Positions 1 to 64,000 of a DNA stretch of 64,000 nucleotides are shown here, one piece after another. The stretch's first letter is position 1. Each line of letters opens with the position of its first letter. This stretch comes from Desulfurobacterium pacificum (GTDB lineage Bacteria; Aquificota; Aquificia; Desulfurobacteriales; Desulfurobacteriaceae): NCBI RefSeq assembly GCF_900182835.1, contig NZ_FXUB01000002.1, positions 62,001 to 126,000 on the forward strand. The letters run 5' to 3'. The translations under genes were made by a program, and so were the position numbers. The notes below the pieces were generated by a model. The model worked only from the letters and a program-made list of their open reading frames with translations. It did not search any database and was not told where the DNA came from.

Positions 1-2223
1 ACAGACTTTGCCCTCATGCACAGAGCTTACCTGCCCCGACCCGACATGCAGGAATTTATGAAAAAGCGGGGAATTCCCCTTTTCACGATAGAAGAGAAGA
101 GACCGGTGAGGGAGTATGAGTTGTGGGGATTTTCCCTGTCATCAGAACTCACCTACACCAACCTTCTTAAATGCCTTGAGCTTGCCGGTATTCCTCTACT
201 TAGCGAAGAAAGAAAAGGCTTCCCGATAGTATTTGCAGGAGGTCCCTGCGTTTACAACCCCGTTCCGCTATCACCTTTCGTTGACTTCTTCTCAATCGGT
301 GACGGCGAAGAAACTCTAATAGAGGTGGCAAAAACATTAAGAGAGGTTAAAAAGCAGGGAGGCAGCAGAGAAGACTTCCTTCACGCAATAAAAAACATTA
401 AAGGAGTTTGGGTTCCGAAATTCGGCAGATATCCGGTCAAAAAAGCCATCTTTCATTCCTTTTCACCCACTTATTTCCACACCAACTTTCCCGTTCCAAC
501 GGTTGAAACATCTCAGGACAGAATAGCCATTGAAGCGTCCCGCGGATGTTTAAGGGGCTGCAGGTTCTGTCAGGCAGGCTACGTTTACAGACCTTACAGA
601 GAAAAAGATGAAAATACAATTCTCAAAATCCTTGACGAAACGTTTAAAAACACAGGATACGAAGAAGCCTCTCTTTCTTCTCTTTCAATATCTGACCACA
701 GCAGATTCAACCAATTAGTTCCGTTGATAATGGAATACTGCTACAAAAACACGATATCTCTTTCCCTTCCATCAATGAGAGTTAAAGGCTTCAATCCTGA
801 CTTAGCATCCCAACTGATGCAAGTTAAAAAAACAGGTTTTACGCTGGCACCTGAAGTAGGCTCAGACAGGCTGAGAAGTTGTATAAACAAAGACCTAACC
901 AACGAAGACCTATACAGAGCAGTAGAAGGGCTGTTTGAAAGAGGCTGGAACAGGCTAAAGCTATACTTCATGATAGGACTACCCTTTGAAACGGAAGAAG
1001 ACATAGATGCTCTCATAGAAATGCTCTGGCAGGTTCACAAAATCGGAAAACGATTTAAAGGCAGAAAACACTTAGCAGCAGGTATTTCCATATTCGTTCC
1101 CAAACCTTTTACTCCGTTTCAGTGGGAAGCCTTCAGCAGCAGAGAAGAAGCAGAAGAGAAAATCCAGAAAATCAAGAAAAAATCCCCCCGCACCTTCACC
1201 TTACGCTTCCACGACTACCGCCAATCTCTCATTGAAGCCATTCTAACGCGAGGCGATGAGGACACGGCAAAACTTCTACTTTCTGCCCACAAACACGGCT
1301 GCCAGCTTGACGAGTGGAACGAATACTTAAACTGGGAAGGCTGGCTGAAAGCCTTTGAAGAAACGGCATTTCCAGTTGAAAAGGCAATCGCCAAAAGAGA
1401 TATAAATGAAGAACTACCCTGGGACTTTATAAAAGGCGTTGTAACGAAAAAGTTTCTGTTAAGAGAACTTGAAAAAGCAAAAAACGCCATCAGAACGCCA
1501 GACTGCAGAATAGCCGGATGCCACGGCTGCGGCGCCTGCACAAAAGAAGAAATAGAGAAGCTCAAAGAACACCCGATACCGGAAAAGATAGAATTCACCG
1601 TCCCGCCGCGCCCCAAAAAAGAATTTCCTCTAAAGAAGAAGTTAGCAGTCGTATTTGAAAAAGTGAAAGAAGCAAAATTCCTATCTCTTTTAGACTTGAC
1701 GAGAGCCTTCACCCGGGCGTTCAGAAAATTCCAGATACCCTTAAGATATTCTCAAGGCTTTAACCCCCACCCCAAACTAAACATACTCTTAGGCTTACCC
1801 GTAGGCGTTGAAGGATTGGGCGAAATCGTCGAAGTAGAACTAACTGAAGACTTTACCTTTTCTAAAGAATTAATAAAAGAAATCAACAACTTCCTGCCCA
1901 ACGGACTCAGGCTCAAGTCAGCCTTTGAAATAGACAAAAAAAGCAGCCTCATAAACAAAATCACAGAAGTAACCTACCACATAAAACCCCTAAAAGAAGC
2001 AGGAAACTGGGAATTCCTAAAAACAGGAACGCTCATAGACAGAAAAGGCAGAGAAATCAACCTGAAAGAGAAGATAAAATCCTACGGTTTCAAAGACGGA
2101 ATACTAACGGTTGTTTTAACCGTTACAAACGGCAATATTTTAAACGTGCAAGACCTGCTCAACGCAGCAGGCTTAAACCTTGAAAACACAAAAGTATGGA
2201 GAGAACCGCTTGTCAAAAGTTAA
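1..2223 (+). CDS. Radical SAM protein with C-terminal DUF2344 region (5' end cut off)
   Basis: The reading frame is open from base 1, so the N-terminus lies outside the window; the first internal ATG is at base 16. Numbered from that ATG, a radical SAM cluster motif CxxxCxxC is at C178, C182 and C185, and a second Cys set (CX4CX2CX2C) is at residues 497-508. The last 200 residues match the DUF2344 family (TIGR03936), here fused to the TIGR03960-type radical SAM part, as is usual in thermophiles. It should bind SAM and at least one 4Fe-4S cluster; the substrate is unknown. In many bacteria this gene is next to RNase G/E, as here. Its end overlaps the start of rng, which suggests coupled translation. 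Confidence 0.9.
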   Translation, partial: TDFALMHRAYLPRPDMQEFMKKRGIPLFTIEEKRPVREYELWGFSLSSELTYTNLLKCLELAGIPLLSEERKGFPIVFAGGPCVYNPVPLSPFVDFFSIGDGEETLIEVAKTLREVKKQGGSREDFLHAIKNIKGVWVPKFGRYPVKKAIFHSFSPTYFHTNFPVPTVETSQDRIAIEASRGCLRGCRFCQAGYVYRPYREKDENTILKILDETFKNTGYEEASLSSLSISDHSRFNQLVPLIMEYCYKNTISLSLPSMRVKGFNPDLASQLMQVKKTGFTLAPEVGSDRLRSCINKDLTNEDLYRAVEGLFERGWNRLKLYFMIGLPFETEEDIDALIEMLWQVHKIGKRFKGRKHLAAGISIFVPKPFTPFQWEAFSSREEAEEKIQKIKKKSPRTFTLRFHDYRQSLIEAILTRGDEDTAKLLLSAHKHGCQLDEWNEYLNWEGWLKAFEETAFPVEKAIAKRDINEELPWDFIKGVVTKKFLLRELEKAKNAIRTPDCRIAGCHGCGACTKEEIEKLKEHPIPEKIEFTVPPRPKKEFPLKKKLAVVFEKVKEAKFLSLLDLTRAFTRAFRKFQIPLRYSQGFNPHPKLNILLGLPVGVEGLGEIVEVELTEDFTFSKELIKEINNFLPNGLRLKSAFEIDKKSSLINKITEVTYHIKPLKEAGNWEFLKTGTLIDRKGREINLKEKIKSYGFKDGILTVVLTVTNGNILNVQDLLNAAGLNLENTKVWREPLVKS

Positions 2224-3706
2224 CAAACAGATTTTGATAAACGCTCACACAAAAGAAGTAAGAATAGCCGTTTTAGAAGACGGAGAGTTAGTAGAGTTCT
2301 ACGTTGAAAGGAAAGGCAACAGAGGAACGGTCGGCAATATATACAAAGGAAGAGTCCACAAAATCGTTCCTGCCGTTCAGGCAGCATTCGTTGACATAGG
2401 CATATCTAAAAAAGCTTTCCTCTACGTAAAAGACGCCGTAACAGTAGAGATAGATGAAGAAGACGAACTTTTTGAAAGCGGCGAGTTTGAAATAGAGCTT
2501 CCATCAATAGAAGAGGTTTTATCGGAAGGACAAGAGGTTTTAGTTCAGGTAGCGAAAGAACCGATAGGAACAAAAGGTCCCCGCGTCACAACCAACATCA
2601 CCGTCCCCGGACACTACTTAGTCCTTCTGCCCACAATAAACCGTATTGGAATATCAAGGAGAATAACCGACGAAAAAGAAAGAGAAAGACTAAAACAGAT
2701 AGCCGAAAAGATAAAACCGGAAAATTACGGACTAATCATAAGGACGGCAGCAGAAGGAATTTCGGAAGAAGAAATAGAAAAAGATTTAGCCTACATACTA
2801 AAGGTCTGGAGAGGACTTTTAGAAAAGGCAGAAAAAAGACCTCCGCCGGCGCTTCTCTACCAAGACCTTGAAATAGTCCCCAAAACTTTAAGAGACCTCT
2901 TAACAGAAGACGTATCAGAAGTTCTCATAGATTCCCGCAAAGAATTTGAAAGGGCGGTCAGCTTTGCAAAAGCCTTTATCCCCAGACTTGCAAAGAGAAT
3001 TAAGTTTTACGGTCAGAACGTTCCACTATTTGAAAAGTTCGGCGTTGAAAGGGCAATAGAAAAAGCGCTATCACGAAAGGTTTACCTTCCAAACGGCGGC
3101 TACATAGTTATAGATGAAACAGAGGCACTGGTTTCCATTGACGTTAACAGCGGAAAGTTCAGAAACACAAAAACGTTAGAAGAAACTGCTCTTGAAATAA
3201 ACTTAGCAGCAGCAAAAGAGATAGCAAGACAGCTACGCTTAAGAGACATAGGCGGAATAATTGTCATTGACTTCATAGACATGAAAAACGAAGAAAACAA
3301 AAAACTGCTCCTTGAAACGTTAGAAAAAGAGTTAGCAAAAGACAGGGCAAGAACGAAAATCGTCAGCATGTCAGATTTAGGCTTGGTTGAAATGACGAGA
3401 AAAAGAGTAAAGAAAAGTTTAGGTAAAAGCCTGACAATGACGTGTCCCTACTGTGAAGGTAAAGGAAGAGTTAAATCTTTAGAAACCGTAACGTTTGAGG
3501 TGGAAAGGGAAATCCTTCAAAATCTTAAAACTAACCCTGCTCAGTGTAAAGTTATAAAAGTTTATGCAAATCCTTTAGTGGCGGAAAAACTGACAACGGA
3601 CGAAAAAGATATAATTGAGAGAATTGAAAAGCTATACGACAAAGAAATAAAAGTTGTACCTGTTGAACACTACCACATAGAGAAATTTATGGTGGTTAAA
3701 GGATAA
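2210..3706 (+). CDS. rng: Ribonuclease G/E family endoribonuclease
   Basis: Single-strand endoribonuclease for rRNA maturation and mRNA decay. It has an N-terminal S1-like RNA-binding region, then the catalytic DNase I-like core with D311 (motif IDVNSG) and D354 (motif VIDFIDM). These are 43 residues apart, the same spacing as D303 and D346 of E. coli RNase E. The zinc-link motif CPYCEGKG is at C412 and C415. The length, 498 residues, fits RNase G rather than RNase E, which has a long extra C-terminus. I chose the TTG at 2210 because GGAGAG stands six bases upstream; an in-frame TTG at 2180 is possible. It overlaps the preceding radical SAM gene by 14 bases. Confidence 0.93.
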   Translation: MSKVNKQILINAHTKEVRIAVLEDGELVEFYVERKGNRGTVGNIYKGRVHKIVPAVQAAFVDIGISKKAFLYVKDAVTVEIDEEDELFESGEFEIELPSIEEVLSEGQEVLVQVAKEPIGTKGPRVTTNITVPGHYLVLLPTINRIGISRRITDEKERERLKQIAEKIKPENYGLIIRTAAEGISEEEIEKDLAYILKVWRGLLEKAEKRPPPALLYQDLEIVPKTLRDLLTEDVSEVLIDSRKEFERAVSFAKAFIPRLAKRIKFYGQNVPLFEKFGVERAIEKALSRKVYLPNGGYIVIDETEALVSIDVNSGKFRNTKTLEETALEINLAAAKEIARQLRLRDIGGIIVIDFIDMKNEENKKLLLETLEKELAKDRARTKIVSMSDLGLVEMTRKRVKKSLGKSLTMTCPYCEGKGRVKSLETVTFEVEREILQNLKTNPAQCKVIKVYANPLVAEKLTTDEKDIIERIEKLYDKEIKVVPVEHYHIEKFMVVKG

Positions 3707-3721
3707 ATTGAGAGGAGAACG

Positions 3722-4675
3722 ATGAAAAGAAAGCTACTCTTGACCACAGCCTTAGGAATTGCCCTGTTTTCCTGTTCTAAAATCCCCACCACAACTCAGG
3801 AACAGTATAGAGAAGGGATTAAAGCCGCCTATCAGCAAGACTGGGGAAGAGCAGAAGAACTGCTAAAGAAAGCACTAAACGGCGAATTGTCACCGCAGCA
3901 GCAGGAAAAGGCAAAACTCTTTTTAGCCGATGCCTACTTTAACGACGGAGACTTTGAAAACGCAGCCTTAAACTACGAAGAGTTTTTAGAACTATACCCC
4001 GCATCACCTTACGCAAAAGACGCCATGTTCAGGTTGGGCGTCTGCTACCTCAATCTCATAAAAGGTCCTCAGTGGGACCAGACCTTCACAAAAAGAGCTA
4101 TAAACACCTTTGAAAAATTCATAAAGCTCTACCCAAACGACCCTCGTGTTCCCAAAGCTAAAGAATACATTAAATTAGCAAGAAAAATCTTAGCAGAACA
4201 CGACATCTACATCGGCGGCACCTACGACATGCTGAGAAAGTTTACCGCATCAATTCAAAGATACAAATTGGCAAAAGAGAAATACTCAGACGTTGAAGCA
4301 CCCGACAGGCTTGATTACCTGCTTGGAAGAGCTTACTACTTCACTTACATTCAGGCTGACGATGAGATTTCAAGGCTGAAAGATAAGTTAGAGCAGGAAG
4401 AGGAAAGGCTTCACTCAAACGACCCGGACGAAAGAAGAGTAGCTAAATACAGAATAAAGCTGATAAAGTCAGACATAGAAAGGTGGAAGGAAACAGCTAA
4501 AAAGAACCACGTAATCGGCGAAAAGATACTCAAAGAAGTTGCCGAAAAGTATCCCAATTCACCTTACGGCATAAAAGCAAGGAGAATCCTCTTAGGCGAA
4601 AAAATCCTAAATGTTGAACCTGTAATAAACCCGATAAAACACTCCATTTGGTGGAAGATTAAAGAAACCTTTTAA
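3722..4675 (+). CDS. bamD: BamD-like outer-membrane assembly lipoprotein
   Basis: Probable lipoprotein: a basic N-terminus, hydrophobic core and lipobox LFSC put the lipidated Cys at residue 19. The rest is tetratricopeptide-like, with motifs such as FLADAYFNDGDFENAALNYEEF and a second block rich in YPNDPR-type turns, which match the BamD/YfiO family. BamD is the essential lipoprotein partner of BamA in beta-barrel insertion. At 317 residues it is longer than E. coli BamD (about 245); the extra part is a charged, probably helical stretch around residues 220-265. It starts 15 bases after rng and is followed closely by rsfS. A generic TPR lipoprotein remains possible. Confidence 0.78.
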   Translation: MKRKLLLTTALGIALFSCSKIPTTTQEQYREGIKAAYQQDWGRAEELLKKALNGELSPQQQEKAKLFLADAYFNDGDFENAALNYEEFLELYPASPYAKDAMFRLGVCYLNLIKGPQWDQTFTKRAINTFEKFIKLYPNDPRVPKAKEYIKLARKILAEHDIYIGGTYDMLRKFTASIQRYKLAKEKYSDVEAPDRLDYLLGRAYYFTYIQADDEISRLKDKLEQEEERLHSNDPDERRVAKYRIKLIKSDIERWKETAKKNHVIGEKILKEVAEKYPNSPYGIKARRILLGEKILNVEPVINPIKHSIWWKIKETF

Positions 4676-4689
4676 GGAGGTAAAAAAGC

Positions 4690-5046
4690 TTGGATAGTAT
4701 TGAAAAGCTCAAAGTTGCACTCAAAGCAGCACTTGACAAGAAAGCTGAAGACCCGACAATTTTAGACTTAAGAGGATTGACCACCTTAGCCGATTACTTC
4801 CTCATAGTTTCAGCAACGTCAGACACACACGCAAGAACGATAGCAGACGAAGTAGAACAAAAACTTAAAGAAAACGGTATCCTTCCGGTCAACGTAGAAG
4901 GATACGACCAGGCAAACTGGATTTTGATAGACTACGGTGACCTTATCGTTCACGTGTTCCGTCCAGAAACGAGAGAAACCTACAGCCTTGAAACGCTCTG
5001 GATGGATGCGCCAAGAATAGAACCTTCAGAGTTGATAAACGAATAA
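4690..5046 (+). CDS. rsfS: Ribosomal silencing factor RsfS
   Basis: Small protein that binds uL14 on the large ribosomal subunit and blocks subunit joining under slow growth. The family signature is clear: LDLRGLTTLADYFLIVSA near the N-terminus, then NVEGYDQANWILIDYGDLIVHVF. Length 118 is usual for the family. The start is TTG at 4690, supported by a perfect AAGGAGG nine bases upstream, which overlaps the bamD stop codon. A strong intrinsic terminator follows the stop at once, yet rlmH, its usual neighbour, starts directly after that terminator. Confidence 0.95.
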   Translation: MDSIEKLKVALKAALDKKAEDPTILDLRGLTTLADYFLIVSATSDTHARTIADEVEQKLKENGILPVNVEGYDQANWILIDYGDLIVHVFRPETRETYSLETLWMDAPRIEPSELINE

Positions 5047-5048
5047 TC

Positions 5049-5072
5049 GGGGCTCCTTCTGGAGTCCCTTTT
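5049..5072 (+). terminator. Intrinsic terminator between rsfS and rlmH
   Basis: An eight-base-pair stem (GGGGCTCC at 5049-5056 with GGAGTCCC at 5061-5068, one G-U pair) has a TTCT tetraloop and is followed by TTTT. It begins two bases after the rsfS stop codon. The rlmH start codon lies only 14 bases downstream, so any read-through is likely what expresses rlmH, or rlmH has a promoter inside rsfS. Confidence 0.8.
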
Positions 5073-5085
5073 AGCTGGAGAAGCT

Positions 5086-5496
5086 GTGAAAGTCAGAGTA
5101 GTAGCAGTTGGAAAAATCCCCCCTCACTTCCACCAAGCCCAAGAATACTACGCCCGCAGAGTTCCGTTCCTCAAAATCGTTGAAGTAAAAAAGAAAAAAA
5201 CCGTTGAAGAAGAAGGAAAAGAACTTCTGAAAGAAGCAAAAGGCTTCACAGTAGCGTTAGACGAAAGAGGCAAGGAGCTGACCTCTATTGAGTTTGCCAG
5301 ACTACTTTCCTCAAAAGCAAACCTTTCCTTTCTAATAGGCGGCGCAGACGGACTATCAGAAGAAGTAAAAACAAAAGCCGACTTTACCCTTTCCCTTTCA
5401 AAAATGACGCTCCAGCACGATGTAGCAAGAATCGTCCTTTTAGAACAAATTTACCGGGCTTACCTGATAAACAAAGGCTCACCTTACCATAGATAA
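5086..5496 (+). CDS. rlmH: 23S rRNA pseudouridine-1915 N3-methyltransferase RlmH
   Basis: SPOUT-class methyltransferase acting on helix 69 of 23S rRNA in the assembled 70S ribosome. Visible motifs are [15 protein letters not shown], the knot segment [12 protein letters not shown], and the conserved C-terminal end [17 protein letters not shown]. The length, 136 residues, is slightly short of the usual 155, mostly through a shorter central part. The start is GTG at 5086 with CTGGAG a few bases upstream. Its last 18 bases overlap, tail to tail, the end of the YhcC-type radical SAM gene on the other strand. Confidence 0.93.
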
Positions 5497-6408
5497 AAAT
5501 CGGCACTTGGCGCCCTGATAGGTATCAAGTTCTTCCATTCTTTTTCTTATCAGATTAATTACCCTATTCTTCTCTCTGTGGCTGCACCACTCAGGCGCTA
5601 TCAGTAAGTCTTCAGGAGCTTCGCCTGTAACTCTTTGAACAACTATATCTGGGCGCAGCCTTTCTATAAACCTTACCGCAAGGTTAACGTAAGAATTCAG
5701 CTCCAAAAGAGAGAACTTTTCTCTCTCGTAAATTTCAGCTAACTTCGTATTTTTAATGACGTGGAGGGGGTGGATTTTTACGCCGTCAACCCTGATAGCT
5801 GAAAGGAAGTCAGCAGTTTCAAGCATATCTTCTTCATCTTCAAGGGGAATTCCCAGAATAACGTGAGCACAAATCTTTATTTTTTCAAACCGACGCGTCC
5901 TTAAAACGGCATCAATAAAGTCGGAAACGCCGTGTCTCCTGTTCATCCACCTTAAAGATTTAAAGTGAGGGCTTTCCAGTCCGTACTCTATCCATACCTG
6001 ATAGTCTTCGGTGTAGGAATTTATAAGCTCAAGGACTTCATCTGGAACGCAGTCAGGTCTCGTTCCAATTATTATTCCAACAACTTCGCTAAACTTTCTT
6101 ACCGTATCGTAGATTTCCTTTAACTTTTCAACAGGCGCGTAGGTATTGGTAAAAGCCTGAAAGTAAACCAAAAACTTCTCTGCCCCATAGCGCCTTTTAA
6201 CCCTTTCAATTCCTTTAGCTATCTGTTCTTCAACGCTTAAAAGCCTTTTGTCAGGGTTATATTCGGAACCAGCGTAACAGTAGATACATCCCCCCGTCCC
6301 TTTCGTCCCATCTCTGTTGGGACAGGTAAAACCTGCATCTACCGTTACCCTGTAAACCTTTGCGTTAAAAGTTTTCCTGAGGTATTCAGAAAAGGAGAAA
6401 TACCTCAT
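5479..6408 (-). CDS. YhcC/TIGR01212-family radical SAM protein
   Basis: The N-terminus carries the family's unusual cluster motif [16 protein letters not shown], with C29, C41 and C44 as iron-sulfur ligands (CX11CX2C), followed by [17 protein letters not shown]. The family is widespread and its substrate is still unclear; a role in tRNA or ribosome-linked modification has been suggested by context only. The gene starts within the stop codon of the upstream 125-residue gene (TAATG, one shared base), so the two are likely translated together. The length of 309 residues is typical. Confidence 0.9.
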
Positions 6409-6785
6409 TACTCCTCTTCTTCTTCAAACTCTATACCGATAGGAACGAATTCCGCAATATCTTCCAGTCCCCATTCTTTAAACTTGTTAAAGCCCTCTTC
6501 TTCGCACTCTAACGGAACGACAAAGATAAATCCTTCACCTGACATTCTGCAGTGTTCCGCTATGGCTTTTGCCTTAGCTTCTGCTTCTTCAGTATTAACG
6601 GTTTGACAGTCTTCAACTTGAACAGCTATCTGGTGTCTTTCGCCGTTTTCGTCCTCGTAAACGGCTAAAAAGTCTGGAAGGTATTCCTCCTCTTCCGACT
6701 GAGGTTCATAAACCTCAAACCCCTCCTCTTCCATGAGAACTGCCATGATTTCAATTAATTCTTCTTTCGTTAACCTTTCTTCCAT
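6408..6785 (-). CDS. Small acidic protein, possible PD-(D/E)XK-like fold
   Basis: No firm family. The protein is 125 residues from the chosen ATG at 6785; GGGGAG stands just upstream of it, inside an alternative start at 6800. It is very acidic, ending in EFEEEEE. The pattern LPDFLAVYEDENG then HQIAVQVED (P37-D38 and Q56-V-E58) resembles the beta-hairpin of restriction-endonuclease-like folds, where PD and (D/E)XK bind metal, but the lysine is replaced by D59, so activity is doubtful. It heads a two-gene operon with the YhcC-type radical SAM gene, sharing one base with it. The function is unknown. Confidence 0.7.
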   Translation of the reverse strand: MEERLTKEELIEIMAVLMEEEGFEVYEPQSEEEEYLPDFLAVYEDENGERHQIAVQVEDCQTVNTEEAEAKAKAIAEHCRMSGEGFIFVVPLECEEEGFNKFKEWGLEDIAEFVPIGIEFEEEEE

Positions 6786-6828
6786 CTCTTCTCCCCACAT
6801 TAATTTCGGTTTTCAGTCCATTTTCAAT

Positions 6829-6858
6829 TATAATTTTTTTACTCTTAACATGTGTTAA
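6829..6858 (+). promoter_or_regulatory. Possible divergent promoter region with TTAACA inverted repeat
   Basis: The 77-base gap between the two divergent operons holds AATTATAATT, which gives a TATAAT on the plus strand at 6829-6834 and an equivalent on the minus strand. A perfect six-base inverted repeat, TTAACA (6845-6850) and TGTTAA (6853-6858), sits beside it with a two-base centre. It could be an operator or overlapping -35 elements. No well-spaced -35 box is evident on either strand, so this is tentative. Confidence 0.35.
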
Positions 6859-6877
6859 AACCAAAAAGGACTACTGA

Positions 6878-7456
6878 ATGATAGGGACTGCAGAAGTAAA
6901 GTCAAGGGCGCAAGAAATACTGAAACCTTTAGCCGAAGGGCTGAAAAGCTTAGGAATAACTCCAAACCTGTTAACAGTAGCAGGCTTCATTTTCTCTCTG
7001 GTTAGCAGTTTCTTTATCTGCATCGGAAGTCTAATTGGTGGAGCGTTCTTCTTCGCTCTTTCAGGTTTGTGTGATATGTTAGATGGAATAGTGGCAAGAA
7101 CAACTAACAGCACCACTAAATTCGGTGCTTTTTTAGATTCCTTCTTAGACAGATACGCTGATTTTTTCCCTCTATCAGCAATAGCTTTCTTAGCTTTTAA
7201 GGAACAAGACTCTTTACTGCTGGCGTTTTCACTTCTTTCTCTAATGGGTTCGTTCGCCACAAGCTATGCAAGAGCAAGAGCGGAAAGTTTAGGAGCAGAC
7301 TGCAAAGCTGCATTGCTTGAAAGACCAGAGCGGTTTCTGTTGATACTGTTAGCCCTACTAACAGGATACCTCAACTTTTTCATAGGCGTCCTGGCGGTAT
7401 TTTCTAACGTTACGGCGGTTCAAAGGTTAATCTGCGCTTTTAAAAGGTTAAAATGA
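6878..7456 (+). CDS. CDP-alcohol phosphatidyltransferase, likely inositol-phosphate type
   Basis: Integral membrane enzyme that moves a phosphatidyl group from CDP-diacylglycerol to an alcohol. The full signature is present: D66-x2-D69-G70-x2-A73-R74-x8-G83-x3-D87-x3-D91, whose aspartates bind metal. About five or six membrane segments are visible. The N-terminal segment GITPNLLTVAGF and the run GAFLDSFLDRYAD look more like phosphatidylinositol-phosphate or archaetidylinositol-phosphate synthases than PgsA. A myo-inositol-phosphate synthase at 33484-34581 supports, but does not prove, inositol phosphate as acceptor. Its stop overlaps the mltG start (ATGA). Confidence 0.85.
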   Translation: MIGTAEVKSRAQEILKPLAEGLKSLGITPNLLTVAGFIFSLVSSFFICIGSLIGGAFFFALSGLCDMLDGIVARTTNSTTKFGAFLDSFLDRYADFFPLSAIAFLAFKEQDSLLLAFSLLSLMGSFATSYARARAESLGADCKAALLERPERFLLILLALLTGYLNFFIGVLAVFSNVTAVQRLICAFKRLK

Positions 7457-8466
7457 AAAAACTGCTTCCGTTCTTAGCAGTTCTCCTTTTTATCTCTACT
7501 TTCATTACCTATGCGTTACGCGATTTTCTCTTCCCAAAAGAAGTAAACGTTAAACTGAAAATTAAAAAGGGAGAAAGCGTTAAGCAGGTAATTGAAAGGC
7601 TCAAGGAGCAAAACGTTATCTCTCACGTTTTACCGGTCTATATCTGGGTTAAACTCAAGAAACTTAAAGTGAAGGAAGGATGTTACGAGTTTAGCGGTAA
7701 ACTAACTGCAGGAGAAATTCTTGAAGAGTTCACCAAAGGGCATCCCTGCCTTGTTTCTTTTACAATTCGTCCAGGTGATGACTTGTTTTCTGTTGATAAA
7801 ACGCTGAGCCAAACGGGAATCTGCTCAAAGGGTGAAGTTTTAAAGCTTTCAAAAGATAAAGATTTTTTGAAAAAGCTGAATATCCCTTTTTTAGAAGGAT
7901 ACCTGTTTCCCGATACTTACAAAGTAGCACAAGAAGCAAACTGCAGAAAGGCTCTAAGCGTTCCAGTAAAAGAATTTAAAGATAGAGTATATCCGCTGTT
8001 TGAAGGTTATAACCCTCCTCCTTTAGTAAAAAAGGCGTTAAAGAAAGTAACTTTACCGAAAATTCTCATTGTTGCCTCAATAATAGAAAAAGAAACGTCC
8101 AACGAAAAGGAAAAACCTTTAATAGCGAGCGTAATATACAACAGGCTTACAAAAGGGATGAAACTCCAGTGTGACCCAACCGTTTTTTACGCCTACAAAA
8201 TGGCAGGGATAGAGAAGAAAAGGCTTCACAGGGGAGATGTGGATTTTCCATCTCCGTACAATACCTATTACGTAAGGGGCTTACCCCCAACGCCCATCTG
8301 TAATCCATCTCTCAGTTCCATTAAAGCTGCCATGTATCCTGCCAAAACCCAATACCTTTACTTCGTGGCATATGGCAATAAACACCTTTTCTCAAAAAGC
8401 TATAATCAACATTTAAAACTAATCAGGGAAATTTACAGGTATGGCAAAGCGGTTCGTAATAGATAG
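7453..8466 (+). CDS. mltG: Endolytic murein transglycosylase MltG
   Basis: Membrane-anchored enzyme that cuts nascent peptidoglycan strands and sets glycan length. One N-terminal transmembrane helix (about residues 4-22) is followed by a LysM-like part and the YceG catalytic domain. The signature ASIIEKETSNEKEK gives the likely catalytic glutamate E212, followed by ASVIYNRL and LQCDPTVFYA. The C-terminal family end FVAYGNKHLFSKSYNQHL is also present. At 337 residues the length is normal. It begins with an ATGA overlap with the phosphotransferase gene and its end overlaps the kinase gene by 26 bases. Confidence 0.94.
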   Translation: MKKLLPFLAVLLFISTFITYALRDFLFPKEVNVKLKIKKGESVKQVIERLKEQNVISHVLPVYIWVKLKKLKVKEGCYEFSGKLTAGEILEEFTKGHPCLVSFTIRPGDDLFSVDKTLSQTGICSKGEVLKLSKDKDFLKKLNIPFLEGYLFPDTYKVAQEANCRKALSVPVKEFKDRVYPLFEGYNPPPLVKKALKKVTLPKILIVASIIEKETSNEKEKPLIASVIYNRLTKGMKLQCDPTVFYAYKMAGIEKKRLHRGDVDFPSPYNTYYVRGLPPTPICNPSLSSIKAAMYPAKTQYLYFVAYGNKHLFSKSYNQHLKLIREIYRYGKAVRNR

Positions 8467-9580
8467 CGCTGGAGAAAAATACCCCTTCTCAAGGGGCGTT
8501 TTGGTAAGGTCTTTAACCAAAGCAGGACTTACCGTTGAAGAGGCTTACAAGATAGCAGACGAGGTTGCTTCCTCGTTTAAAGGCACTATCACTTCTGAAG
8601 AGCTGACAAACTTAGTTTATTCTATTTTGAAAAAGAAATTCGGAACAAAGGTTGCGCGGCGCTACAAGAGGTTAGTTGGTGAAAGAGAAATTTTAGTCGC
8701 AGAACCAGACGGCAAAACGTTCGTTCCTTTCTCAAGGGGAATTTTAGCAGGTTCTATCCGTTCGGCAGGGGCAAGCGTTCAGGAAGCGTTTGAGATAGCG
8801 AAAGAAGTTGCGGAGGCTTTAAGGAAAAAAGGAGTTTTCCGCGTAACGAGAAACGAACTGAGAGAGATTACCGCGGAATTGATAAGCAAAAGGTTAGGAA
8901 AAGAGTTCAGCAAGAGATACTTACTCTGGCGGAAAATCAAACATTTAGGAAAGCCTTTAATCATTTTGATAGGCGGAGCAACCGGTGTAGGGAAATCTCG
9001 CCTCGCCGCAGAGCTTGCAGGCATTTTGGAAATCAACAGGATGGCGTCAACCGATTCTATAAGAGAAGTTATGAGGAAGATGATTTCAAAGGAGTTAGTT
9101 CCTTCCATACACGTATCAAGTTACGAAGCCGGAAAGGTTATCTACAAGTTCGGTGAAATGAGTAAGAAAGACAAGATTATCTACGGATTTTTAGACCAGG
9201 CTGAAAAGGTTTTGACCGGCGTTGAGGCGGTAGTGTGCAGAGCTATTAAAGAGAACGTCAGTTTAGTTGTTGAAGGAATACACCTGCTACCTGGTTCTTT
9301 CAAAAAGTTCTGCGACAAAGCGTACGTTGTGGAAATCCTACTAACAACCTTAGATGAAGAGATTCACAAAAGCCGATTCTACTCACGGGAGAAAAAATCC
9401 TCCCGCACCAGCAAAAAATACCTGCGCAACTTTAGAGCGATAAGAATCATTCAGGATTTTCTCTACCACCTGGCAAAAGAGAACGGAACGCCAATAGTTG
9501 AAAACATAGATTTTGATGAAACGAGAGACAGAGTTCTTCAAATAATTACAGATTCTCTCATCAAACAGGTAGGAGTGTAG
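8441..9580 (+). CDS. 2-phosphoglycerate kinase with two tandem ATP-cone domains
   Basis: The C-terminal half holds a P-loop GGATGVGKS (residues 178-186) followed by STDSIREVMRK, features of archaeal 2-phosphoglycerate kinases, which make 2,3-bisphosphoglycerate as precursor of cyclic 2,3-diphosphoglycerate. Before it lie two ATP-cone-like repeats, residues 3-75 and 80-155, each with an FSRG(V/I)L motif (YPFSRGVLVRS and FVPFSRGILAGS), suggesting allosteric control by nucleotides. The start lies inside mltG, giving a 26-base overlap. The family assignment is firm; the exact substrate in this bacterium is inference, because no cyclase gene is in the window. Confidence 0.82.
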   Translation: MAKRFVIDSAGEKYPFSRGVLVRSLTKAGLTVEEAYKIADEVASSFKGTITSEELTNLVYSILKKKFGTKVARRYKRLVGEREILVAEPDGKTFVPFSRGILAGSIRSAGASVQEAFEIAKEVAEALRKKGVFRVTRNELREITAELISKRLGKEFSKRYLLWRKIKHLGKPLIILIGGATGVGKSRLAAELAGILEINRMASTDSIREVMRKMISKELVPSIHVSSYEAGKVIYKFGEMSKKDKIIYGFLDQAEKVLTGVEAVVCRAIKENVSLVVEGIHLLPGSFKKFCDKAYVVEILLTTLDEEIHKSRFYSREKKSSRTSKKYLRNFRAIRIIQDFLYHLAKENGTPIVENIDFDETRDRVLQIITDSLIKQVGV

Positions 9581-9581
9581 G

Positions 9582-9956
9582 ATGCTGGCGGTTTATGTGG
9601 GGGTGGGTGGATTTTTAGGCGCAATAGCGAGATTTCTCATAGCCGGATTCGTTCAGAAAACGTTAGGAACAACGTTTCCAGTAGGAACGTTATGCGTCAA
9701 CGTTTTAGGAAGCTTCTTGATAGGTTTTTTAGTAATGGTGTTTGAATACGTTATAGCACCAGAATGGAAAGCAATGTTAATAACAGGTTTTTTAGGGGCA
9801 TTAACAACCTTTTCAACCTTCAGCTACGAAACAGTAGTTCTTATACAGGAGGGGCTTTTCCTTAAAGCGTTTTTCAACGTTGCCGTTAACGTAATAACCT
9901 GTCTTACAGCAACCACAGGAGGTATAGCTTTTTTCCGTCTCCTATTTAGAGTTTAA
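9582..9956 (+). CDS. crcB: Fluoride channel FluC (CrcB)
   Basis: A 124-residue membrane protein with four predicted helices that exports fluoride as a dual-topology dimer. Family motifs are GGFLGAIARF at the N-terminus, FPVGTLCVNVLGSFLIGF in helix 2 and TGFLGALTTFSTFSYE in helix 3, which carries the phenylalanine residues lining the ion path. It starts one base after the stop of the kinase gene, so it is the last gene of the operon; no fluoride riboswitch is seen directly upstream. Confidence 0.95.
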   Translation: MLAVYVGVGGFLGAIARFLIAGFVQKTLGTTFPVGTLCVNVLGSFLIGFLVMVFEYVIAPEWKAMLITGFLGALTTFSTFSYETVVLIQEGLFLKAFFNVAVNVITCLTATTGGIAFFRLLFRV

Positions 9957-9974
9957 CAGTGTCATTGGTATAAT
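9945..9974 (+). promoter_or_regulatory. Candidate promoter for the secreted-protein gene
   Basis: TTTAGA (9945-9950) and a perfect TATAAT (9969-9974) are 18 bases apart in the short gap after crcB. The start codon at 10003 has CGGGGGGAG as ribosome site. The -35 box overlaps the crcB stop region. Confidence 0.5.
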
Positions 9975-10002
9975 TGATTAATAATTTAATCGGGGGGAGA
10001 AA

Positions 10003-10689
10003 ATGAAGAAGTTTTTATTATTTCTACTTTTCTCACTATCAACGCCAGCCTTTGCAGGTAGTTTTCCACCAGAACTTGAAAACTTCCTAAAAATTAAAGA
10101 GTTCAAAGCAAAATACCGGATAAAACTGAAAACGGAAAATGTAAAGAGCGCAAGAGAAGGGACTTACACCTACTACAGAAAAGAAGATAAAAGCAGAATA
10201 GACATGTCAGTTCCTTCCCAAAACGTAGAAACAAGAACCTACACCATAAATAACAAAAGTTACGCCTGTGCTAAAACCCCACAAGACCGATGGTTTTGCT
10301 TCCTCATGGGTTCTACAAACTTCACTTCCCGTCAAACAGAAAAGCCCCTAAACATGAACGACCTTTTCTCCTCGGAAAAGGAATACAAGAAAATCGGTAC
10401 AAAGATTGTTAACGGACACAAAACTACCTGCTACTTAGTAAAAGATGGAGAGAAAACAACAATATGCGCCGATAAAGACGGCATCGTCTGGTATTTAAAA
10501 ACAGAAGGTAACGAAAGTACTATGGAAATGACCTTAGAAGAATTCAGGAAAAAGGTATCCAACGATGCCTTTAAACTACCCGCTCCTCCACTTGCTCCAT
10601 CACCTGCACCTCAGATGCCGCCAGGTCAATTTCCGCCTCCACCGGGGAACCTCCCCCAGAACGTACCTTCCTTTCCTATGATGAGATAG
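10003..10689 (+). CDS. Secreted protein of unknown function with Pro-rich tail
   Basis: Has a classical signal peptide of about 19 residues ending at AFA-G, so export to the periplasm or outer membrane is likely. The mature part (residues 20-190) is beta-rich and basic, with paired motifs RTYTINNKSYAC, RWFCFL and GHKTTCYLVKDGEKTTICAD; the four Cys could form disulfides. The layout resembles LolA-like or DUF4412 lipoprotein-carrier folds, but I do not recognise it with confidence. The last 35 residues are very rich in proline, with runs such as PAPPLAPSPAP. It has its own candidate promoter and ends at a bidirectional hairpin. Confidence 0.75.
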   Translation: MKKFLLFLLFSLSTPAFAGSFPPELENFLKIKEFKAKYRIKLKTENVKSAREGTYTYYRKEDKSRIDMSVPSQNVETRTYTINNKSYACAKTPQDRWFCFLMGSTNFTSRQTEKPLNMNDLFSSEKEYKKIGTKIVNGHKTTCYLVKDGEKTTICADKDGIVWYLKTEGNESTMEMTLEEFRKKVSNDAFKLPAPPLAPSPAPQMPPGQFPPPPGNLPQNVPSFPMMR

Positions 10690-10699
10690 AAAACTATAG

Positions 10700-10715
10700 C
10701 CCCCCTTAAAGGGGG
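10700..10715. terminator. Bidirectional hairpin between secreted-protein gene and serA
   Basis: CCCCC(C) and GGGGG flank a TTAAA loop in the 32-base gap between two convergent genes. No long T tract follows on the plus strand; on the minus strand GCTATAGTTTTC follows the stem. It probably ends transcription from both sides, though weakly. Confidence 0.55.
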
Positions 10716-10721
10716 ACTTAA

Positions 10722-12323
10722 CTAAGATAGCGTAATCTGTTTTACTTCCATTATCTCTGGAATCTTCTTAATCTCTTCTATAGCTTCAGCAGGAACGTCA
10801 TCATCTACCAAAATTACGCCCTTAGCTTCTTTACCTTTTTCCGTTCTTCCAAGCTGGAACCCGGCGATATTAACGCTGTACTTACCTAAGATAGAACCTA
10901 ACTTTCCTATCACTCCCGGAACGTCAATATTCTTAATGAGTAAAAGCTTTCCTTCTGGCGTTAAGTCAAACAGGAAGCCGTTAATCTCAACAATTTTAGG
11001 GAACTTATCGTCCATAACCGTTCCGGCAATGGTGAACTCTCCTCTATCAGACTTGCAGGAAACCCTTATTAACTTCTTGAAATTAATACCTTCAGGTCTC
11101 TTAACTTCAACAACAGAAATTCCTTTCTCTTTCGCAAGGAATGGAGCGTTTATCAAATTAACAGGGATATCAACAATCTTCTGTAAGAATCCTTTGAGAA
11201 AAGCAGTAACTAAAGGAGATGTATCTTCTCCCAAGTCCCCTCTAAACTCAAGAGTTATCTCCTTAGACCTTGAGCAAGCAACCTGAACAGCAAAAAGTCC
11301 AAGCTTCTCAGCAAGCTCCATAAATGGCTTTAAAACTTTCGCTGCAGCAGTATCCTCGTAAGGAGCGTTAACGGCGAACTCTACCTCTTCACCCCTCAAA
11401 GCAGCAAGCACCTGATTGGCTATTATCACTGCAACGTTTGTTTGTGATTCGTAAGTATTCGCACCTATGTGAGGAGTAACTACAATGTTCGGTGCTTTAA
11501 GAAGAATGTTATCGGTTGCAGGTTCTTTTGCAAAAACGTCAATTGCTGCTGCTCTAACTTTACCGCTTACAAGCGCTTCATAAAGGTCTTCCTCGTTAAT
11601 AATTCCTCCCCTCGCTATATTGAGGAGAATAACGCCATCTTTCATCTTCTCAATCTCTTTCTTAGTTATCATATTTTTCGTTTCTTCTGTTAGTGGAGTG
11701 TGAACCGTTATAATGTCAGACCTCTTAAGGAGTTCATCAAGCTCATCAACTAATTCAACTCCAAGTCTCTCTGCCTTTTCTTTCTTTATGTAAGGGTCAT
11801 AAGCTATGACCTTCATATCAAAAGCTTTCGCCCTAATGGCAACTCTTGAACCTATTCTTCCAAAACCGATAATTCCAAGCGTTTTGCCTGCAAGCTCAAC
11901 GCCCATAAACTTCTTCCTATCCCACCTTTTCTCAATCATTAAAGAGTTATGAGCGTAAGGAATCTGCCTTGCGGCTGCAATCATCATTCCCATTGTATGT
12001 TCTGTAGCCGCTAAAGTGTTGCCGGTCGGAGCGTTAACAACTAAAATTCCTCTTCGTGAAGCAGCGTCAAGGTCTATATTGTCAACACCTACACCTGCTC
12101 TACCGACAACTTTTAATCTCTTGGCTCTCTCAAACAGTTCTTCTGTCACAGGCGTTCCACTTCTCGTAATTAAAGCGTCGTATTCGTGAATTATTGAAAG
12201 AATTTTGTTGAAATCTCTAAACAGTTCTGGGTCATAGGTAAGCTCAACATCTGGTTGACTTTTGAGAAGATTGATTCCCGCATCCGCTATATGTTCTGTA
12301 ACTAAAATTTTGAATTTATCCAT
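10722..12323 (-). CDS. serA: D-3-phosphoglycerate dehydrogenase SerA
   Basis: First enzyme of serine synthesis, oxidising 3-phosphoglycerate with NAD. Domains in order are the substrate-binding lobe, the Rossmann fold with LGIIGFGRIGSRVA, the active-site segments ARGGIINEEDL (Arg) and TPHIGANTYES (catalytic His), the allosteric substrate-binding domain, and a C-terminal ACT domain (about residues 455-533) that normally binds serine. At 533 residues it is the long bacterial form. AGGAGG stands upstream of the ATG. It is the last gene of the seven-gene minus-strand run that starts at the TonB-like gene. Confidence 0.97.
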   Translation of the reverse strand: MDKFKILVTEHIADAGINLLKSQPDVELTYDPELFRDFNKILSIIHEYDALITRSGTPVTEELFERAKRLKVVGRAGVGVDNIDLDAASRRGILVVNAPTGNTLAATEHTMGMMIAAARQIPYAHNSLMIEKRWDRKKFMGVELAGKTLGIIGFGRIGSRVAIRAKAFDMKVIAYDPYIKKEKAERLGVELVDELDELLKRSDIITVHTPLTEETKNMITKKEIEKMKDGVILLNIARGGIINEEDLYEALVSGKVRAAAIDVFAKEPATDNILLKAPNIVVTPHIGANTYESQTNVAVIIANQVLAALRGEEVEFAVNAPYEDTAAAKVLKPFMELAEKLGLFAVQVACSRSKEITLEFRGDLGEDTSPLVTAFLKGFLQKIVDIPVNLINAPFLAKEKGISVVEVKRPEGINFKKLIRVSCKSDRGEFTIAGTVMDDKFPKIVEINGFLFDLTPEGKLLLIKNIDVPGVIGKLGSILGKYSVNIAGFQLGRTEKGKEAKGVILVDDDVPAEAIEEIKKIPEIMEVKQITLS

Positions 12324-12354
12324 TTATAACCTCCTACTGATTGTTAGTTGCTGA

Positions 12355-13431
12355 TTATACTGCATCGTAAAGAAACCTTACTACGTTAGTCGCGTAACTT
12401 CCAGATGGCAGAGAAAAGGACAGCTTAACTCCCCATTCAAACTTTTTAAGTTTCAAACGTTTCACTTCAGCAAACGTTCTCCTTTTAAAAGGATGAAAAA
12501 AACAGGAAAGAGGAAGAAAATCCCCCACCTCAACACCTCTCCCTCTCAACACCTTTTCATAAATATTCCACTCCTTTTCAGGGTGAAAAATCCCCACCTC
12601 CCTCTCCTTCAACTCTCCAACGTCTTCCATCGGAAATACCATAAACCCCACCTTATACTTAAACTTCAAATAGTTTTCCGTTCTTCTCATCACTTCTTTC
12701 GCAAGCCACTCGTTAAAAAGAAAACTCTGAAAAACGTTAAACTGAAACTCAATTTCCCTTTTAGGAATCAAAGAAAACGCCTCTTCAAAACTTTTCCCTT
12801 CAGCTAAAGCCTTGGCTACCTTTTTTCTCCACCCTTTAAAATACTTAGCTGCCTCTTCGTAATTGCCAGAAATAAACACCTTCTTACCCTTCCTATCTCT
12901 TGAACCTTCCCAACCTGCAGGCGTAAAAAGGTAAAGCAAAGCCTCCTTTTTTAATCCCTTTGCAAGCAATTCTGCGAAAAACGCTCCTTTCCTGACAGGC
13001 GTAAACCGCTGTTCGCCATAGTAGTTGGGGATACCAAAACGCCTTAAAACCTCTACTCTTCTACTATCGGGCAGTTCTGCATTACGAACTTTTATAGTGA
13101 ATTTATTTTCTTTTATCAAAGATGGTGATAGCTTTCTGTTTAAAAAACCCACTTCTTTTAGCTTTATCCTTTCATCGGAAGGTTCTCTTAGCCTTTTGTC
13201 TGAAGGAACGGCTATGAATTGGGTTGTAACAGCGTTTTTATCCTTTAGACCGCAGTAAGATATAAGGAGAGAAGGAACGCTTGAACTTTTCGCTACCTTT
13301 CTGATTGCTTCGTCAGTCTCAAGCCCTTTCTTTGTAAGCTTATAAACTCTGTAAGCTCCCTCCTTCTTTAAAGGAGTTTTTAAAATTTCTTCTACAACGA
13401 AATCTTCAGGAATTGTCTTAATCTTAGCCAT
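12355..13431 (-). CDS. truD: tRNA pseudouridine-13 synthase TruD
   Basis: Makes pseudouridine 13 in tRNA-Glu and some others. The N-terminus PEDFVVEEI and the motif YCGLKDKNAVTTQF with catalytic D64 are diagnostic, as is NYYGEQRF further on; the TRUD insertion domain is present. At 358 residues the length is normal. Its start codon shares one base with the rsmG stop (TAATG), pointing to coupled translation. The complementary strand of this gene holds two copies of the AAAATCCCC motif (12517 and 12587). Confidence 0.96.
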   Translation of the reverse strand: MAKIKTIPEDFVVEEILKTPLKKEGAYRVYKLTKKGLETDEAIRKVAKSSSVPSLLISYCGLKDKNAVTTQFIAVPSDKRLREPSDERIKLKEVGFLNRKLSPSLIKENKFTIKVRNAELPDSRRVEVLRRFGIPNYYGEQRFTPVRKGAFFAELLAKGLKKEALLYLFTPAGWEGSRDRKGKKVFISGNYEEAAKYFKGWRKKVAKALAEGKSFEEAFSLIPKREIEFQFNVFQSFLFNEWLAKEVMRRTENYLKFKYKVGFMVFPMEDVGELKEREVGIFHPEKEWNIYEKVLRGRGVEVGDFLPLSCFFHPFKRRTFAEVKRLKLKKFEWGVKLSFSLPSGSYATNVVRFLYDAV

Positions 13432-14057
13432 TACACTTTCTTAATGAATAAAAATCTGCGGGTAAAATCCACTCCTTCAGGTTTAAGAACAACCTCTTCA
13501 ACCTCATAACCAGGTATTTCCCCTTCAAATTTCTCTCTTCCCCTGTAGATGCACAGAACAGCACCTTCTTCTAAAAACTGAGAAGTCATCTCAACAGCCG
13601 TTTCAGGGTCTTTAACCGCTCTCATCAGCAGGTAATCGTAATCGCCATAATGCTCCTCTATTCTCTGGCAGAAAACCTTCACATTTTCTAACTTTAGCTC
13701 TCTTTTAACCTGTTCTAAAAATACACATCTCTTGTGCCTTGACTCAATTAGGCTGAAAAAAGAACTCTTAACAACAATGGCAAGCGGAATTCCGGGAAAT
13801 CCTGCTCCACTTCCAACGTCGCAAAATCTCTTTTCAGAAATGCTCAAACCCGCTTCTTCAAAAGCTTTCAAACCTAAAAGGGAATCAAAGAAGTGTTTAA
13901 CCTCTATCTCCTCGTCAGAAAGTAAAGAGGTAAGGTTAATTCTCCTTCCCCACTTTTTCAAAAGCTCCTTATACTTCTCAAACTGATTCAAACATATATC
14001 TTCTATCTCAATACCGTTGAGAGAGCAAAGCTCTTTAAGTCTTTTCACGAAACTCAC
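13431..14057 (-). CDS. rsmG: 16S rRNA G527 N7-methyltransferase RsmG
   Basis: Methylates G527 in the 530 loop of 16S rRNA; loss gives low-level streptomycin resistance in several bacteria. The SAM-binding motif FCDVGSGAGFPGIPLAI lies at about residues 78-94, preceded by the family segment RRINLTSL and KHFFDSL. At 208 residues it is normal. It overlaps the end of mnmG by 23 bases, the classic gidA-gidB arrangement. Confidence 0.96.
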   Translation of the reverse strand: MSFVKRLKELCSLNGIEIEDICLNQFEKYKELLKKWGRRINLTSLLSDEEIEVKHFFDSLLGLKAFEEAGLSISEKRFCDVGSGAGFPGIPLAIVVKSSFFSLIESRHKRCVFLEQVKRELKLENVKVFCQRIEEHYGDYDYLLMRAVKDPETAVEMTSQFLEEGAVLCIYRGREKFEGEIPGYEVEEVVLKPEGVDFTRRFLFIKKV

Positions 14058-15915
14058 CTCTTTTCCACTTCTCTATGTAGATAGAAAGTATAGGTATAGA
14101 TGCAGGTCTAATTCCTTCAAGTCTTGCAGCCTGACCTAAAGTTAAAGGCTTCATCTCTTTTAACTTTTGTTTTTCCTCTATAGATATAGGAACAACGTCG
14201 TAGTCAAAATCTTTCGGAATTTTCACGTTCTCAAGTTTTCTGAACCTCCTTACTTCTTCAAGCTGTCTCTTTATGTAACCTTCGTACTTAACCTCTATCT
14301 CTACTTCTTCCAAGATTTCCCTTAAAAGTTTCTCATCGTCAACAGAAACCTTTACAGGAACAACCTTTAAGATATCTTCTAATTTGACTTCCGGTCTTTT
14401 AAGGAGTTCGTAAGCGCTCTTCGTCTCTTTAATCTCAACGGGGCTTTCAGAAGGTTTAATCTTTATCTCCTTAAGTTTCTCTATGAAAACTTTTACTGTT
14501 TCATACTTCCTCTTTACCCTTTCGTACTGCTCTCTCGTTAACAGCCCGAACTTGTAGCCGTATTTCGCCAGCCTGTAATCGGCGTTATCGTACCTCAGCA
14601 GTAACCTGTACTCAGCGCGGGAAGTAAATAGCCTGTAAGGTTCTCTAACTCCTCTATTAACTAAATCGTCAATCATAACGCCTATGTAAGCTTCATCCCT
14701 ACCTAAAACGAACCTTTCATCCTTACCCATAGCGTAAAGGGCAGCGTTTATCCCGGCAACTATCCCCTGACCCGCAGCTTCTTCGTAACCGGTCGTTCCG
14801 TTTATCTGACCTGCGTTGAAAAGACCTCTTATCAGCTTCGTCTCAAGTGTAGGGTAGAGGTGCGTCGGGTCAACGAAGTCGTACTCAATCCCGTAAGCCG
14901 GTTTTATTATCTTTGCGTTTTCAAGTCCGGGAATTGAATGGATTATTTGCTCCTGAACGTCGTAAGGAAGGCTCGTTGAAGTTCCGTTCGGATAAAACTC
15001 TACAGTGTTTCTTCCCTCTGGCTCAACGAAAACGTGGTGTCTCTCTTTATCTGGAAACTTAACGATTTTATCTTCAATGGAAGGACAATAACGAACGCCG
15101 ACGCCTGTTATAAGCTTACACTCCCCGTACATAGGAGAACGGTGAAGGTTCTCCCTTATTATCCTGTGAGTTTCCGGCGTGGTGTAAGTTAACCAGCACG
15201 GAATTTGCTCAATCTCTTTAGGTTCTGTCCAGTAAGAGAAAAAGGGAGGTGGCTCATCGCCGTCCTGCCTTTCCATTTTTGAAAAATCTATCGTTCTTCC
15301 ATCTATCCTTACAGGCGTTCCTGTTTTTAATCTTGCAACGCGAAAGCCATGCCTTTCGTAAAAAGAGGAAAGTTTATTCGCAGCAGGTTCCCACATCCTA
15401 CCGCCTTCAAACTCTTCAAAGCCTATGATTATCTTTCCTCTTAAAAAAGTTCCAGCGGTAACCACAACCGCCTTTGCACCGTACTTAGCGCCTAAATGGG
15501 TGACCACCCCTTTCACTTTTCCATCTTCAACTATAATGTCATCAACTATTTGCTGCACAACGTCAAGATTGTCCGTTTCCTCTATAACTCTTTTCATCCT
15601 CTCTCTGTAGGCGTACTTATCCGCCTGCGCCCTTGGTGCTCTTACAGCTGGTCCCTTCTTTTTGTTCAAAATCCTGAACTGAATGCCGGTGGCGTCTATG
15701 TTCTTAGCCATTTCACCGCCTAAAGCGTCTATCTCCCTGACGACCGTTCCCTTCGCCACGCCACCAATAGAAGGGTTACAAGACATTTCAGCTATTCTGT
15801 CGCTATTGATAACAAACAGCGCCGTTTTACAACCCATTCTTGCCGCAGCCAGAGCAGCTTCACATCCGGCATGCCCGGCACCAACGACTATGACGTCGTA
15901 AACGCCATCCCACAT
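14035..15915 (-). CDS. mnmG: tRNA uridine-34 modification enzyme MnmG (GidA)
   Basis: FAD-dependent partner of MnmE that installs carboxymethylaminomethyl groups at the wobble uridine of several tRNAs. The N-terminal FAD site VIVVGAGHAGCEAALAAARMG, the segment SCNPSIGGVAKGT and the C-terminal helical domain ending KLKEMKPLTLGQAARLEGI are typical. Length 626 matches the family. Together with mnmA at 25613-26659 it accounts for two of the steps for 2-thiouridine-type wobble bases; mnmE is not in the window. Confidence 0.97.
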   Translation of the reverse strand: MWDGVYDVIVVGAGHAGCEAALAAARMGCKTALFVINSDRIAEMSCNPSIGGVAKGTVVREIDALGGEMAKNIDATGIQFRILNKKKGPAVRAPRAQADKYAYRERMKRVIEETDNLDVVQQIVDDIIVEDGKVKGVVTHLGAKYGAKAVVVTAGTFLRGKIIIGFEEFEGGRMWEPAANKLSSFYERHGFRVARLKTGTPVRIDGRTIDFSKMERQDGDEPPPFFSYWTEPKEIEQIPCWLTYTTPETHRIIRENLHRSPMYGECKLITGVGVRYCPSIEDKIVKFPDKERHHVFVEPEGRNTVEFYPNGTSTSLPYDVQEQIIHSIPGLENAKIIKPAYGIEYDFVDPTHLYPTLETKLIRGLFNAGQINGTTGYEEAAGQGIVAGINAALYAMGKDERFVLGRDEAYIGVMIDDLVNRGVREPYRLFTSRAEYRLLLRYDNADYRLAKYGYKFGLLTREQYERVKRKYETVKVFIEKLKEIKIKPSESPVEIKETKSAYELLKRPEVKLEDILKVVPVKVSVDDEKLLREILEEVEIEVKYEGYIKRQLEEVRRFRKLENVKIPKDFDYDVVPISIEEKQKLKEMKPLTLGQAARLEGIRPASIPILSIYIEKWKRGEFREKT

Positions 15916-15916
15916 C

Positions 15917-16681
15917 TTAAAACTCCACTCTCACTTTTTGTCCTCTCTTAACGCCTAAAAGAGCAGCTGCGCTTGTCATGTAAGCAACTATTTGCAGATA
16001 CCCTTCAGGATTAATAGAAATAAACAACTCTCCCTTTTGAACTCCAGAAAATGAAGACAAGAACTTTTCAATTCTCTTACCGTTTATCTCCACAGACCTT
16101 ACAGGTTTGTCAACAGGCAGGTTTAGAACAACGTTGCCGAAGGAATCAACGTCAAGAACAATCGTTTCTACAACGTTATCTGAAACTCTAACGTTAGGAG
16201 GAAGCTTAAACAGCTTTAAGCGGTTTTTCTCCACCTTTTCGCCAAAGTGAGACGGATTTTGCAACCTTGAAAGCTCTGCTGCTATAGGTGCAAGCTGATT
16301 TCTTCCCCTAAAGTTTCCTTTTCCTTCCAAAAAGTAATGGTCTGCAGTTATAAGGTAAACGCTCTCAATAGGTTCTTCTTCTGCCATCAAACTTACTATT
16401 CCGTTGTTTGGGCAAACGACAAAGTACCTTTCAGTAGAAACGATAACAGGTTCAGCATTAGGGTCAGGGTCAACTAACGCTAAAAATACTGTTCCTAAAG
16501 GAAAATATTTGTAAGACCACTTCAGCTTTACAGCTCCATCAACAACGTCAAAAGGGCGAACGTTATGGGTTATGTCAATGATTTGAATCTCCGGGTCGGT
16601 ACTTTTAATAACAGCGTGAACAGTTCCAACGTAGTGGTCTTTTAAACCGTAATCGGATACAAGAGCTACTATTTTTTCCAT
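15917..16681 (-). CDS. SAM hydrolase / DUF62 family protein
   Basis: Belongs to the S-adenosyl-L-methionine hydroxide adenosyltransferase family, which splits SAM into adenosine and methionine; fluorinases and chlorinases are relatives. The N-terminal SDYGLKDHYVGTVHAVI and the segments IDITHNVRPFDV and LALVDPDPN carry the family's substrate residues. At 254 residues it is typical. It starts inside the acyltransferase gene (13-base overlap) and ends one base before mnmG. Its role in ordinary metabolism, perhaps SAM homeostasis, is not established. Confidence 0.9.
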   Translation of the reverse strand: MEKIVALVSDYGLKDHYVGTVHAVIKSTDPEIQIIDITHNVRPFDVVDGAVKLKWSYKYFPLGTVFLALVDPDPNAEPVIVSTERYFVVCPNNGIVSLMAEEEPIESVYLITADHYFLEGKGNFRGRNQLAPIAAELSRLQNPSHFGEKVEKNRLKLFKLPPNVRVSDNVVETIVLDVDSFGNVVLNLPVDKPVRSVEINGKRIEKFLSSFSGVQKGELFISINPEGYLQIVAYMTSAAALLGVKRGQKVRVEF

Positions 16682-17292
16682 CCCGCCTCCTCATCGCACA
16701 AATCGGTTAGCTTCTTCAATTCTAATTCTATCCTTTCTTTGAGTTCATCTTCTGAAAGTTGCGCCGGATATACAGGTTTCCCAACCCTTACTACACATCT
16801 TGAAAAAGGCAGAGGCAACATAAAACTATCCCACGAGTTAAAACGATAACAGGGTTTTGCCGAAAAGCTTATCGGATATACGGGAACGCCTGTCTTCATA
16901 GATAGTTTTACTATCCCTTTCTTTACCTTTTCAGCAGGTCCTTTCGGTCCATCAGGAGTAATGGCTACAGCCTCTCCTCTTGAAAGAATTTTTACCATTT
17001 CAAGAAACGCTCTTTCTCCACCTTTCCCCTTTCCTGTAGAACCCCTTACGGTTTTAAACCCTATTGCTTCTATCAACTTAGCTGCAAACTCACCGTCCCT
17101 ATGCCTGCTGATTAGAACGTTCACCTTTTCAGCGTAGCGTTCAAAAACAAAAGGAAGGACGAACATCCTCCCATGCCAGAAAGCAAATATGGAAGGAAAC
17201 TGTATAGGAGACAGAAACTCTACATCAATCCGCAGAGTTCTCACCCAACCTTTAAGAAGAAATGCAAGTAAACGTTCTTTATCTATTCTCAA
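16669..17292 (-). CDS. Lysophospholipid acyltransferase-like protein (DUF374)
   Basis: The motifs FWHGRMFVLP, ISRHRDGE and ITPDGPKGPAEKV match the DUF374 group of the LPLAT superfamily. HRDGE is the variant of the HX4D acyltransferase box used by this group. Members are often found with lipid A genes, so an envelope-lipid acylation role is plausible but not shown. At 207 residues it is typical. It overlaps both neighbours by 13-14 bases. Confidence 0.87.
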   Translation of the reverse strand: MRIDKERLLAFLLKGWVRTLRIDVEFLSPIQFPSIFAFWHGRMFVLPFVFERYAEKVNVLISRHRDGEFAAKLIEAIGFKTVRGSTGKGKGGERAFLEMVKILSRGEAVAITPDGPKGPAEKVKKGIVKLSMKTGVPVYPISFSAKPCYRFNSWDSFMLPLPFSRCVVRVGKPVYPAQLSEDELKERIELELKKLTDLCDEEAGWKK

Positions 17293-18004
17293 AGTTCACC
17301 TTCACCCTTACTTCCGATATACCTTTCATACTTTTAGGAAAAGGAGGAAAAGGCTCAGAATCGTAAATAGCCGTTATTGCTGAACGATTAAACGGTACAC
17401 TGGAAGAAAGTTTTTCAACGTTTATCTCCTCCACCTTTCCATTACTCGCTATGGTAAGGTAAATGGTTACTATTTCCTTGCTCTTTTCTTCTGTGTACGG
17501 CGGCTGCCAATTTGAGAGAATTTTATCTCTAACTCTTAACAGGTAAGGAACAACCCTACTCATTTTAACGGCTGGAACTTTTTCTTTCCCGTTTTTTTTG
17601 GCGTTGTTTGAAAAGACAAGAGAAAGTTTCCCGTTACCTTGCTCCTTTCTAACTTCAACAAACCTGTTGCTTAGAACTATTCCTCTGTCAGAAAAACGGT
17701 TGTTGTCGTTTCCCTTATTCTGGTTAGAAGAGACCTTGGCGTTAAACTTTGTAGCCTTTTTTGAACTTTTACCGTCAGGAACGAAACTTTTATCGGAAGG
17801 AGAAGACTCTTCCTTACTTCCTTTAACTGCCCTTTCACCTATCAGATTTGCATCAACTGCAGTATCAAAAGTTAAAGGTACTGTTTCCACCAACTTGTAA
17901 GTCTTTGAAAAAATTACTCCTGAAAAAACGGGAATGGAAAAGATAACTGCGTGAATAAACACCGAAGCTAACGAGGAGAAAAAGGTAACCTTTCTATCTT
18001 CCAT
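17279..18004 (-). CDS. TonB-like energy-transducer protein
   Basis: One N-terminal transmembrane helix (SLASVFIHAVIFSIPVFSGVIF) is followed by a long, low-complexity Ser/Lys/Asn-rich periplasmic linker and a C-terminal TonB-type domain (ILSNWQPPY through VTIYLTIASNGKVEEINV to FPPFPKSM). This layout fits TonB or TolA/TonB-like proteins that link inner-membrane motors to the outer membrane. No ExbB or ExbD is nearby. The start is uncertain: ATG at 18004 or GTG at 18019, neither with a clear ribosome site. It lies 25 bases after tRNA-Gly and may be co-transcribed with it. Confidence 0.8.
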   Translation of the reverse strand: MEDRKVTFFSSLASVFIHAVIFSIPVFSGVIFSKTYKLVETVPLTFDTAVDANLIGERAVKGSKEESSPSDKSFVPDGKSSKKATKFNAKVSSNQNKGNDNNRFSDRGIVLSNRFVEVRKEQGNGKLSLVFSNNAKKNGKEKVPAVKMSRVVPYLLRVRDKILSNWQPPYTEEKSKEIVTIYLTIASNGKVEEINVEKLSSSVPFNRSAITAIYDSEPFPPFPKSMKGISEVRVKVNFENR

Positions 18005-18029
18005 ATAGATTTTATCCACAAGGATTTAA

Positions 18030-18105
18030 TGGAGCGGGCGACGGGACTTGAACCCGCGACCCTCAGCTTGGGAAGCTGATGCTCTACCAGCTGAGCTACG
18101 CCCGC
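18030..18105 (-). tRNA. tRNA-Gly (anticodon CCC), CCA encoded
   Basis: Read on the minus strand, acceptor GCGGGCG pairs with CGCCCGC, followed by discriminator T and an encoded CCA. The anticodon arm is TCAGC / TTCCCAA / GCTGA, giving anticodon CCC for GGG codons. The D arm (GCTCAGCTGGTAGAGC) and T arm (GCGGGTTCAAGTCCCGT) are canonical, and U73 is usual for glycine. It lies between the permease and TonB-like genes. Confidence 0.97.
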
Positions 18106-18119
18106 CCTTCCACGAAAGA

Positions 18120-18148
18120 AAGATATAAAATCAACCTTTTGGGGTCAA
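18120..18148 (-). promoter_or_regulatory. Candidate promoter of tRNA-Gly inside the permease 3' end
   Basis: On the minus strand TTGACC (18148-18143) and TATCTT (18125-18120) are 17 bases apart. The predicted start point is about eight bases before the tRNA. The -35 box lies in the last codons of the permease gene. Confidence 0.55.
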
Positions 18149-19432
18149 GAGTCTTATTTCCCGCCTTTTACCGTAGTAAAACTTTTCAAGAAGATAGGAA
18201 ACCAAAAACACTAAAACGGTGACGATAAACGTAAGTTTGTTCGTTCTTAGCTGAAAGAGAATAATCTGGAAAGCTACAAAAGTTATAACTATCAAGTTAA
18301 AGAATATTATCCCCTTCCTGCCGCCTATCCTATCGGCAAGCCTAAGGTGGGATACTATAACACCTATATAGATAACGGTGGTTATTATGCTTATGATAGA
18401 AGCAACTGAAGTGACGTTAAACAGGAGCGTAAATAAAAGCGCAAGAGTGCAGGTAAGGTAAAGTCCAAAGTGTTCTCCCATCCACTCTCTTCTCCTCTGC
18501 ATTTCAGGATGAGGAATGTAACCTTTTTTCATAAGAGCATAGGCTGCGTTTGCACCGCTGTAGAGCGTGGCGTTAAGGGCAGAAGTAATACTTGCAAGGG
18601 CACCTATGGAAAGTAGAAAGTAACCGAAATTACCTAAAACAGGTTGCGCAGCAACGGCAAGGGCGTTTTCTCTGTATTTCACCAATTCTTCAGCTGGCAG
18701 AGAACCTAAAGCAGCCAATGAAACTGCAACGTAAACAGCCATAACGATGAAAATACTTATATAGATAGCTCTTGGGACGTTGAGTTGGGGATTTTCTATA
18801 TTTTCGCTATCGTTGGTTACAATGCCAAATCCCATGTAGGATAGGAAGAAAACAACCGATGCAGTCAGTATCCCTTTTATAAACTGCGGAGACGTATTAA
18901 ACTTGAGATATTCGGGATGGAACGCATAAAAAGCAGCAGCTACAAAGGTTAAAAGCACCAAGAGTTTAAAGAGAACTATCCAAAACTCTAATCTACCAAT
19001 AAGTCTGCTACCTCCAGAATAGTTAAGCGCTCCGAATAGAGCAATTATCAAAACTTCAACAACGGGATGAAAACTGTTGTTAAGGTGAACAAGGGGAATA
19101 AAATAACCTGAAAAACTTATAGCGAACAGAGAGATTGAAACAACAAAACTCATCCACATCAAAATACTTAACGCACCGACAATGGGGCTATCCCCAAATC
19201 CCTTCTCTATAAAAGCAATCGGTCCTGCGTTTGAAACGAAATTTTTTCCAAAGTAGGCGTAGGAATAGGCTACCATTAAAGCGTAAATACCGCTTAAGAA
19301 AAACGCAAAAGGAAGTCCGGTTCCTGCTATTTTTACGCCGTAGCCAAATATGGAGAATATACTGGCACCTATCATCGTTCCTACAGCCATAGCTATAGCC
19401 TGCAATAGCGTAAGTTTACCTTCCTTTTTCAT
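18131..19432 (-). CDS. APC-family amino-acid permease
   Basis: A 433-residue protein with about twelve hydrophobic helices. The N-terminal motif AVGTMIGASIFSIFG is the helix-1 substrate-binding signature of the amino acid-polyamine-organocation family, and EFWIVLFKLLVLL in helix 5 and SENIENPQLNVPRAI fit too. It should be a proton- or substrate-driven uptake system or an exchanger for an amino acid; the substrate cannot be told. It ends 25 bases before tRNA-Gly with no terminator between, and its 3' end holds that tRNA's likely -35 box. Confidence 0.9.
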   Translation of the reverse strand: MKKEGKLTLLQAIAMAVGTMIGASIFSIFGYGVKIAGTGLPFAFFLSGIYALMVAYSYAYFGKNFVSNAGPIAFIEKGFGDSPIVGALSILMWMSFVVSISLFAISFSGYFIPLVHLNNSFHPVVEVLIIALFGALNYSGGSRLIGRLEFWIVLFKLLVLLTFVAAAFYAFHPEYLKFNTSPQFIKGILTASVVFFLSYMGFGIVTNDSENIENPQLNVPRAIYISIFIVMAVYVAVSLAALGSLPAEELVKYRENALAVAAQPVLGNFGYFLLSIGALASITSALNATLYSGANAAYALMKKGYIPHPEMQRRREWMGEHFGLYLTCTLALLFTLLFNVTSVASIISIITTVIYIGVIVSHLRLADRIGGRKGIIFFNLIVITFVAFQIILFQLRTNKLTFIVTVLVFLVSYLLEKFYYGKRREIRLLTPKG

Positions 19433-19492
19433 AGCAAACCTCTTTCCTTTGGTAAAATCAATTGTAGCAGGAACTACTTGAGAGGAAATAAA

Positions 19493-19834
19493 ATGAAGAA
19501 ATTAGCCATATACACCCTTTTTATTTTTCTATTCCTACCAACTTTCGCTCTAACAAACAAAACTTTCGCTGAAGATAAACCTGTAGAAGCTTGGATAACA
19601 AAAGAGAAAATAGGAAACAGAGAAGTTGAAGTTATAAAAATCAGAACTGAATCGGGAAAAATAATAGAAGTAGCTCCAGGTTTAACCAGAGAGGAAATCC
19701 CTAAACCTGTAAATAAACTTCCAGAAGGAACTTCTAAGAAACTACTTTATCTGTCAGGTGGACTTGTCGTAGGACTGGGAATTGGCGTTTTATTGATGAA
19801 ATATTTAATGAAAAAGGAAAAGGCTCGCAGCTAA
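19493..19834 (+). CDS. Small membrane-anchored protein of unknown function
   Basis: 113 residues from the ATG at 19493, which has AGAGG upstream. The N-terminus is a signal peptide (hydrophobic stretch residues 4-18, likely cut near TFA-ED). A short periplasmic part contains TESGKIIEVAPGLTREEIPKP, and a C-terminal transmembrane helix with Gly-rich face (GGLVVGLGIGVLLMKYLM) is followed by a basic tail. It would thus sit in the inner membrane with its middle outside. No family recognised. Its last codons are part of the terminator stem shared with atpC. Confidence 0.75.
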   Translation: MKKLAIYTLFIFLFLPTFALTNKTFAEDKPVEAWITKEKIGNREVEVIKIRTESGKIIEVAPGLTREEIPKPVNKLPEGTSKKLLYLSGGLVVGLGIGVLLMKYLMKKEKARS

Positions 19835-19850
19835 CGCTAACGAGCCTTCT
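19820..19850. terminator. Shared bidirectional terminator whose loop holds both stop codons
   Basis: AAGGCTCG (19820-19827) pairs with CGAGCCTT (19841-19848); CTTTAT follows on the plus strand, CCTTTTTC on the minus strand. The plus gene stops at 19832-19834 and atpC at 19839-19837, both inside the 13-base loop. The two stem arms therefore encode the C-termini of both proteins. Confidence 0.85.
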
Positions 19851-20262
19851 TTATGAGAGTTTCCCTCATTTTAATTTCTCTTTCTATTTTAGCCTTAGCT
19901 TCCTCTTCCTCCTCAGTAAGAGAAGCAAGCTCTTCTTTCAATTTTCCTATCTCCGCTTCAACTGCAGCAGTATCAACTTCTCCGGGTTCGTAAATTTCCT
20001 GAACACCTATCCTTACAACATCTGGTTCTACCTGAACGAATCCGTTGAACACCAACTTCGTTATCTCCTCTCCTTCAGCACTTCTACATTTAACGTAACC
20101 AGCACCAACGGAGTAGAACTCAGGCTGGTGACCTGGTAGGATGCCCAAGTCACCGTCGTCAGTTTCAACGTAAACTTCTTTTGCATCTATCTCGTAATGC
20201 TTCCCCGTAGCGGAAGCGAGGAGCAACTTCATCTCTGCTGGAATTCCCTTTGTAGCAGCCAT
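19837..20262 (-). CDS. atpC: ATP synthase F1 epsilon subunit
   Basis: Central-stalk subunit that links the rotor to F1 and can inhibit ATP hydrolysis. N-terminal beta-sandwich motif ETDDGDLGILPGHQPEF and a C-terminal helical pair rich in Glu/Lys are visible; length 141 is normal. GGGAGAG precedes the start. It is the last gene of the cluster, 12 bases after atpD, and ends in the shared terminator. Confidence 0.95.
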   Translation of the reverse strand: MAATKGIPAEMKLLLASATGKHYEIDAKEVYVETDDGDLGILPGHQPEFYSVGAGYVKCRSAEGEEITKLVFNGFVQVEPDVVRIGVQEIYEPGEVDTAAVEAEIGKLKEELASLTEEEEEAKAKIEREIKMRETLIKKAR

Positions 20263-20274
20263 CTATGCTCTCCC

Positions 20275-22592
<2,318 letters not shown>

Positions 22593-22607
22593 TTTCTACC
22601 TCTCCAA

Positions 22608-24116
22608 TTACGCAGTAAACGTAGCCTTAAACTCCTTAATGGCTGCGTGAAGTTTCTCTGTTAGCTCATCATCAAGTTTCTTTTTCTCCAAAATCTCTTT
22701 CAGGATTTCAGGATGCTTTGCGTCCATAAATGCGTAGAGTTCTCTTTCAAACTTCGTAACAGCTTCAACAGGTATATCGTCAAGGTATCCGTTAATAGCC
22801 GCAAAGAAAGCAACTATCTGCTTTTCAACCGGAATTGGTTGATAAGGTGGTTGCTTGAGAAGCTCCATTAACCTTCTACCACGTTCAAGCTGCGCTCTTG
22901 TGGCTGGGTCAAGGTCAGAAGCAAACTGCGCAAAAGCTTCAAGTTCTCTATATCTTGCAAGTTCAAGACGAAGCTTACCTGCAACTTGCTTCATTGCTTT
23001 AATCTGAGCTGCACCACCAACCCTTGAAACGGAAAGACCTACGTTAATAGCAGGTCTTTGACCTTTATAGAAGAGGTCAGTTTCAAGGAAAATCTGACCA
23101 TCAGTAATAGAGATAACGTTCGTAGGAATGTAAGCAGAAATATCTCCAGCTTTAGTTTCAATGATTGGGAGAGCCGTAAGAGAACCAGCACCGAGTTCAT
23201 CTTTAAGCTTAGCAGCCCTTTCAAGAAGTCTTGAGTGGAGATAGAAAACGTCTCCAGGATAAGCCTCTCTACCAGGTGGACGCCTCAAGAGGAGGGACAT
23301 CTCTCTATAAGCTACAGCTTGCTTTGAAAGGTCGTCGTAGATAATGAGAGCAGCTCTTCCTGTATCTCTGAAATATTCTGCAACTGTCACAGCAGAGTAA
23401 GGTGCAAGATATTGGAGTGCAGCGGGTTCAGAAGCTGTAGCAGAAATTACAATCGTGTAATCCATAGCACCATGTTCTTTAAGAAGCTGAATGGTCTGAG
23501 CTACAGTTGAACGTTTCTGACCAATTGCACAGTAAATACAGATAACGCCTTCTCTTTTCTGGTTAAGAATTGTGTCTATAGCGATAGTTGTTTTACCAGT
23601 TTGTCTATCACCGATAATAAGCTCTCTCTGCCCTCTACCGATAGGTATAAGAGCGTCAATAGCTTTAATTCCTGTTTGAAGAGGTTCATGAACAGGCTTT
23701 CTTGTAACAATACCAGGAGCAATACGTTCAACTGCACGTCTTTCTACGTAATCAATATCCCCTTTACCGTCAATCGGTCTTCCAAGAGGGTCAAGAACTC
23801 TTCCAATAAGACCATCACCAACAGGCATGTCAAGAATTCTTCCCGTTCTCTTTGCCTTTCCACCTTCTACGATTCCCTTTCCTTCACCCAAGAGAACGAC
23901 ACCTACGTTGTCCTCTTCAAGGTTGAAAGCAACACCTTCTGTTCCATCCTCAAACTCTACAACTTCACCGTACTCAACGTTTTCAAGACCATAAACTCTC
24001 GCAACACCATCACCAACTTTGATAACAATTCCTGTCTCATCAAGCTTTACGGAAGCTTCAAACTCTTCAATCTGTTTTCTTATTAGTTCGGAAATTTCCT
24101 CTGCCCTTACTTGCAT
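22608..24116 (-). CDS. atpA: ATP synthase F1 alpha subunit
   Basis: Non-catalytic nucleotide-binding subunit. The P-loop [13 protein letters not shown] is at about residues 168-180, and the signatures [11 protein letters not shown] (as [11 protein letters not shown]) and [11 protein letters not shown] are present; the N-terminal segment [11 protein letters not shown] is the delta contact. The length, 502 residues, is normal. It lies 27 bases downstream of atpH. Confidence 0.98.
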
Positions 24117-24143
24117 CCCTTCACCTCGCTAACTGTTTTTATG

Positions 24144-24677
24144 TTAATCGGCAATAACTTTCTTTAAGTTTTCAAGCTGAGTTTTTATAGAAGCATCTAT
24201 GATTTTATCTGCAACCTTTACTATGAAGCCGCCTATCAGGGAGGGATCAAGGCTTACCGATATCTCAGCTTTCTTCCCGAAGAGTTCCTCTATTTTAGCT
24301 TTTATCTTTTCCAGAGTATCATCATCAAGTTCAGTAGCGCTCGTTATTTCAGCCTTTACAATACCCAACCTTGCATCTACCAAAGATTCAAGCTCTGAAA
24401 CAAACTCTCTCAAAATTCCCAATCTATTCTTTTCAGCCATAAGAAGAAGCACTCTTTTAAGCTCTTCTGTAATCTCCACTTTTGAAAGAATCTGTTCTAT
24501 AAGAGCCTTCTTCTTCTCTACAGCTACAACAGGACTTTTAAAGTAACGAATAGCCCTGTCGTCAATAAGCTGATTTATCGTTTTAGCTTCTTCAAGCACC
24601 TTTTCAAGCTTCTCCTCTGGTAAAACATCAACCAACGCTTTAGCGTACCTTCTTGCTACTCTAACTTCCAGTCTCAA
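24144..24677 (-). CDS. atpH: ATP synthase F1 delta subunit
   Basis: Joins the peripheral stalk to the top of F1. VARRYAKALVDVLPEE at the N-terminus and the C-terminal DPSLIGGFIVKVADKIIDASIKTQLENL are the family signatures. At 177 residues it is normal. It starts 11 bases after the b subunit gene. Confidence 0.96.
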   Translation of the reverse strand: MRLEVRVARRYAKALVDVLPEEKLEKVLEEAKTINQLIDDRAIRYFKSPVVAVEKKKALIEQILSKVEITEELKRVLLLMAEKNRLGILREFVSELESLVDARLGIVKAEITSATELDDDTLEKIKAKIEELFGKKAEISVSLDPSLIGGFIVKVADKIIDASIKTQLENLKKVIAD

Positions 24678-24688
24678 CTTGATCCCTC

Positions 24689-25162
24689 CTAAAGCTTTTG
24701 AAGGCTTGTTTCAATAAGCTTTTTGTTTGCTTCAGGCGTTATTGAACCCTTTAACTTCTCCTCTGCAAGTTCCACAGCCTTCTGAGCTGCAAATTTCTTG
24801 AGTTCCTCTTTAGCCTTAAATACCTCTTTTTCTATCTCCTCATCTGCCATAGCTATTATTCTTTCCGCTGTACTCTTTGCTTCGGCTATTATCTGTTCTT
24901 TCTCTTTTTGAGCAAGTTCTTTTGAGTAGGCAAGAATTTTCTCAGCTTCAGCTTTTGCTTCTTCAGACTTTCTTTCCGCCTGTTTAAGAAGCTTTAACGC
25001 TTCTTCTTTTTCTTGCTTAGCCTTCTCAAACTTACTAACTACCGCGTTAATTCCATCAGAAATAAAACGAGAAACCGGTTTTCTTAAAAGCCAGTAAAGT
25101 ATGGCTATTAAGATTACAGTGTTCACTAATTTCCAGAACAGAAGGTTTCCGCCGTGTTCCAT
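24689..25162 (-). CDS. atpF: ATP synthase F0 b subunit
   Basis: Peripheral stalk. One N-terminal membrane helix (LLFWKLVNTVILIAILYWLL) with the family turn RKPVSRFI is followed by a long Glu/Lys/Ala coiled coil. At 157 residues the length is typical. It is the second of two b-type genes in tandem, so the stalk is likely a b-b' heterodimer, as in cyanobacteria and Aquifex relatives. AGGAGG-like sequence precedes the ATG. Confidence 0.93.
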   Translation of the reverse strand: MEHGGNLLFWKLVNTVILIAILYWLLRKPVSRFISDGINAVVSKFEKAKQEKEEALKLLKQAERKSEEAKAEAEKILAYSKELAQKEKEQIIAEAKSTAERIIAMADEEIEKEVFKAKEELKKFAAQKAVELAEEKLKGSITPEANKKLIETSLQKL

Positions 25163-25175
25163 CCTTCCTCCTCTA

Positions 25176-25616
25176 TTAAGCTGCCTTTCCTAATATCTTT
25201 CTCACTATTTCTTCAGCAATTTGCTCAGCTTCTTTCTCTAACTTAGCTTTCTCTACCTCAAACGCAGACCAAATCTCCTGCTTGGCACTCTCTATCTTAG
25301 CAGCAGCTTCTTGGTGAGCCTCTGAAAGAATTCTGTCTCTTTCCTTCTTAGCTTCTCTAACCGCTTCATCTATTATCTCTTTCGCTTTGGCTCTTGCTTC
25401 TGCAAGAAGTTTCTCTACTTCTTCCAGTAAGCTCTGAGCCTTCGCCTTTAAGGATTCAATTTCTGAGTAATGTACTTCCAATTCTTTTTCTCTTTCTTCC
25501 ATGAGGCGTAATAACGGCTGGAAAAGGAATTTGTTGATTAAGAACATAAAAACGAGGAAGTTAATAGCTTGTACGGAGAGCCATAACCAGCTGATGCTGA
25601 CTATACTTTCTTTCAT
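25176..25616 (-). CDS. ATP synthase F0 b' subunit
   Basis: Second b-type stalk subunit, 146 residues from the ATG at 25616. One membrane helix (WLWLSVQAINFLVFMFLINKFLF) is followed by QPLLRLMEEREKELE and a long coiled coil. The start codon overlaps the mnmA stop (ATGA) and has AGGAG upstream; a longer frame opening at 25685 would run through the end of mnmA and is unlikely. It leads the ATPase genes proper. Confidence 0.92.
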   Translation of the reverse strand: MKESIVSISWLWLSVQAINFLVFMFLINKFLFQPLLRLMEEREKELEVHYSEIESLKAKAQSLLEEVEKLLAEARAKAKEIIDEAVREAKKERDRILSEAHQEAAAKIESAKQEIWSAFEVEKAKLEKEAEQIAEEIVRKILGKAA

Positions 25617-26659
25617 CTCCCTACTCCTTGAGGTTCTATTATTTCTCCTCCTCCCATGAGGAGATTGTTGTAATAAAAGGCACACACCTGTCCTGGTGCT
25701 GGAGCTTCAACTTTCGGGCGTAATTTTACACAATAAATACCATTTTTTAAATACTCTATTTTTCCGATATTGACAGGTTTCGCCCTGTACCTTATTTGAA
25801 CAGAAATTTCCTCTTGATTCGGGACTAAATCCGGAAGAAGATGCCACTCCACATCTTTCACGAATACTTCCTCTTTGTAGAGCATCTCTTTTTTTCCCAC
25901 AACAATCTTACGTTGATAAGGCAAAACCTTTATAACGTAAAGCGGATACTTGTAAGGAATGTTCAAACCCTTGCGTTGTCCAACCGTATAGGAATACGGA
26001 TATTCATAACTTCCTAAAACCTCACCACTTTGAAGAACAAACTTTCCAGGAAGCGGAGGAATAAAACGTTTCAAAAACTCCCTATAATCACTTTTTATAA
26101 AACAAACATCTTGACTCTCTTTTTCCTCCCACTCATAACCTAAGTCTTTAATTAACTGAGAAACTTCTTCCTTTTTAAAATCACCGAGAGGTAAAAGCAA
26201 ATACTTTAAATCTTCTGATCGAACCATAGAAAGGAAATAAGATTGCTCCTTTTTTCTATCTTTTCCCCTCTTTATCAACTTTCTATTCCACTGAGAAAAA
26301 TACTCTATTTTTGCGTAGTGACCTGTGGCAATATAAGAAGCCTTTACTTCCTTTCTTATTAATTCCAAATACTTTATCTTTATTTCCCTATTGCATAGAA
26401 CACAGGGGTTAGGAGTTAACCCTTTTTTGTAATAGTCGATAAACCTTTCTATTACTACTTCTCTAAACTCTTTAGAAAGGTCTAAAACAGTTAAGGAAAG
26501 GTTTAAAAGAGAAGCCTTTTTTCTAACTTTATCTACATCAGCATCAGGAAAAAGTTTGAAATATACAGGAAGGACATTAAAACCCTGCTCTTTTAATATG
26601 AGAGAGGCGAAAAAACTATCTATTCCACCGCTGAAGCCTACTATTACTTTTTCTTTCAT
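25613..26659 (-). CDS. mnmA: tRNA 2-thiouridylase MnmA
   Basis: ATP-dependent enzyme that thiolates uridine 34 of tRNA-Lys, -Glu and -Gln. The PP-loop is FSGGIDS (residues 9-15; the usual V is I), the sulfur-handling cysteines are C86 in TPNPCVLCN and C186 in ESQDVCFI, and the segment YSYTVGQRKGLNI is typical. At 348 residues it is normal. There is no clear ribosome-binding site before the ATG. It heads the ATPase operon with an ATGA overlap, and lies 28 bases behind a strong intrinsic terminator in its own leader. Confidence 0.95.
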   Translation of the reverse strand: MKEKVIVGFSGGIDSFFASLILKEQGFNVLPVYFKLFPDADVDKVRKKASLLNLSLTVLDLSKEFREVVIERFIDYYKKGLTPNPCVLCNREIKIKYLELIRKEVKASYIATGHYAKIEYFSQWNRKLIKRGKDRKKEQSYFLSMVRSEDLKYLLLPLGDFKKEEVSQLIKDLGYEWEEKESQDVCFIKSDYREFLKRFIPPLPGKFVLQSGEVLGSYEYPYSYTVGQRKGLNIPYKYPLYVIKVLPYQRKIVVGKKEMLYKEEVFVKDVEWHLLPDLVPNQEEISVQIRYRAKPVNIGKIEYLKNGIYCVKLRPKVEAPAPGQVCAFYYNNLLMGGGEIIEPQGVGR

Positions 26660-26679
26660 GGTACGGATATTTTATCAAC

Positions 26680-26712
26680 AAAAAAAGAAGGGCGCCCGTT
26701 GCAGGCGCCCTT
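26680..26712 (-). terminator. Leader terminator (attenuator) upstream of mnmA
   Basis: A nine-base-pair GC-rich stem, AAGGGCGCC (26688-26696) with GGCGCCCTT (26704-26712), has a seven-base loop. On the minus strand it is followed by CTTTTTTT, a textbook intrinsic terminator facing mnmA. No minus-strand gene lies upstream, so it either attenuates the mnmA-atp transcript or ends a short leader RNA. Confidence 0.75.
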
Positions 26713-26721
26713 TACATCTAT

Positions 26722-26746
26722 GGGGAGGAGGGAGGGGGATAGGGGG
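26722..26746 (+). other. G-quadruplex-capable G-run
   Basis: Four G runs of three or more (GGGG, GGG, GGGGG, GGGGG) are separated by loops of one to four bases. It lies on the plus strand, the template strand for the mnmA-atp transcript, between the predicted start point and the leader terminator. The core GGGGGAT resembles the dispersed GGGGATTTT motif. Confidence 0.6.
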
Positions 26747-26758
26747 TGTCTGCTATTA

Positions 26759-26786
26759 ATAATAGTTATCAATTTCAATTTGTCAA
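26759..26786 (-). promoter_or_regulatory. Promoter for the mnmA-atp operon
   Basis: On the minus strand a consensus TTGACA (26786-26781) and TATTAT (26764-26759) are 16 bases apart. Transcription would start near 26752 and pass through the C-rich leader and terminator before mnmA. Confidence 0.65.
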
Positions 26787-26842
26787 CTTCCCGATGCCGT
26801 TTAGTTTGAATTTTAATCAAGAGAAAGAAATTTATCCTGCAA

Positions 26843-26871
26843 TTGTTTCTTAATTTAAGTTATAGGATAAT
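26843..26871 (+). promoter_or_regulatory. Candidate promoter for the yhaM-purMN operon
   Basis: TTGTTT (26843-26848) and GATAAT (26866-26871) are 17 bases apart and end 33 bases before the GTG start at 26905. It is divergent from the mnmA promoter, about 60 bases away. Confidence 0.5.
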
Positions 26872-26904
26872 TCATAAAACAAATCCTCCGTACAGAGGTT
26901 AAAA

Positions 26905-27885
26905 GTGGACCTATTCGTAAGAGATATATATCCTCTTCCGCCTGGAGCACCATTTGAAGGTTACTTTGTAGTTGAACACGTTGAAATAAGAAAGCATAGA
27001 ACGGGAGAACCATTCTTAAGGTTAATCCTCTCCGACAAGACGGGAACTTTTACAGCCCTATGGTGGAAACCTCCTAAAGATGCTGACCTTACCATATTTA
27101 AAAAGGGAGACGTTGTATTCGTTTCAGGACACGTAGAATATTTTCAAGGTAATCTGCAACCTAAACTCAACGTTATAAGGCATGCAGAAAGAGAAGAATT
27201 TGACCCCGAAAAGTTTATAACGAAAACACGTTTCCCCATAGATGAGCAATTCTTAAAGTTACTTGAATTCGTTGAATCTGTTCAAAATCCCCCCCTCCGC
27301 ACCCTCTTAGAATCGTTCTTCTACGACGATAACTTTGTTGAAAAGTTCAATAAAGCCCCAGCAGGAAAAACAATTCACCACGCATCAATAGGCGGACTGT
27401 TAGAACACACATTGGGAGTTGCAGAAATTTGCGAGACAATAGCTAAACGCTTTAAGTCAATAGATAGAGACCTTTTACTTACAGCAGCCCTCCTTCACGA
27501 TATTGGAAAAGTAGAGGAATATGCGGTGGACATCGCTATAACGAGAACAGACAAAGGAATTTTATTAGGTCACCTTTATATAGGTTGTGAAATGATAGCC
27601 ACGAAGATAAGGGAAATCCCCAACTTTCCTGAAGAATTGAAAACGAAGCTTATTCACTGCATCCTGTCCCACCACGGAGAATACGAGCACGGTTCACCCA
27701 AAAAACCGAAAACGCTTGAAGCTGTTGCGCTTGCCTACGCAGATGCCCTTGATTCAAGGGTTAAAGGTTTTGAAGAACACATAGAAAGGGAATTAGGAGA
27801 TAAAAAAGGCTGGACGAGGAGACATTTTGCTTTTGAAGTTCCAATATTTTTTGATGGAGAATTCAAATACGAAGAAGAGGAGTAA
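26905..27885 (+). CDS. YhaM-type 3'-5' exoribonuclease (OB fold + HD domain)
   Basis: An N-terminal OB-like nucleic-acid-binding domain (residues 1-95, LSDKTGTFTALWWKP) is followed by an HD metal-dependent hydrolase domain with H-H-A-S-I-G-G-L-L-E-H and LLTAALLHDIGKVEEY, where the His-Asp pair binds metal. This matches YhaM/CBF1 exonucleases that trim RNA and DNA 3' ends. At 326 residues it is normal. The start is GTG with AGAGG upstream. A copy of AAAATCCCC lies in the linker (27284), encoding QNPP. Confidence 0.88.
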   Translation: MDLFVRDIYPLPPGAPFEGYFVVEHVEIRKHRTGEPFLRLILSDKTGTFTALWWKPPKDADLTIFKKGDVVFVSGHVEYFQGNLQPKLNVIRHAEREEFDPEKFITKTRFPIDEQFLKLLEFVESVQNPPLRTLLESFFYDDNFVEKFNKAPAGKTIHHASIGGLLEHTLGVAEICETIAKRFKSIDRDLLLTAALLHDIGKVEEYAVDIAITRTDKGILLGHLYIGCEMIATKIREIPNFPEELKTKLIHCILSHHGEYEHGSPKKPKTLEAVALAYADALDSRVKGFEEHIERELGDKKGWTRRHFAFEVPIFFDGEFKYEEEE

Positions 27886-27886
27886 G

Positions 27887-28921
27887 ATGGAAAAGAAACC
27901 TCTCACCTATAAAGATGCCGGCGTTGACATAGAAGCCGGAGATAAGTTAGTTGACAGAATAAAGCCGTTAGCAAAGAAGACCTTCAACGAAAACGTTTTA
28001 GCCGGAATTGGAGGCTTCGGGGCAGGTTATCTTCTGCCATCAGAGTATAAAAATCCCGTTCTGGTTTCAGGAACAGACGGCGTGGGGACGAAACTCAAAG
28101 TGGCCCAGATGGCTGACGTTCACGATACGATAGGAATAGACTTAGTGGCAATGTGCGTAAACGACATACTTACGGTAGGTGCTCAACCTCTCTTCTTTTT
28201 AGATTACTTCGCCACAGGAAAGCTTTCTGTTGATACGGCAGAAGCCGTTATAAAAGGAATCGCAAAGGGATGTGAAATCGCAGGCTGCGCTTTAATAGGC
28301 GGAGAAACGGCAGAAATGCCGGACTTTTACACTGAAGGCGAATACGACCTTGCAGGCTTTGTTGTAGGAGTAGTTGAAAAAGATGAATACATAGCAGGAA
28401 AAGAGATAAAACCGGGAGACGTTGTAATAGGGCTTGCATCTTCAGGAATTCACAGCAACGGCTACTCATTGGTGAGAAAACTCTTTTTTGACATTCTCAA
28501 GTTAAAAGTTGATGATTACGTAGAAGAGTTGGGTGATTACGTTTACAAAATCCTCCTCACCCCCACCCGCATCTACGTCCGCCCTATCCTTGAACTAATT
28601 AAGCAAATTAAAGTAAAGGGCATAGCACACATAACAGGCGGAGGAATACCAGGTAACCTTAAACGCATACTGCCGCCAAACGTAAACGCAGTAATAGAAA
28701 AAGGAAGCTGGGAAGTTCTACCCATATTCAAATTCATTCAGGAAAAGGGGAACGTTCCAGAAGAAGAGATGTTTAAAACTTTCAACATGGGAATTGGCTT
28801 AACCGTAGTGGTAGATAAGGAAAATGCTGAAAAAACAGTTGAATTCTTAAAGGAAAAGGGAGAAACTCCTTACGTAATAGGTGAAATTACTGAAGGAAGC
28901 GGAGAAGTAGTAATAAAATGA
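27887..28921 (+). CDS. purM: Phosphoribosylformylglycinamidine cyclo-ligase PurM
   Basis: Fifth step of purine synthesis, closing the imidazole ring with ATP. The motifs SGTDGVGTKLKVA, IGIDLVAMCVNDI and GGETAEMP are diagnostic. It starts at the ATG at 27887, one base after the yhaM-type stop, with GAGGAG upstream; the frame is open further upstream but would overlap that gene. At 344 residues it is normal. Its stop overlaps the purN start (ATGA). Confidence 0.97.
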   Translation: MEKKPLTYKDAGVDIEAGDKLVDRIKPLAKKTFNENVLAGIGGFGAGYLLPSEYKNPVLVSGTDGVGTKLKVAQMADVHDTIGIDLVAMCVNDILTVGAQPLFFLDYFATGKLSVDTAEAVIKGIAKGCEIAGCALIGGETAEMPDFYTEGEYDLAGFVVGVVEKDEYIAGKEIKPGDVVIGLASSGIHSNGYSLVRKLFFDILKLKVDDYVEELGDYVYKILLTPTRIYVRPILELIKQIKVKGIAHITGGGIPGNLKRILPPNVNAVIEKGSWEVLPIFKFIQEKGNVPEEEMFKTFNMGIGLTVVVDKENAEKTVEFLKEKGETPYVIGEITEGSGEVVIK

Positions 28922-29568
28922 AAAGAATAGCCGTTTTAGCTTCAGGACGGGGAAGCAACTTTGAAGCAATAGCAAGAGCTGTAAAAAGCGGCAAAATCCC
29001 CGCCAACCTCCCCGTCCTCATAACAGACAACAGAAACGCCAAGGCAATAGAAAGAGCAGAAAAGTTAGGTATAAACTGGATTTTCGTTGACCCAACCTCC
29101 TTTCCCGACAGAGAAACTTACGACGCCAAAATCGTTGCAATCCTAAAACATTTAAACGTTGACCTTGTTTGTCTTGCAGGATACAGAAAAATAGTTACCT
29201 CAGTTTTTATAAAAGCTTTCCCGATGAAAATCCTCAACATCCACCCCGCACTACTACCCTCCTTCCCCGGGCTTAAAGCACAGGAAAAGGCAATACGTTA
29301 CGGCGTTAAGGTTAGCGGAGCAACGGTTCACTTTGTTGATGAAGGCGTTGACACAGGTCCAATCGTTATTCAGGCAGTCGTCCCCGTTTCGCCAGAAGAT
29401 ACGCCAGAAACTCTATCGGAAAAGATACTTTCCTTTGAACATCGCATATACCCGCAGGCTATCAAGTGGTTCGTTGAAGGAAGAATTAAGGTAAACGGAA
29501 GAAACGTAATCGTTGAAAACGCCGATTACTCAAAACTGCCGGCAGTTCCAGCTTTAGAGGATTTTTAG
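28918..29568 (+). CDS. purN: Phosphoribosylglycinamide formyltransferase PurN
   Basis: Transfers a formyl group from 10-formyltetrahydrofolate to GAR. The motifs LASGRGSNFEAI (phosphate binding), LAGYRKIVT, and the active-site set NIHPALLPSFPG with ATVHFVDEGVDTGPI are clear. At 216 residues it is normal. It is followed without a gap by the M16-like gene. Confidence 0.97.
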   Translation: MKRIAVLASGRGSNFEAIARAVKSGKIPANLPVLITDNRNAKAIERAEKLGINWIFVDPTSFPDRETYDAKIVAILKHLNVDLVCLAGYRKIVTSVFIKAFPMKILNIHPALLPSFPGLKAQEKAIRYGVKVSGATVHFVDEGVDTGPIVIQAVVPVSPEDTPETLSEKILSFEHRIYPQAIKWFVEGRIKVNGRNVIVENADYSKLPAVPALEDF

Positions 29569-30777
29569 ATGGAAGCGTTAAACTTAAAAAACAACATAGA
29601 AGTCATCTTTGACGATGCGCCGGAAGTGGAAATAGTAGCCTGCTCAGTTTTTCTTCCGGGCGGTTCTGCAGTAGAACCTGTGCCTGGCATAACAACGCTT
29701 TCCTTAAAGACAGGCTTTAAAAGAAGTGCAGTCAGAACGCCCCAAAGCTTTTACGCCTCTTTAGAAAAACACTCAACTTCTTTCGTTCCAGACGTTTCGT
29801 GCGACTACGCAACGGTTAGATTTCAGACAACGGCAGAAGGTTTAAAAGAAGCCTTTTCTCTCTTTTTGGAAACGGCGGAAAATCCCGACTTTTCAGAAGA
29901 CAGCTTCAAAACGGAAAAATCCACCCTCTTAGCCGCCATAAAATCCCGCCTTGAAAACCCTTTCCTTTTGGCATACGAAAAGCTGATGTCCATAACTTAC
30001 GAAAACACCCCCTACCAGTTCCCCGTTTACGGAACGGAAGAAACGGTTCAATCCATAAGCAGAAAAAATGCAGAAAACTACTTCAAAAACCTGATATTCC
30101 CTGAGAAGACGGTATTTTCCTTCTGCGGTAAACTTTCTAAAAGCGATAAAAACTTCATCGTAACTGCGCTGGAAAACCTTAAAACGAAAGAAACTAAAGA
30201 AGTAATCCCCTGCTCTCAAATAAAAGAAGACAGATTAGAAACCGTTACAAGAAAAGGTTCAGCTCAATCATTCATAATGATGGCTTTAAAGGCACCTTCC
30301 GTTTCTTCCCCTGAGTACGAAGCGTTTAAACTGCTAAACGCCGTTTTAGGCGAAGGCATAGGCTCTGTTCTATTTCAAGAATTAAGAGAAAAAAGAGGTT
30401 TTGCCTACTCAACGGGAAGCTTGTTTCCAACGAGAAGAGGTGATGGGAGGATTTTCCTCTACATAGGGACAACCCCAGAAAAAGAGCAGGAAGCGCTAAA
30501 GGAAATGAAAAAAATCGTTGAAAACCTGCCAGATTTCGTAACGGAAGAAAGCGTAAAAAGGGCGAAGGAGTACATGAAAGGTTCCTACCTCATGGAACTT
30601 GAAACGAGAAGCAAAAGAAGCTGGCACAGGGGATTCTGGAAAATCCTCTCCCACCCCCCAGACTACGACGAAACCTTCATAAAAAAGATAGAAGACCTGC
30701 CAACTGAAGCGTTAAAAGAAGCTGCTGTTAAAACTTCCCAATCTCCAAAACACGTTGTGGTGGTCAAAGATGATTAG
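29569..30777 (+). CDS. M16-family peptidase-like protein lacking the zinc motif
   Basis: The fold matches the pitrilysin/insulinase M16 family: two homologous halves, with the C-terminal signature ELREKRGFAYSTGS that carries the conserved Arg and Tyr. However the HXXEH zinc-binding motif expected near residues 40-55 is absent; the segment reads PGITTLSLKTGFKRS. It is thus likely the inactive partner of a heterodimeric M16 peptidase, or a structural relative. A catalytic partner is not seen in the window. At 402 residues it is typical of the small bacterial subunits. It overlaps the DUF523 gene by eight bases. Confidence 0.85.
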   Translation: MEALNLKNNIEVIFDDAPEVEIVACSVFLPGGSAVEPVPGITTLSLKTGFKRSAVRTPQSFYASLEKHSTSFVPDVSCDYATVRFQTTAEGLKEAFSLFLETAENPDFSEDSFKTEKSTLLAAIKSRLENPFLLAYEKLMSITYENTPYQFPVYGTEETVQSISRKNAENYFKNLIFPEKTVFSFCGKLSKSDKNFIVTALENLKTKETKEVIPCSQIKEDRLETVTRKGSAQSFIMMALKAPSVSSPEYEAFKLLNAVLGEGIGSVLFQELREKRGFAYSTGSLFPTRRGDGRIFLYIGTTPEKEQEALKEMKKIVENLPDFVTEESVKRAKEYMKGSYLMELETRSKRSWHRGFWKILSHPPDYDETFIKKIEDLPTEALKEAAVKTSQSPKHVVVVKDD

Positions 30778-31261
30778 GTTCATAGTGAGCGCATGCCTTG
30801 TGGGCTTTAACTGCAAGTATAGCGGCGGAAACAACTACATGCCAGAGCTTGAAGAAGCTTTTAAAAAAGGACTGCTCTTACCCTTATGTCCAGAGCAGTT
30901 AGGCGGGCTGGCAACTCCAAGACCTCCGGCAAAGATAGAAAAAGGCGAAGGACTTGACGTAATCAAAGGAAACGCAAGAGTTCTTACCGTTAAAGGAAAG
31001 CAGAAAGACGTTACTAAAAACTTTATAAAAGGTGCAGAAGAAACGCTGTTTGCAGCAGAAAAGCTAAAGGATAATTTAGTGGCGTGCATTTTAAAGGAAA
31101 AAAGCCCATCGTGCGGCGTTAAATACATTTACAAATTTGAAGAAGACACTTTAAAAAGAGGAAGGGGCGTAACGGCAGCCCTTCTTGAAGAAAAAGGATT
31201 TAAAATTATCAGTTCAGATGACGTTGAAAAAATAGAAAAACTGCTGAAGGAGTTTCTATGA
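30770..31261 (+). CDS. DUF523 family protein
   Basis: The N-terminus FIVSACLVGFNCKYSGGNN matches DUF523 (usual VSACLLG...RYDG), and the internal ACILKEKSPSCGVKYIY with two Cys is also conserved, so a metal or sulfur-related role is possible; the function is unknown. I start at the ATG at 30770, inside the M16-like gene; an in-frame TTG at 30755 is an alternative. The stop overlaps the next start (ATGA). Confidence 0.85.
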   Translation: MIRFIVSACLVGFNCKYSGGNNYMPELEEAFKKGLLLPLCPEQLGGLATPRPPAKIEKGEGLDVIKGNARVLTVKGKQKDVTKNFIKGAEETLFAAEKLKDNLVACILKEKSPSCGVKYIYKFEEDTLKRGRGVTAALLEEKGFKIISSDDVEKIEKLLKEFL

Positions 31262-32334
31262 GTAGATTACCTGAACTTAAAATCAAAAACTTAAAACCAA
31301 AATACCCCATTATTCAGGGGGGAATGGGCGCAAAGGTCTCCCTTCACAAGTTAGCAGCAGCCGTAGCAAACGCAGGCGGCATAGGCGTAATATCTGCGGT
31401 TTTACTTCACGAAAAAGACAGAAAAAAACCTTTAAAAACAACTTGCAAGGGCGTTGACGTAGAAAGCGTAGGATTAAAACCCTACCACTACGCCGAAGAG
31501 CTTGCCGAAGAAATCAAAAAAGCGAAAGAACTTGCGCCGAACGGAATTATCGGCGTAAACATCATGTATGCCCTTACCCACTTTTACGAGCTTCTAATGA
31601 CGGCGATAGATGCCGGTGCAGACCTTATCATTCAAGGTGCAGGCTTCGGTAAAGACGTATTTAAGATATGCAACACATTTGACATGCCTCTAATAGAAAT
31701 AGTGGCAACGCCTAAAGGAGCAAAACTTTCTGAAAGGCTTGGAGCTGCAGCGATAATCGTTGAAAGCGGTGAGGCGGGCGGACACCTTGGAACGATGGAA
31801 AGCATATGGGACGTTCTACCAGACATAGTTAAAGCCGTTAAGATTCCGGTAATAGCAGCCGGCGGTATCTTTGACGGCAAGGACATGGCAAGAGCCTTTG
31901 AAATAGGAGCAAAAGGCGTTCAGATAGCAACGAGGTTCATTGCCACTTACGAGTGCGACGCCCATCAGAACTTCAAAGACTATATAATTAACGCTAAAGC
32001 GGAAGATTCAATATACATAAAAAGTCCTGTTGGAATGCCGGCGCACGCAGTTAGAAATCCGTTTACAGAAAGGCTTGAAAAGGAAGGAAAAATCCCCCAC
32101 ACCTGCCCGTTCAACTGCCTCAAAACCTGCGCCAAGGCTGATTCTATTTACTGCATAGCCGACGTCCTGCTAAAATCGGTTGAAGGAGACGTTGAAAACG
32201 GACTGGTATTCGCAGGTAGTAATGTAGGAAAAGTCAACAGAATGTATTCGGTAAAAGAACTTATAGAAGAGTTAGTAAAAGAGTGCGAAGAAGAACTTGC
32301 AAAGAAAAACCTCAATTTCGGAGGCGAGCAATGA
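31258..32334 (+). CDS. NAD(P)H-dependent flavin oxidoreductase (nitronate monooxygenase family)
   Basis: TIM-barrel FMN protein of the NPD/FabK group: IIQGGMGAKVSLHKLAAAVANAGGIGVIS at the N-terminus and the phosphate-binding IPVIAAGGIFDG later. The C-terminal part has CPFNCLKTCAKADSIYC, four Cys that could bind a metal cluster; this variant is common in anaerobic thermophiles. The substrate is unknown. It overlaps DUF523 and cpoB by ATGA on both sides. Confidence 0.87.
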   Translation: MSRLPELKIKNLKPKYPIIQGGMGAKVSLHKLAAAVANAGGIGVISAVLLHEKDRKKPLKTTCKGVDVESVGLKPYHYAEELAEEIKKAKELAPNGIIGVNIMYALTHFYELLMTAIDAGADLIIQGAGFGKDVFKICNTFDMPLIEIVATPKGAKLSERLGAAAIIVESGEAGGHLGTMESIWDVLPDIVKAVKIPVIAAGGIFDGKDMARAFEIGAKGVQIATRFIATYECDAHQNFKDYIINAKAEDSIYIKSPVGMPAHAVRNPFTERLEKEGKIPHTCPFNCLKTCAKADSIYCIADVLLKSVEGDVENGLVFAGSNVGKVNRMYSVKELIEELVKECEEELAKKNLNFGGEQ

Positions 32335-33122
32335 AGAAATTTTCGCTTATAGCCCTTTTGGCGGTAGCTTTAACCAGCTGCACTCAGGTTCAACCAAACA
32401 CGAACGTTTCTCAAATCCAAAATGAGATAGAAGTTCTGAAGGAAAGGTTAGACGCCACCCAGCACAGAGTATCAGCTGTAGAAGAAAGAGTATCAAGGGT
32501 TGAAGATAAAGTAGCAAACAACGAGCAGGAAATATTCCAGGTAAAGAAAAAGCTTGAAAACGTTGAAAAAACACTTTCAACGATAACGGTCAGCCAAACA
32601 CCAACCATAACGCAGATGCCTTCCGAAAGTGGAAACAGCGTTTCCGAACAGCCAACGCCTGTTGTAAACATGAGCGATAAGGATATCTACAGAGAAGCCT
32701 TTAACGCCATGGATGCAGGCGACCTTGAAAAAGCAAAGCAACTATTTGAAGAGTTGGTTCAGCAGTATCCTCAGAGTAGCCTTGCCGATAACGCGCTCTA
32801 CTGGATAGGAGAAATCTACTACTCTCACAACGACTACGAAACTGCAGCCAAATATTTTGAAGAGGTAATGCAGAAGTACCCGGAAGGAAACAAGGTGCCG
32901 GATGCGATGTTAAAATTAGCGCTCTGCTACAAAGGTTTAGGAGATTACGATAAAGCGGTTGAGCTGCTTCAAGAAGTTATGGACAAGTATCAGGGAACTC
33001 CAGAAGCAGCAATTGCAAAGGTGAAACTCCTTGAAATAGAAAAACTGATACAGTCAGAGAACGAAACGGAAAACAACACAGAAAACGGAACAGGAGCTTT
33101 AAATGGAGGAGAAAGCAATTAA
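32331..33122 (+). CDS. cpoB: CpoB/YbgF-like lipoprotein with coiled coil and TPRs
   Basis: The start at 32331 overlaps the previous stop (ATGA). A signal peptide ends in lipobox LTSC, so lipidation at Cys17 is likely. A coiled coil follows (EVLKERLDATQHRVSAVEERVSRVEDKV), then about three TPRs (ALYWIGEIYYSHNDYETAAKYF). This layout is that of CpoB, the Tol-Pal-linked factor that couples envelope constriction with wall synthesis. No other tol genes are nearby, so the Tol link is inference. Confidence 0.82.
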   Translation: MKKFSLIALLAVALTSCTQVQPNTNVSQIQNEIEVLKERLDATQHRVSAVEERVSRVEDKVANNEQEIFQVKKKLENVEKTLSTITVSQTPTITQMPSESGNSVSEQPTPVVNMSDKDIYREAFNAMDAGDLEKAKQLFEELVQQYPQSSLADNALYWIGEIYYSHNDYETAAKYFEEVMQKYPEGNKVPDAMLKLALCYKGLGDYDKAVELLQEVMDKYQGTPEAAIAKVKLLEIEKLIQSENETENNTENGTGALNGGESN

Positions 33123-33483
33123 AGGTTTAGCCTACAGAGGCGTTGACCTGTGGTTAAACCTTGAACTTTCAAAGTTCAAACCGGGAGACAACCACTACGA
33201 TAGAGTAATGGAATTCCTAAAGCAACGCTTTAAAACAGAAGAACTGAACCCTCTGCTTTTAACTTTAGGACTTCTTGAGATGGCTTTAATAGAAGACGCA
33301 ATGAAAGGTAAAGAGTACTTCTCTGAAGAAGAAAGAGAAAAGGTAATTCAGGAGATAGTAGAGAACTTAGCAGAAAACTACCCAAAGGTTGTGGAAGAGA
33401 TGGAAAGAATACTTTCCAACATAAGTAGTAAAATAGAGGAGTTTAAAACGCTTGCCCAAAAGTACAGAGCGGGAGGAGAGTAG
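33103..33483 (+). CDS. Conserved-looking protein of unknown function
   Basis: 126 residues, mainly helical and charged, no signal peptide or membrane segment. The start is supported by AGGAG at 33092, inside the end of cpoB; the genes overlap by 20 bases. The stop is directly followed by the inositol-phosphate synthase ATG, so it belongs to that operon. The sequence (FLKQRFKTEELNPLLLTL in the middle) does not bring a family to mind. Confidence 0.7.
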   Translation: MEEKAIKGLAYRGVDLWLNLELSKFKPGDNHYDRVMEFLKQRFKTEELNPLLLTLGLLEMALIEDAMKGKEYFSEEEREKVIQEIVENLAENYPKVVEEMERILSNISSKIEEFKTLAQKYRAGGE

Positions 33484-34581
33484 ATGTCTAAAAAAGTTAA
33501 GTTAGCCATAGTAGGAGTAGGAAACTGTGCAAGTTCCTTGGTTCAGGGAATTTACTACTACCAAGGAAAGAATGAAGAAGATATCTCCGGTTTGATGCAC
33601 TTTGACATTGGCGGCTACAAGCCGTGGGACATAGAAGTTGTTGCTGCCTTTGATATAGATGCGAGAAAGGTGGGTAAGGATGTAAGCAAGGCGATATTTG
33701 AAAAACCAAACTGCACCACCGTTTTCTGCCCAGATGTACCGGAAATGGGCGTTGAAGTCCAGATGGGACCTGTAATGGACGGCTTTGCAGAGCATATGCT
33801 TGACTATCCAGAAGACCAGAGGTTCGTTCCGGCTGATAAAGAACCTGTTGACGTTGTAAAAGTTTTAAAAGAAAGTGGCGCAGAAGTGGTAGTTAACTAC
33901 CTGCCTGTCGGTTCGGAAGAAGCAACGAGATTTTACGCTCAGTGCGCTTTAGAGGCAGGATGTGCGTTTGTAAACTGCATCCCCGTATTCATAGCATCCG
34001 ACAGCGAATGGGCAGAAAAATTCAAAGAAAAAGGATTACCGATAGTTGGTGATGACATAAAGTCACAGGTAGGCGCAACGATAACCCATAGAGTTTTAGC
34101 AACGCTCATGAGCGATAGAGGCGTTCCGATAGATAGAACTTACCAGCTCAACTTCGGTGGAAACACAGACTTCTTGAATATGCTGGAAAGAAAAAGATTA
34201 AAAACGAAAAAAGTTTCAAAAACGGAAGCTGTTCGTTCTCTCATTCCTTATCCGATAGAAAGCGACAACATTCACATAGGTCCAAGCGATTACGTTCCTT
34301 GGTTAAAAGATAACAAGATAGCCTACATAAGGCTTGAAGGAAGATTGTTCGGCGATGTTCCTATGTATATAGAACTCAAACTTTCCGTTGAAGATTCACC
34401 GAACAGTGCAGGTTCAGCTATTGATGCAATAAGGTGTGCCAAGCTCGCCTTAGACAGAAAAATAGGAGGACCTCTCTACTCTATTTCTGCCTATACGATG
34501 AAGCATCCGCCTATCCAGTATCCAGACTGGAAAGCGAAAGAGATGGTTGACAAGTTCATAAAGGGCGAGATAGAAAGGTAA
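33484..34581 (+). CDS. ino1: myo-Inositol-1-phosphate synthase
   Basis: Turns glucose 6-phosphate into inositol 1-phosphate with bound NAD. The N-terminal LAIVGVGNCASSLVQGIYYY, the segment FVNCIPVFIAS and the core GDDIKSQVGATITHRVLA with NFGGNTDFLNM are diagnostic. At 365 residues it is the short bacterial/archaeal type. The product could feed inositol phospholipids through the phosphotransferase at 6878-7456, or di-inositol phosphate, a heat-protective solute. It is last in its operon. Confidence 0.95.
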   Translation: MSKKVKLAIVGVGNCASSLVQGIYYYQGKNEEDISGLMHFDIGGYKPWDIEVVAAFDIDARKVGKDVSKAIFEKPNCTTVFCPDVPEMGVEVQMGPVMDGFAEHMLDYPEDQRFVPADKEPVDVVKVLKESGAEVVVNYLPVGSEEATRFYAQCALEAGCAFVNCIPVFIASDSEWAEKFKEKGLPIVGDDIKSQVGATITHRVLATLMSDRGVPIDRTYQLNFGGNTDFLNMLERKRLKTKKVSKTEAVRSLIPYPIESDNIHIGPSDYVPWLKDNKIAYIRLEGRLFGDVPMYIELKLSVEDSPNSAGSAIDAIRCAKLALDRKIGGPLYSISAYTMKHPPIQYPDWKAKEMVDKFIKGEIER

Positions 34582-34627
34582 TAAACTTAACTTTCCAAAG
34601 TCTTTAATATAAGGTTGCAAGGGGTAG

Positions 34628-34636
34628 GGGGATTTT
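34628..34636 (+). repeat. Dispersed GGGGATTTT motif, intergenic copy
   Basis: One of 27 exact copies in the window, here as GGGGTAGGGGGATTTTTT followed by another T run in the gap between inositol-phosphate synthase and rplY. The G run plus T tract might also slow or end transcription, but no stem is visible. Confidence 0.7.
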
Positions 34637-34648
34637 TTATTTTTTGCC

Positions 34649-34677
34649 TTGACAAAATCAATCGGCAGTTGTAAATA
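34649..34677 (+). promoter_or_regulatory. Promoter of the rplY-pth-rpsF-ssb-rpsR-rplI operon
   Basis: A consensus TTGACA (34649-34654) is followed after 17 bases by TAAATA (34672-34677), then GGAGG before the rplY ATG. It is the only clear promoter before a run of ten plus-strand genes. Confidence 0.6.
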
Positions 34678-34715
34678 TTGCCTGCTTTCCCGCAAAAAAA
34701 CAGAAGGAGGTAAGT

Positions 34716-35312
34716 ATGAAAGTAGTAGAGGTAAAGGCTACCCGCAGAGAGAAAACAGGAAAAGGGGTAGCCAGAAAATTGCGCAGGGAAGGCCTTCTAC
34801 CTGCTGTTATCTACGGCGGTGGAAGACCAGAGGCAACGCACATTGCCATTTCTGCAAAAGACGTAAGAAGGATTCAGCATCACCACGGTCTAATTAAGTT
34901 AGACCTTGACGGTGAAGAGAGGATGTGCATCCTCAAGGACGTCCAGTACAACTACTTAGGTGACGTTCCTATTCACGTTGACTTTCAGGAAGTAACGTTT
35001 GGTGAAATGATTGAAGTAACAGTAGAGCTTGAATTCGTTGGAACGCCTGTAGGCGTATCCGAAGAAGGTGGCGTTCTTGAAATTCTCAAGAGGGAAGTTG
35101 CCATTGAAGTTCTTCCAAGAGCAATTCCTGAAAAGATTGTCGTTGATATTTCCAACCTTCACGCAGGGGATGCACTACACGTAGGCGACCTTCCACTTCC
35201 GGAAGGAGCAAAGTTAGTTGATAGCCCGGAAGAAACTGTTGTTGTAGTGGCTGAACCTGAAGAGGAAGCAGCAGCCGAAGAAACAGAAGGTGAAGGAGAA
35301 GCTGAAGAGTAA
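34716..35312 (+). CDS. rplY: 50S ribosomal protein bL25 (Ctc form)
   Basis: Binds 5S rRNA. The N-terminal L25 domain (KATRREKTGKGVARKLRREG) and the C-terminal TL5/Ctc domain (LEFVGTPVGVSEEGGVLE) are both present, followed by a Glu/Ala tail. At 198 residues it is the long form. GAAGGAGG precedes the ATG. Its stop overlaps the pth start (TAATG). Confidence 0.96.
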   Translation: MKVVEVKATRREKTGKGVARKLRREGLLPAVIYGGGRPEATHIAISAKDVRRIQHHHGLIKLDLDGEERMCILKDVQYNYLGDVPIHVDFQEVTFGEMIEVTVELEFVGTPVGVSEEGGVLEILKREVAIEVLPRAIPEKIVVDISNLHAGDALHVGDLPLPEGAKLVDSPEETVVVVAEPEEEAAAEETEGEGEAEE

Positions 35313-35884
35313 TGGTTAAGCTGATTGTCGGTCTGGGAAATCCTGGTAAGGAATACGAGAACACCCGCCACAACGTTGGCTGGATGATTATTGATAGAGT
35401 ATGCGAGAAATTAAGCTGTTCCGACTTCAGGGAAAAGTTTAAAGGGCTGATTGCAGAGTGGAGAAACGAAGAAGGAGAGAAAGTTTTCTTCCTGAAACCA
35501 TTAACCTATATGAACAGAAGCGGTGAAAGCGTTAAGGAAGTAGCTAACTTCTTCAAGATAAACCCTGCAGAAATTTTGGTAATTTACGACGACCTTGACC
35601 TGCCGTTGGGCAAACTGAGAATAAGGTTAAAGGGAAGCAGCGGCGGTCATAGGGGCGTTAAGTCCGTAGAGGAGCATCTTAAAACTAACGAGTTTCCCAG
35701 ACTGAGAATCGGCATAGGAAGACCGGCAACGAAAGAGGAAGTAGTAAACTACGTTCTATCTCCTTTTAGAAAGGAAGAGTTAAGCACAGTGGAAAAGGTT
35801 ATAGAGAGAGCTTCTGACTGCGTTTTAAAGGTCTTAGAGAGCGGTAATATAACCAACAAAATCCTTACCGAATGCAACAAATAA
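35312..35884 (+). CDS. pth: Peptidyl-tRNA hydrolase
   Basis: Releases tRNA from stalled peptidyl-tRNA. The motifs VGLGNPGKEYENTRHNVGW (with the catalytic His), LKPLTYMNRSGE, YDDLDLPLGKLR and SSGGHRGVKS are all canonical. At 190 residues it is normal. The rplY-pth order is common in bacteria. Confidence 0.97.
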   Translation: MVKLIVGLGNPGKEYENTRHNVGWMIIDRVCEKLSCSDFREKFKGLIAEWRNEEGEKVFFLKPLTYMNRSGESVKEVANFFKINPAEILVIYDDLDLPLGKLRIRLKGSSGGHRGVKSVEEHLKTNEFPRLRIGIGRPATKEEVVNYVLSPFRKEELSTVEKVIERASDCVLKVLESGNITNKILTECNK

Positions 35885-35894
35885 GGAGGTAAAA

Positions 35895-36254
35895 ATGAGG
35901 GAATACTATTACGAGATGGTTTATATACTCAGACCTACAATGTCCGATGAGGAGATTGAAAAAGGAATAGAGAAGGTTAACTCCTACGTTCAGCGTTACG
36001 GAGGAGAAGTTTTAAAGATTGATAAGTGGGGAAGAAGACAGCTTGCCTACCCTATAAACGATTACGATAAGGGTTACTACGTATTAGAATACATAAAGAC
36101 AAATGAGAGAGACTTTGTAAGGAACATGGAAAACTTCTTCAGAATTAACGAAGACGTTATAAGGTTTTTAGTGTTTAGACTCAAGCCTTCTGAAGTTAAA
36201 GAGCTTAAGGAAAAATTAGCTCCTAAGGCGGAAGAGAATAAGGGAGAAGAGTAA
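35895..36254 (+). CDS. rpsF: 30S ribosomal protein bS6
   Basis: YYYEMVYILRPTMSDEEIEK at the start and KWGRRQLAYPINDYDKGYY are the S6 signatures; S6 pairs with S18 on the platform. AAGGAGG stands upstream. The stop shares one base with the ssb start (TAATG). Confidence 0.96.
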   Translation: MREYYYEMVYILRPTMSDEEIEKGIEKVNSYVQRYGGEVLKIDKWGRRQLAYPINDYDKGYYVLEYIKTNERDFVRNMENFFRINEDVIRFLVFRLKPSEVKELKEKLAPKAEENKGEE

Positions 36255-36634
36255 TGGCAAATCTTAACAGGGTGTTTTTAATCGGCAGGCTCGTAGCCGA
36301 CCCTGAGCTTTCTCATACGCAGTCTGGAACGCCGTTTACCCGCTTTAGAATTGCCGTCAACAATCCTTACAGGGACAGAAGCGGCAACTGGCAGGAGGAT
36401 ACCCTTTTTATAGATGTTGTTCTCTGGGGAGATGCAGCAGATAGAGCTGTTAGCAGGTTTAACAAGGGAACACGAGTGTTAGTTGAGGGAAAGCTACGCC
36501 AGTCAACGTGGGAAACGGACAGCGGAGAAAGACGTTCAAGAATAGAAGTAAGAGCAGATAGGGTTGTTTCGCTTGAATTCAGAAGTAGAAGCAACGAAGA
36601 ATCTGTTGATGAAATTGACGACATTGAATTTTAA
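36254..36634 (+). CDS. ssb: Single-stranded DNA-binding protein
   Basis: OB-fold protein with NRVFLIGRLVADPELSHTQSG and TPFTRFRIAVNNPY at the N-terminus and the acidic C-terminal tip (VDEIDDIEF) that contacts partner proteins; here the tip is DDIEF rather than the usual DDIPF. At 126 residues it is short, with little linker. The rpsF-ssb-rpsR order is standard. Confidence 0.96.
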   Translation: MANLNRVFLIGRLVADPELSHTQSGTPFTRFRIAVNNPYRDRSGNWQEDTLFIDVVLWGDAADRAVSRFNKGTRVLVEGKLRQSTWETDSGERRSRIEVRADRVVSLEFRSRSNEESVDEIDDIEF

Positions 36635-36645
36635 GGAGGTAGAAA

Positions 36646-36888
36646 ATGAGCAACGCTTTACCACAGAGAAGGTTTGTTAGAAGGAGAAAATACTGCAAAT
36701 TCTGCGCTGAAAAGATAGAAAAGATAGACTACAAGAACGTTGAGCTTTTAAAGCCTTTCATCTCCGAAAGGGGAAGAATTATTCCAAGAAGAATTTCTGG
36801 CGTTTGCTCCAAACACCAGAGACAGCTTGCAAGGGCTGTTAAGAGAGCAAGACACCTTGCACTTTTACCGTTCGTAAAGATTGATTAA
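36646..36888 (+). CDS. rpsR: 30S ribosomal protein bS18
   Basis: Contains [16 protein letters not shown] and the core [34 protein letters not shown]. The three Cys plus His fit the zinc-binding version of S18. AAGGAGG is upstream. At 80 residues the length is normal. Confidence 0.97.
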
Positions 36889-36904
36889 GGGGAAAAGCCA
36901 ACCG

Positions 36905-37711
36905 ATGGGAAGGGTTAAATTACCTGCCGTTTACGGCGTTTTAACTTTGGTTACCGGCTTGCTTGCCGGCGTGGAAGGGTTAGCATTTTTGTCCTTAGGG
37001 CTTTCCATCTTTGTGCCGGTTCTCTGTTGCGCCGTAACCGAAAGAAATGGTTTTTTGGTTTCTCTTGCGGTTTCAGCACTGGCAGTGGTTGTTACAGGTG
37101 TAGCTTCCGAATGGAAATTAGCTTTTGATATATCTTCCCTTCCCATCGTTGGATACCTTATATGCTATCTGAAAAGACGTTCAGTTGAAGAAATATTAAT
37201 TGCCTCCTCGGCGTTCCTGTTCGCCTTTGCCGTTTTAGAAGAACTCTTTTTGGGAACACCTGAGGTAAACAATTTAAAGTGGTTTGTGGATGTAAGGTGG
37301 GGCTTCTACCTCACCTCCTCGCTGTTCTTTACGTATTTAACGTTGATAGCTGCAACGTGGGTACTGAAGAGGGATTTTGCGGTTGAGAGGGTGAGGTGGG
37401 GATTTTTCCCCGTCCCCTTTTTCCTTTTAGGCGGTTTTGGAACAGTACTGCTAAAGACGGGAATAGTGAAGCTAATAGCTGAAAACCTTTTAGTTGCAGC
37501 GATGGGCTTTTTGCTCGTTCAAGGACTGTCGGTTTTACTTTTTTATTACAGAAAGGTTTCTCTAACCTGGAAGTTCATACTTTTGTTTACGCTTATCGTT
37601 ATACCGGCAGCAATATTCTTGGGCGCAATAGTAACGGGACTGCTTGATGTCTGGTTTGATTTCAGAAAAATAGGTAAAGGAGGTATGAAAAATGAAGGTA
37701 ATCTTACTTAA
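36905..37711 (+). CDS. DUF2232-type multispanning membrane protein
   Basis: About eight hydrophobic helices in 268 residues, between rpsR and rplI, where many bacteria carry a YybS/DUF2232 protein; the assignment rests on this position and on general topology. The function is unknown, perhaps linked to ECF-type transport or cell-envelope work. I chose the ATG at 36905, with AAGGGG eleven bases upstream. It overlaps rplI by 20 bases. A GGGGATTTT copy lies at 37398. Confidence 0.72.
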   Translation: MGRVKLPAVYGVLTLVTGLLAGVEGLAFLSLGLSIFVPVLCCAVTERNGFLVSLAVSALAVVVTGVASEWKLAFDISSLPIVGYLICYLKRRSVEEILIASSAFLFAFAVLEELFLGTPEVNNLKWFVDVRWGFYLTSSLFFTYLTLIAATWVLKRDFAVERVRWGFFPVPFFLLGGFGTVLLKTGIVKLIAENLLVAAMGFLLVQGLSVLLFYYRKVSLTWKFILLFTLIVIPAAIFLGAIVTGLLDVWFDFRKIGKGGMKNEGNLT

Positions 37712-38144
37712 AGATATGGAGAACTTAGGCAAAGTAGGAGATATCGTTAACGTTAAAGATGGATATGCAAGGAACTACCTTATTCCTTCTGGTATCGCTC
37801 TACCTGCGACAGAATCAAACATTGCAAAGGTGAAGAACGAACTTAAAGCGCTTCAGAGAAAGATGGAAAGACAGATTGAGAAGTACAAGGAGTTAGCAGA
37901 AAAGTTGGCTACTGCACGTATTACCATTGAACACGAAGCCGGTGAAGAAGGAAAGCTGTTCGGTTCCGTAACTACTTCTCAGATAGAAAAAGCTTTGCAC
38001 CAAGCTGGTTTTGAAGACGTTGAGAAAAAACAGATTATTTTAGAAAAACCTATAAGGGAAACCGGTACTTACGAAGTGAAGATTCACCTCTTTAAAGATA
38101 TTGAAGCTACACTTACTGTAGATGTAGTGCCTCTTAAAAAGTAA
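37692..38144 (+). CDS. rplI: 50S ribosomal protein bL9
   Basis: MKVILLKDMENLGKVGDIVNVKDGYARNYLIP is the L9 N-terminal signature; the long connecting helix and the C-terminal RNA-binding domain follow. At 150 residues it is normal. AGGAGG lies within the end of the DUF2232 gene. Confidence 0.97.
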   Translation: MKVILLKDMENLGKVGDIVNVKDGYARNYLIPSGIALPATESNIAKVKNELKALQRKMERQIEKYKELAEKLATARITIEHEAGEEGKLFGSVTTSQIEKALHQAGFEDVEKKQIILEKPIRETGTYEVKIHLFKDIEATLTVDVVPLKK

Positions 38145-38185
38145 GCGCGCCCGTAAGGGCACTTAACCTGTCCTGGAGGTCTGCC

Positions 38186-38713
38186 ATGGAATTTGTTGGA
38201 AGGCACGTAATGATGGATGCAACTGTTTCTGATGTGGGACGCATCAACTCTATCCAACCTATCTATGACTACATGGAGGAGCTAGCGAGACAGCTTGACA
38301 TGACGCTGGTCTATCCACCTATCGTTGCCAAGTTTCCATTTGCGCAGTCGGAGCTTGAGCAGTTCGTGAAGAAACTTTCTGAAGAAAACGTTAAAAGCAG
38401 AACGTTGGAGTTTATGGAAGAAACTCTGAAAAGGAGAGCTACTGAAGATAGTGGCGTGTCTGGAGTTTCTATATGGCTTGAAAGCCACTGTACAATCCAT
38501 ACCTGGCCTGAAGAAAAGTTCTTCAGCCTGGACGCATACAGCTGTAAAGATTTTGACCCTATGGTTGCTTTTGAGTTAACTGTTAAATGGTTTAAGGTTG
38601 AATACGCGTCTTTCGTTGACGTTGAGAGGTACATTGGCGGACCTTGCATTATCAAGGCTTACGAGTATAAAAATGGAGAATTGATTCCTTGCCAACCGTC
38701 TATTTCTAAATAA
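38186..38713 (+). CDS. speD: S-adenosylmethionine decarboxylase proenzyme, with insertion
   Basis: Pyruvoyl enzyme that makes the aminopropyl donor for polyamines. Self-cleavage should occur between E99 and S100 in LESHCTIHTWPE; the catalytic Cys would be C120 in YSC. The N-terminal GRHVMMDATVSD also fits. The 175 residues exceed the usual 120-130 of the small class because about 40 residues (roughly 46-89, Glu/Lys-rich, helical) stand between the first strand and GVSGV. TGGAGG precedes the ATG. No spermidine synthase gene is in the window. Confidence 0.88.
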   Translation: MEFVGRHVMMDATVSDVGRINSIQPIYDYMEELARQLDMTLVYPPIVAKFPFAQSELEQFVKKLSEENVKSRTLEFMEETLKRRATEDSGVSGVSIWLESHCTIHTWPEEKFFSLDAYSCKDFDPMVAFELTVKWFKVEYASFVDVERYIGGPCIIKAYEYKNGELIPCQPSISK

Positions 38714-38719
38714 CGCTTT

Positions 38720-38740
38720 CCCCCCGTTAGGGGGGATTTC
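38720..38740 (+). terminator. Hairpin after speD
   Basis: CCCCCC (38720-38725) and GGGGGG (38730-38735) close a GTTA tetraloop, followed by ATTTCAACTTT. The stem ends in GGGGATTTC, one base from the dispersed motif. It separates speD from gmk, 24 bases downstream. Confidence 0.65.
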
Positions 38741-38758
38741 AACTTTCGGGAGAGCGTA

Positions 38759-39406
38759 ATGCCCTTAAAAGGCTTACTTATAGTCGTTTCTGCACCTTCA
38801 GGGACGGGAAAAACGACGCTTTGTCGTATGCTGCTTAAAGAGTTTAAAAATATGGAGTTTTCTGTTTCCTATACGACACGTCCTCCAAGAAAAGGTGAAG
38901 TAAACGGTAAGGATTACTTTTTCGTTTCAAGAGAGGAGTTTGAGAGGATGGTGGAGGAGGGGGATTTTTTAGAATGGGCTAACGTTTATGGCAATCTATA
39001 TGGGACTTCCAAATCACAGGTTCTGAAAGCGTTAGAAGAAGGTAAAGACATCTTATTAGACATAGACGTCCAAGGTGCTTTGCAGGTTAAGAAAAACCTT
39101 CCAGAAGCCGTTCTCATATTTATCATGCCTCCATCCTTTGAAGAGTTGGAAAAGAGATTGAGAAGTAGAGGAACAGACAGCGAAGAAGTCATAGAAAAAA
39201 GATTAAATGTAGCCAAAGAGGAGATTAAAAAAGCTCCTTTCTACGATTACATAGTAGTTAACGATGTTTTAGACGTTGCATTTAATAAATTAAAGGCTAT
39301 CATTACCGCTGAAAAGTGTAAGACGGAAAGGTTAAAAAATCAGTTTGATAAACTCATAAAAGATAGAGCAATAGTTGAACTTTTAAAGGAGGCGGAGAAT
39401 GTCTAA
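38759..39406 (+). CDS. gmk: Guanylate kinase
   Basis: Phosphorylates GMP to GDP. The P-loop SAPSGTGKTT (residues 11-20), the GMP-binding SVSYTTRPPRKGE and the lid segment SRGTDSEEVIEKRL are clear. At 215 residues it is normal. GGGAGAG precedes the start. It overlaps rpoZ by eight bases, the usual pairing. A GGGGATTTT copy at 38960 encodes EGDFLEW, in the family's conserved FLEWA segment. Confidence 0.97.
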   Translation: MPLKGLLIVVSAPSGTGKTTLCRMLLKEFKNMEFSVSYTTRPPRKGEVNGKDYFFVSREEFERMVEEGDFLEWANVYGNLYGTSKSQVLKALEEGKDILLDIDVQGALQVKKNLPEAVLIFIMPPSFEELEKRLRSRGTDSEEVIEKRLNVAKEEIKKAPFYDYIVVNDVLDVAFNKLKAIITAEKCKTERLKNQFDKLIKDRAIVELLKEAENV

Positions 39407-39605
39407 AAGAATACCTTTAGAACCGGTAGTTGAAAAAGTTGGAAACTATTATGAGACCGTGCACGTAGCAGCAAAAAGAGCAAGGCACCTTTATAGCGTA
39501 GATTCTTATACTTTCGGTAAAGATGATAAAGGTGAGGAACACAAGAAAACCGTTATAGCGCTTATAGAGATAGCACAAGGAAAAGTATGTCCTAAGAGAG
39601 ATTAA
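39399..39605 (+). CDS. rpoZ: RNA polymerase omega subunit
   Basis: 68 residues with EKVGNYYETVHVAAKRARHL, which matches the omega motif (NRYxLVxxAAKRARQL), and the C-terminal KKTVIALIEIAQGKV. Omega helps fold and assemble beta'. AAAGGAGG precedes it, inside the end of gmk. Confidence 0.93.
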   Translation: MSKRIPLEPVVEKVGNYYETVHVAAKRARHLYSVDSYTFGKDDKGEEHKKTVIALIEIAQGKVCPKRD

Positions 39606-39606
39606 T

Positions 39607-40356
39607 ATGAACTTCAAAATAGTAGAAAACCGCAAGCTTTCTGAGAAAGATTTCTTATTAACCGTTGAGATTAACGATAGAAAACTCCTTAACAAGATAA
39701 AACCTGGTCAATTCGCTATGGTCAGTGTTTCATCTCCTCAAAGCTTTGACCCTCTTTTAAAGAGACCTTTAGGAATATTTAACGTTGAAGAAAACAACAT
39801 TTCTTTCATTTACAGAGTGTACGGAAGAGGAACAAAACTCCTTACAACTTTCAAAAAAGGTGAACAAGTATCTGTTTTACTACCCCTCGGAAACTCCATT
39901 CCTGACCAATTTGACAGATATCTCTTCATAGCAGGTGGAATAGGCATAGGTGGCGTTTTCTTGGCAGCGAAGACATTTCTACAAGCAGGAAAAGATGTTC
40001 ATCTTCTTTACGGAGAAAAGAGCAAGGAAAACCTTTCTGCACTTCCGGTTATTGAGAAATACAAAATCCCCACCACCACCTTCACCGAAGACGGCAGCTA
40101 CGGAAAAAAAGGGTTTGTAACAGAAGGATTATCTGAGTTTAAAGATAGAGTCTGGATAGCTTGTGGACCAATACCCATGCTGAAAGCAGTAAAAGAAACA
40201 GCAGAAAAACTAAAAGTTAAATGCTTCCTTTCTTTAGACATGAGAATGGCTTGTGGTGTTGGAGCGTGTCTTGGCTGCGTTGTAAAAACAACAAGCGGTT
40301 ACAAACGTTGCTGCGTTGAAGGTCCCATTTTTGACGCTTCCGAAGTCCTGCTATAA
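39607..40356 (+). CDS. pyrK: PyrK-like electron-transfer flavoprotein subunit
   Basis: Ferredoxin-NADP-reductase-type protein: FAD-binding barrel (DPLLKRPLGIF), NAD-binding part (FIAGGIGIGGVFLAAK) and a C-terminal 2Fe-2S site RMACGVGACLGCVVKTTSGYKRCCVEGP. These features are those of PyrK, the partner of dihydroorotate dehydrogenase B. No pyrD is adjacent; the next gene is a GlcF-like Fe-S protein, so a different redox partner is possible. Confidence 0.87.
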   Translation: MNFKIVENRKLSEKDFLLTVEINDRKLLNKIKPGQFAMVSVSSPQSFDPLLKRPLGIFNVEENNISFIYRVYGRGTKLLTTFKKGEQVSVLLPLGNSIPDQFDRYLFIAGGIGIGGVFLAAKTFLQAGKDVHLLYGEKSKENLSALPVIEKYKIPTTTFTEDGSYGKKGFVTEGLSEFKDRVWIACGPIPMLKAVKETAEKLKVKCFLSLDMRMACGVGACLGCVVKTTSGYKRCCVEGPIFDASEVLL

Positions 40357-40395
40357 ATTTGAAACTTCCACTATACCTTCTGCTTCGGAGAGTAA

Positions 40396-41622
40396 ATGTC
40401 AAAAAAAATAGCAGGATTAAGTAAAGAGCTTTTAGAAAAATGCGTTAGATGTGGAAGCTGCAGACAGGTATGTCCGGTATTCAACGTAACAAAAGAAGAA
40501 CCATCAGTAGCAAGGGGAAAGATATTCTTGGCTAACCTGATAAACAAAGGCGTTCTTGAGTTAGATAAAGAAGCTGCAGACATTTTTAATCTGTGTACAA
40601 CCTGCTTAAGGTGTAGAGAAATCTGTCCTTTAAACGTTGATTATGAGAAGATAATCATCTCTGCAAGAAGCTTGGCGACAGAAAAGTTTGGTCTTCCTGT
40701 AGAGAAAAAGGCTGCTGTTAAAGTTTTTTCAAGCAACAAAACGCTTAAAGCTTTAGGAATTTTATCCCCCATTACTAAACTTTTTACTGTTTCCTCCCAA
40801 AGTCCTCAAAACCGCCTTTTACCTATAAAAATCCCCCGCTTAGGCAAAGTCCTCCTCCCTCAAATAAGCTCTAAACCCTTCAACAGAAATCAAACCTACA
40901 AAGCAAAAAATGAGAAAGGCAAAATCCTTTTCTTTACGGGTTGCATGTTTAACAACTTTTACACCGAAACGGCGGAAAACGTTGTCAAGGTTTTAAATCA
41001 ACTCGGATACACCGTTCACGTTCCAGAAGAACAGGTTTGCTGCGGTGCACCGGCTTACTTTGCCGGAGATTTAAAAACGTATGAAAAGTTAGCAGAAAAG
41101 AACGTTCAGGTATTTCAACAGGATAATTACGACTTTGTAGTGACAGCCTGTGCAACGTGTGGACACGTCATAAAGGAATACATAAAAATCCCCGTAAAAG
41201 AGCTTATAGAGGTACTTTACGAAGAAGTTGATACCATCAAGAACTGGAAACTCCCCCAAAAAACGAAAGTTACCTGGCACCACCCCTGCCACATTGTAAG
41301 GGGACAGAACATTCCAAAGAACTACCCGATAGAAGTTCTCAAAGCAGTAGAAAACTTAGAGTATGTAGAGATGGAAGAAGCTGACAACTGCTGTGGAATG
41401 GGCGGTTCTTTTAAACTCTCACATCCAGAAATTTCAAAAGAGATTCAGTTAAAAAAGGCAAAAAACATAGGAAAAAGCGGCGCTAAAATCGTTGTTACAG
41501 AATGCCCAGGTTGTGTTATGAATATAGCAGAAGGGATTGAGAGGGAAAACCTGAGAGTAAAAACCCTTCATATTGCAGACCTGCTTGCTCAGGCTATTCC
41601 ACGTTCTGAACTTGCTCCTTAA
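40396..41622 (+). CDS. GlcF/HdrD-like iron-sulfur oxidoreductase subunit
   Basis: Two 4Fe-4S motifs, CVRCGSCRQVCPVF and CTTCLRCREICPLN, are followed by two CCG domains with CCGAPAYFAG and CCGMGGSF. This is the layout of glycolate oxidase subunit GlcF, LutA and HdrD-type proteins. It likely passes electrons to or from a flavoprotein, but no GlcD-like gene is next to it. Three copies of AAAATCCCC flank or lie in this gene and pyrK (40063, 40828, 41185). Its end overlaps yicC tail to tail by 29 bases. Confidence 0.87.
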   Translation: MSKKIAGLSKELLEKCVRCGSCRQVCPVFNVTKEEPSVARGKIFLANLINKGVLELDKEAADIFNLCTTCLRCREICPLNVDYEKIIISARSLATEKFGLPVEKKAAVKVFSSNKTLKALGILSPITKLFTVSSQSPQNRLLPIKIPRLGKVLLPQISSKPFNRNQTYKAKNEKGKILFFTGCMFNNFYTETAENVVKVLNQLGYTVHVPEEQVCCGAPAYFAGDLKTYEKLAEKNVQVFQQDNYDFVVTACATCGHVIKEYIKIPVKELIEVLYEEVDTIKNWKLPQKTKVTWHHPCHIVRGQNIPKNYPIEVLKAVENLEYVEMEEADNCCGMGGSFKLSHPEISKEIQLKKAKNIGKSGAKIVVTECPGCVMNIAEGIERENLRVKTLHIADLLAQAIPRSELAP

Positions 41623-42475
41623 TCCTTGCAATCTCGGATTTTATTTTCAAAACAGGTTCTGTCACATCAATCTCCTTCAATTTATTTCCAAGCGTATTAA
41701 TCTCTCTGTGCATCTCCTGACACAAGAAATCAAGCGTCTTACCAATCGGTTCATCAGAGTCTATAAGCTCCCTAAATCTTTTAAGATGCATCTTTAACCT
41801 TGAAACTTCTTCTGAAACGTCCTGCTTTTCAGCCAAGAAAGCCACTTCCATTTCTACACGTTTTAAGAACTCTTCCTCCTCAACTCCCACATCTTTCAAG
41901 AGTTTTTCTACCTTTTCTTTCAACCTTTCAAAAATCCTCCCCTCAATCCCCTCTATATCCTCCTCTATCTCCAAAAGCGTTTCTTCTATAGTTTTCAACC
42001 TATCTTCAAGATACCTTTTAATTTTTTCTCCCTCTATCCTTCTCACCTCATCAAGCTTAAGAACAGCTTTTTTAACTGCACTTATAACGGCTTCCCTAAA
42101 CGGTTCAACGTCCATCTCTTCTTTCTGGAAAATCTCAGGAATAGCAAGCAAATCTTTGAAAGTTACAGTTATCTCCTTTCCCGAAACGCCCGAAATTTTC
42201 TGAACGGCTTTCAAATACTTTTCAGCTTGAGCGTAGTTGACTGAAACTTCAGGAACAAGCTCCGGTGAAAGTCTGTAAAACAGGTAAAGGTCAACCTCCC
42301 CTCTCTTTACAACCTCACCAATCACAGACTGAATTTCCGTTATCAAAGGGTTGAATAACCTTGGAATAGAGAACCTTATCCTCAAAGCCTTTCCGTTTAG
42401 GCTCTTAATCTCTGCTGTTACTTCAATATCTTCCGTTTTAAACGTCTCTTTGGCGTATCCAGTCATACTTTTCAT
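41594..42475 (-). CDS. yicC: YicC-family endoribonuclease
   Basis: The N-terminal MKSMTGYAKETF and EIKSLNGKALRIRF, and the C-terminal DFLCQEMHREINTLGNK are the family hallmarks. YicC proteins are RNA endonucleases linked to small-RNA turnover. At 293 residues it is normal. Its start overlaps the stop of the PpiD-like gene (ATGA). Confidence 0.94.
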   Translation of the reverse strand: MKSMTGYAKETFKTEDIEVTAEIKSLNGKALRIRFSIPRLFNPLITEIQSVIGEVVKRGEVDLYLFYRLSPELVPEVSVNYAQAEKYLKAVQKISGVSGKEITVTFKDLLAIPEIFQKEEMDVEPFREAVISAVKKAVLKLDEVRRIEGEKIKRYLEDRLKTIEETLLEIEEDIEGIEGRIFERLKEKVEKLLKDVGVEEEEFLKRVEMEVAFLAEKQDVSEEVSRLKMHLKRFRELIDSDEPIGKTLDFLCQEMHREINTLGNKLKEIDVTEPVLKIKSEIARIKEQVQNVE

Positions 42476-43800
42476 TGCTGCAGCCTCAAAAGTTCCTTGT
42501 TTATCTTAATCGTTGCTTTCTGCTGAAGCAGGTTCAGGAAGTTAACTTCGTTGCTCTTTCTCTTAACAGCCAAAATGTAGGCACGCAGCTGCTCTTCTTT
42601 CTTCGGTTCAACCTGCGTAACTGTTATTTCGGTTTCAGGTGAAACAACTACAAAACCGTCCACAACAGGAACAATCAATTTTTCACCAACTTTAGCAGTA
42701 AAAGCTCTTTCAACATCAGCAGGATTCACAGGCTTAAACTTTTTCGCAAACTCCTCTCTATCCAAAAAGTCGGTAGCGTTTTCCAAAGCCCCGTTTGACT
42801 TCACGAAGTTCTCAGCCAATTTCTTGGCAACCTCAAATGCCTTCTGCTCTTTAAGAACTTTTTCTATTTGAGACTTAACCTTTTCAAATGGCAAAGATTC
42901 TGAAGTTTTAGCTCTGTAGTAAACGTAGAAGAACTTACTGTCCTTCGTAAAGTAGACTGCTTTATCTCCCATCAATTTCTTTGCTTTTCCAGGCGGAACC
43001 TCCTTTGGATTAAAACCATTTAAAGCGCTGAAATCACCAGATTTTGCAAGCTTAAACGCCTTGGCTGCCTTTTCCGTTGCCCCACTTTCAGAGACAGGAA
43101 TTTCAACTACGAAATACTTTTCCGTGGCGTTTCCTGCAAACTCACTCTTATGCTTTTCATAGTAACTCTTAAGCTCATCCTCTGAGACGGTTACATTATC
43201 GGTATTCAAACCAAACAACTTGAACTTAAACTTTCTCTTGCCAAACATTTCTTTATAAAGCTTGTTGAGCTCAAACTTCGTAACGGAAGGGGAGTAACCA
43301 ACAACAGAAGTAACCTTAGAAACAAGCAGGTCATCCCTTATCTCGCTTTCAAACTGCTCAGGAGTTAAGTGGTTAGCAGCCAAAACTTTCTTGTAAAGGT
43401 TTACATCAAACTTTCCGTTCTTCTGGAATATCGGCATACTCTCAATCTCTTTAGCAACAGCCCAATCGCTAACCCTTATGCCTTCTTTTTCAGTTTCGCT
43501 AAGTATCAACTTTCTTCTTATCAAGTTGCGCAAGGCTAAGAGTTTAATGTCCTTATCTGTTAAGAACTTTCTATACTGATTACCGTACTGCTGCTTCAAC
43601 TCCTCAAGTACCCTGTTATACTCCCTGTTAAACTCAACCAAATTGATACCTAAACCGTTTACGGTAGCAACCTCATTAGCGGAAGGACCTGAGATGGAAC
43701 CTTTACCCCAAACCAGGAAAATCGTTCCTACAAACGAAGCAGCTACAACCCAGAGGAATATACTAAAGGTACGCAAGTTGTTCCTGATTTTTGATAGCAT
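42472..43800 (-). CDS. PpiD/SurA-like membrane-anchored peptidyl-prolyl isomerase
   Basis: An N-terminal membrane anchor (FSIFLWVVAASFVGTIFLVW) is followed by a SurA_N-like segment (VNGLGINLVEFNREYNRVLE) and helical chaperone arms, then a weakly conserved parvulin-like part around residues 225-310. This is the layout of PpiD, which helps proteins leaving the Sec channel. The parvulin core lacks clear active-site motifs, so isomerase activity is uncertain. Length 442 is shorter than E. coli PpiD (623), which fits the one-parvulin form. Confidence 0.8.
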   Translation of the reverse strand: MLSKIRNNLRTFSIFLWVVAASFVGTIFLVWGKGSISGPSANEVATVNGLGINLVEFNREYNRVLEELKQQYGNQYRKFLTDKDIKLLALRNLIRRKLILSETEKEGIRVSDWAVAKEIESMPIFQKNGKFDVNLYKKVLAANHLTPEQFESEIRDDLLVSKVTSVVGYSPSVTKFELNKLYKEMFGKRKFKFKLFGLNTDNVTVSEDELKSYYEKHKSEFAGNATEKYFVVEIPVSESGATEKAAKAFKLAKSGDFSALNGFNPKEVPPGKAKKLMGDKAVYFTKDSKFFYVYYRAKTSESLPFEKVKSQIEKVLKEQKAFEVAKKLAENFVKSNGALENATDFLDREEFAKKFKPVNPADVERAFTAKVGEKLIVPVVDGFVVVSPETEITVTQVEPKKEEQLRAYILAVKRKSNEVNFLNLLQQKATIKINKELLRLQQ

Positions 43801-43816
43801 AACGCCTCCAAAGCAG

Positions 43817-43844
43817 TTGAAATTTCATAGTAGGGATTTATACT
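43817..43844 (+). promoter_or_regulatory. Candidate promoter for the TPR gene
   Basis: TTGAAA (43817-43822) and TATACT (43839-43844) are 16 bases apart in the 98-base gap before the GTG at 43899; AAGGAG lies at 43882. Confidence 0.5.
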
Positions 43845-43898
43845 TAAAATTAGCGGCTTTCTCAACCTTAAAGTTTACCCTAAGGAGAACGGACAAAC

Positions 43899-45146
43899 GT
43901 GAACAGCAAAAGATTCAAAGATAGAACTGCCGATATCTCATCAATACTAAAAAAAGCGGAATCCTTAATAAAAAGTAAAAACTACAAAAGAGCAATAGAT
44001 GAGTTAGAGAAGGTAAAGTTTCGTTCTGTTGACTACTACCTGCTCTTAGCTGAAGCTTACGAAGGCATAGGAAGAAACGAAGAAGCAGAAAGATGCCTTG
44101 AAGAAGCAAGGTTTTTAGACGGGGAAATTCGCTCAAAAGAGAAGATAAACAAAGCCATAAACTTGGCAGCAAAGAAGAAATTTTTAGATGCTGAAAAAGA
44201 ACTCTTTGAATCAATAGAGCTTAATCCTTTTGACAAGTCCGCATACCTTACCCTTTACAGCATCTACAAAGAGATAGGAACAGTTAAGAAGCAGATTAAA
44301 GTTCTTGAAGAGATAAAAACTCTTGACCCGTTTAGTCCATTCCCTTACATAGAATTAGCAAGAATCTACTACTTCAGAAGAAACTACCTTAAAGCGATAG
44401 AAGTGCTAAAAGACGCACTTTCAAGACTTGATAGTCCCGAACTACACTTTGAATTAGGCAAAGTCTTGGCAGATGCTGGAAAGTTTGAAGAAGCAAAAGA
44501 GGAATTGTCAAAAGCGTGTCTCTTAGATTTCAAAAACGTTGAATACAGGCAGAAATTAGCAGAAGTCTTCGTTCAGGAAGAAGATTATGAAAGTGCCCTT
44601 GAAGTTGTAATATCAACACTTGAACTTTTCCCCGATGCTACTTACGTCATTCAGAGCGCAGCAGCCCTCTACGACCTTTTAGGGAAGGAAGAGTTAGCCG
44701 AATACTACTACCGATTGGCTGTATCAAAATCGGAAGGTTTCGTAAAAGAAGACGCTTTAAAAGTTTTAGCAGAGTTTTTAGCAGAGAAAGGTAAGTTTGA
44801 TGAAGCTGAGTTTATACTGAAAGAGATAATAACCACATCCGGTAACGTATGGATGGTTTTGGACGCTTTCGCCGAACTGGCAATTATCCTCTTTGACCAG
44901 GACAGGTTTTCAGACATTGCCGAATGGGGCAGGAAGGTACTGAAAAACCCAGAAATCTCAGATGAAGAATACTGCGAAGTGGCAGAAATAGTAGCCGATG
45001 CCCTATACGAAGGTGGAAAGCACAAAGAAGCTCTTGAACTCTACAGAGATATCTTAACCTACTCCAAAGATGAAAAACTTATAAAGAGAGCTTACTCCAA
45101 AACGAAAGAGTTGGAAGAAATCATAAAGTTAGAAAAACTTCTGTAA
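43899..45146 (+). CDS. Tetratricopeptide-repeat protein
   Basis: 415 residues with about ten TPR-like units; signatures include YLLLAEAYEGIGRNEEAERCLEEA, YIELARIYYFRRNYLKAIEVL and HFELGKVLADAGKFEEAKEEL. No signal peptide or membrane helix, so it is likely cytoplasmic and binds other proteins. Start GTG, with AAGGAG eleven bases upstream. The partner is unknown; it lies alone between the divergent PpiD-like gene and rpsO. Confidence 0.85.
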   Translation: MNSKRFKDRTADISSILKKAESLIKSKNYKRAIDELEKVKFRSVDYYLLLAEAYEGIGRNEEAERCLEEARFLDGEIRSKEKINKAINLAAKKKFLDAEKELFESIELNPFDKSAYLTLYSIYKEIGTVKKQIKVLEEIKTLDPFSPFPYIELARIYYFRRNYLKAIEVLKDALSRLDSPELHFELGKVLADAGKFEEAKEELSKACLLDFKNVEYRQKLAEVFVQEEDYESALEVVISTLELFPDATYVIQSAAALYDLLGKEELAEYYYRLAVSKSEGFVKEDALKVLAEFLAEKGKFDEAEFILKEIITTSGNVWMVLDAFAELAIILFDQDRFSDIAEWGRKVLKNPEISDEEYCEVAEIVADALYEGGKHKEALELYRDILTYSKDEKLIKRAYSKTKELEEIIKLEKLL

Positions 45147-45162
45147 AACCTTCTAACAGGTC

Positions 45163-45191
45163 TTTACAAACGGCGCAATTGTTGTTAAATT
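45163..45191 (+). promoter_or_regulatory. Candidate promoter of rpsO
   Basis: TTTACA (45163-45168) and TAAATT (45186-45191) are 17 bases apart, 55 bases before the rpsO ATG, which has GGGAGG upstream. Confidence 0.5.
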
Positions 45192-45246
45192 TCCATTTGC
45201 CTTTTGCCACCGGTGAAGATTAAACAGTTTTTCGGGAGGTTTATAA

Positions 45247-45516
45247 ATGCCAGTAGATAAGGACATTAAGCAGGAAATCATTAAAAAGTATGGTTTTCAC
45301 GAAAAAGATACAGGTTCACCAGAAGTTCAGATTGCACTCTTAACTGAAAGAATTAAAAACCTTACAGAACACTTTAAAGTTCATAAACACGATAACTACA
45401 ACAAGAGAGCTCTTCAAAGATTAGTTGGTAGAAGAAAGAAACTCCTCAAATACCTTAAAGAAAAAGACTTTAACAGATATCAGAACATCGTTCTTAAGTT
45501 AGGTCTTAGAAAATAA
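45247..45516 (+). CDS. rpsO: 30S ribosomal protein uS15
   Basis: The signatures [30 protein letters not shown] and [24 protein letters not shown] are diagnostic; 89 residues. It has its own promoter and terminator. rpsO-pnp order is conserved in many bacteria. Confidence 0.97.
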
Positions 45517-45522
45517 CTCTAC

Positions 45523-45547
45523 GGAGCGGGCACCTTCCGCTCCTTTT
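45523..45547 (+). terminator. Intrinsic terminator after rpsO
   Basis: GGAGCGG (45523-45529) pairs with CCGCTCC (45537-45543), seven-base loop, then TTTT. It begins six bases after the rpsO stop and separates it from pnp. Confidence 0.8.
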
Positions 45548-45550
45548 CAT

Positions 45551-45572
45551 AAAATCCCCCCTCCCACCCCCC
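45551..45572 (+). repeat. Dispersed AAAATCCCC motif, intergenic copy and family list
   Basis: The core is followed here by CCTCCCACCCCCC. Exact copies with this orientation start at 1179, 3779, 5113, 12517, 12587, 27284, 28993, 32089, 40063, 40828, 41185, 45551, 45862, 49418, 53564, 61923, 62106 and 63276. Copies of the complement GGGGATTTT start at 125, 18787, 34628, 37398, 38960, 47753, 53334, 58185 and 61378. In 22 of 27, the eight bases after the core (read in the C orientation) hold at most one G. Single-change variants (AAAATCCTC) add roughly nine more, for example at 28547, 41931 and 56554. Confidence 0.85.
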
Positions 45573-45651
45573 TAAAGCACCTTTACCTTTGCCTTTTAAG
45601 AACTATTTTGATATTTTTCTCTTTGAGATTAAAAACCACTGGAGGTCAAAA

Positions 45652-47790
45652 ATGCCAATATCCGAAGTTTCCATAGAAGTTGGAGGTCGTCCGTTAAGTT
45701 TTCAGACGGGAAAAGTAGCAAAACAGGCAGACGGCTCTGTAATCGTTTCTCAGGGCGATACGAAGGTTTTGGTAACAGCCGTAATGAGCGATGAGCCGAG
45801 AGAAGATATAGATTTCTTCCCTCTCTTAGTTGAATACAGAGAAAGGGCTTACGCTGCAGGTAAAATCCCCGGCGGCTTCATCAAGCGCGAAGGGAAACCA
45901 ACAGATGAAGAAGTTCTAAAATCAAGAGTTATAGACCGCTCAATCAGACCGATATTCCCAAAAGGTTTCAGAAACGACGTTCAGGTAGTAGCCTTCGTTA
46001 TATCAGCCGACCAGGGAAACGACCCTGCAGTTCTGGCAATCAACGGCGCTTCAGCTGCACTGCATATTTCAAGAATTCCATTTGAAAAGCCTGTAGGTGC
46101 AGTAAGAGTTGCAAGAATTAACGGCGAGTTAGTGGTCAACCCTTCCTACGAATCCCTTCAGGAAGCGGACATCAACCTTGTAGTTTCTGGAACTGAAGAC
46201 GCCGTTGTAATGGTTGAAGGGGGAGCAAAAGAGGTTCCCGAAGAGGAAGTTTTAGACGCAATCCTCTTTGCCCACGAAGAAATCAAGAAAATCATAAAAG
46301 CACAGGAAGAGTTAAGAGAGATAGCCGGTAAAGAGAAGTATGAATTCGTTGCACCTTCACTTGATGAAGCTACAAAGGAAAAGATTGAGAAGTGGGTATT
46401 TGAAAGGATTGAACCGATAATCACCATTCCCGACAAGCACGAAAGGAGAATGAAACTCCGCGAACTCAGAGAGCTTATGTTTATTGAGCTGAACATTCCG
46501 GAAGAGGAACAGGCATTAGCGAAAGAAGCCTTTAACGAAGCAGAGAAGAAGTTCGTTCGTCAGATGGTTTTAGAAAAAGGCGTAAGAATAGATGGAAGAA
46601 AGCCGGACGAAATTCGCCCGATTACCATAGAGGTTGGACTGTTGCCAAGAGCCCACGGCTCAGCTCTCTTCACAAGGGGTCAGACGCAGGCGCTGGTTAC
46701 AACGACGCTTGGAACGCCGGAAGAGTATCAATTAGTTGAAGGGTTAATGCCTGAAGAGCAGAAAAGGTTTATGCTTCACTACAACTTCCCGCCTTTCTGC
46801 GTGGGCGAAATATCGCCTTTAAGAGGTCCTGGAAGAAGGGAAATAGGACACGGAGCGCTTGCAGAAAGGGCTCTTGCTCCGGTAATTCCACCGGAAGAGG
46901 AATTCCCCTACGTTATCAGAGTTGTTTCTGACATTTTGGAATCCAACGGTTCTTCTTCTATGGCAACGGTTTGCGGCGGCTCTCTGTCGCTCATGGACGC
47001 CGGCGTTCCTATAAAGGCGCAGGTTGCCGGTATCGCTATGGGATTGATAATGGAAGGAGATAAGTTTGTAGTTCTTTCTGACATTTTAGGTGATGAAGAC
47101 CACCTTGGAGATATGGACTTTAAAGTGGCAGGAACGAGGAAAGGCGTTACGGCTATCCAGATGGACTTGAAAGTCAAGGGAATAAGCAGAGACGTTCTAT
47201 CAAAGGCGCTCGCTCAAGCAAGAGAAGGCAGAATGTTTATCCTTGATAAGATGGATGCTGTGATAAAAGAGCCAAGAGAGAACGTTTCACCTTACGCTCC
47301 AAGGATTATCTCTACGAAGATAGAACCTGAAAAGTCAAGAGACCTCATAGGACCTTCCGGAAAGACAATTAAGGCAATTATAGATAAAACCGGTGTAAAG
47401 ATAACGATAAAAGAAGATGGAACTGTTTTAGTTTCCGCTCCGTCTGAAGAAGCTGCCGCTCAGGCATTAAAGATGATTGAAGACGTGACTAAAGACCTTG
47501 AAGTTGGCAACACCTATTTAGGTAAGGTAACGAGAGTAGAAAACTACGGAGCGTTTGTAGAACTTGCGCCGGGTAAGATTGGACTCGTTCACATATCAAA
47601 GCTTCCGCCTGAAATAAGAGAAAATATTTTTGAACACCTGAAAGTGTCCGACGTTATACCTGTGAAAATCGTTGAGTTTGACCAGATGGGAAGACCTAAG
47701 CTCAGCAGGATTGATGTAACTGCTGAAGAGGAAAAGAGGTTGAGAGAGCAGGGGGGATTTTACGCCGAACCGGAGAGAAACGATGAGTAA
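45652..47790 (+). CDS. pnp: Polyribonucleotide nucleotidyltransferase (PNPase)
   Basis: Phosphorolytic 3'-5' exoribonuclease. The two RNase PH-like halves, the KH domain (PEKSRDLIGPSGKTIKAI) and the S1 domain (GNTYLGKVTRVENYGAFVEL) are in the usual order; the active-site segment GDEDHLGDMDFKVAG is present. Start ATG at 45652 with GGAGG upstream; the frame is open further upstream but without a ribosome site. At 712 residues it is normal. It overlaps the dUTPase gene by eight bases. Confidence 0.97.
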   Translation: MPISEVSIEVGGRPLSFQTGKVAKQADGSVIVSQGDTKVLVTAVMSDEPREDIDFFPLLVEYRERAYAAGKIPGGFIKREGKPTDEEVLKSRVIDRSIRPIFPKGFRNDVQVVAFVISADQGNDPAVLAINGASAALHISRIPFEKPVGAVRVARINGELVVNPSYESLQEADINLVVSGTEDAVVMVEGGAKEVPEEEVLDAILFAHEEIKKIIKAQEELREIAGKEKYEFVAPSLDEATKEKIEKWVFERIEPIITIPDKHERRMKLRELRELMFIELNIPEEEQALAKEAFNEAEKKFVRQMVLEKGVRIDGRKPDEIRPITIEVGLLPRAHGSALFTRGQTQALVTTTLGTPEEYQLVEGLMPEEQKRFMLHYNFPPFCVGEISPLRGPGRREIGHGALAERALAPVIPPEEEFPYVIRVVSDILESNGSSSMATVCGGSLSLMDAGVPIKAQVAGIAMGLIMEGDKFVVLSDILGDEDHLGDMDFKVAGTRKGVTAIQMDLKVKGISRDVLSKALAQAREGRMFILDKMDAVIKEPRENVSPYAPRIISTKIEPEKSRDLIGPSGKTIKAIIDKTGVKITIKEDGTVLVSAPSEEAAAQALKMIEDVTKDLEVGNTYLGKVTRVENYGAFVELAPGKIGLVHISKLPPEIRENIFEHLKVSDVIPVKIVEFDQMGRPKLSRIDVTAEEEKRLREQGGFYAEPERNDE

Positions 47791-48637
47791 CTGGACAGCA
47801 GGCTGGATACACGTAAAAGGCAAACAGATAGAGTTTGAAGATACCTTTTTAGACGTCGCAGTCAAAATTCATTCCATTTTAGGTGGCAGGCTGGAACGTA
47901 CGCCTGCCGGTTTTAGGCTCTCTATTGACCGGATTCCTGAAGTTACAACCGTTGATGCAAACTTTTTAAGAGGCGTCTTTGAAGCTGGCGGCGTTTGGGG
48001 GAACAGAACCGTTTTCGTTCCTGCCGTTAGAAACCTTGAGAGACAGATGGAAACACTTTTAGCTTCTTTTAACGCAGTAAAAAGCGAAGATGGCTTCTTC
48101 CTGACCGGTGAAGGTGCAAACCTCTTCCTTCACACTCTATACGACGAAGAAACGGAAGAACGCTCTGAACACTTCTTTGAAAAGTTTCTATCCTTTTTGG
48201 TAGGTAAAAAGTGGGAAAGAACTTCCTTCCTCTTTTCATTGGAAGAAGGTGCAATTCCACCTTTTAAAAAGCGGATCTCCGACAGCGGCTGGGATTTACA
48301 CCTGATAAAACTCTTGAAAGTAGAAGGGAACGTCTATTTCTTTGACACAGGCGTAAGAGTCTCACCACCGCCCGGTTTTTACTTTGATTTAGTTCCTCGC
48401 TCTTCAATTTTTAAAAGCGGATTTATGCTGGCAAACTCCGTTGGAATTATTGATATGACTTACAGAGGAACGATAAAAGTTCCTCTGGTCAGGGTAGATG
48501 AAAGCAAAGAAGTTCCAGAACTACCGTGGAGAGCCGTTCAGCTTATTCCAAGAAAGTTCTTCCCGCTTGAAGCAAGAGAAGTTTCATCCCTTGATAAAAC
48601 GCTTCGGGGAGAAGGAGGATTTGGAAGCACAGGATAG
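47783..48637 (+). CDS. dut: dUTPase fused to a WhiA/LAGLIDADG-like N-terminal region
   Basis: All five dUTPase motifs are present in the C-terminal half: SDSGWDL (166-172), PRSSIFKSG, NSVGIIDMTYRG, the ELPWRAVQLIP segment, and RGEGGFGSTG at the very end. The enzyme removes dUTP and gives dUMP. A normal bacterial dUTPase is about 150 residues; here about 155 extra residues come first. They contain FLRGVFEAGGVW (61-72), which resembles the LAGLIDADG helix of homing endonucleases and WhiA, with the catalytic acid replaced by Gly. The extra part probably binds nucleic acid or is a relic of an endonuclease; this is inference. Confidence 0.88.
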   Translation: MSNWTAGWIHVKGKQIEFEDTFLDVAVKIHSILGGRLERTPAGFRLSIDRIPEVTTVDANFLRGVFEAGGVWGNRTVFVPAVRNLERQMETLLASFNAVKSEDGFFLTGEGANLFLHTLYDEETEERSEHFFEKFLSFLVGKKWERTSFLFSLEEGAIPPFKKRISDSGWDLHLIKLLKVEGNVYFFDTGVRVSPPPGFYFDLVPRSSIFKSGFMLANSVGIIDMTYRGTIKVPLVRVDESKEVPELPWRAVQLIPRKFFPLEAREVSSLDKTLRGEGGFGSTG

Positions 48638-48646
48638 GGGGAGAGC

Positions 48647-49336
48647 GTGATACCGATAAAAGACATCAATCCGAGCAGGTCAACACCAATAGTTACCATA
48701 GGTATTATCGTTTTCTGCACGTTCGTTTTTCTCTATGAGCTTTCCTTAGGTCCTTACAGTCAGATATTTGTAAAAATGTTCGGCGTCATTCCCTATGAAG
48801 TCTTTCACGGCGTTGATATCCCCCCTCCCGACCCGCTAACGCCTTACGGCAACCTGGTCTCCTATCAATACCTTCACGGCGGATTTATGCATATAATCGG
48901 CAACATGCTGTTCCTGTGGGTCTTCGGAGACAACGTAGAAGACACTATGGGTAAACTTAAATACTTCTTCTTTTATACGTTCTGTGGAATAGTCGCAGCC
49001 CTCATACAGGTTTTAGTATATCCCAATTCTGACATTCCACTAATAGGAGCGTCAGGTGCCATAAGCGGCGTTTTAGGTGCTTATATGGTTTTCTTCCCCA
49101 GAGCGCAGATTGTAACGCTGGTTTTCATATTCTTTATTATTGACATCATCGTTCTTCCAGCTGCTCTATGGATTGCTATATGGTTTATCTTCCAGTTCAC
49201 AAGTGCGTTACTTTCGGTTCACCACCTATCTATGGGAGGCGTTGCCTGGTTTGCCCACCTTGGCGGTTTTTTAGCTGGAGTTTTAGTAGCCAAGTTTATG
49301 AAAAGAAATAGAGAAATCAGTTATTATCGCCCCTAA
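48647..49336 (+). CDS. Rhomboid-family intramembrane serine protease
   Basis: Six or seven membrane helices. The first loop has GGFMHIIGNMLFLWVFGDNVED, the catalytic serine is in IGASGAISGVLGAY and the catalytic histidine in WFAHLGGFLAG. It cuts membrane proteins within the bilayer; its substrate is unknown. Start GTG at 48647 with AGGGGGAG upstream. Its end overlaps rsmI tail to tail by 20 bases. Confidence 0.93.
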   Translation: MIPIKDINPSRSTPIVTIGIIVFCTFVFLYELSLGPYSQIFVKMFGVIPYEVFHGVDIPPPDPLTPYGNLVSYQYLHGGFMHIIGNMLFLWVFGDNVEDTMGKLKYFFFYTFCGIVAALIQVLVYPNSDIPLIGASGAISGVLGAYMVFFPRAQIVTLVFIFFIIDIIVLPAALWIAIWFIFQFTSALLSVHHLSMGGVAWFAHLGGFLAGVLVAKFMKRNREISYYRP

Positions 49337-50171
49337 AAATCTTTAACGCCTTAGCATAAACTTCCCTTTTGGGAAGATTTGTCAACTCTCGCACCTTTTT
49401 TACTGCTTCTTTCATAGAAAATCCCCCCTCCTTCAACTCCTCCAACATCCCCTCAACGTCAAAATCACTCTCTTTCTCCTTCTTTGGAGGGAACAAAATC
49501 ACAAACTCACCTTTAAACGCACCTCTCTTCTCAAGCTCTTCCAACAACTGACCGGCAGTTCCTTTAAGGAAAAGTTCGTTTATTTTCGTTATCTCCTTAA
49601 AAATTCCTATCTCCCTTTCTGAATCCATTTCGGCAATTATTTCAAGAGTTCTCTTTAACCGATGCGGGGACTCGTAACAAACTACCGTATGAGGATAACC
49701 AAAAATCTCTTCCAATTTCCTCCTCAACTGACCTTCCTTTTTAGGTAAAAAACCGAAAAACGTAAAAGCATCGGTAGGAAACCCCGAAGCGCTCAAAGCA
49801 GCAATAACGGCAGAAGCTCCAGGAATAGGAACAACTTTAATTCCAGCCTCTCTTGCTTTTTTTACCAGTCTATATCCCGGGTCGCTTATACAAGGAGTTC
49901 CACTGTCTGAAACAAGCGCAATACTCTTTCCTTCAACAAGAAAAGAAAGGAGCTTCTCCGACTGCTGTTCCTCGTTATGTTCGTGGTAAGGCACTAACTT
50001 TTTACCACCTATTCCATAATGAGTTAAAAGTTTCTTTGTCTGCCTCGTATCTTCACAAGCGATAATATCTACATCTTTCAACACGTTAAGAGCCCGCAGA
50101 GTTATATCTTCAAGGTTTCCTATCGGCGTAGCAACAACGTAAAGAGTTCCTAACCTCTCACCGCTATACAT
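49317..50171 (-). CDS. rsmI: 16S rRNA C1402 2'-O-methyltransferase RsmI
   Basis: GTLYVVATPIGNLEDITLRAL, ACEDTRQTKKLLTHYGI, ALVSDSGTPCISDPGYRLV and VPIPGASAVIAALSASG are the tetrapyrrole-methylase-fold motifs of RsmI. At 284 residues it is normal. The start lies within the end of ridA (22-base overlap), with GGAGG upstream. Confidence 0.97.
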   Translation of the reverse strand: MYSGERLGTLYVVATPIGNLEDITLRALNVLKDVDIIACEDTRQTKKLLTHYGIGGKKLVPYHEHNEEQQSEKLLSFLVEGKSIALVSDSGTPCISDPGYRLVKKAREAGIKVVPIPGASAVIAALSASGFPTDAFTFFGFLPKKEGQLRRKLEEIFGYPHTVVCYESPHRLKRTLEIIAEMDSEREIGIFKEITKINELFLKGTAGQLLEELEKRGAFKGEFVILFPPKKEKESDFDVEGMLEELKEGGFSMKEAVKKVRELTNLPKREVYAKALKIFRGDNN

Positions 50172-50530
50172 TCCACCTCCACTTCCGCGCCTAACGGTAG
50201 AGCAGAAACCTCTACAACAGAACGCGCAGGCTTAACAGGACAATCCTTCAAAAAATCTTCATAAATAGCGTTAAACTCGGCAAATTTAGAAATATCTGTC
50301 AGAAACACCGAAACCTTTACAATACTACACTTACTTGCGCCGGCAGCGTTCAAGACTGCTTCAAGGTTTTTTAAGCACTGCCTGACCTGATTTTCAAAGC
50401 CTTCTACCAACTTCCCCGTTTGAGGGTCTATTCCTACCTGACCAGCAGTAAATAGAAAGTTACCGTAGAGTATTCCTTGAGAGTAAGGACCTACCGGAAC
50501 AGGTGCTTTTTCAGTATGAATTTTTTTCAT
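50150..50530 (-). CDS. ridA: RidA family enamine/imine deaminase
   Basis: Breaks down reactive 2-aminoacrylate formed by PLP enzymes. The motifs PVGPYSQGI, LFTAGQVGIDPQTGK and PARSVVEVSALPLGAEVEVECIA with the conserved Arg and Glu are typical. I chose the ATG at 50530, nine bases after GGAGG, giving 126 residues. Confidence 0.95.
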   Translation of the reverse strand: MKKIHTEKAPVPVGPYSQGILYGNFLFTAGQVGIDPQTGKLVEGFENQVRQCLKNLEAVLNAAGASKCSIVKVSVFLTDISKFAEFNAIYEDFLKDCPVKPARSVVEVSALPLGAEVEVECIAVRG

Positions 50531-50667
50531 TATTCTCAACCTCCTAAAATATAAGCTTTATCTAACTAACTTTTAACATAAAAACGTTGAAATTGTAATC
50601 TCCCAATCGTATATTATGCTCCAACAAGCTTGAAACTACAATTCTATTTATTTTATATTTTTAACTG

Positions 50668-50697
50668 TTGCAAAAATCCCATTAAAAAAGGTAAAAT
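50668..50697 (+). promoter_or_regulatory. Candidate promoter of the arsR-accD-mfd operon
   Basis: TTGCAA (50668-50673) and TAAAAT (50692-50697) are 18 bases apart; AGGAGG and the start follow within 30 bases. The 190-base gap between ridA and the regulator gene is AT-rich and otherwise shows nothing clear. Confidence 0.5.
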
Positions 50698-50726
50698 TAA
50701 GAAAACTATAAAAGTCAGGAGGAATG

Positions 50727-51038
50727 ATGGCAAAGGAGAGTAAAATAGTCCTTGACGATGAAAGAATAGAAGAAGGTGCAGAATGTCTAAAAGCTTTGGC
50801 TTCTCCAGTACGTTTAAAGATTCTCTTTACGCTTAAAGACAAGCCTATGTGCGTAACAGACTTAGAACAGGAGTTGGGGATTTCTCAGTCTTCCCTCTCC
50901 CAGCACTTAAGAACTCTCAGATACAAAGGTATAGTTGCAAAAACGAGAAAAGGGAATAAAGTATATTACACGATATCTTCTGAAGCGTTCAGAGAGCTTT
51001 TAAACATTTTACCGCAGATAGCTTGCTTTAGAGGTTAA
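50727..51038 (+). CDS. ArsR-family winged-helix transcription regulator
   Basis: 103 residues: CLKALASPVRLKILFTL, then the recognition helix segment LGISQSSLSQHLRTLRYKGIV and the beta-wing KTRKGNKVYYTI. The metal box ELCVCDL of arsenic/cadmium sensors is PMCVTDL here, so metal sensing at that site is unlikely. The second of two adjacent ATG codons is preferred, four bases after AGGAGG. It directly precedes accD, so it may control fatty-acid or operon expression, which is inference. Confidence 0.88.
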   Translation: MAKESKIVLDDERIEEGAECLKALASPVRLKILFTLKDKPMCVTDLEQELGISQSSLSQHLRTLRYKGIVAKTRKGNKVYYTISSEAFRELLNILPQIACFRG

Positions 51039-51044
51039 CAATTA

Positions 51045-51896
51045 ATGTTTGAACGTTTTTTTAAGCGCAGGTTAGAGAGGGAAGGCAGAGTTAGTTCTCA
51101 GGTTCCCAGTGGGTTATGGATAAAGTGTGATAACTGCAAAACTCTCCTTTTCCGCGGGGAACTTGAGAACAACCTAATGGTATGTCCAAAGTGTGGACAT
51201 CACTTCCCCGTTCCTGCGAAAGATAGGTTGTACATGATTTTTGACAACGGCGAATTTGAAGAGTTAGATGCAAACCTTGAACCTACCGATGTTTTAGAGT
51301 TTTCCGACAGAAAACCGTACACCCAAAGAATTAAAGAAGCGCAGGAAAAGACCGGTTTAAAAGATGCAGTTATAAACGCTAAAGGACTTATAGGCGGCAA
51401 GCCCGCATACGTAAGCTGTTTTGACTTCCGCTTCATGGGCGGAAGTATGGGTGCGGTGGCCGGCGAGAAGGTAACCAGAAACATAGAAAGGGCTGCAGAA
51501 GAAGGAATTCCGTTTATCTGCATTGCTGCTTCCGGCGGTGCAAGAATGCAGGAAGGAATCGTTTCCCTCATGCAGATGGCAAAGACATCTGCAGCCCTTA
51601 CGCTCCTTGAGGAAAGGGGGGTTCCTTACATCTCCGTCCTTACCCATCCTACAATGGGCGGAGTATCTGCGAGCTTTGCTTTCCTTGGGGACGTAATCAT
51701 CGCAGAGCCGAAGGCTCTTATAGGTTTCGCCGGTCCCCGCGTAATTGAACAAACGATAAGGCAAAAGCTACCGAAAGGCTTTCAAAGGTCAGAATTCCTT
51801 TTAGAGCACGGACTCATTGATATGGTCGTTGAGCGGGAAAAGCTAAAGGAAACCCTCGCAAAGCTACTTGACCTTTTAGGGGGCAAGAATGTCTGA
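51045..51896 (+). CDS. accD: Acetyl-CoA carboxylase carboxyltransferase beta subunit
   Basis: The N-terminal zinc finger WIKCDNCKTLLFRGEL...MVCPKCGHHFP and the carboxyltransferase motifs FDFRFMGGSMGAVAGEK, ASGGARMQEG and GFAGPRVIEQTIRQKLP are all present. At 283 residues it is normal. The alpha subunit is not in the window. It overlaps the next gene by eight bases. Confidence 0.97.
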   Translation: MFERFFKRRLEREGRVSSQVPSGLWIKCDNCKTLLFRGELENNLMVCPKCGHHFPVPAKDRLYMIFDNGEFEELDANLEPTDVLEFSDRKPYTQRIKEAQEKTGLKDAVINAKGLIGGKPAYVSCFDFRFMGGSMGAVAGEKVTRNIERAAEEGIPFICIAASGGARMQEGIVSLMQMAKTSAALTLLEERGVPYISVLTHPTMGGVSASFAFLGDVIIAEPKALIGFAGPRVIEQTIRQKLPKGFQRSEFLLEHGLIDMVVEREKLKETLAKLLDLLGGKNV

Positions 51897-52134
51897 GAAG
51901 ATTGAAAGACTTGCAAGAACTATCGTTGCAGATTTCTTCCTCTACAACCAAGATAAAATAGATAGAGGGTTGCTAAACGATACGTTCTTTGAGCTTTTAG
52001 GCGGTGAATTGGAAGATTCCGTTAAGTTCTTTGAAGAACACGGAGGTAGAGGTAACTTAACTATTTTCTGGGACACCCTCTTTAACAGGTTGATGCAGAG
52101 AGAAGCAAAGTTAGTTGAAGGGAGAGCAACCTAA
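51889..52134 (+). CDS. Small protein of unknown function between accD and mfd
   Basis: 81 residues, acidic, helical, no membrane segment. AGGGGG stands seven bases before the ATG, inside accD, and the gene ends five bases before mfd, so expression is credible. The sequence (VADFFLYNQDKIDRGLLND) does not match a family I know. Confidence 0.65.
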   Translation: MSEKIERLARTIVADFFLYNQDKIDRGLLNDTFFELLGGELEDSVKFFEEHGGRGNLTIFWDTLFNRLMQREAKLVEGRAT

Positions 52135-52139
52135 AAAGA

Positions 52140-55100
52140 ATGTTTAAAAGAGCCTTAAAAGTTCTCAAAGGTAGCATCAAGTCTGGAGAAAAACCCAAGG
52201 TCTATGGTCTTCCCGGCGCTTCAAAATCTCTGCTTTTAAAGGAAATTCTACCAACGCTCAAAGAGCAAGTCTTAGTTATCTCTCCTTCAGAACTCATAGG
52301 AGAAGCGTTAACGGAAGACTTTAAAAGACAAGGAATAAAAGCTGTTTTCTTGCCTTCCTGGGACGTTCCTCCTTTAGACGTTTCATCTCCTTTATCACTC
52401 TACCAGTTCAAAAGACTATCATCTCTCTACAGGTTAATAGAAAACTATCCACAGGTTGTTGTCTCAACACCTCAAGCGCTTATGCAGAAAGTCATTCCTC
52501 CAGAAATCCTTATAGAAAGGGTTTTGTCTATAAAAAAGGGAGAAGAGATAAACTACGATAGCCTGTCAAAAAGTTTGTCTTCTATGGGCTACAGGAGAGT
52601 TGACAGCGAACCTGAAGAAGGAGAGTTTTCTGTTAAAGGTGACCACGTTGAAGTTGTAATGCCTTTAGGCAGTAGAGTTTCCGTAGAGCTGTTCGGAGAC
52701 GAAGTTGAAAGGATAACGGTTAACGGAGAGGAAAGAGAAAAAGTTGAGATATTCCCCCTCCTTGAAGTTCCGATAGATAAGGAAACGTTAAAGAAGATTG
52801 AAGATATCTACCCGGAAGTTGCCGAAAGACATTTAATTTTAGGAGAACTCAGCGGAGCGGATAAACTCCTGCCTGAAATTTTTCCTTTAACCTCAGTAAA
52901 AGACTACTTAAGCTCAAATTTTGCTACCGTTCTTATAGAACCTGACCAGATACGAACAGCATCGGAAAGTTTTCTGCAGCAGGTGAAGGAAAATTACGAA
53001 ATACTGAAAAGGGAAGGCGTTCCGGCAGCAAAACCGGAAAAGTTCGTTGAAGATGTATGGTTTGGCGATTACACTTTTGCAATATACGAAAAGCCGATAA
53101 ACGGCGGAATTAACTTTGGCGTCAAGCCTTTACCTAACTTATCGGAAGAAAACGTAAATGAAGTTCTCAGTCAGCTTCTGAACTACGAAGTTAGAATCAT
53201 AACGGCAACGGAAACTTTTAAACAGGAAATTGAAAAGGCATTAAAGAAGTTATCTGTAAAAGCTACCGTTGAGAAAGGAATATCTTCTGGCGGATTCAGA
53301 CTGGATGAAGAGAAAATAGCGTGGGTGGTGGAGGGGGATTTTCTACCAGAAATCAAACAGAAGAAAGAAGACATAACAGCGCTTGAACCTGGAACACTAA
53401 TAGTCCACAGAGACTACGGAATAGGTATATTTCAAGGAATAGTAAGCAGAAATATAGGTGGAAAAACTTACGATTTCATAGAGATAGAATACGCCGGCGG
53501 CGAAAAGTTATTCGCTCCGTTCACTCAGATAGACCGTATATACAAATATTCAGGATACAGAGGAAAATCCCCCAAACTCGACAAATTAGGCGGCACATCC
53601 TGGAAAAACTTAGAAAGAAAAATCAAAGCTTCCCTCGTTAAGTTCGCAAAAGAGTTAGCAGAACTCTACAAAGAAAGGAAAAACGCTGTTGGCGAAAGCC
53701 TGAAAGGCGACGAAAACTTGCTGAGGGAATTTGAAAAACGCTTCCCCTACCGCCTGACGCCCGACCAGGCAAAGGCAATAAAAGACGTTTACAGAGATAT
53801 GGAATCGGAAAAACCGATGGACAGACTCATCTGCGGAGATGTCGGCTACGGCAAAACGGAAGTCGCAATGAGAGCAGCAATGAAAGCGGTAACGTCAGGC
53901 AAACAGGTAGCAGTTATAGCGCCTACAACCGTTTTGGTTGACCAACACTACAGAACGTTCAAGAAAAGGTTTAAAGGTTTTCCCGTAAACATAGAAGTTA
54001 TTTCCCGTTTTAAATCAAAAAAAGAGCAGAAAGAAATCTTAGAAAAGTTAGAAAAAGGCGAAATAGACATTATCATCGGCACCCACAGGCTCACCCAAGA
54101 TGACGTTAAGTTCAAAGACTTAGGACTTCTCATAATAGATGAAGAACACAAGTTCGGCGTAAAAACAAAAGAAAAACTGACGAAACTAAAGAAGAACATT
54201 GACGTTCTATATCTATCCGCAACCCCAATCCCGAGAACTCTCTACTCAGCTCTTTCAGGATTTAGAGATATCTCCGTCATAGAAACGCCACCGCCAGGAA
54301 GGAGAGGAACAAAAGTAGTAGTTTCAAAATACTCAGACAGAATTCTTAAAACGGCGATAGAAAGAGAGTTAGAAAGGAATGGACAGGTATTCATCGTTCA
54401 AAACGATATAGAGGAGTTAGAGCCGCTCAAAACAAAAGTGGAAGAGATGTTCCCCGGCGTTCCCGTAGAGATAGTTCACGGACAGATGAAGTCGGATAAA
54501 ATAGAAAGAATTATGCACAACTTCTTTGAAGGAAAGATAAAAATCCTCATCTCCACCTCAATCGTTGAATCGGGGCTTGACGTTCCATCTGCAAACACCC
54601 TGATAGTTATAGGAGCAGAGAGGTTCGGGCTATCGCAACTCTACCAGCTTAAAGGAAGGGTAGGAAGAGGCGTGGAAAAAGGCTACTGCTACCTGCTCAT
54701 TTCACCAAAAACAAAACTAACGCCCGAAGCTGTTAAAAGGCTTGAAGCAATGAAAAAACTCTCGCCTTTAGGCGGAGGATTCCAATTAGCAGTCAAAGAC
54801 CTTGAAATAAGAGGTGCAGGAACGCTGTTAGGACCAAAACAGAGCGGTTACGTCAACACGGTAGGACTTGACCTGTATCTCAAACTCTTTGAAGAAGTTT
54901 CTCAAGAAAAAGAAGAGGAAGATGTAAAGATAACCCTGCCGTGGGAAGCGTTCATTCCCGAAGATTACGTGGAAGATGTAAAAGAACGAGTAAAGATATA
55001 CGCAGAATTGGCATCTTCAGAAAATCCCGACGAAGCCGTCAGAAAACTGAGAGAAGTTCACGGTTATATCCCAGACCCCGTAATCAACATTTTCAAAACC

Positions 55101-55325
55101 ATGAAACTCAAAAAGCTGGCAAAACAGATAGGAGTAAAGGAAATTACCGTTTCACCTTCCGGGAAAGCGATAATAGCTTTCAGCGATACCCCTAACGTCC
55201 AAACAGAGAAGCTGGTAGAAATGGTAAAAAGCAGGAAAGCAACGTTTACACCGGATAAAAAGCTTTACGTGAACCTAAAAGACTTTGACGACCTAATATC
55301 ACTCCTTGAGGAGTTGAAAGAGTGA
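52140..55325 (+). CDS. mfd: Transcription-repair coupling factor Mfd
   Basis: Removes stalled RNA polymerase and recruits UvrA. The domains in order are a UvrB-like N-terminal region, the polymerase-interacting (CarD-like) region at TLIVHRDYGIGIFQGIV, and the RecG-like motor with P-loop ICGDVGYGKTEVAMRA, LLIIDEEHKFGV, SATPIPRTLYSAL and the TRG-type end. At 1061 residues it is slightly short of the E. coli 1148. Two motif copies lie within it (53334, 53564). Its stop overlaps the next start (GTGA). Confidence 0.97.
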   Translation: MFKRALKVLKGSIKSGEKPKVYGLPGASKSLLLKEILPTLKEQVLVISPSELIGEALTEDFKRQGIKAVFLPSWDVPPLDVSSPLSLYQFKRLSSLYRLIENYPQVVVSTPQALMQKVIPPEILIERVLSIKKGEEINYDSLSKSLSSMGYRRVDSEPEEGEFSVKGDHVEVVMPLGSRVSVELFGDEVERITVNGEEREKVEIFPLLEVPIDKETLKKIEDIYPEVAERHLILGELSGADKLLPEIFPLTSVKDYLSSNFATVLIEPDQIRTASESFLQQVKENYEILKREGVPAAKPEKFVEDVWFGDYTFAIYEKPINGGINFGVKPLPNLSEENVNEVLSQLLNYEVRIITATETFKQEIEKALKKLSVKATVEKGISSGGFRLDEEKIAWVVEGDFLPEIKQKKEDITALEPGTLIVHRDYGIGIFQGIVSRNIGGKTYDFIEIEYAGGEKLFAPFTQIDRIYKYSGYRGKSPKLDKLGGTSWKNLERKIKASLVKFAKELAELYKERKNAVGESLKGDENLLREFEKRFPYRLTPDQAKAIKDVYRDMESEKPMDRLICGDVGYGKTEVAMRAAMKAVTSGKQVAVIAPTTVLVDQHYRTFKKRFKGFPVNIEVISRFKSKKEQKEILEKLEKGEIDIIIGTHRLTQDDVKFKDLGLLIIDEEHKFGVKTKEKLTKLKKNIDVLYLSATPIPRTLYSALSGFRDISVIETPPPGRRGTKVVVSKYSDRILKTAIERELERNGQVFIVQNDIEELEPLKTKVEEMFPGVPVEIVHGQMKSDKIERIMHNFFEGKIKILISTSIVESGLDVPSANTLIVIGAERFGLSQLYQLKGRVGRGVEKGYCYLLISPKTKLTPEAVKRLEAMKKLSPLGGGFQLAVKDLEIRGAGTLLGPKQSGYVNTVGLDLYLKLFEEVSQEKEEEDVKITLPWEAFIPEDYVEDVKERVKIYAELASSENPDEAVRKLREVHGYIPDPVINIFKTMKLKKLAKQIGVKEITVSPSGKAIIAFSDTPNVQTEKLVEMVKSRKATFTPDKKLYVNLKDFDDLISLLEELKE

Positions 55326-55966
55326 AAAAGAAAATTTCTCTCTTTCTTTTTACTCTACTATTCATACCAACCCTGGTCTTATGCCAAACGCTAAAAATAT
55401 TTGACTACTCAAAGGCAGGAAAATTAGACAAGGTAGAATCTGAGCTGAAAAGAGGTATTTCTCCAAACGTTAAAGACAGGTTCAACCGTACTCCCCTCTT
55501 TTACGCTATAGACAGCGGAAATATTAAATTAGTCAATCTCTTACTAAGAAAAGGAGCAGACCCTAACGTAAGAGATATCTACGGTATGACTCCCTTAGAT
55601 GAAGCGATAGTCGTTAACAACGTAAAAGCAGCAGAATTACTCATAAAGCACAAAGCAGACGTAAACAGCAGAGATAAGTTCGGATACACACCTCTCCACT
55701 ACTGCGGTATGTACGCGAGGCTGACGATAGCAAAACTACTCATAAAACACGGAGCAAATGTAAACGCCAAAGATTTAATAGGAGATACACCTCTACACCT
55801 CTGCGCAAAAAACAGAAAATGCTTTTGGTCAGCAGTATACCTACTTCGCAAAGGAGCAGACCTAAACGCAAAAAACGAAAGAGGAGAAACACCAGTAGAT
55901 GTTGCAAAGAAGTTCCGCAACTGGAAGTTCTTAAGAGCCGTCCGCTACTTTAAAAGACACCACTAA
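55322..55966 (+). CDS. Secreted ankyrin-repeat protein
   Basis: A signal peptide (LFLFTLLFIPTLVLCQ, with a possible cut after the Cys/Gln region) is followed by about five ankyrin repeats, e.g. DRFNRTPLFYAIDSGNIKLVNLLLRKGADPN and GYTPLHYCGMYARLTIAKLLIKHGANVN. Likely periplasmic, binding another protein. Start GTG overlapping the mfd stop. Its function is unknown. LVLC could serve as a lipobox instead. Confidence 0.88.
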   Translation: MKKKISLFLFTLLFIPTLVLCQTLKIFDYSKAGKLDKVESELKRGISPNVKDRFNRTPLFYAIDSGNIKLVNLLLRKGADPNVRDIYGMTPLDEAIVVNNVKAAELLIKHKADVNSRDKFGYTPLHYCGMYARLTIAKLLIKHGANVNAKDLIGDTPLHLCAKNRKCFWSAVYLLRKGADLNAKNERGETPVDVAKKFRNWKFLRAVRYFKRHH

Positions 55967-56308
55967 CTACTTGACGTTAGGTGCAGGTTCGCTATCAACG
56001 GTGTACCAATTCTCATGAACGTGAATAACTTTACCGTCTTTCGTTTTCACCTCATAGTCGGAATCTGCTTGAACTGTATGAGTATTCTGCTGGTCGTTAC
56101 CAAAAACGTAACCTAATATTCCACCTGCAACTGCACCGTAAATAGCTGCGTCTTTAGCAGATGCCTTATAATGCTTATGCGTAGCAGCTCCAACTGCAGC
56201 ACCGCCCAAAGCTCCTAAAAGGGCAGCATCAGTCTTTGACACCGGAGCAGAAGCGCACGCAGTCAAGATAACAGGTAAAAAACTAAACAGAACTATCAAC
56301 TTTTTCAT
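55967..56308 (-). CDS. Glycine-zipper outer-membrane lipoprotein
   Basis: Start ATG at 56308 with GGAGAAG upstream. The lipobox LTAC marks a lipoprotein. The body has glycine-zipper segments (ALLGALGGAAVGAA and AAIYGAVAGGILGYVFG), as in the 17-kDa surface-antigen/OsmB type, and a soluble end with a KTKDGKVIHVHE motif. Its start lies inside spoVG (26-base overlap). The stop is one base after the ankyrin gene's stop on the other strand. Confidence 0.82.
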   Translation of the reverse strand: MKKLIVLFSFLPVILTACASAPVSKTDAALLGALGGAAVGAATHKHYKASAKDAAIYGAVAGGILGYVFGNDQQNTHTVQADSDYEVKTKDGKVIHVHENWYTVDSEPAPNVK

Positions 56309-56621
56309 CGTACTTCTCCATAACGCGGTTAAATTCATCCAAAATCTTTCTCCGTATGTGTAAATATAAATCCTTATTTAGAACGTTAACAAGCGGAACA
56401 AACTCTCCACTTTTGCTTCTCTTTAAAGGCATCTGAATAAAATAACCGTTGTTAGAATAAACAATCTTTATATCTTTAATCTCCAAAACGTCATTTAACT
56501 TAATATTCGCAACAGCTCTAACGTTACCTCCAATACCGGAAGTATCGAAAGGAAAAATCCTCACCTCCGTCACCTCTATCCCCATAACCGGCAAACGTTC
56601 CAGACTCTTTTTATCTCTCAT
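56283..56621 (-). CDS. spoVG: SpoVG-family nucleic-acid-binding protein
   Basis: The core IEVTEVRIFPFDTSGIGGNVRAVANIKLNDVLEIKDIKIV, then NNGYFIQMPLKRSKSGEF, is the SpoVG pattern. SpoVG binds RNA and DNA and controls sporulation and virulence genes in Firmicutes; it also occurs in some Gram-negative thermophiles. The start is the ATG at 56621, which overlaps the upstream gene's stop (ATGA) and has AAGGTG upstream, giving 112 residues. It carries an N-terminal extension of about 12 residues relative to the usual start (MEVTDVR). Confidence 0.87.
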   Translation of the reverse strand: MRDKKSLERLPVMGIEVTEVRIFPFDTSGIGGNVRAVANIKLNDVLEIKDIKIVYSNNGYFIQMPLKRSKSGEFVPLVNVLNKDLYLHIRRKILDEFNRVMEKYDEKVDSSV

Positions 56622-57046
56622 TTTATTGACACACCTTCTCTTATCGTTCGGTAAATCTCGCTTCCCTGCTCTTTCCATCTGTTCAATCTCCGCTCCGATA
56701 TAACCTGAATGGGAACGTAAACACCCGTCTCCTCATAAACCTTCATTCCCGCTTCCATAACTGGTCTTACCACCTCTCTTTCATCGTGAACCAAAACAAA
56801 AACTTCCATCTCCCCACCGTCAACGCTCACCTTCACGTCAATGTAAGGAACGGCAGTCAGCTTTTCAGAAAACAGCTTCAAAGCATCTTTCTTTTTCTCC
56901 TCTACTGGTATCTCATTCCACCACTCAGGATTCCCTTTTGAAGCGCTCTCAACGTAAACAACCAAAACCTCAGCACCCTCTCCCAAGCCAACAGGTTCAA
57001 CAGGGACAAACACCCCATCTTTGAACACAGCCTTAACTGCCTTCAT
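56618..57046 (-). CDS. DUF104-like domain fused to a nucleotidyltransferase-like C-terminal part
   Basis: 142 residues from the ATG at 57046 (GGAAGG upstream). The N-terminus MKAVKAVFKDGVFVPVEPVGLGEGAEVLV matches the DUF104/AF2212 antitoxin pattern. The C-terminal half (MEVFVLVHDEREVVRPVMEAGMKVYEETGVYVP then ISERRLNRWKEQGSEIYRTIREGV) follows the second half of small MNT-type nucleotidyltransferases, but the GSxxRG catalytic motif is missing. Known DUF104 proteins pair with toxins; here the next gene is spoVG, which it overlaps by ATGA. A binding or regulatory role is likelier than catalysis. Confidence 0.72.
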   Translation of the reverse strand: MKAVKAVFKDGVFVPVEPVGLGEGAEVLVVYVESASKGNPEWWNEIPVEEKKKDALKLFSEKLTAVPYIDVKVSVDGGEMEVFVLVHDEREVVRPVMEAGMKVYEETGVYVPIQVISERRLNRWKEQGSEIYRTIREGVSIK

Positions 57047-57109
57047 AACACCTTCCCGCAATAAAAATCGTTTAAGTTAAAATTAAGCATTAGTTTACGG
57101 AGGAAAAGG

Positions 57110-57484
57110 TTGTTTGAAAAACTTTTAAAAGAAGCAAAAAGGTACGTTGAGAGAAGCTACTCTCCATACTCGCGATTCAGAGTGGTAGCTCTACTGTTCG
57201 GCAAAAACGGAACTGTTGCCGGAGTAAACGTTGAAAACGCATCCTACGGTTTGACAATCTGCGCTGAAAGGTGTGCCGTATTCCGCGCGGTTGCAGAAGG
57301 GAAAAAGGACTTCAAAGGTATCTTTATCTACTCACCGGACGGAATGCCTTACCCCTGTGGCGCCTGCCGTCAGGTTTTAAGGGAATTTTTCCCTGAAAAC
57401 TTTGAAGTAATAGTAACAAACGGAGAAAATACCACCACTTTTACATTAGGAGAACTACTGCCCCATACGTTCACACTAAAATAG
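57110..57484 (+). CDS. cdd: Cytidine deaminase
   Basis: Turns cytidine into uridine. The zinc site is TICAERCAVFRA (Cys and Glu) with YPCGACRQVLREF (two Cys), and SPYSRFRVVALL and GVNVENASYGL bind the substrate. At 124 residues it is the short tetrameric form. Start TTG at 57110 with GGAGGAAAAGG upstream. It is 13 bases before the response-regulator gene. Confidence 0.95.
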   Translation: MFEKLLKEAKRYVERSYSPYSRFRVVALLFGKNGTVAGVNVENASYGLTICAERCAVFRAVAEGKKDFKGIFIYSPDGMPYPCGACRQVLREFFPENFEVIVTNGENTTTFTLGELLPHTFTLK

Positions 57485-57497
57485 CAGGAGGTTTCAT

Positions 57498-58169
57498 ATG
57501 CTCGTTTTGTTGGCTGAAGATGACAAAGACTTGGGAGACTTAGTAAAGTACAACCTTGAAAAAAACCACTTCAAAGTTGACTGGATTTTAGACGGAGAAG
57601 AAGCAGCTGAAAAAGTTGAAAAAGTTAAGTACGATTTAGCCATTTTAGACCTTATGCTTCCAGGGCTTGACGGTCTGGAAATATGCAAAAGGATAAGGAG
57701 AAGTCCAAAGAATAGAGACATTCCGGTGATTATACTGACAGCCCTTTCAAGTGAAGACACAAAATTGAAAGGCTTTTCAGCAGGAGCGGACGACTACGTT
57801 ACAAAACCTTTCAGTATGAAAGAACTTTTAGCGCGAATAGAAGCCGTTCTTAGAAGGGCAGGACATGTAAAGAAAGACGTTTTAGAGTTTGAGGGAATAA
57901 AGCTTGACAGGAAGTCTAAGTCCGTTACTGTTGACGGAGAACCGATATACCTGACAAAAACAGAGCTACAGCTTTTAGAATTTTTCCTTGAACATCCCGA
58001 AGAACTGTTCTCAAGAGAAGAACTGTTAGAAAAAATCTGGGGAGCAGACCACAACGAAACTACGCGAACCGTTGACGTTTACATTAGCAGGCTGAGAAAA
58101 AAGTTGGGAGAAAAAGGCAAGTACCTGAGAACACTTCCAAGGTTAGGATACAAATTAACGAAGGAATAA
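57498..58169 (+). CDS. OmpR/PhoB-type response regulator
   Basis: Receiver domain (residues 1-118) with the acidic pair in LLAEDDKDLG, phosphorylation site in LAILDLMLPGLDG (Asp52 region), Thr in ILTALSSED and Lys in DDYVTKPFS. A C-terminal winged-helix domain follows (SREELLEKIWG, TRTVDVYISRLRKKLGEKGKYLRTLPRLGYKL). CAGGAGG is upstream. No histidine kinase is adjacent; the next gene is tig on the other strand, so its partner is elsewhere. Confidence 0.94.
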   Translation: MLVLLAEDDKDLGDLVKYNLEKNHFKVDWILDGEEAAEKVEKVKYDLAILDLMLPGLDGLEICKRIRRSPKNRDIPVIILTALSSEDTKLKGFSAGADDYVTKPFSMKELLARIEAVLRRAGHVKKDVLEFEGIKLDRKSKSVTVDGEPIYLTKTELQLLEFFLEHPEELFSREELLEKIWGADHNETTRTVDVYISRLRKKLGEKGKYLRTLPRLGYKLTKE

Positions 58170-58193
58170 CCCCCTCAAAAGAGGGGGGATTTT
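58170..58193. terminator. Bidirectional terminator between the response regulator and tig, built on the GGGGATTTT motif
   Basis: CCCCCTC (58170-58176) pairs with GAGGGGG (58181-58187) around AAAA; GATTTT follows on the plus strand. The 3' arm runs directly into GGGGATTTT (58185-58193), so one copy of the dispersed motif forms the terminator, as uptake signals do in other bacteria. Confidence 0.75.
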
Positions 58194-59493
58194 ACTCTTC
58201 TTTCTTTTCCTCTTTCTCTGCTGGAACTTCTTCCACTTCGGCAAGTTCAATGAGTCTATCAAGAGCTTTCTGTCTGAGAACGTCCTGCTTAATCATGTTT
58301 ATCAAGCCCCTCTCTTCAAGGGACTGTCTTGCCTGAACGTAATCACCGCCGAATGCAGCTTGGGCTAACTTTTCTATCTCTTTATCTAAGTCTTCATCTG
58401 TTACTTCCAAACCTTCAAGTTCAGCTACTTTTTCAAGGAGAAGCTTAACTTTTACCGTTTTCTCAGCAGTAGGTCTAACCATTTCAACTACAGTTTGAGG
58501 ATTAATCTGATTGACATCAACGCCAAACTGAGCAAGCCTTCTGAGCTGCGCTTCCGCCTGCGCTCTTATTTCAAGGTCAAGCATAGATGGAGGTACAGGA
58601 ATATTAACCTTCTTTAAAATCTCCTCAACAATCTGGTCTTCAACCTCTTCCTGCTGTCTGTTCTTTTCTGCATCAATTAAATCCTGCTTAATTTTTGATT
58701 TCATATCTTCAACAGACTCAAATCCTAACTTCTTAGCAAATTCATCGTTTACTTCAGGTAACTCCTTCTCTTTTACCGCTTTCACCTTGAACTTTACAGT
58801 TACCTCTTTACCAGCAGCATCTCCGTAAACCTTTTCATCTTCAGGAGCTTTAAACGTTATTTCTCCTTCATAACCTGCCTTTTTGCCCAATACCTCTTTT
58901 TCCACTTCGGGCCAGAGCTGCTTCTCTCCTAAAACAACTGCAACAGAACCGCTGTTTTCTTTACCTTCAATAGTTGTGGTATATTCAATTTCTACTAAAT
59001 CACCTTCTTTAGCTTCTCTTTCTACTTCCTTCCAGGTTGCAAGCTGGTTTCTCATTCCTTCTATGACTTTTTCAACGTCTTCATCGGTTATTTCCCTAAC
59101 CGTTTTCTTTACCTTTATACTTTTGTAGTCTTCCGGCTTTAACTCTATCTCCGGCTTCTTCTCAAGAATCAGCGTCACTTCAAAGGCATTATTCTTAACG
59201 TCACACTGCAGGTCCTCTATTCCCGGGTCTGATAGAAGCTGAATGTTCTCCTTCTCTACAACTTCCTGAAGCTTTACAGGAACGTAACTCCTCACAAGAC
59301 TATCTCTTATAGTATCTTCGTAATACTTTTTGATAATGTTAACAGGAGCTTTTCCCGGTCTAAATCCAGGAACTTTTGCCGTTTTCCTTATCTCTTTACA
59401 GATTTCGTTAATCTCTTTTTCAATTTCCTGCGGTTCTCCAACTATCTTTACCCTTAATACTACGTCATTAACTTTTTCAACCGTATAAGTCAT
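58192..59493 (-). CDS. tig: Trigger factor
   Basis: Ribosome-bound chaperone. The N-terminal ribosome-binding loop (GFRPGKAPVNIIKKYY), the FKBP-like domain (EGDLVEIEYTTTIEGK, then PEVNDEFAKKLGF) and the helical arms follow in order. At 433 residues it is normal; it ends with a Glu/Lys-rich tail. It lies one base after the end of argG. Confidence 0.96.
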   Translation of the reverse strand: MTYTVEKVNDVVLRVKIVGEPQEIEKEINEICKEIRKTAKVPGFRPGKAPVNIIKKYYEDTIRDSLVRSYVPVKLQEVVEKENIQLLSDPGIEDLQCDVKNNAFEVTLILEKKPEIELKPEDYKSIKVKKTVREITDEDVEKVIEGMRNQLATWKEVEREAKEGDLVEIEYTTTIEGKENSGSVAVVLGEKQLWPEVEKEVLGKKAGYEGEITFKAPEDEKVYGDAAGKEVTVKFKVKAVKEKELPEVNDEFAKKLGFESVEDMKSKIKQDLIDAEKNRQQEEVEDQIVEEILKKVNIPVPPSMLDLEIRAQAEAQLRRLAQFGVDVNQINPQTVVEMVRPTAEKTVKVKLLLEKVAELEGLEVTDEDLDKEIEKLAQAAFGGDYVQARQSLEERGLINMIKQDVLRQKALDRLIELAEVEEVPAEKEEKKEE

Positions 59494-59494
59494 C

Positions 59495-60703
59495 TTATTT
59501 CCTCCTCTCTTTTCTTACTCTTCCCATCACTTTAAGTGGCAAACTCCAAACCTTCGTAAAGGCTGCACCTGCCTTATGGTCAAATGAGTCTTTTGGACTG
59601 TAAGTTGCAAGGTCTTCTATATAAAGGGAATTCGGTGATTTCCTTCCAACTACAGCTGCATTACCCTTAAAGAGCTTAAACCTTACCGTTCCTGTCACAA
59701 GTTTTGCCAATTCATTGTTGAAAGCGTCTAAAGACTCTCTTAACGGCGTGAACCAAAGCGCTTCATAAACAATTTCAGCGTAAGGATGTCTTATATGACT
59801 CTGCTTGTAGTGGTAGGTAAATCTATCCAAAACTAAGCTTTCCAATTCGTCGTAAGCTCTTATAAGTAAAAGCCCTGCAGGTGATTCGTAAACCTCCCTT
59901 GATTTAATACCTACAAGCCTGTTCTCAACCATATCTATACGACCGTATCCGTGCTTACCGGCTATTTCGTTTAAGTCCCAGACCAACTTCCATAACTCAT
60001 CGTATCTTTTACCGTTAATGGCAACAGGAACACCTTCTTCAAATTTAATCTCCACGTATTCTGGAGTATCAGGTGCTTTTTCAGGAGAAACAGTAATAAC
60101 GAAAGCATCTTCAGGAGGTTCTGTATACGGGTCTTCAAGAGGACCAGCCTCAATAGCTACACCCCAGAGATTTCTATCGTAGGAGTAAGGTTTTTCCTTG
60201 GTAGCAACTACCGGAATTCCCCACTTTTTAGCGTATTCAATCTCCTCTTCCCTTGACTTGAATTCCCACTCCCTAACAGGCGCTAAAACTTCAATATCCG
60301 GGTCTAAAGCCCATACAGAAGCTTCAAATCTTACCTGGTCGTTACCTTTACCAGTAGAGCCGTGAGCAACGTAGTCGGCGTTAACCTTATGGGCAACTTC
60401 TACCAGCTTTTTAGCTATCAAAGGTCTTGAAAGGGCGGAAATTAAAGGATACTTGCCCTCGTAAAGCGCGCCAGCCCTCATTAAAGGTAAACAGTATTCT
60501 CTGGCAAATTCCTCTTTTATATCGTCCACTATCGCTTCAACGGCACCGGAAGCTTTCGCTTTTTCCGGTATCTCTTCCAACTCCTCACCTTGACCAACGT
60601 CAGCGGTGTAGGTTATAACTTCAAAACCTCTCTCTGCAAGCCACCCGACGATAACTGAAGTATCAAGTCCACCAGAATAAGCTAAAACTACTCTTTTTTT
60701 CAC
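59495..60703 (-). CDS. argG: Argininosuccinate synthase
   Basis: Joins citrulline and aspartate with ATP. The PP-loop VVLAYSGGLDTSV is at the N-terminus, followed by ITYTADVGQGEEL, HGSTGKGNDQVRFE, and IDMVENRLVGIKSRE. I chose GTG at 60703, which has GGAGGA upstream and gives the family's normal start; the frame stays open to a TTG at 60763, which would add 20 unlikely residues. Length 402. Confidence 0.96.
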   Translation of the reverse strand: MKKRVVLAYSGGLDTSVIVGWLAERGFEVITYTADVGQGEELEEIPEKAKASGAVEAIVDDIKEEFAREYCLPLMRAGALYEGKYPLISALSRPLIAKKLVEVAHKVNADYVAHGSTGKGNDQVRFEASVWALDPDIEVLAPVREWEFKSREEEIEYAKKWGIPVVATKEKPYSYDRNLWGVAIEAGPLEDPYTEPPEDAFVITVSPEKAPDTPEYVEIKFEEGVPVAINGKRYDELWKLVWDLNEIAGKHGYGRIDMVENRLVGIKSREVYESPAGLLLIRAYDELESLVLDRFTYHYKQSHIRHPYAEIVYEALWFTPLRESLDAFNNELAKLVTGTVRFKLFKGNAAVVGRKSPNSLYIEDLATYSPKDSFDHKAGAAFTKVWSLPLKVMGRVRKERRK

Positions 60704-60773
60704 CTCTTCCTCCGAATAAAACTCTGGGTTGTGGAATTTTAGAAAATTTTGTTTAAATTGCAAACGACAAAGA

Positions 60774-60802
60774 ATTATACGGAGATTGACACTAATATTG
60801 AA
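60774..60802 (-). promoter_or_regulatory. Candidate promoter of argG-tig
   Basis: On the minus strand TATAAT (60779-60774) is preceded after 17 bases by TTCAAT (60802-60797). It overlaps the tRNA-Met promoter on the opposite strand. Confidence 0.45.
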
Positions 60803-60814
60803 TAAGTTTATATT
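60786..60814 (+). promoter_or_regulatory. Promoter of tRNA-Met
   Basis: Consensus TTGACA (60786-60791) and TATATT (60809-60814) are 17 bases apart, ending 13 bases before the tRNA. It is one of the strongest-looking promoters in the window. Confidence 0.75.
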
Positions 60815-60827
60815 ACACTCTGCAAGT

Positions 60828-60904
60828 GGCGACGTGGCTCAGGTGGTTAGAGCGGGCGGCTCATACCCGCCAGGTCGGTGGTTCGACTCCACCCGTCGCC
60901 ACCA
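60828..60904 (+). tRNA. tRNA-Met (anticodon CAT), CCA encoded
   Basis: Acceptor GGCGACG pairs with CGTCGCC, discriminator A, encoded CCA. The anticodon arm GGCGG / CTCATAC / CCGCC gives CAT. G1-C72 pairs normally and the stem lacks the three GC pairs in the initiator pattern, so it is the elongator tRNA-Met; a lysidine-modified tRNA-Ile2 is less likely. tilS, which makes lysidine, lies 28 bases downstream. Confidence 0.95.
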
Positions 60905-60932
60905 TTAACCTTCCTTTCAGGTTTTCCAAATT

Positions 60933-62258
60933 ATGCTTGAAAAAAAATTCATTTCCACTATCCGAAAATATTCTTTAATCAATCCCAAAGAAAACGTTTT
61001 AGTGGCTCTCTCAGGAGGTCCCGACTCTGTAACGCTTCTTTATCTCCTCCTAAAGCTAAAAGATAAACTCAAAGTAAACGTTTTTGCAGCCCACCTTAAC
61101 CATATGCTAAGAGGTGAAGAATCGGATAGAGACGAGGAATTCGTAAGGAAGCTGTGCAATGAGTGGAACGTAACTCTGTTTGTTGAGAGAAGGAACGTTA
61201 AAGAAATTTCAAAAGGAAAAAACGTTGAGGCAATTGCAAGAAAAGAGCGCTATGATTTTCTGAGAAAAACGCTAAAAGAAATAGGTGGAGGGAAAATCGC
61301 CACCGGCCACACAGCTTCAGACTTGGTGGAAACCGTTTTGTTAAATTTAACTAAAGGAACGGGGATAAGGGGGTTGAGGGGATTTTTGCCCAAAAGCGGC
61401 AACGTAATCAGACCGCTAATAGAGATAACCCGTAAAGAGATTGAAGAATACACCAAGAAAGAAAAACTACCCTACGTAATAGATTCATCAAACTACGATA
61501 AATCTTTTGAAAGAAATCTAATTCGCCTTGACGTAATTCCCGTTTTAAAGAAGATTAACCCCTCTTTAGAAAGCGCCTTTCTCAAAACCTGCGAAACTTT
61601 AAGGTTATTAGAAGATTTTCTTAATAAAGAAGTGGAAACCGTAATACACGCCTGGACAGAAAAAGATGAAATCAAAATTCCTCTTCAAACGTTCAAGTCC
61701 CTACACCCTTTTTTAAGGAGGGAAGCTGTACAAAAAGCTTTTGAACAGATTTCTGGCAGAAAGCTTTCCTTTAAAAACCTGTTAGATATAGAAAAGTTGG
61801 CAGACGCTGAAGGGTATAAAGAAATTCATTTAGGTAGTGGATTCAAAGCTGTAAAAGAAGACAATACTATTAAGATTAGGAAAGAACAGGAAAAGCCGAA
61901 ATCCTTTTCTTTCAAAGTTACAAAAATCCCCACCACCCTCCACACCCCCCTCTACACCCTTCACTTTGCCGAAAACGAAGGCGAGCCTTTGCTCCCAATC
62001 ACCCAGTTTAAAGAAAAGGGAATAACCGTAAGAAACCGAAAACCTGGAGACAAAGTAAACTTAGGGAAATTTCATAAACCCTTAAAAAAACTCCTCATGG
62101 AAAAGAAAATCCCCCCCACCCTCCGCTGGCAAATCCCAATTATCACCTCAGGTGAAGAAATCATATACATTCCCGATGTATTTAAGGCATATATTAAAGG
62201 CAAACCTTTCGTAGGAGTGAAGGTAGAAAAGCGTGAAACTGAAAAAACTGATAGCTGA
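60933..62258 (+). CDS. tilS: tRNA-Ile lysidine synthetase TilS
   Basis: Adds lysine to C34 of the CAT tRNA for isoleucine, so it reads AUA. The PP-loop LSGGPDS (residues 26-32), AAHLNHMLRGEESDRDE and GHTASDLVETVLLNLTKGTGIRGL are diagnostic, and a C-terminal TilS domain follows (RNRKPGDKVN). The length, 441 residues, is normal. It carries three exact copies of the dispersed motif (61378, 61923, 62106). It overlaps hpt by 26 bases; tilS-hpt-ftsH order is classical. Confidence 0.96.
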   Translation: MLEKKFISTIRKYSLINPKENVLVALSGGPDSVTLLYLLLKLKDKLKVNVFAAHLNHMLRGEESDRDEEFVRKLCNEWNVTLFVERRNVKEISKGKNVEAIARKERYDFLRKTLKEIGGGKIATGHTASDLVETVLLNLTKGTGIRGLRGFLPKSGNVIRPLIEITRKEIEEYTKKEKLPYVIDSSNYDKSFERNLIRLDVIPVLKKINPSLESAFLKTCETLRLLEDFLNKEVETVIHAWTEKDEIKIPLQTFKSLHPFLRREAVQKAFEQISGRKLSFKNLLDIEKLADAEGYKEIHLGSGFKAVKEDNTIKIRKEQEKPKSFSFKVTKIPTTLHTPLYTLHFAENEGEPLLPITQFKEKGITVRNRKPGDKVNLGKFHKPLKKLLMEKKIPPTLRWQIPIITSGEEIIYIPDVFKAYIKGKPFVGVKVEKRETEKTDS

Positions 62259-62760
62259 AGGTGAAATAAAGGAAAAAACCGAAAAGTTAGCGAAAGAAAT
62301 AACCAAAACGTTTAACGGAGAACCAATAACCGTAATTTCTCTCCTTAAAGGCGCGTTTATCTTCACCGCCGATATTTTAAGAAACTTAAAAAACGTAGAA
62401 GCGGTAGAGTTTGTGAGAGTTAAAAGCTACAGCGGAACTCAGAAGAAGGAAACGAAGCTTCACTTCCCGAAAGATTTGACCCTTAAAGGTAAAAACGTTT
62501 TAATATTAGATGATATATTTGACACAGGAGAGAGTTTAGAGACTGTAGTAAAAGAGGTAGAAAAACAGAAGCCAAAGAAACTCAAAACCTGCGTTCTACT
62601 TGATAAGCAGGTTGAAAAAAACGTTGACATTTACCCCGACTTTGTCGGTTTTAAAATTCCTGATAAATTTGTAGTAGGTTACGGACTTGACTATAACGAA
62701 CTGTTCAGAGAACTCCCATACGTAGCCTACATAGAAGGAGACGAAGATGGACAAGGTTAA
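62233..62760 (+). CDS. hpt: Hypoxanthine phosphoribosyltransferase
   Basis: Salvages hypoxanthine and guanine. The PRPP-binding loop [13 protein letters not shown] is at residues 89-101; [16 protein letters not shown] and [12 protein letters not shown] precede it. GTG start at 62233, inside tilS. At 175 residues it is normal, and it overlaps ftsH by 14 bases. Confidence 0.96.
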
Positions 62761-64000
62761 GGAGATAGTGAAAAGCATAGCTCTTTGGCTTTCAATAGCA
62801 CTACTCATAATTTTAGCGTTTAACTTTTTAAACGCTAATCAGGTAAGAAACCACGCAGAGCCTTTCTCAACGTTCGTAAAACAGGTAGAGCAGGGACATG
62901 TAAAAGAGGTAACAATTCAAGGGCAGAGAGTCATCGGCGTAACCATTGACGGAAAGCCCTTTGAAACCTACCTGCCGCCTGGATACAACGACATAATCAC
63001 AAAACTCCAAAAGAAAGGCGTAGAAATCAACGTTAAGCCTCAGGAAGGAAGCCCGTGGTACATAACGATATTGGTTTCCTGGCTTCCAATGATATTCCTC
63101 ATACTCCTCTGGATAAGCATGATGCGTCAGATGAGTGCAGGAAGCAACAAGGCACTCTCCTTCGCAAAAAGCAGAGCAAAAATCTTCATAGACAATAAGC
63201 CCAAAGTAACTTTCAAAGACGTAGCAGGGATAGATGAAGTTAAAGAAGAAGTATCGGAAATCGTTGACTTTCTAAAAAATCCCCGCAAATACCAGCAATT
63301 GGGCGGGCGCATTCCCAAAGGCGTTCTCTTAGCCGGCGCACCGGGAACAGGTAAAACCCTACTGGCAAAAGCAATAGCAGGAGAAGCCAACGTTCCTTTC
63401 CTCTCTGTCAGCGGTTCAGAGTTCGTTGAAATGTTTGTAGGTGTTGGAGCTTCAAGGGTTAGAGACCTCTTTGAACAGGCTAAAAGACACGCTCCATGCA
63501 TCGTATTTATAGACGAGATAGACGCTGTAGGAAGGAGAAGAGGCGGAGGATTTACCGGCGGACACGACGAAAGAGAACAAACCCTGAACCAGCTACTTGT
63601 TGAAATGGACGGCTTTGAAAGCTCAGAAGGGATAATAGTAATAGCGGCAACCAACCGCCCAGACATTTTAGACCCCGCCCTTTTAAGACCGGGAAGGTTT
63701 GACAGGCAGATATTCGTTCCGCTACCAGACGTTAAAGGAAGACTTGAAATACTCAAAATCCACACGAAAGACAAACCTTTAGCGGAAGACGTTGACCTTG
63801 AAGTTATAGCCCGCTCAACGCCCGGATTTTCCGGCGCAGACCTTGCGAACATCGTAAACGAAGCAGCCCTCATAGCAGCTCGCAAAAACCACGGCAAGAT
63901 AACGATGGAAGACTTAGAAGAAGCAAAAGACAAAGTAACAATGGGAATAGAGAGAAAAAGCATGGTTCTTTCGGAACAGGAAAAGATAACAACCGCCTAC
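62747..64000 (+). CDS. ftsH: ATP-dependent zinc metalloprotease FtsH (3' end cut off)
   Basis: Membrane AAA+ protease. Start ATG at 62747, inside the end of hpt, with AGGAG upstream. Two membrane helices (about residues 11-28 and 105-122) flank a periplasmic part; the AAA core has the P-loop GAPGTGKT (197-204), Walker [34 protein letters not shown] and the pore motif [10 protein letters not shown]. The frame is open to the window end after 418 codons, just where the HEAGH zinc motif should begin. Confidence 0.97.

Follow-up and report, generated by a model that had tools for sequence, protein, structure and literature searches.

A conserved C-rich small RNA gene with a Fur-type promoter block, predicted upstream of mnmA in Desulfurobacterium pacificum

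The 64-kb stretch of D. pacificum DNA that was analysed (the window) carries at 26786-26680, on the minus strand, a compact small-RNA unit whose features are collected in Table 1. A C-rich segment (26749-26722) lies between its promoter and a hairpin that is followed by a T run. The unit is located before mnmA, confirmed by NF001138, and seven ATP synthase genes (b', b, delta, alpha, gamma, beta and epsilon) follow 3' of mnmA on the same strand, as an earlier sequence-only reading of this DNA had described. Upstream is a divergent gene that is YhaM-like, scoring below the model cut-off. The mnmA start (ATG, 26659) has no evident Shine-Dalgarno sequence, and its distance to the hairpin agrees with the 28 bases given by that reading.

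Table 1 Features of the small-RNA unit and its neighbour in the window
Feature	Position	Strand	Basis
-35 hexamer TTGACA	26781..26786	-	promoter scan; kept in 21/21 copies
-10 hexamer TATTAT	26759..26764	-	16-nt spacer from TTGACA
Operator-like block ATTGATAACTATTATTAATA, overlapping -10	26754..26773	-	conserved in 21 copies; resembles fur2 sites
Predicted small RNA, ~72 nt	26680..26752	-	covariance model match, 88.6 bits
C-rich core CCCCTATCCCCCTCCCTCCTCCCC, 24 nt, predicted single-stranded	26722..26745	-	identical in 21 genomes; unpaired in folds
Intrinsic terminator hairpin AAGGGCGCCUG-CAA-CGGGCGCCCUU	26688..26712	-	terminator scan and folding
Seven-U tract of terminator	26680..26686	-	sequence
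TAAAAT, tentative candidate for the -10 of mnmA's own promoter	26669..26674	-	by eye; similar hexamers in several relatives
mnmA, neighbour, probably outside the small-RNA unit	25613..26659	-	NCBIfam NF001138 above cut-off; adjacency lost in 7/20 genomes

The promoter, which had been called a consensus one, is TTGACA-16-TATTAT with 11 of 12 consensus matches and is the best promoter-like site in the 16-kb region scanned. The hairpin is the strongest terminator-like site in that region; it has 11 pairs, 8 of them G-C, where nine pairs had been counted, and the C-rich leader and the T run (seven T) were also as described. The sequence between promoter and terminator is AGACACCCCCTATCCCCCTCCCTCCTCCCCATAGATGTAAA. 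The 5' end of the RNA was placed from promoter spacing and the 3' end from the U tract. The RNA folds with -20.4 kcal/mol compared to -13.6 +/- 2.3 for shuffles (z = -3.0), and the predicted fold is a single terminal hairpin with a bare 5' half in which the C-rich segment is single-stranded. We infer that the small RNA is transcribed in D. pacificum.

The core CCCCTATCCCCCTCCCTCCTCCCC was found in 21 Desulfurobacteriaceae genomes from 7 genera, one copy each and all identical. The pattern ACACCCCCTATCCCCCTCCCTCCTCCCC, with at most three mismatches, occurs once each in 20 of the 22 family genomes searched and is absent from 39 other genomes of the class; the 21st copy lies upstream of the mnmA of G003, and the 83%-complete G001 has no copy of the C-rich RNA. 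A 20-row alignment has 35 invariant columns, chiefly the core. Across the same genomes, mnmA has a DNA identity of 54-63%, and only 35-45% at third codon positions. The identity of the core against this background therefore indicates strong selection. Promoter, core and terminator stay together across the 21 copies, and in genus g7 one pair of the terminator stem is changed on both sides (GC to CG or UG). Because the whole unit recurs in 21 genomes, a chance origin is implausible. Among 84,980 species, each represented by one genome, the only records with the exact core (11) are from Desulfurobacteriaceae; none was found in viral contigs, and the plasmid collection gave no match to the C-rich RNA. 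The Rfam search returned no family above its gathering score for this RNA. A permissive search gave no credible family either; its best sub-threshold match, SprD (25 bits, gathering score 100), was rejected as an identity. The D. pacificum small-RNA gene is real, strongly conserved and new to Rfam. As for trans-encoded small RNAs, its own promoter and intrinsic terminator are conserved as a unit, and independently of the neighbouring genes. We predict from the sequence that the element is almost certainly a stand-alone RNA gene, and that it is a stand-alone, trans-acting small RNA we consider reasonably probable.

Regarding the control of this gene, 20 nt over the -10 hexamer are conserved around AATGAGAACTATTATTAATA in all copies, and the block contains a Fur-family 7-1-7 box, TGATAACTATTATTA, with a computed match at 12 of 14 fixed positions. 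There are two Fur-family genes, fur1 and fur2, in the D. pacificum genome. The box consensus with at most two mismatches occurs at 15 places in this genome, and those in promoter position belong only to the small RNA, fur2 and a peroxiredoxin-like gene. The exact operator sequence, when searched for elsewhere in the genome, gave intragenic look-alikes only. We then used a weight matrix built from the RNA's own blocks, and scored each site against 500 shuffles of the same sequence. In 13 genomes the matrix detects sites upstream of fur2, at a distance of about 30-70 nt, and every one ranks within the top 2.5% of its shuffles; the combined Fisher value of 1.5e-15 assumes independent genomes and overstates the case because these are relatives, between which the tests are not independent. 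The matrix gave no signal upstream of the fur1 paralogue (0.66). The likeness to the fur2 sites is a statistic of motifs in promoters that are AT-rich and come from related genomes, and fur2 appears to regulate itself.

The nearest solved structure to Fur2 is that of B. subtilis PerR. Fur2 keeps the D of CGKIxD, where PerR has aspartate, and PerR models rank first in NCBIfam, below their cut-offs. Since no clear box was seen in feoAB promoters at nine loci, an iron-uptake regulon is unsupported, and a regulator common to iron-uptake genes, as for RyhB, PrrF, FsrA and IsrR, was not found. The PerR-like character of Fur2 together with the boxless feoAB favours a PerR-like repressor. We regard control of the small RNA by Fur2, or a PerR-like protein, as likely on these sequence grounds, with metal starvation and peroxide both possible as the inducing signal. 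The boxless feoAB, the overlap of the block with the -10 hexamer, and the different or unclear AT-rich blocks of C-rich RNAs in other Aquificota would also suit a small RNA under some other control, the block being mainly a strong -10 region. However, on the upstream side of the -10 the conservation continues for about 8 nt within the spacer, at positions that a plain promoter need not keep, and the resemblance of the block to the fur2 sites far exceeds that of shuffles, which makes control by another regulator unlikely while leaving it appreciable weight. As to the loci themselves, fur2 (G000:C5:73853-74263, minus strand; L073) lies between amtB-like and glnB-like/glnA-like nitrogen genes, and in one genome (G006, L037) the 21-bp operator/-10 block is duplicated in tandem before the C-rich core.

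In the mechanism that we propose, the strong promoter would give a 72-nt RNA in which about 28 nt of unstructured C-rich sequence at the 5' end are joined by a short variable linker to the intrinsic terminator. The PerR-like repressor Fur2, when metal-loaded, would bind the block over the -10 and shut the gene off, so that metal shortage, or exposure to peroxide or oxygen, would switch on synthesis of the RNA. The C-rich segment would then pair with G-rich mRNA sites, mainly Shine-Dalgarno sequences, and lower translation, with the all-C seed giving duplexes that would be stable at the high growth temperature. Action in trans through pairing with mRNAs seems fairly probable to us. The likeliest partners by analogy would be Shine-Dalgarno sequences, with which FsrA and IsrR are reported to pair (PMC9410917). 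Like IsrR of Staphylococcus and FsrA of B. subtilis, the D. pacificum RNA has a single-stranded C-rich segment suited to Shine-Dalgarno sequences, its own terminator and a Fur-family box at the promoter. It is unrelated to them in sequence and is a member of neither family; IsrR is 174 nt long with several hairpins and short C runs (PMC9410917), whereas the D. pacificum RNA has one uninterrupted 24-nt C-rich core and a candidate repressor that looks PerR-like. The Hfq of A. aeolicus showed no detectable binding of C6 RNA (PMC5379935), and therefore no chaperone is indicated for the seed itself.

We also compared the pairing of the RNA with gene starts and with internal segments of the window. 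Gene starts pair moderately better (-13.3 vs -9.0 kcal/mol, 57 genes), which may merely reflect Shine-Dalgarno sequences. Extended Shine-Dalgarno matches in the genome are few and varied; they include the starts of ftsA-like, FadL-like outer-membrane protein, universal-stress-like protein and lipoprotein genes (named by eye), are too few to interpret, and no convincing target set emerged. A porin mRNA was rejected as a target, because the perfect complement at G000:C2:278438 lies upstream of the porin gene's likely promoter and is the other strand of a C-rich stretch before a tRNA-Leu. This CCCCCTCCCTCCTCC stretch lies on the minus strand before tRNA-Leu(CAG) (L084:337-354; G000:C2, ~278436-278453), and the plus strand there is perfectly antisense to a portion of the core. 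Broad G-rich target patterns were uninformative, being flooded by a repeated genomic motif, GGGGGATTTT, with reversed controls scoring equally. The window has 15 copies of GGGGGATTTT against 0.6 expected in 64 kb (e.g. 38959 (+), 45560 (-) and 27293 (-)) and 27 copies of GGGGATTTT against 2.3 expected. The over-represented GGGGGATTTT is on both strands, mostly inside genes, and might be an uptake-type or other genome-wide signal.

That the target searches gave no convincing mRNA would suit a protein-binding decoy, in which the RNA titrates a protein preferring C-rich RNA, such as Rho, instead of pairing with mRNAs. The primary site of Rho prefers unstructured C/U-rich RNA, a type of ligand that the 24-28-nt unstructured C/U tract resembles, and invariance across genera would fit a fixed protein site. 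However, under a mere preference for C one would expect C and U to be interchangeable and the UAU to be free to move, yet no such change is seen in 21 genomes, and we therefore hold the decoy to be improbable compared to pairing with mRNAs.

The sequence-only reading had proposed either conditional antitermination or a small leader RNA. The latter is close to our prediction. For the former, a signal would open a conditional terminator before mnmA and the ATPase genes, and a strong terminator does sit between the promoter and the same-strand mnmA. In transcription attenuators and terminator riboswitches, too, many genomes have a promoter, a leader and an intrinsic terminator ahead of a gene; here, unlike in those, there is neither an alternative structure nor a fixed downstream gene. 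In the 20 genomes with readable flanks, mnmA is directly downstream in 13, with about 20 to 170 nt between it and the terminator. In the other seven, the next downstream gene is convergent and the terminator therefore cannot attenuate it; the unit precedes an oppositely read selA-like gene in G007, G012, G016 and G019, and the next gene is convergent in G009, G014 and G017 too. When the 3' arm of the terminator was blocked in silico, no alternative structure common to the copies was found, nor was there a small ORF common to the copies that could encode a leader peptide; the conserved alternative hairpin that the earlier reading had suggested looking for in relatives did not appear. It is the unstructured C tract, and not any alternative pairing partners, that is most strictly conserved. 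In several genomes there is a TATAAT-like hexamer by eye between terminator and mnmA, e.g. TAAAAT in D. pacificum, and mnmA may therefore have its own promoter. We consider an attenuator very improbable, which corrects a plausible but wrong reading of the region before mnmA and the ATP synthase genes. A common signal for tRNA thiolation and ATP synthesis, also put forward earlier, is unsupported, as nothing found places mnmA and the ATPase genes under a shared signal. Finally, that the conserved element is DNA, its G-rich template strand acting as a G-quadruplex or protein site and the RNA being a by-product, is scarcely credible: the complement GGGGAGGAGGGAGGGGGATAGGGG does fit a four-run quadruplex pattern, but its loops would be free to vary, and such an element would not need the kept consensus promoter, the operator block or a terminator with a pair changed on both sides.

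A covariance model built from 20 copies was searched against 136 Aquificota genomes. The 21 copies scored 51-90 bits, and other C-rich RNAs of the same build came next at about 30-42 bits. A second C-rich RNA of the Desulfurobacteriaceae has AATCCCCCCTTTTCCCCCTCCCTCCCCTTTAT followed by a hairpin and T (C1:649417-649486 (-) in the D. pacificum genome). A family denoted f3 has AAACACCTCCCCCCTCCCTCCCCC behind a TTGACA promoter with AT-rich palindromes, and in another, f4, AAACTCCCTCCCCCTCCCTCCCC precedes TTTTTTGG and a hairpin. Rfam has no family for any of these RNAs. From the sequences we regard the groups as likely homologues and no more than that, because the model E-values are rough and C-rich sequences resemble each other. 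Of the f3 loci L118, L130 and L131, the first two have a perfect 11-bp palindrome, ATTAATATAAA-AGA-TTTATATTAAT, that overlaps the C-rich RNA's promoter, which suggests a different operator there. The second C-rich RNA with its terminator, AATCCCCCCTTTTCCCCCTCCCTCCCC, lies behind tRNA-Glu(UUC) in 10 of 10 loci inspected (L119; L120-L128) and may be liberated from the transcript of that tRNA. This tRNA is among the known substrates of MnmA, and this link is perhaps a coincidence.

One match of the model, at 35 bits, is in A. aeolicus VF5 (G060:C1:989751-989817 (+)) and falls inside n68/Aae-65 (989704-989840 (+)). In the parts of the source available to us, n68 is listed with 476/756 dRNA-seq reads, corresponds to Aae-65 of an earlier RNomics cloning study and is given no function (PMC4227106, ref. 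85 therein). We checked the coordinate frame by Rfam matches to tmRNA (1153498-1153844 (-)) and SRP RNA (1303772-1303857 (+)), which agree with the published coordinates, 1153499-1153856 and 1303758-1303875 (PMC4227106). The n68 promoter, TTGACA-16-TATAAT, predicts a start within 1-2 bases of the reported 5' boundary, 989704. Since the match lies inside a detected RNA, one member of the wider group is a real RNA. Aae-65/n68 was found with a model built from Desulfurobacteriaceae copies and shares with them the consensus promoter and a C-rich tract, CTCCCTCCCTCCCCCTCCCTCCCC, with a GC hairpin and a T tract behind it. Its 5' part is longer and includes GGGAG, a segment capable of pairing with the C tract; the Fur-like block is not seen, and it adjoins a permease gene and not mnmA. 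It is likely homologous by sequence to the Desulfurobacteriaceae RNA, although it may be an analogue, because C-rich sequences easily resemble each other. The comparison gives this orphan RNA relatives and a role that can be tested.

Small RNAs as a rule evolve quickly, yet the 24-nt C tract is frozen across genera whose mnmA third positions are nearly saturated, and similarly built RNAs are found throughout a deep-branching phylum of heat-loving bacteria. To our knowledge, very little is known about small-RNA regulation in Aquificota. It is tempting, but rather doubtful, to suppose that Aquificota share an ancient class of C-rich small RNAs built on CCCCCUCCCUCC and present several times per genome, one PerR-like-repressed and often beside mnmA and a second behind tRNA-Glu(UUC), jointly serving as general anti-Shine-Dalgarno RNAs (or Rho/ribosome decoys) that would turn down translation when hot-growing bacteria meet redox or metal stress. 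The system allows testing whether all-C seeds serve base-pairing regulators at high temperature, and suggests a PerR-type repressor that controls a small RNA.

An insertion-sequence-like end (CCACCATGTATTGAAC and variants) abuts the small-RNA promoter in three genomes (L008, L014/L037 and L048), and in one genome a transposase-like C-terminus does so.
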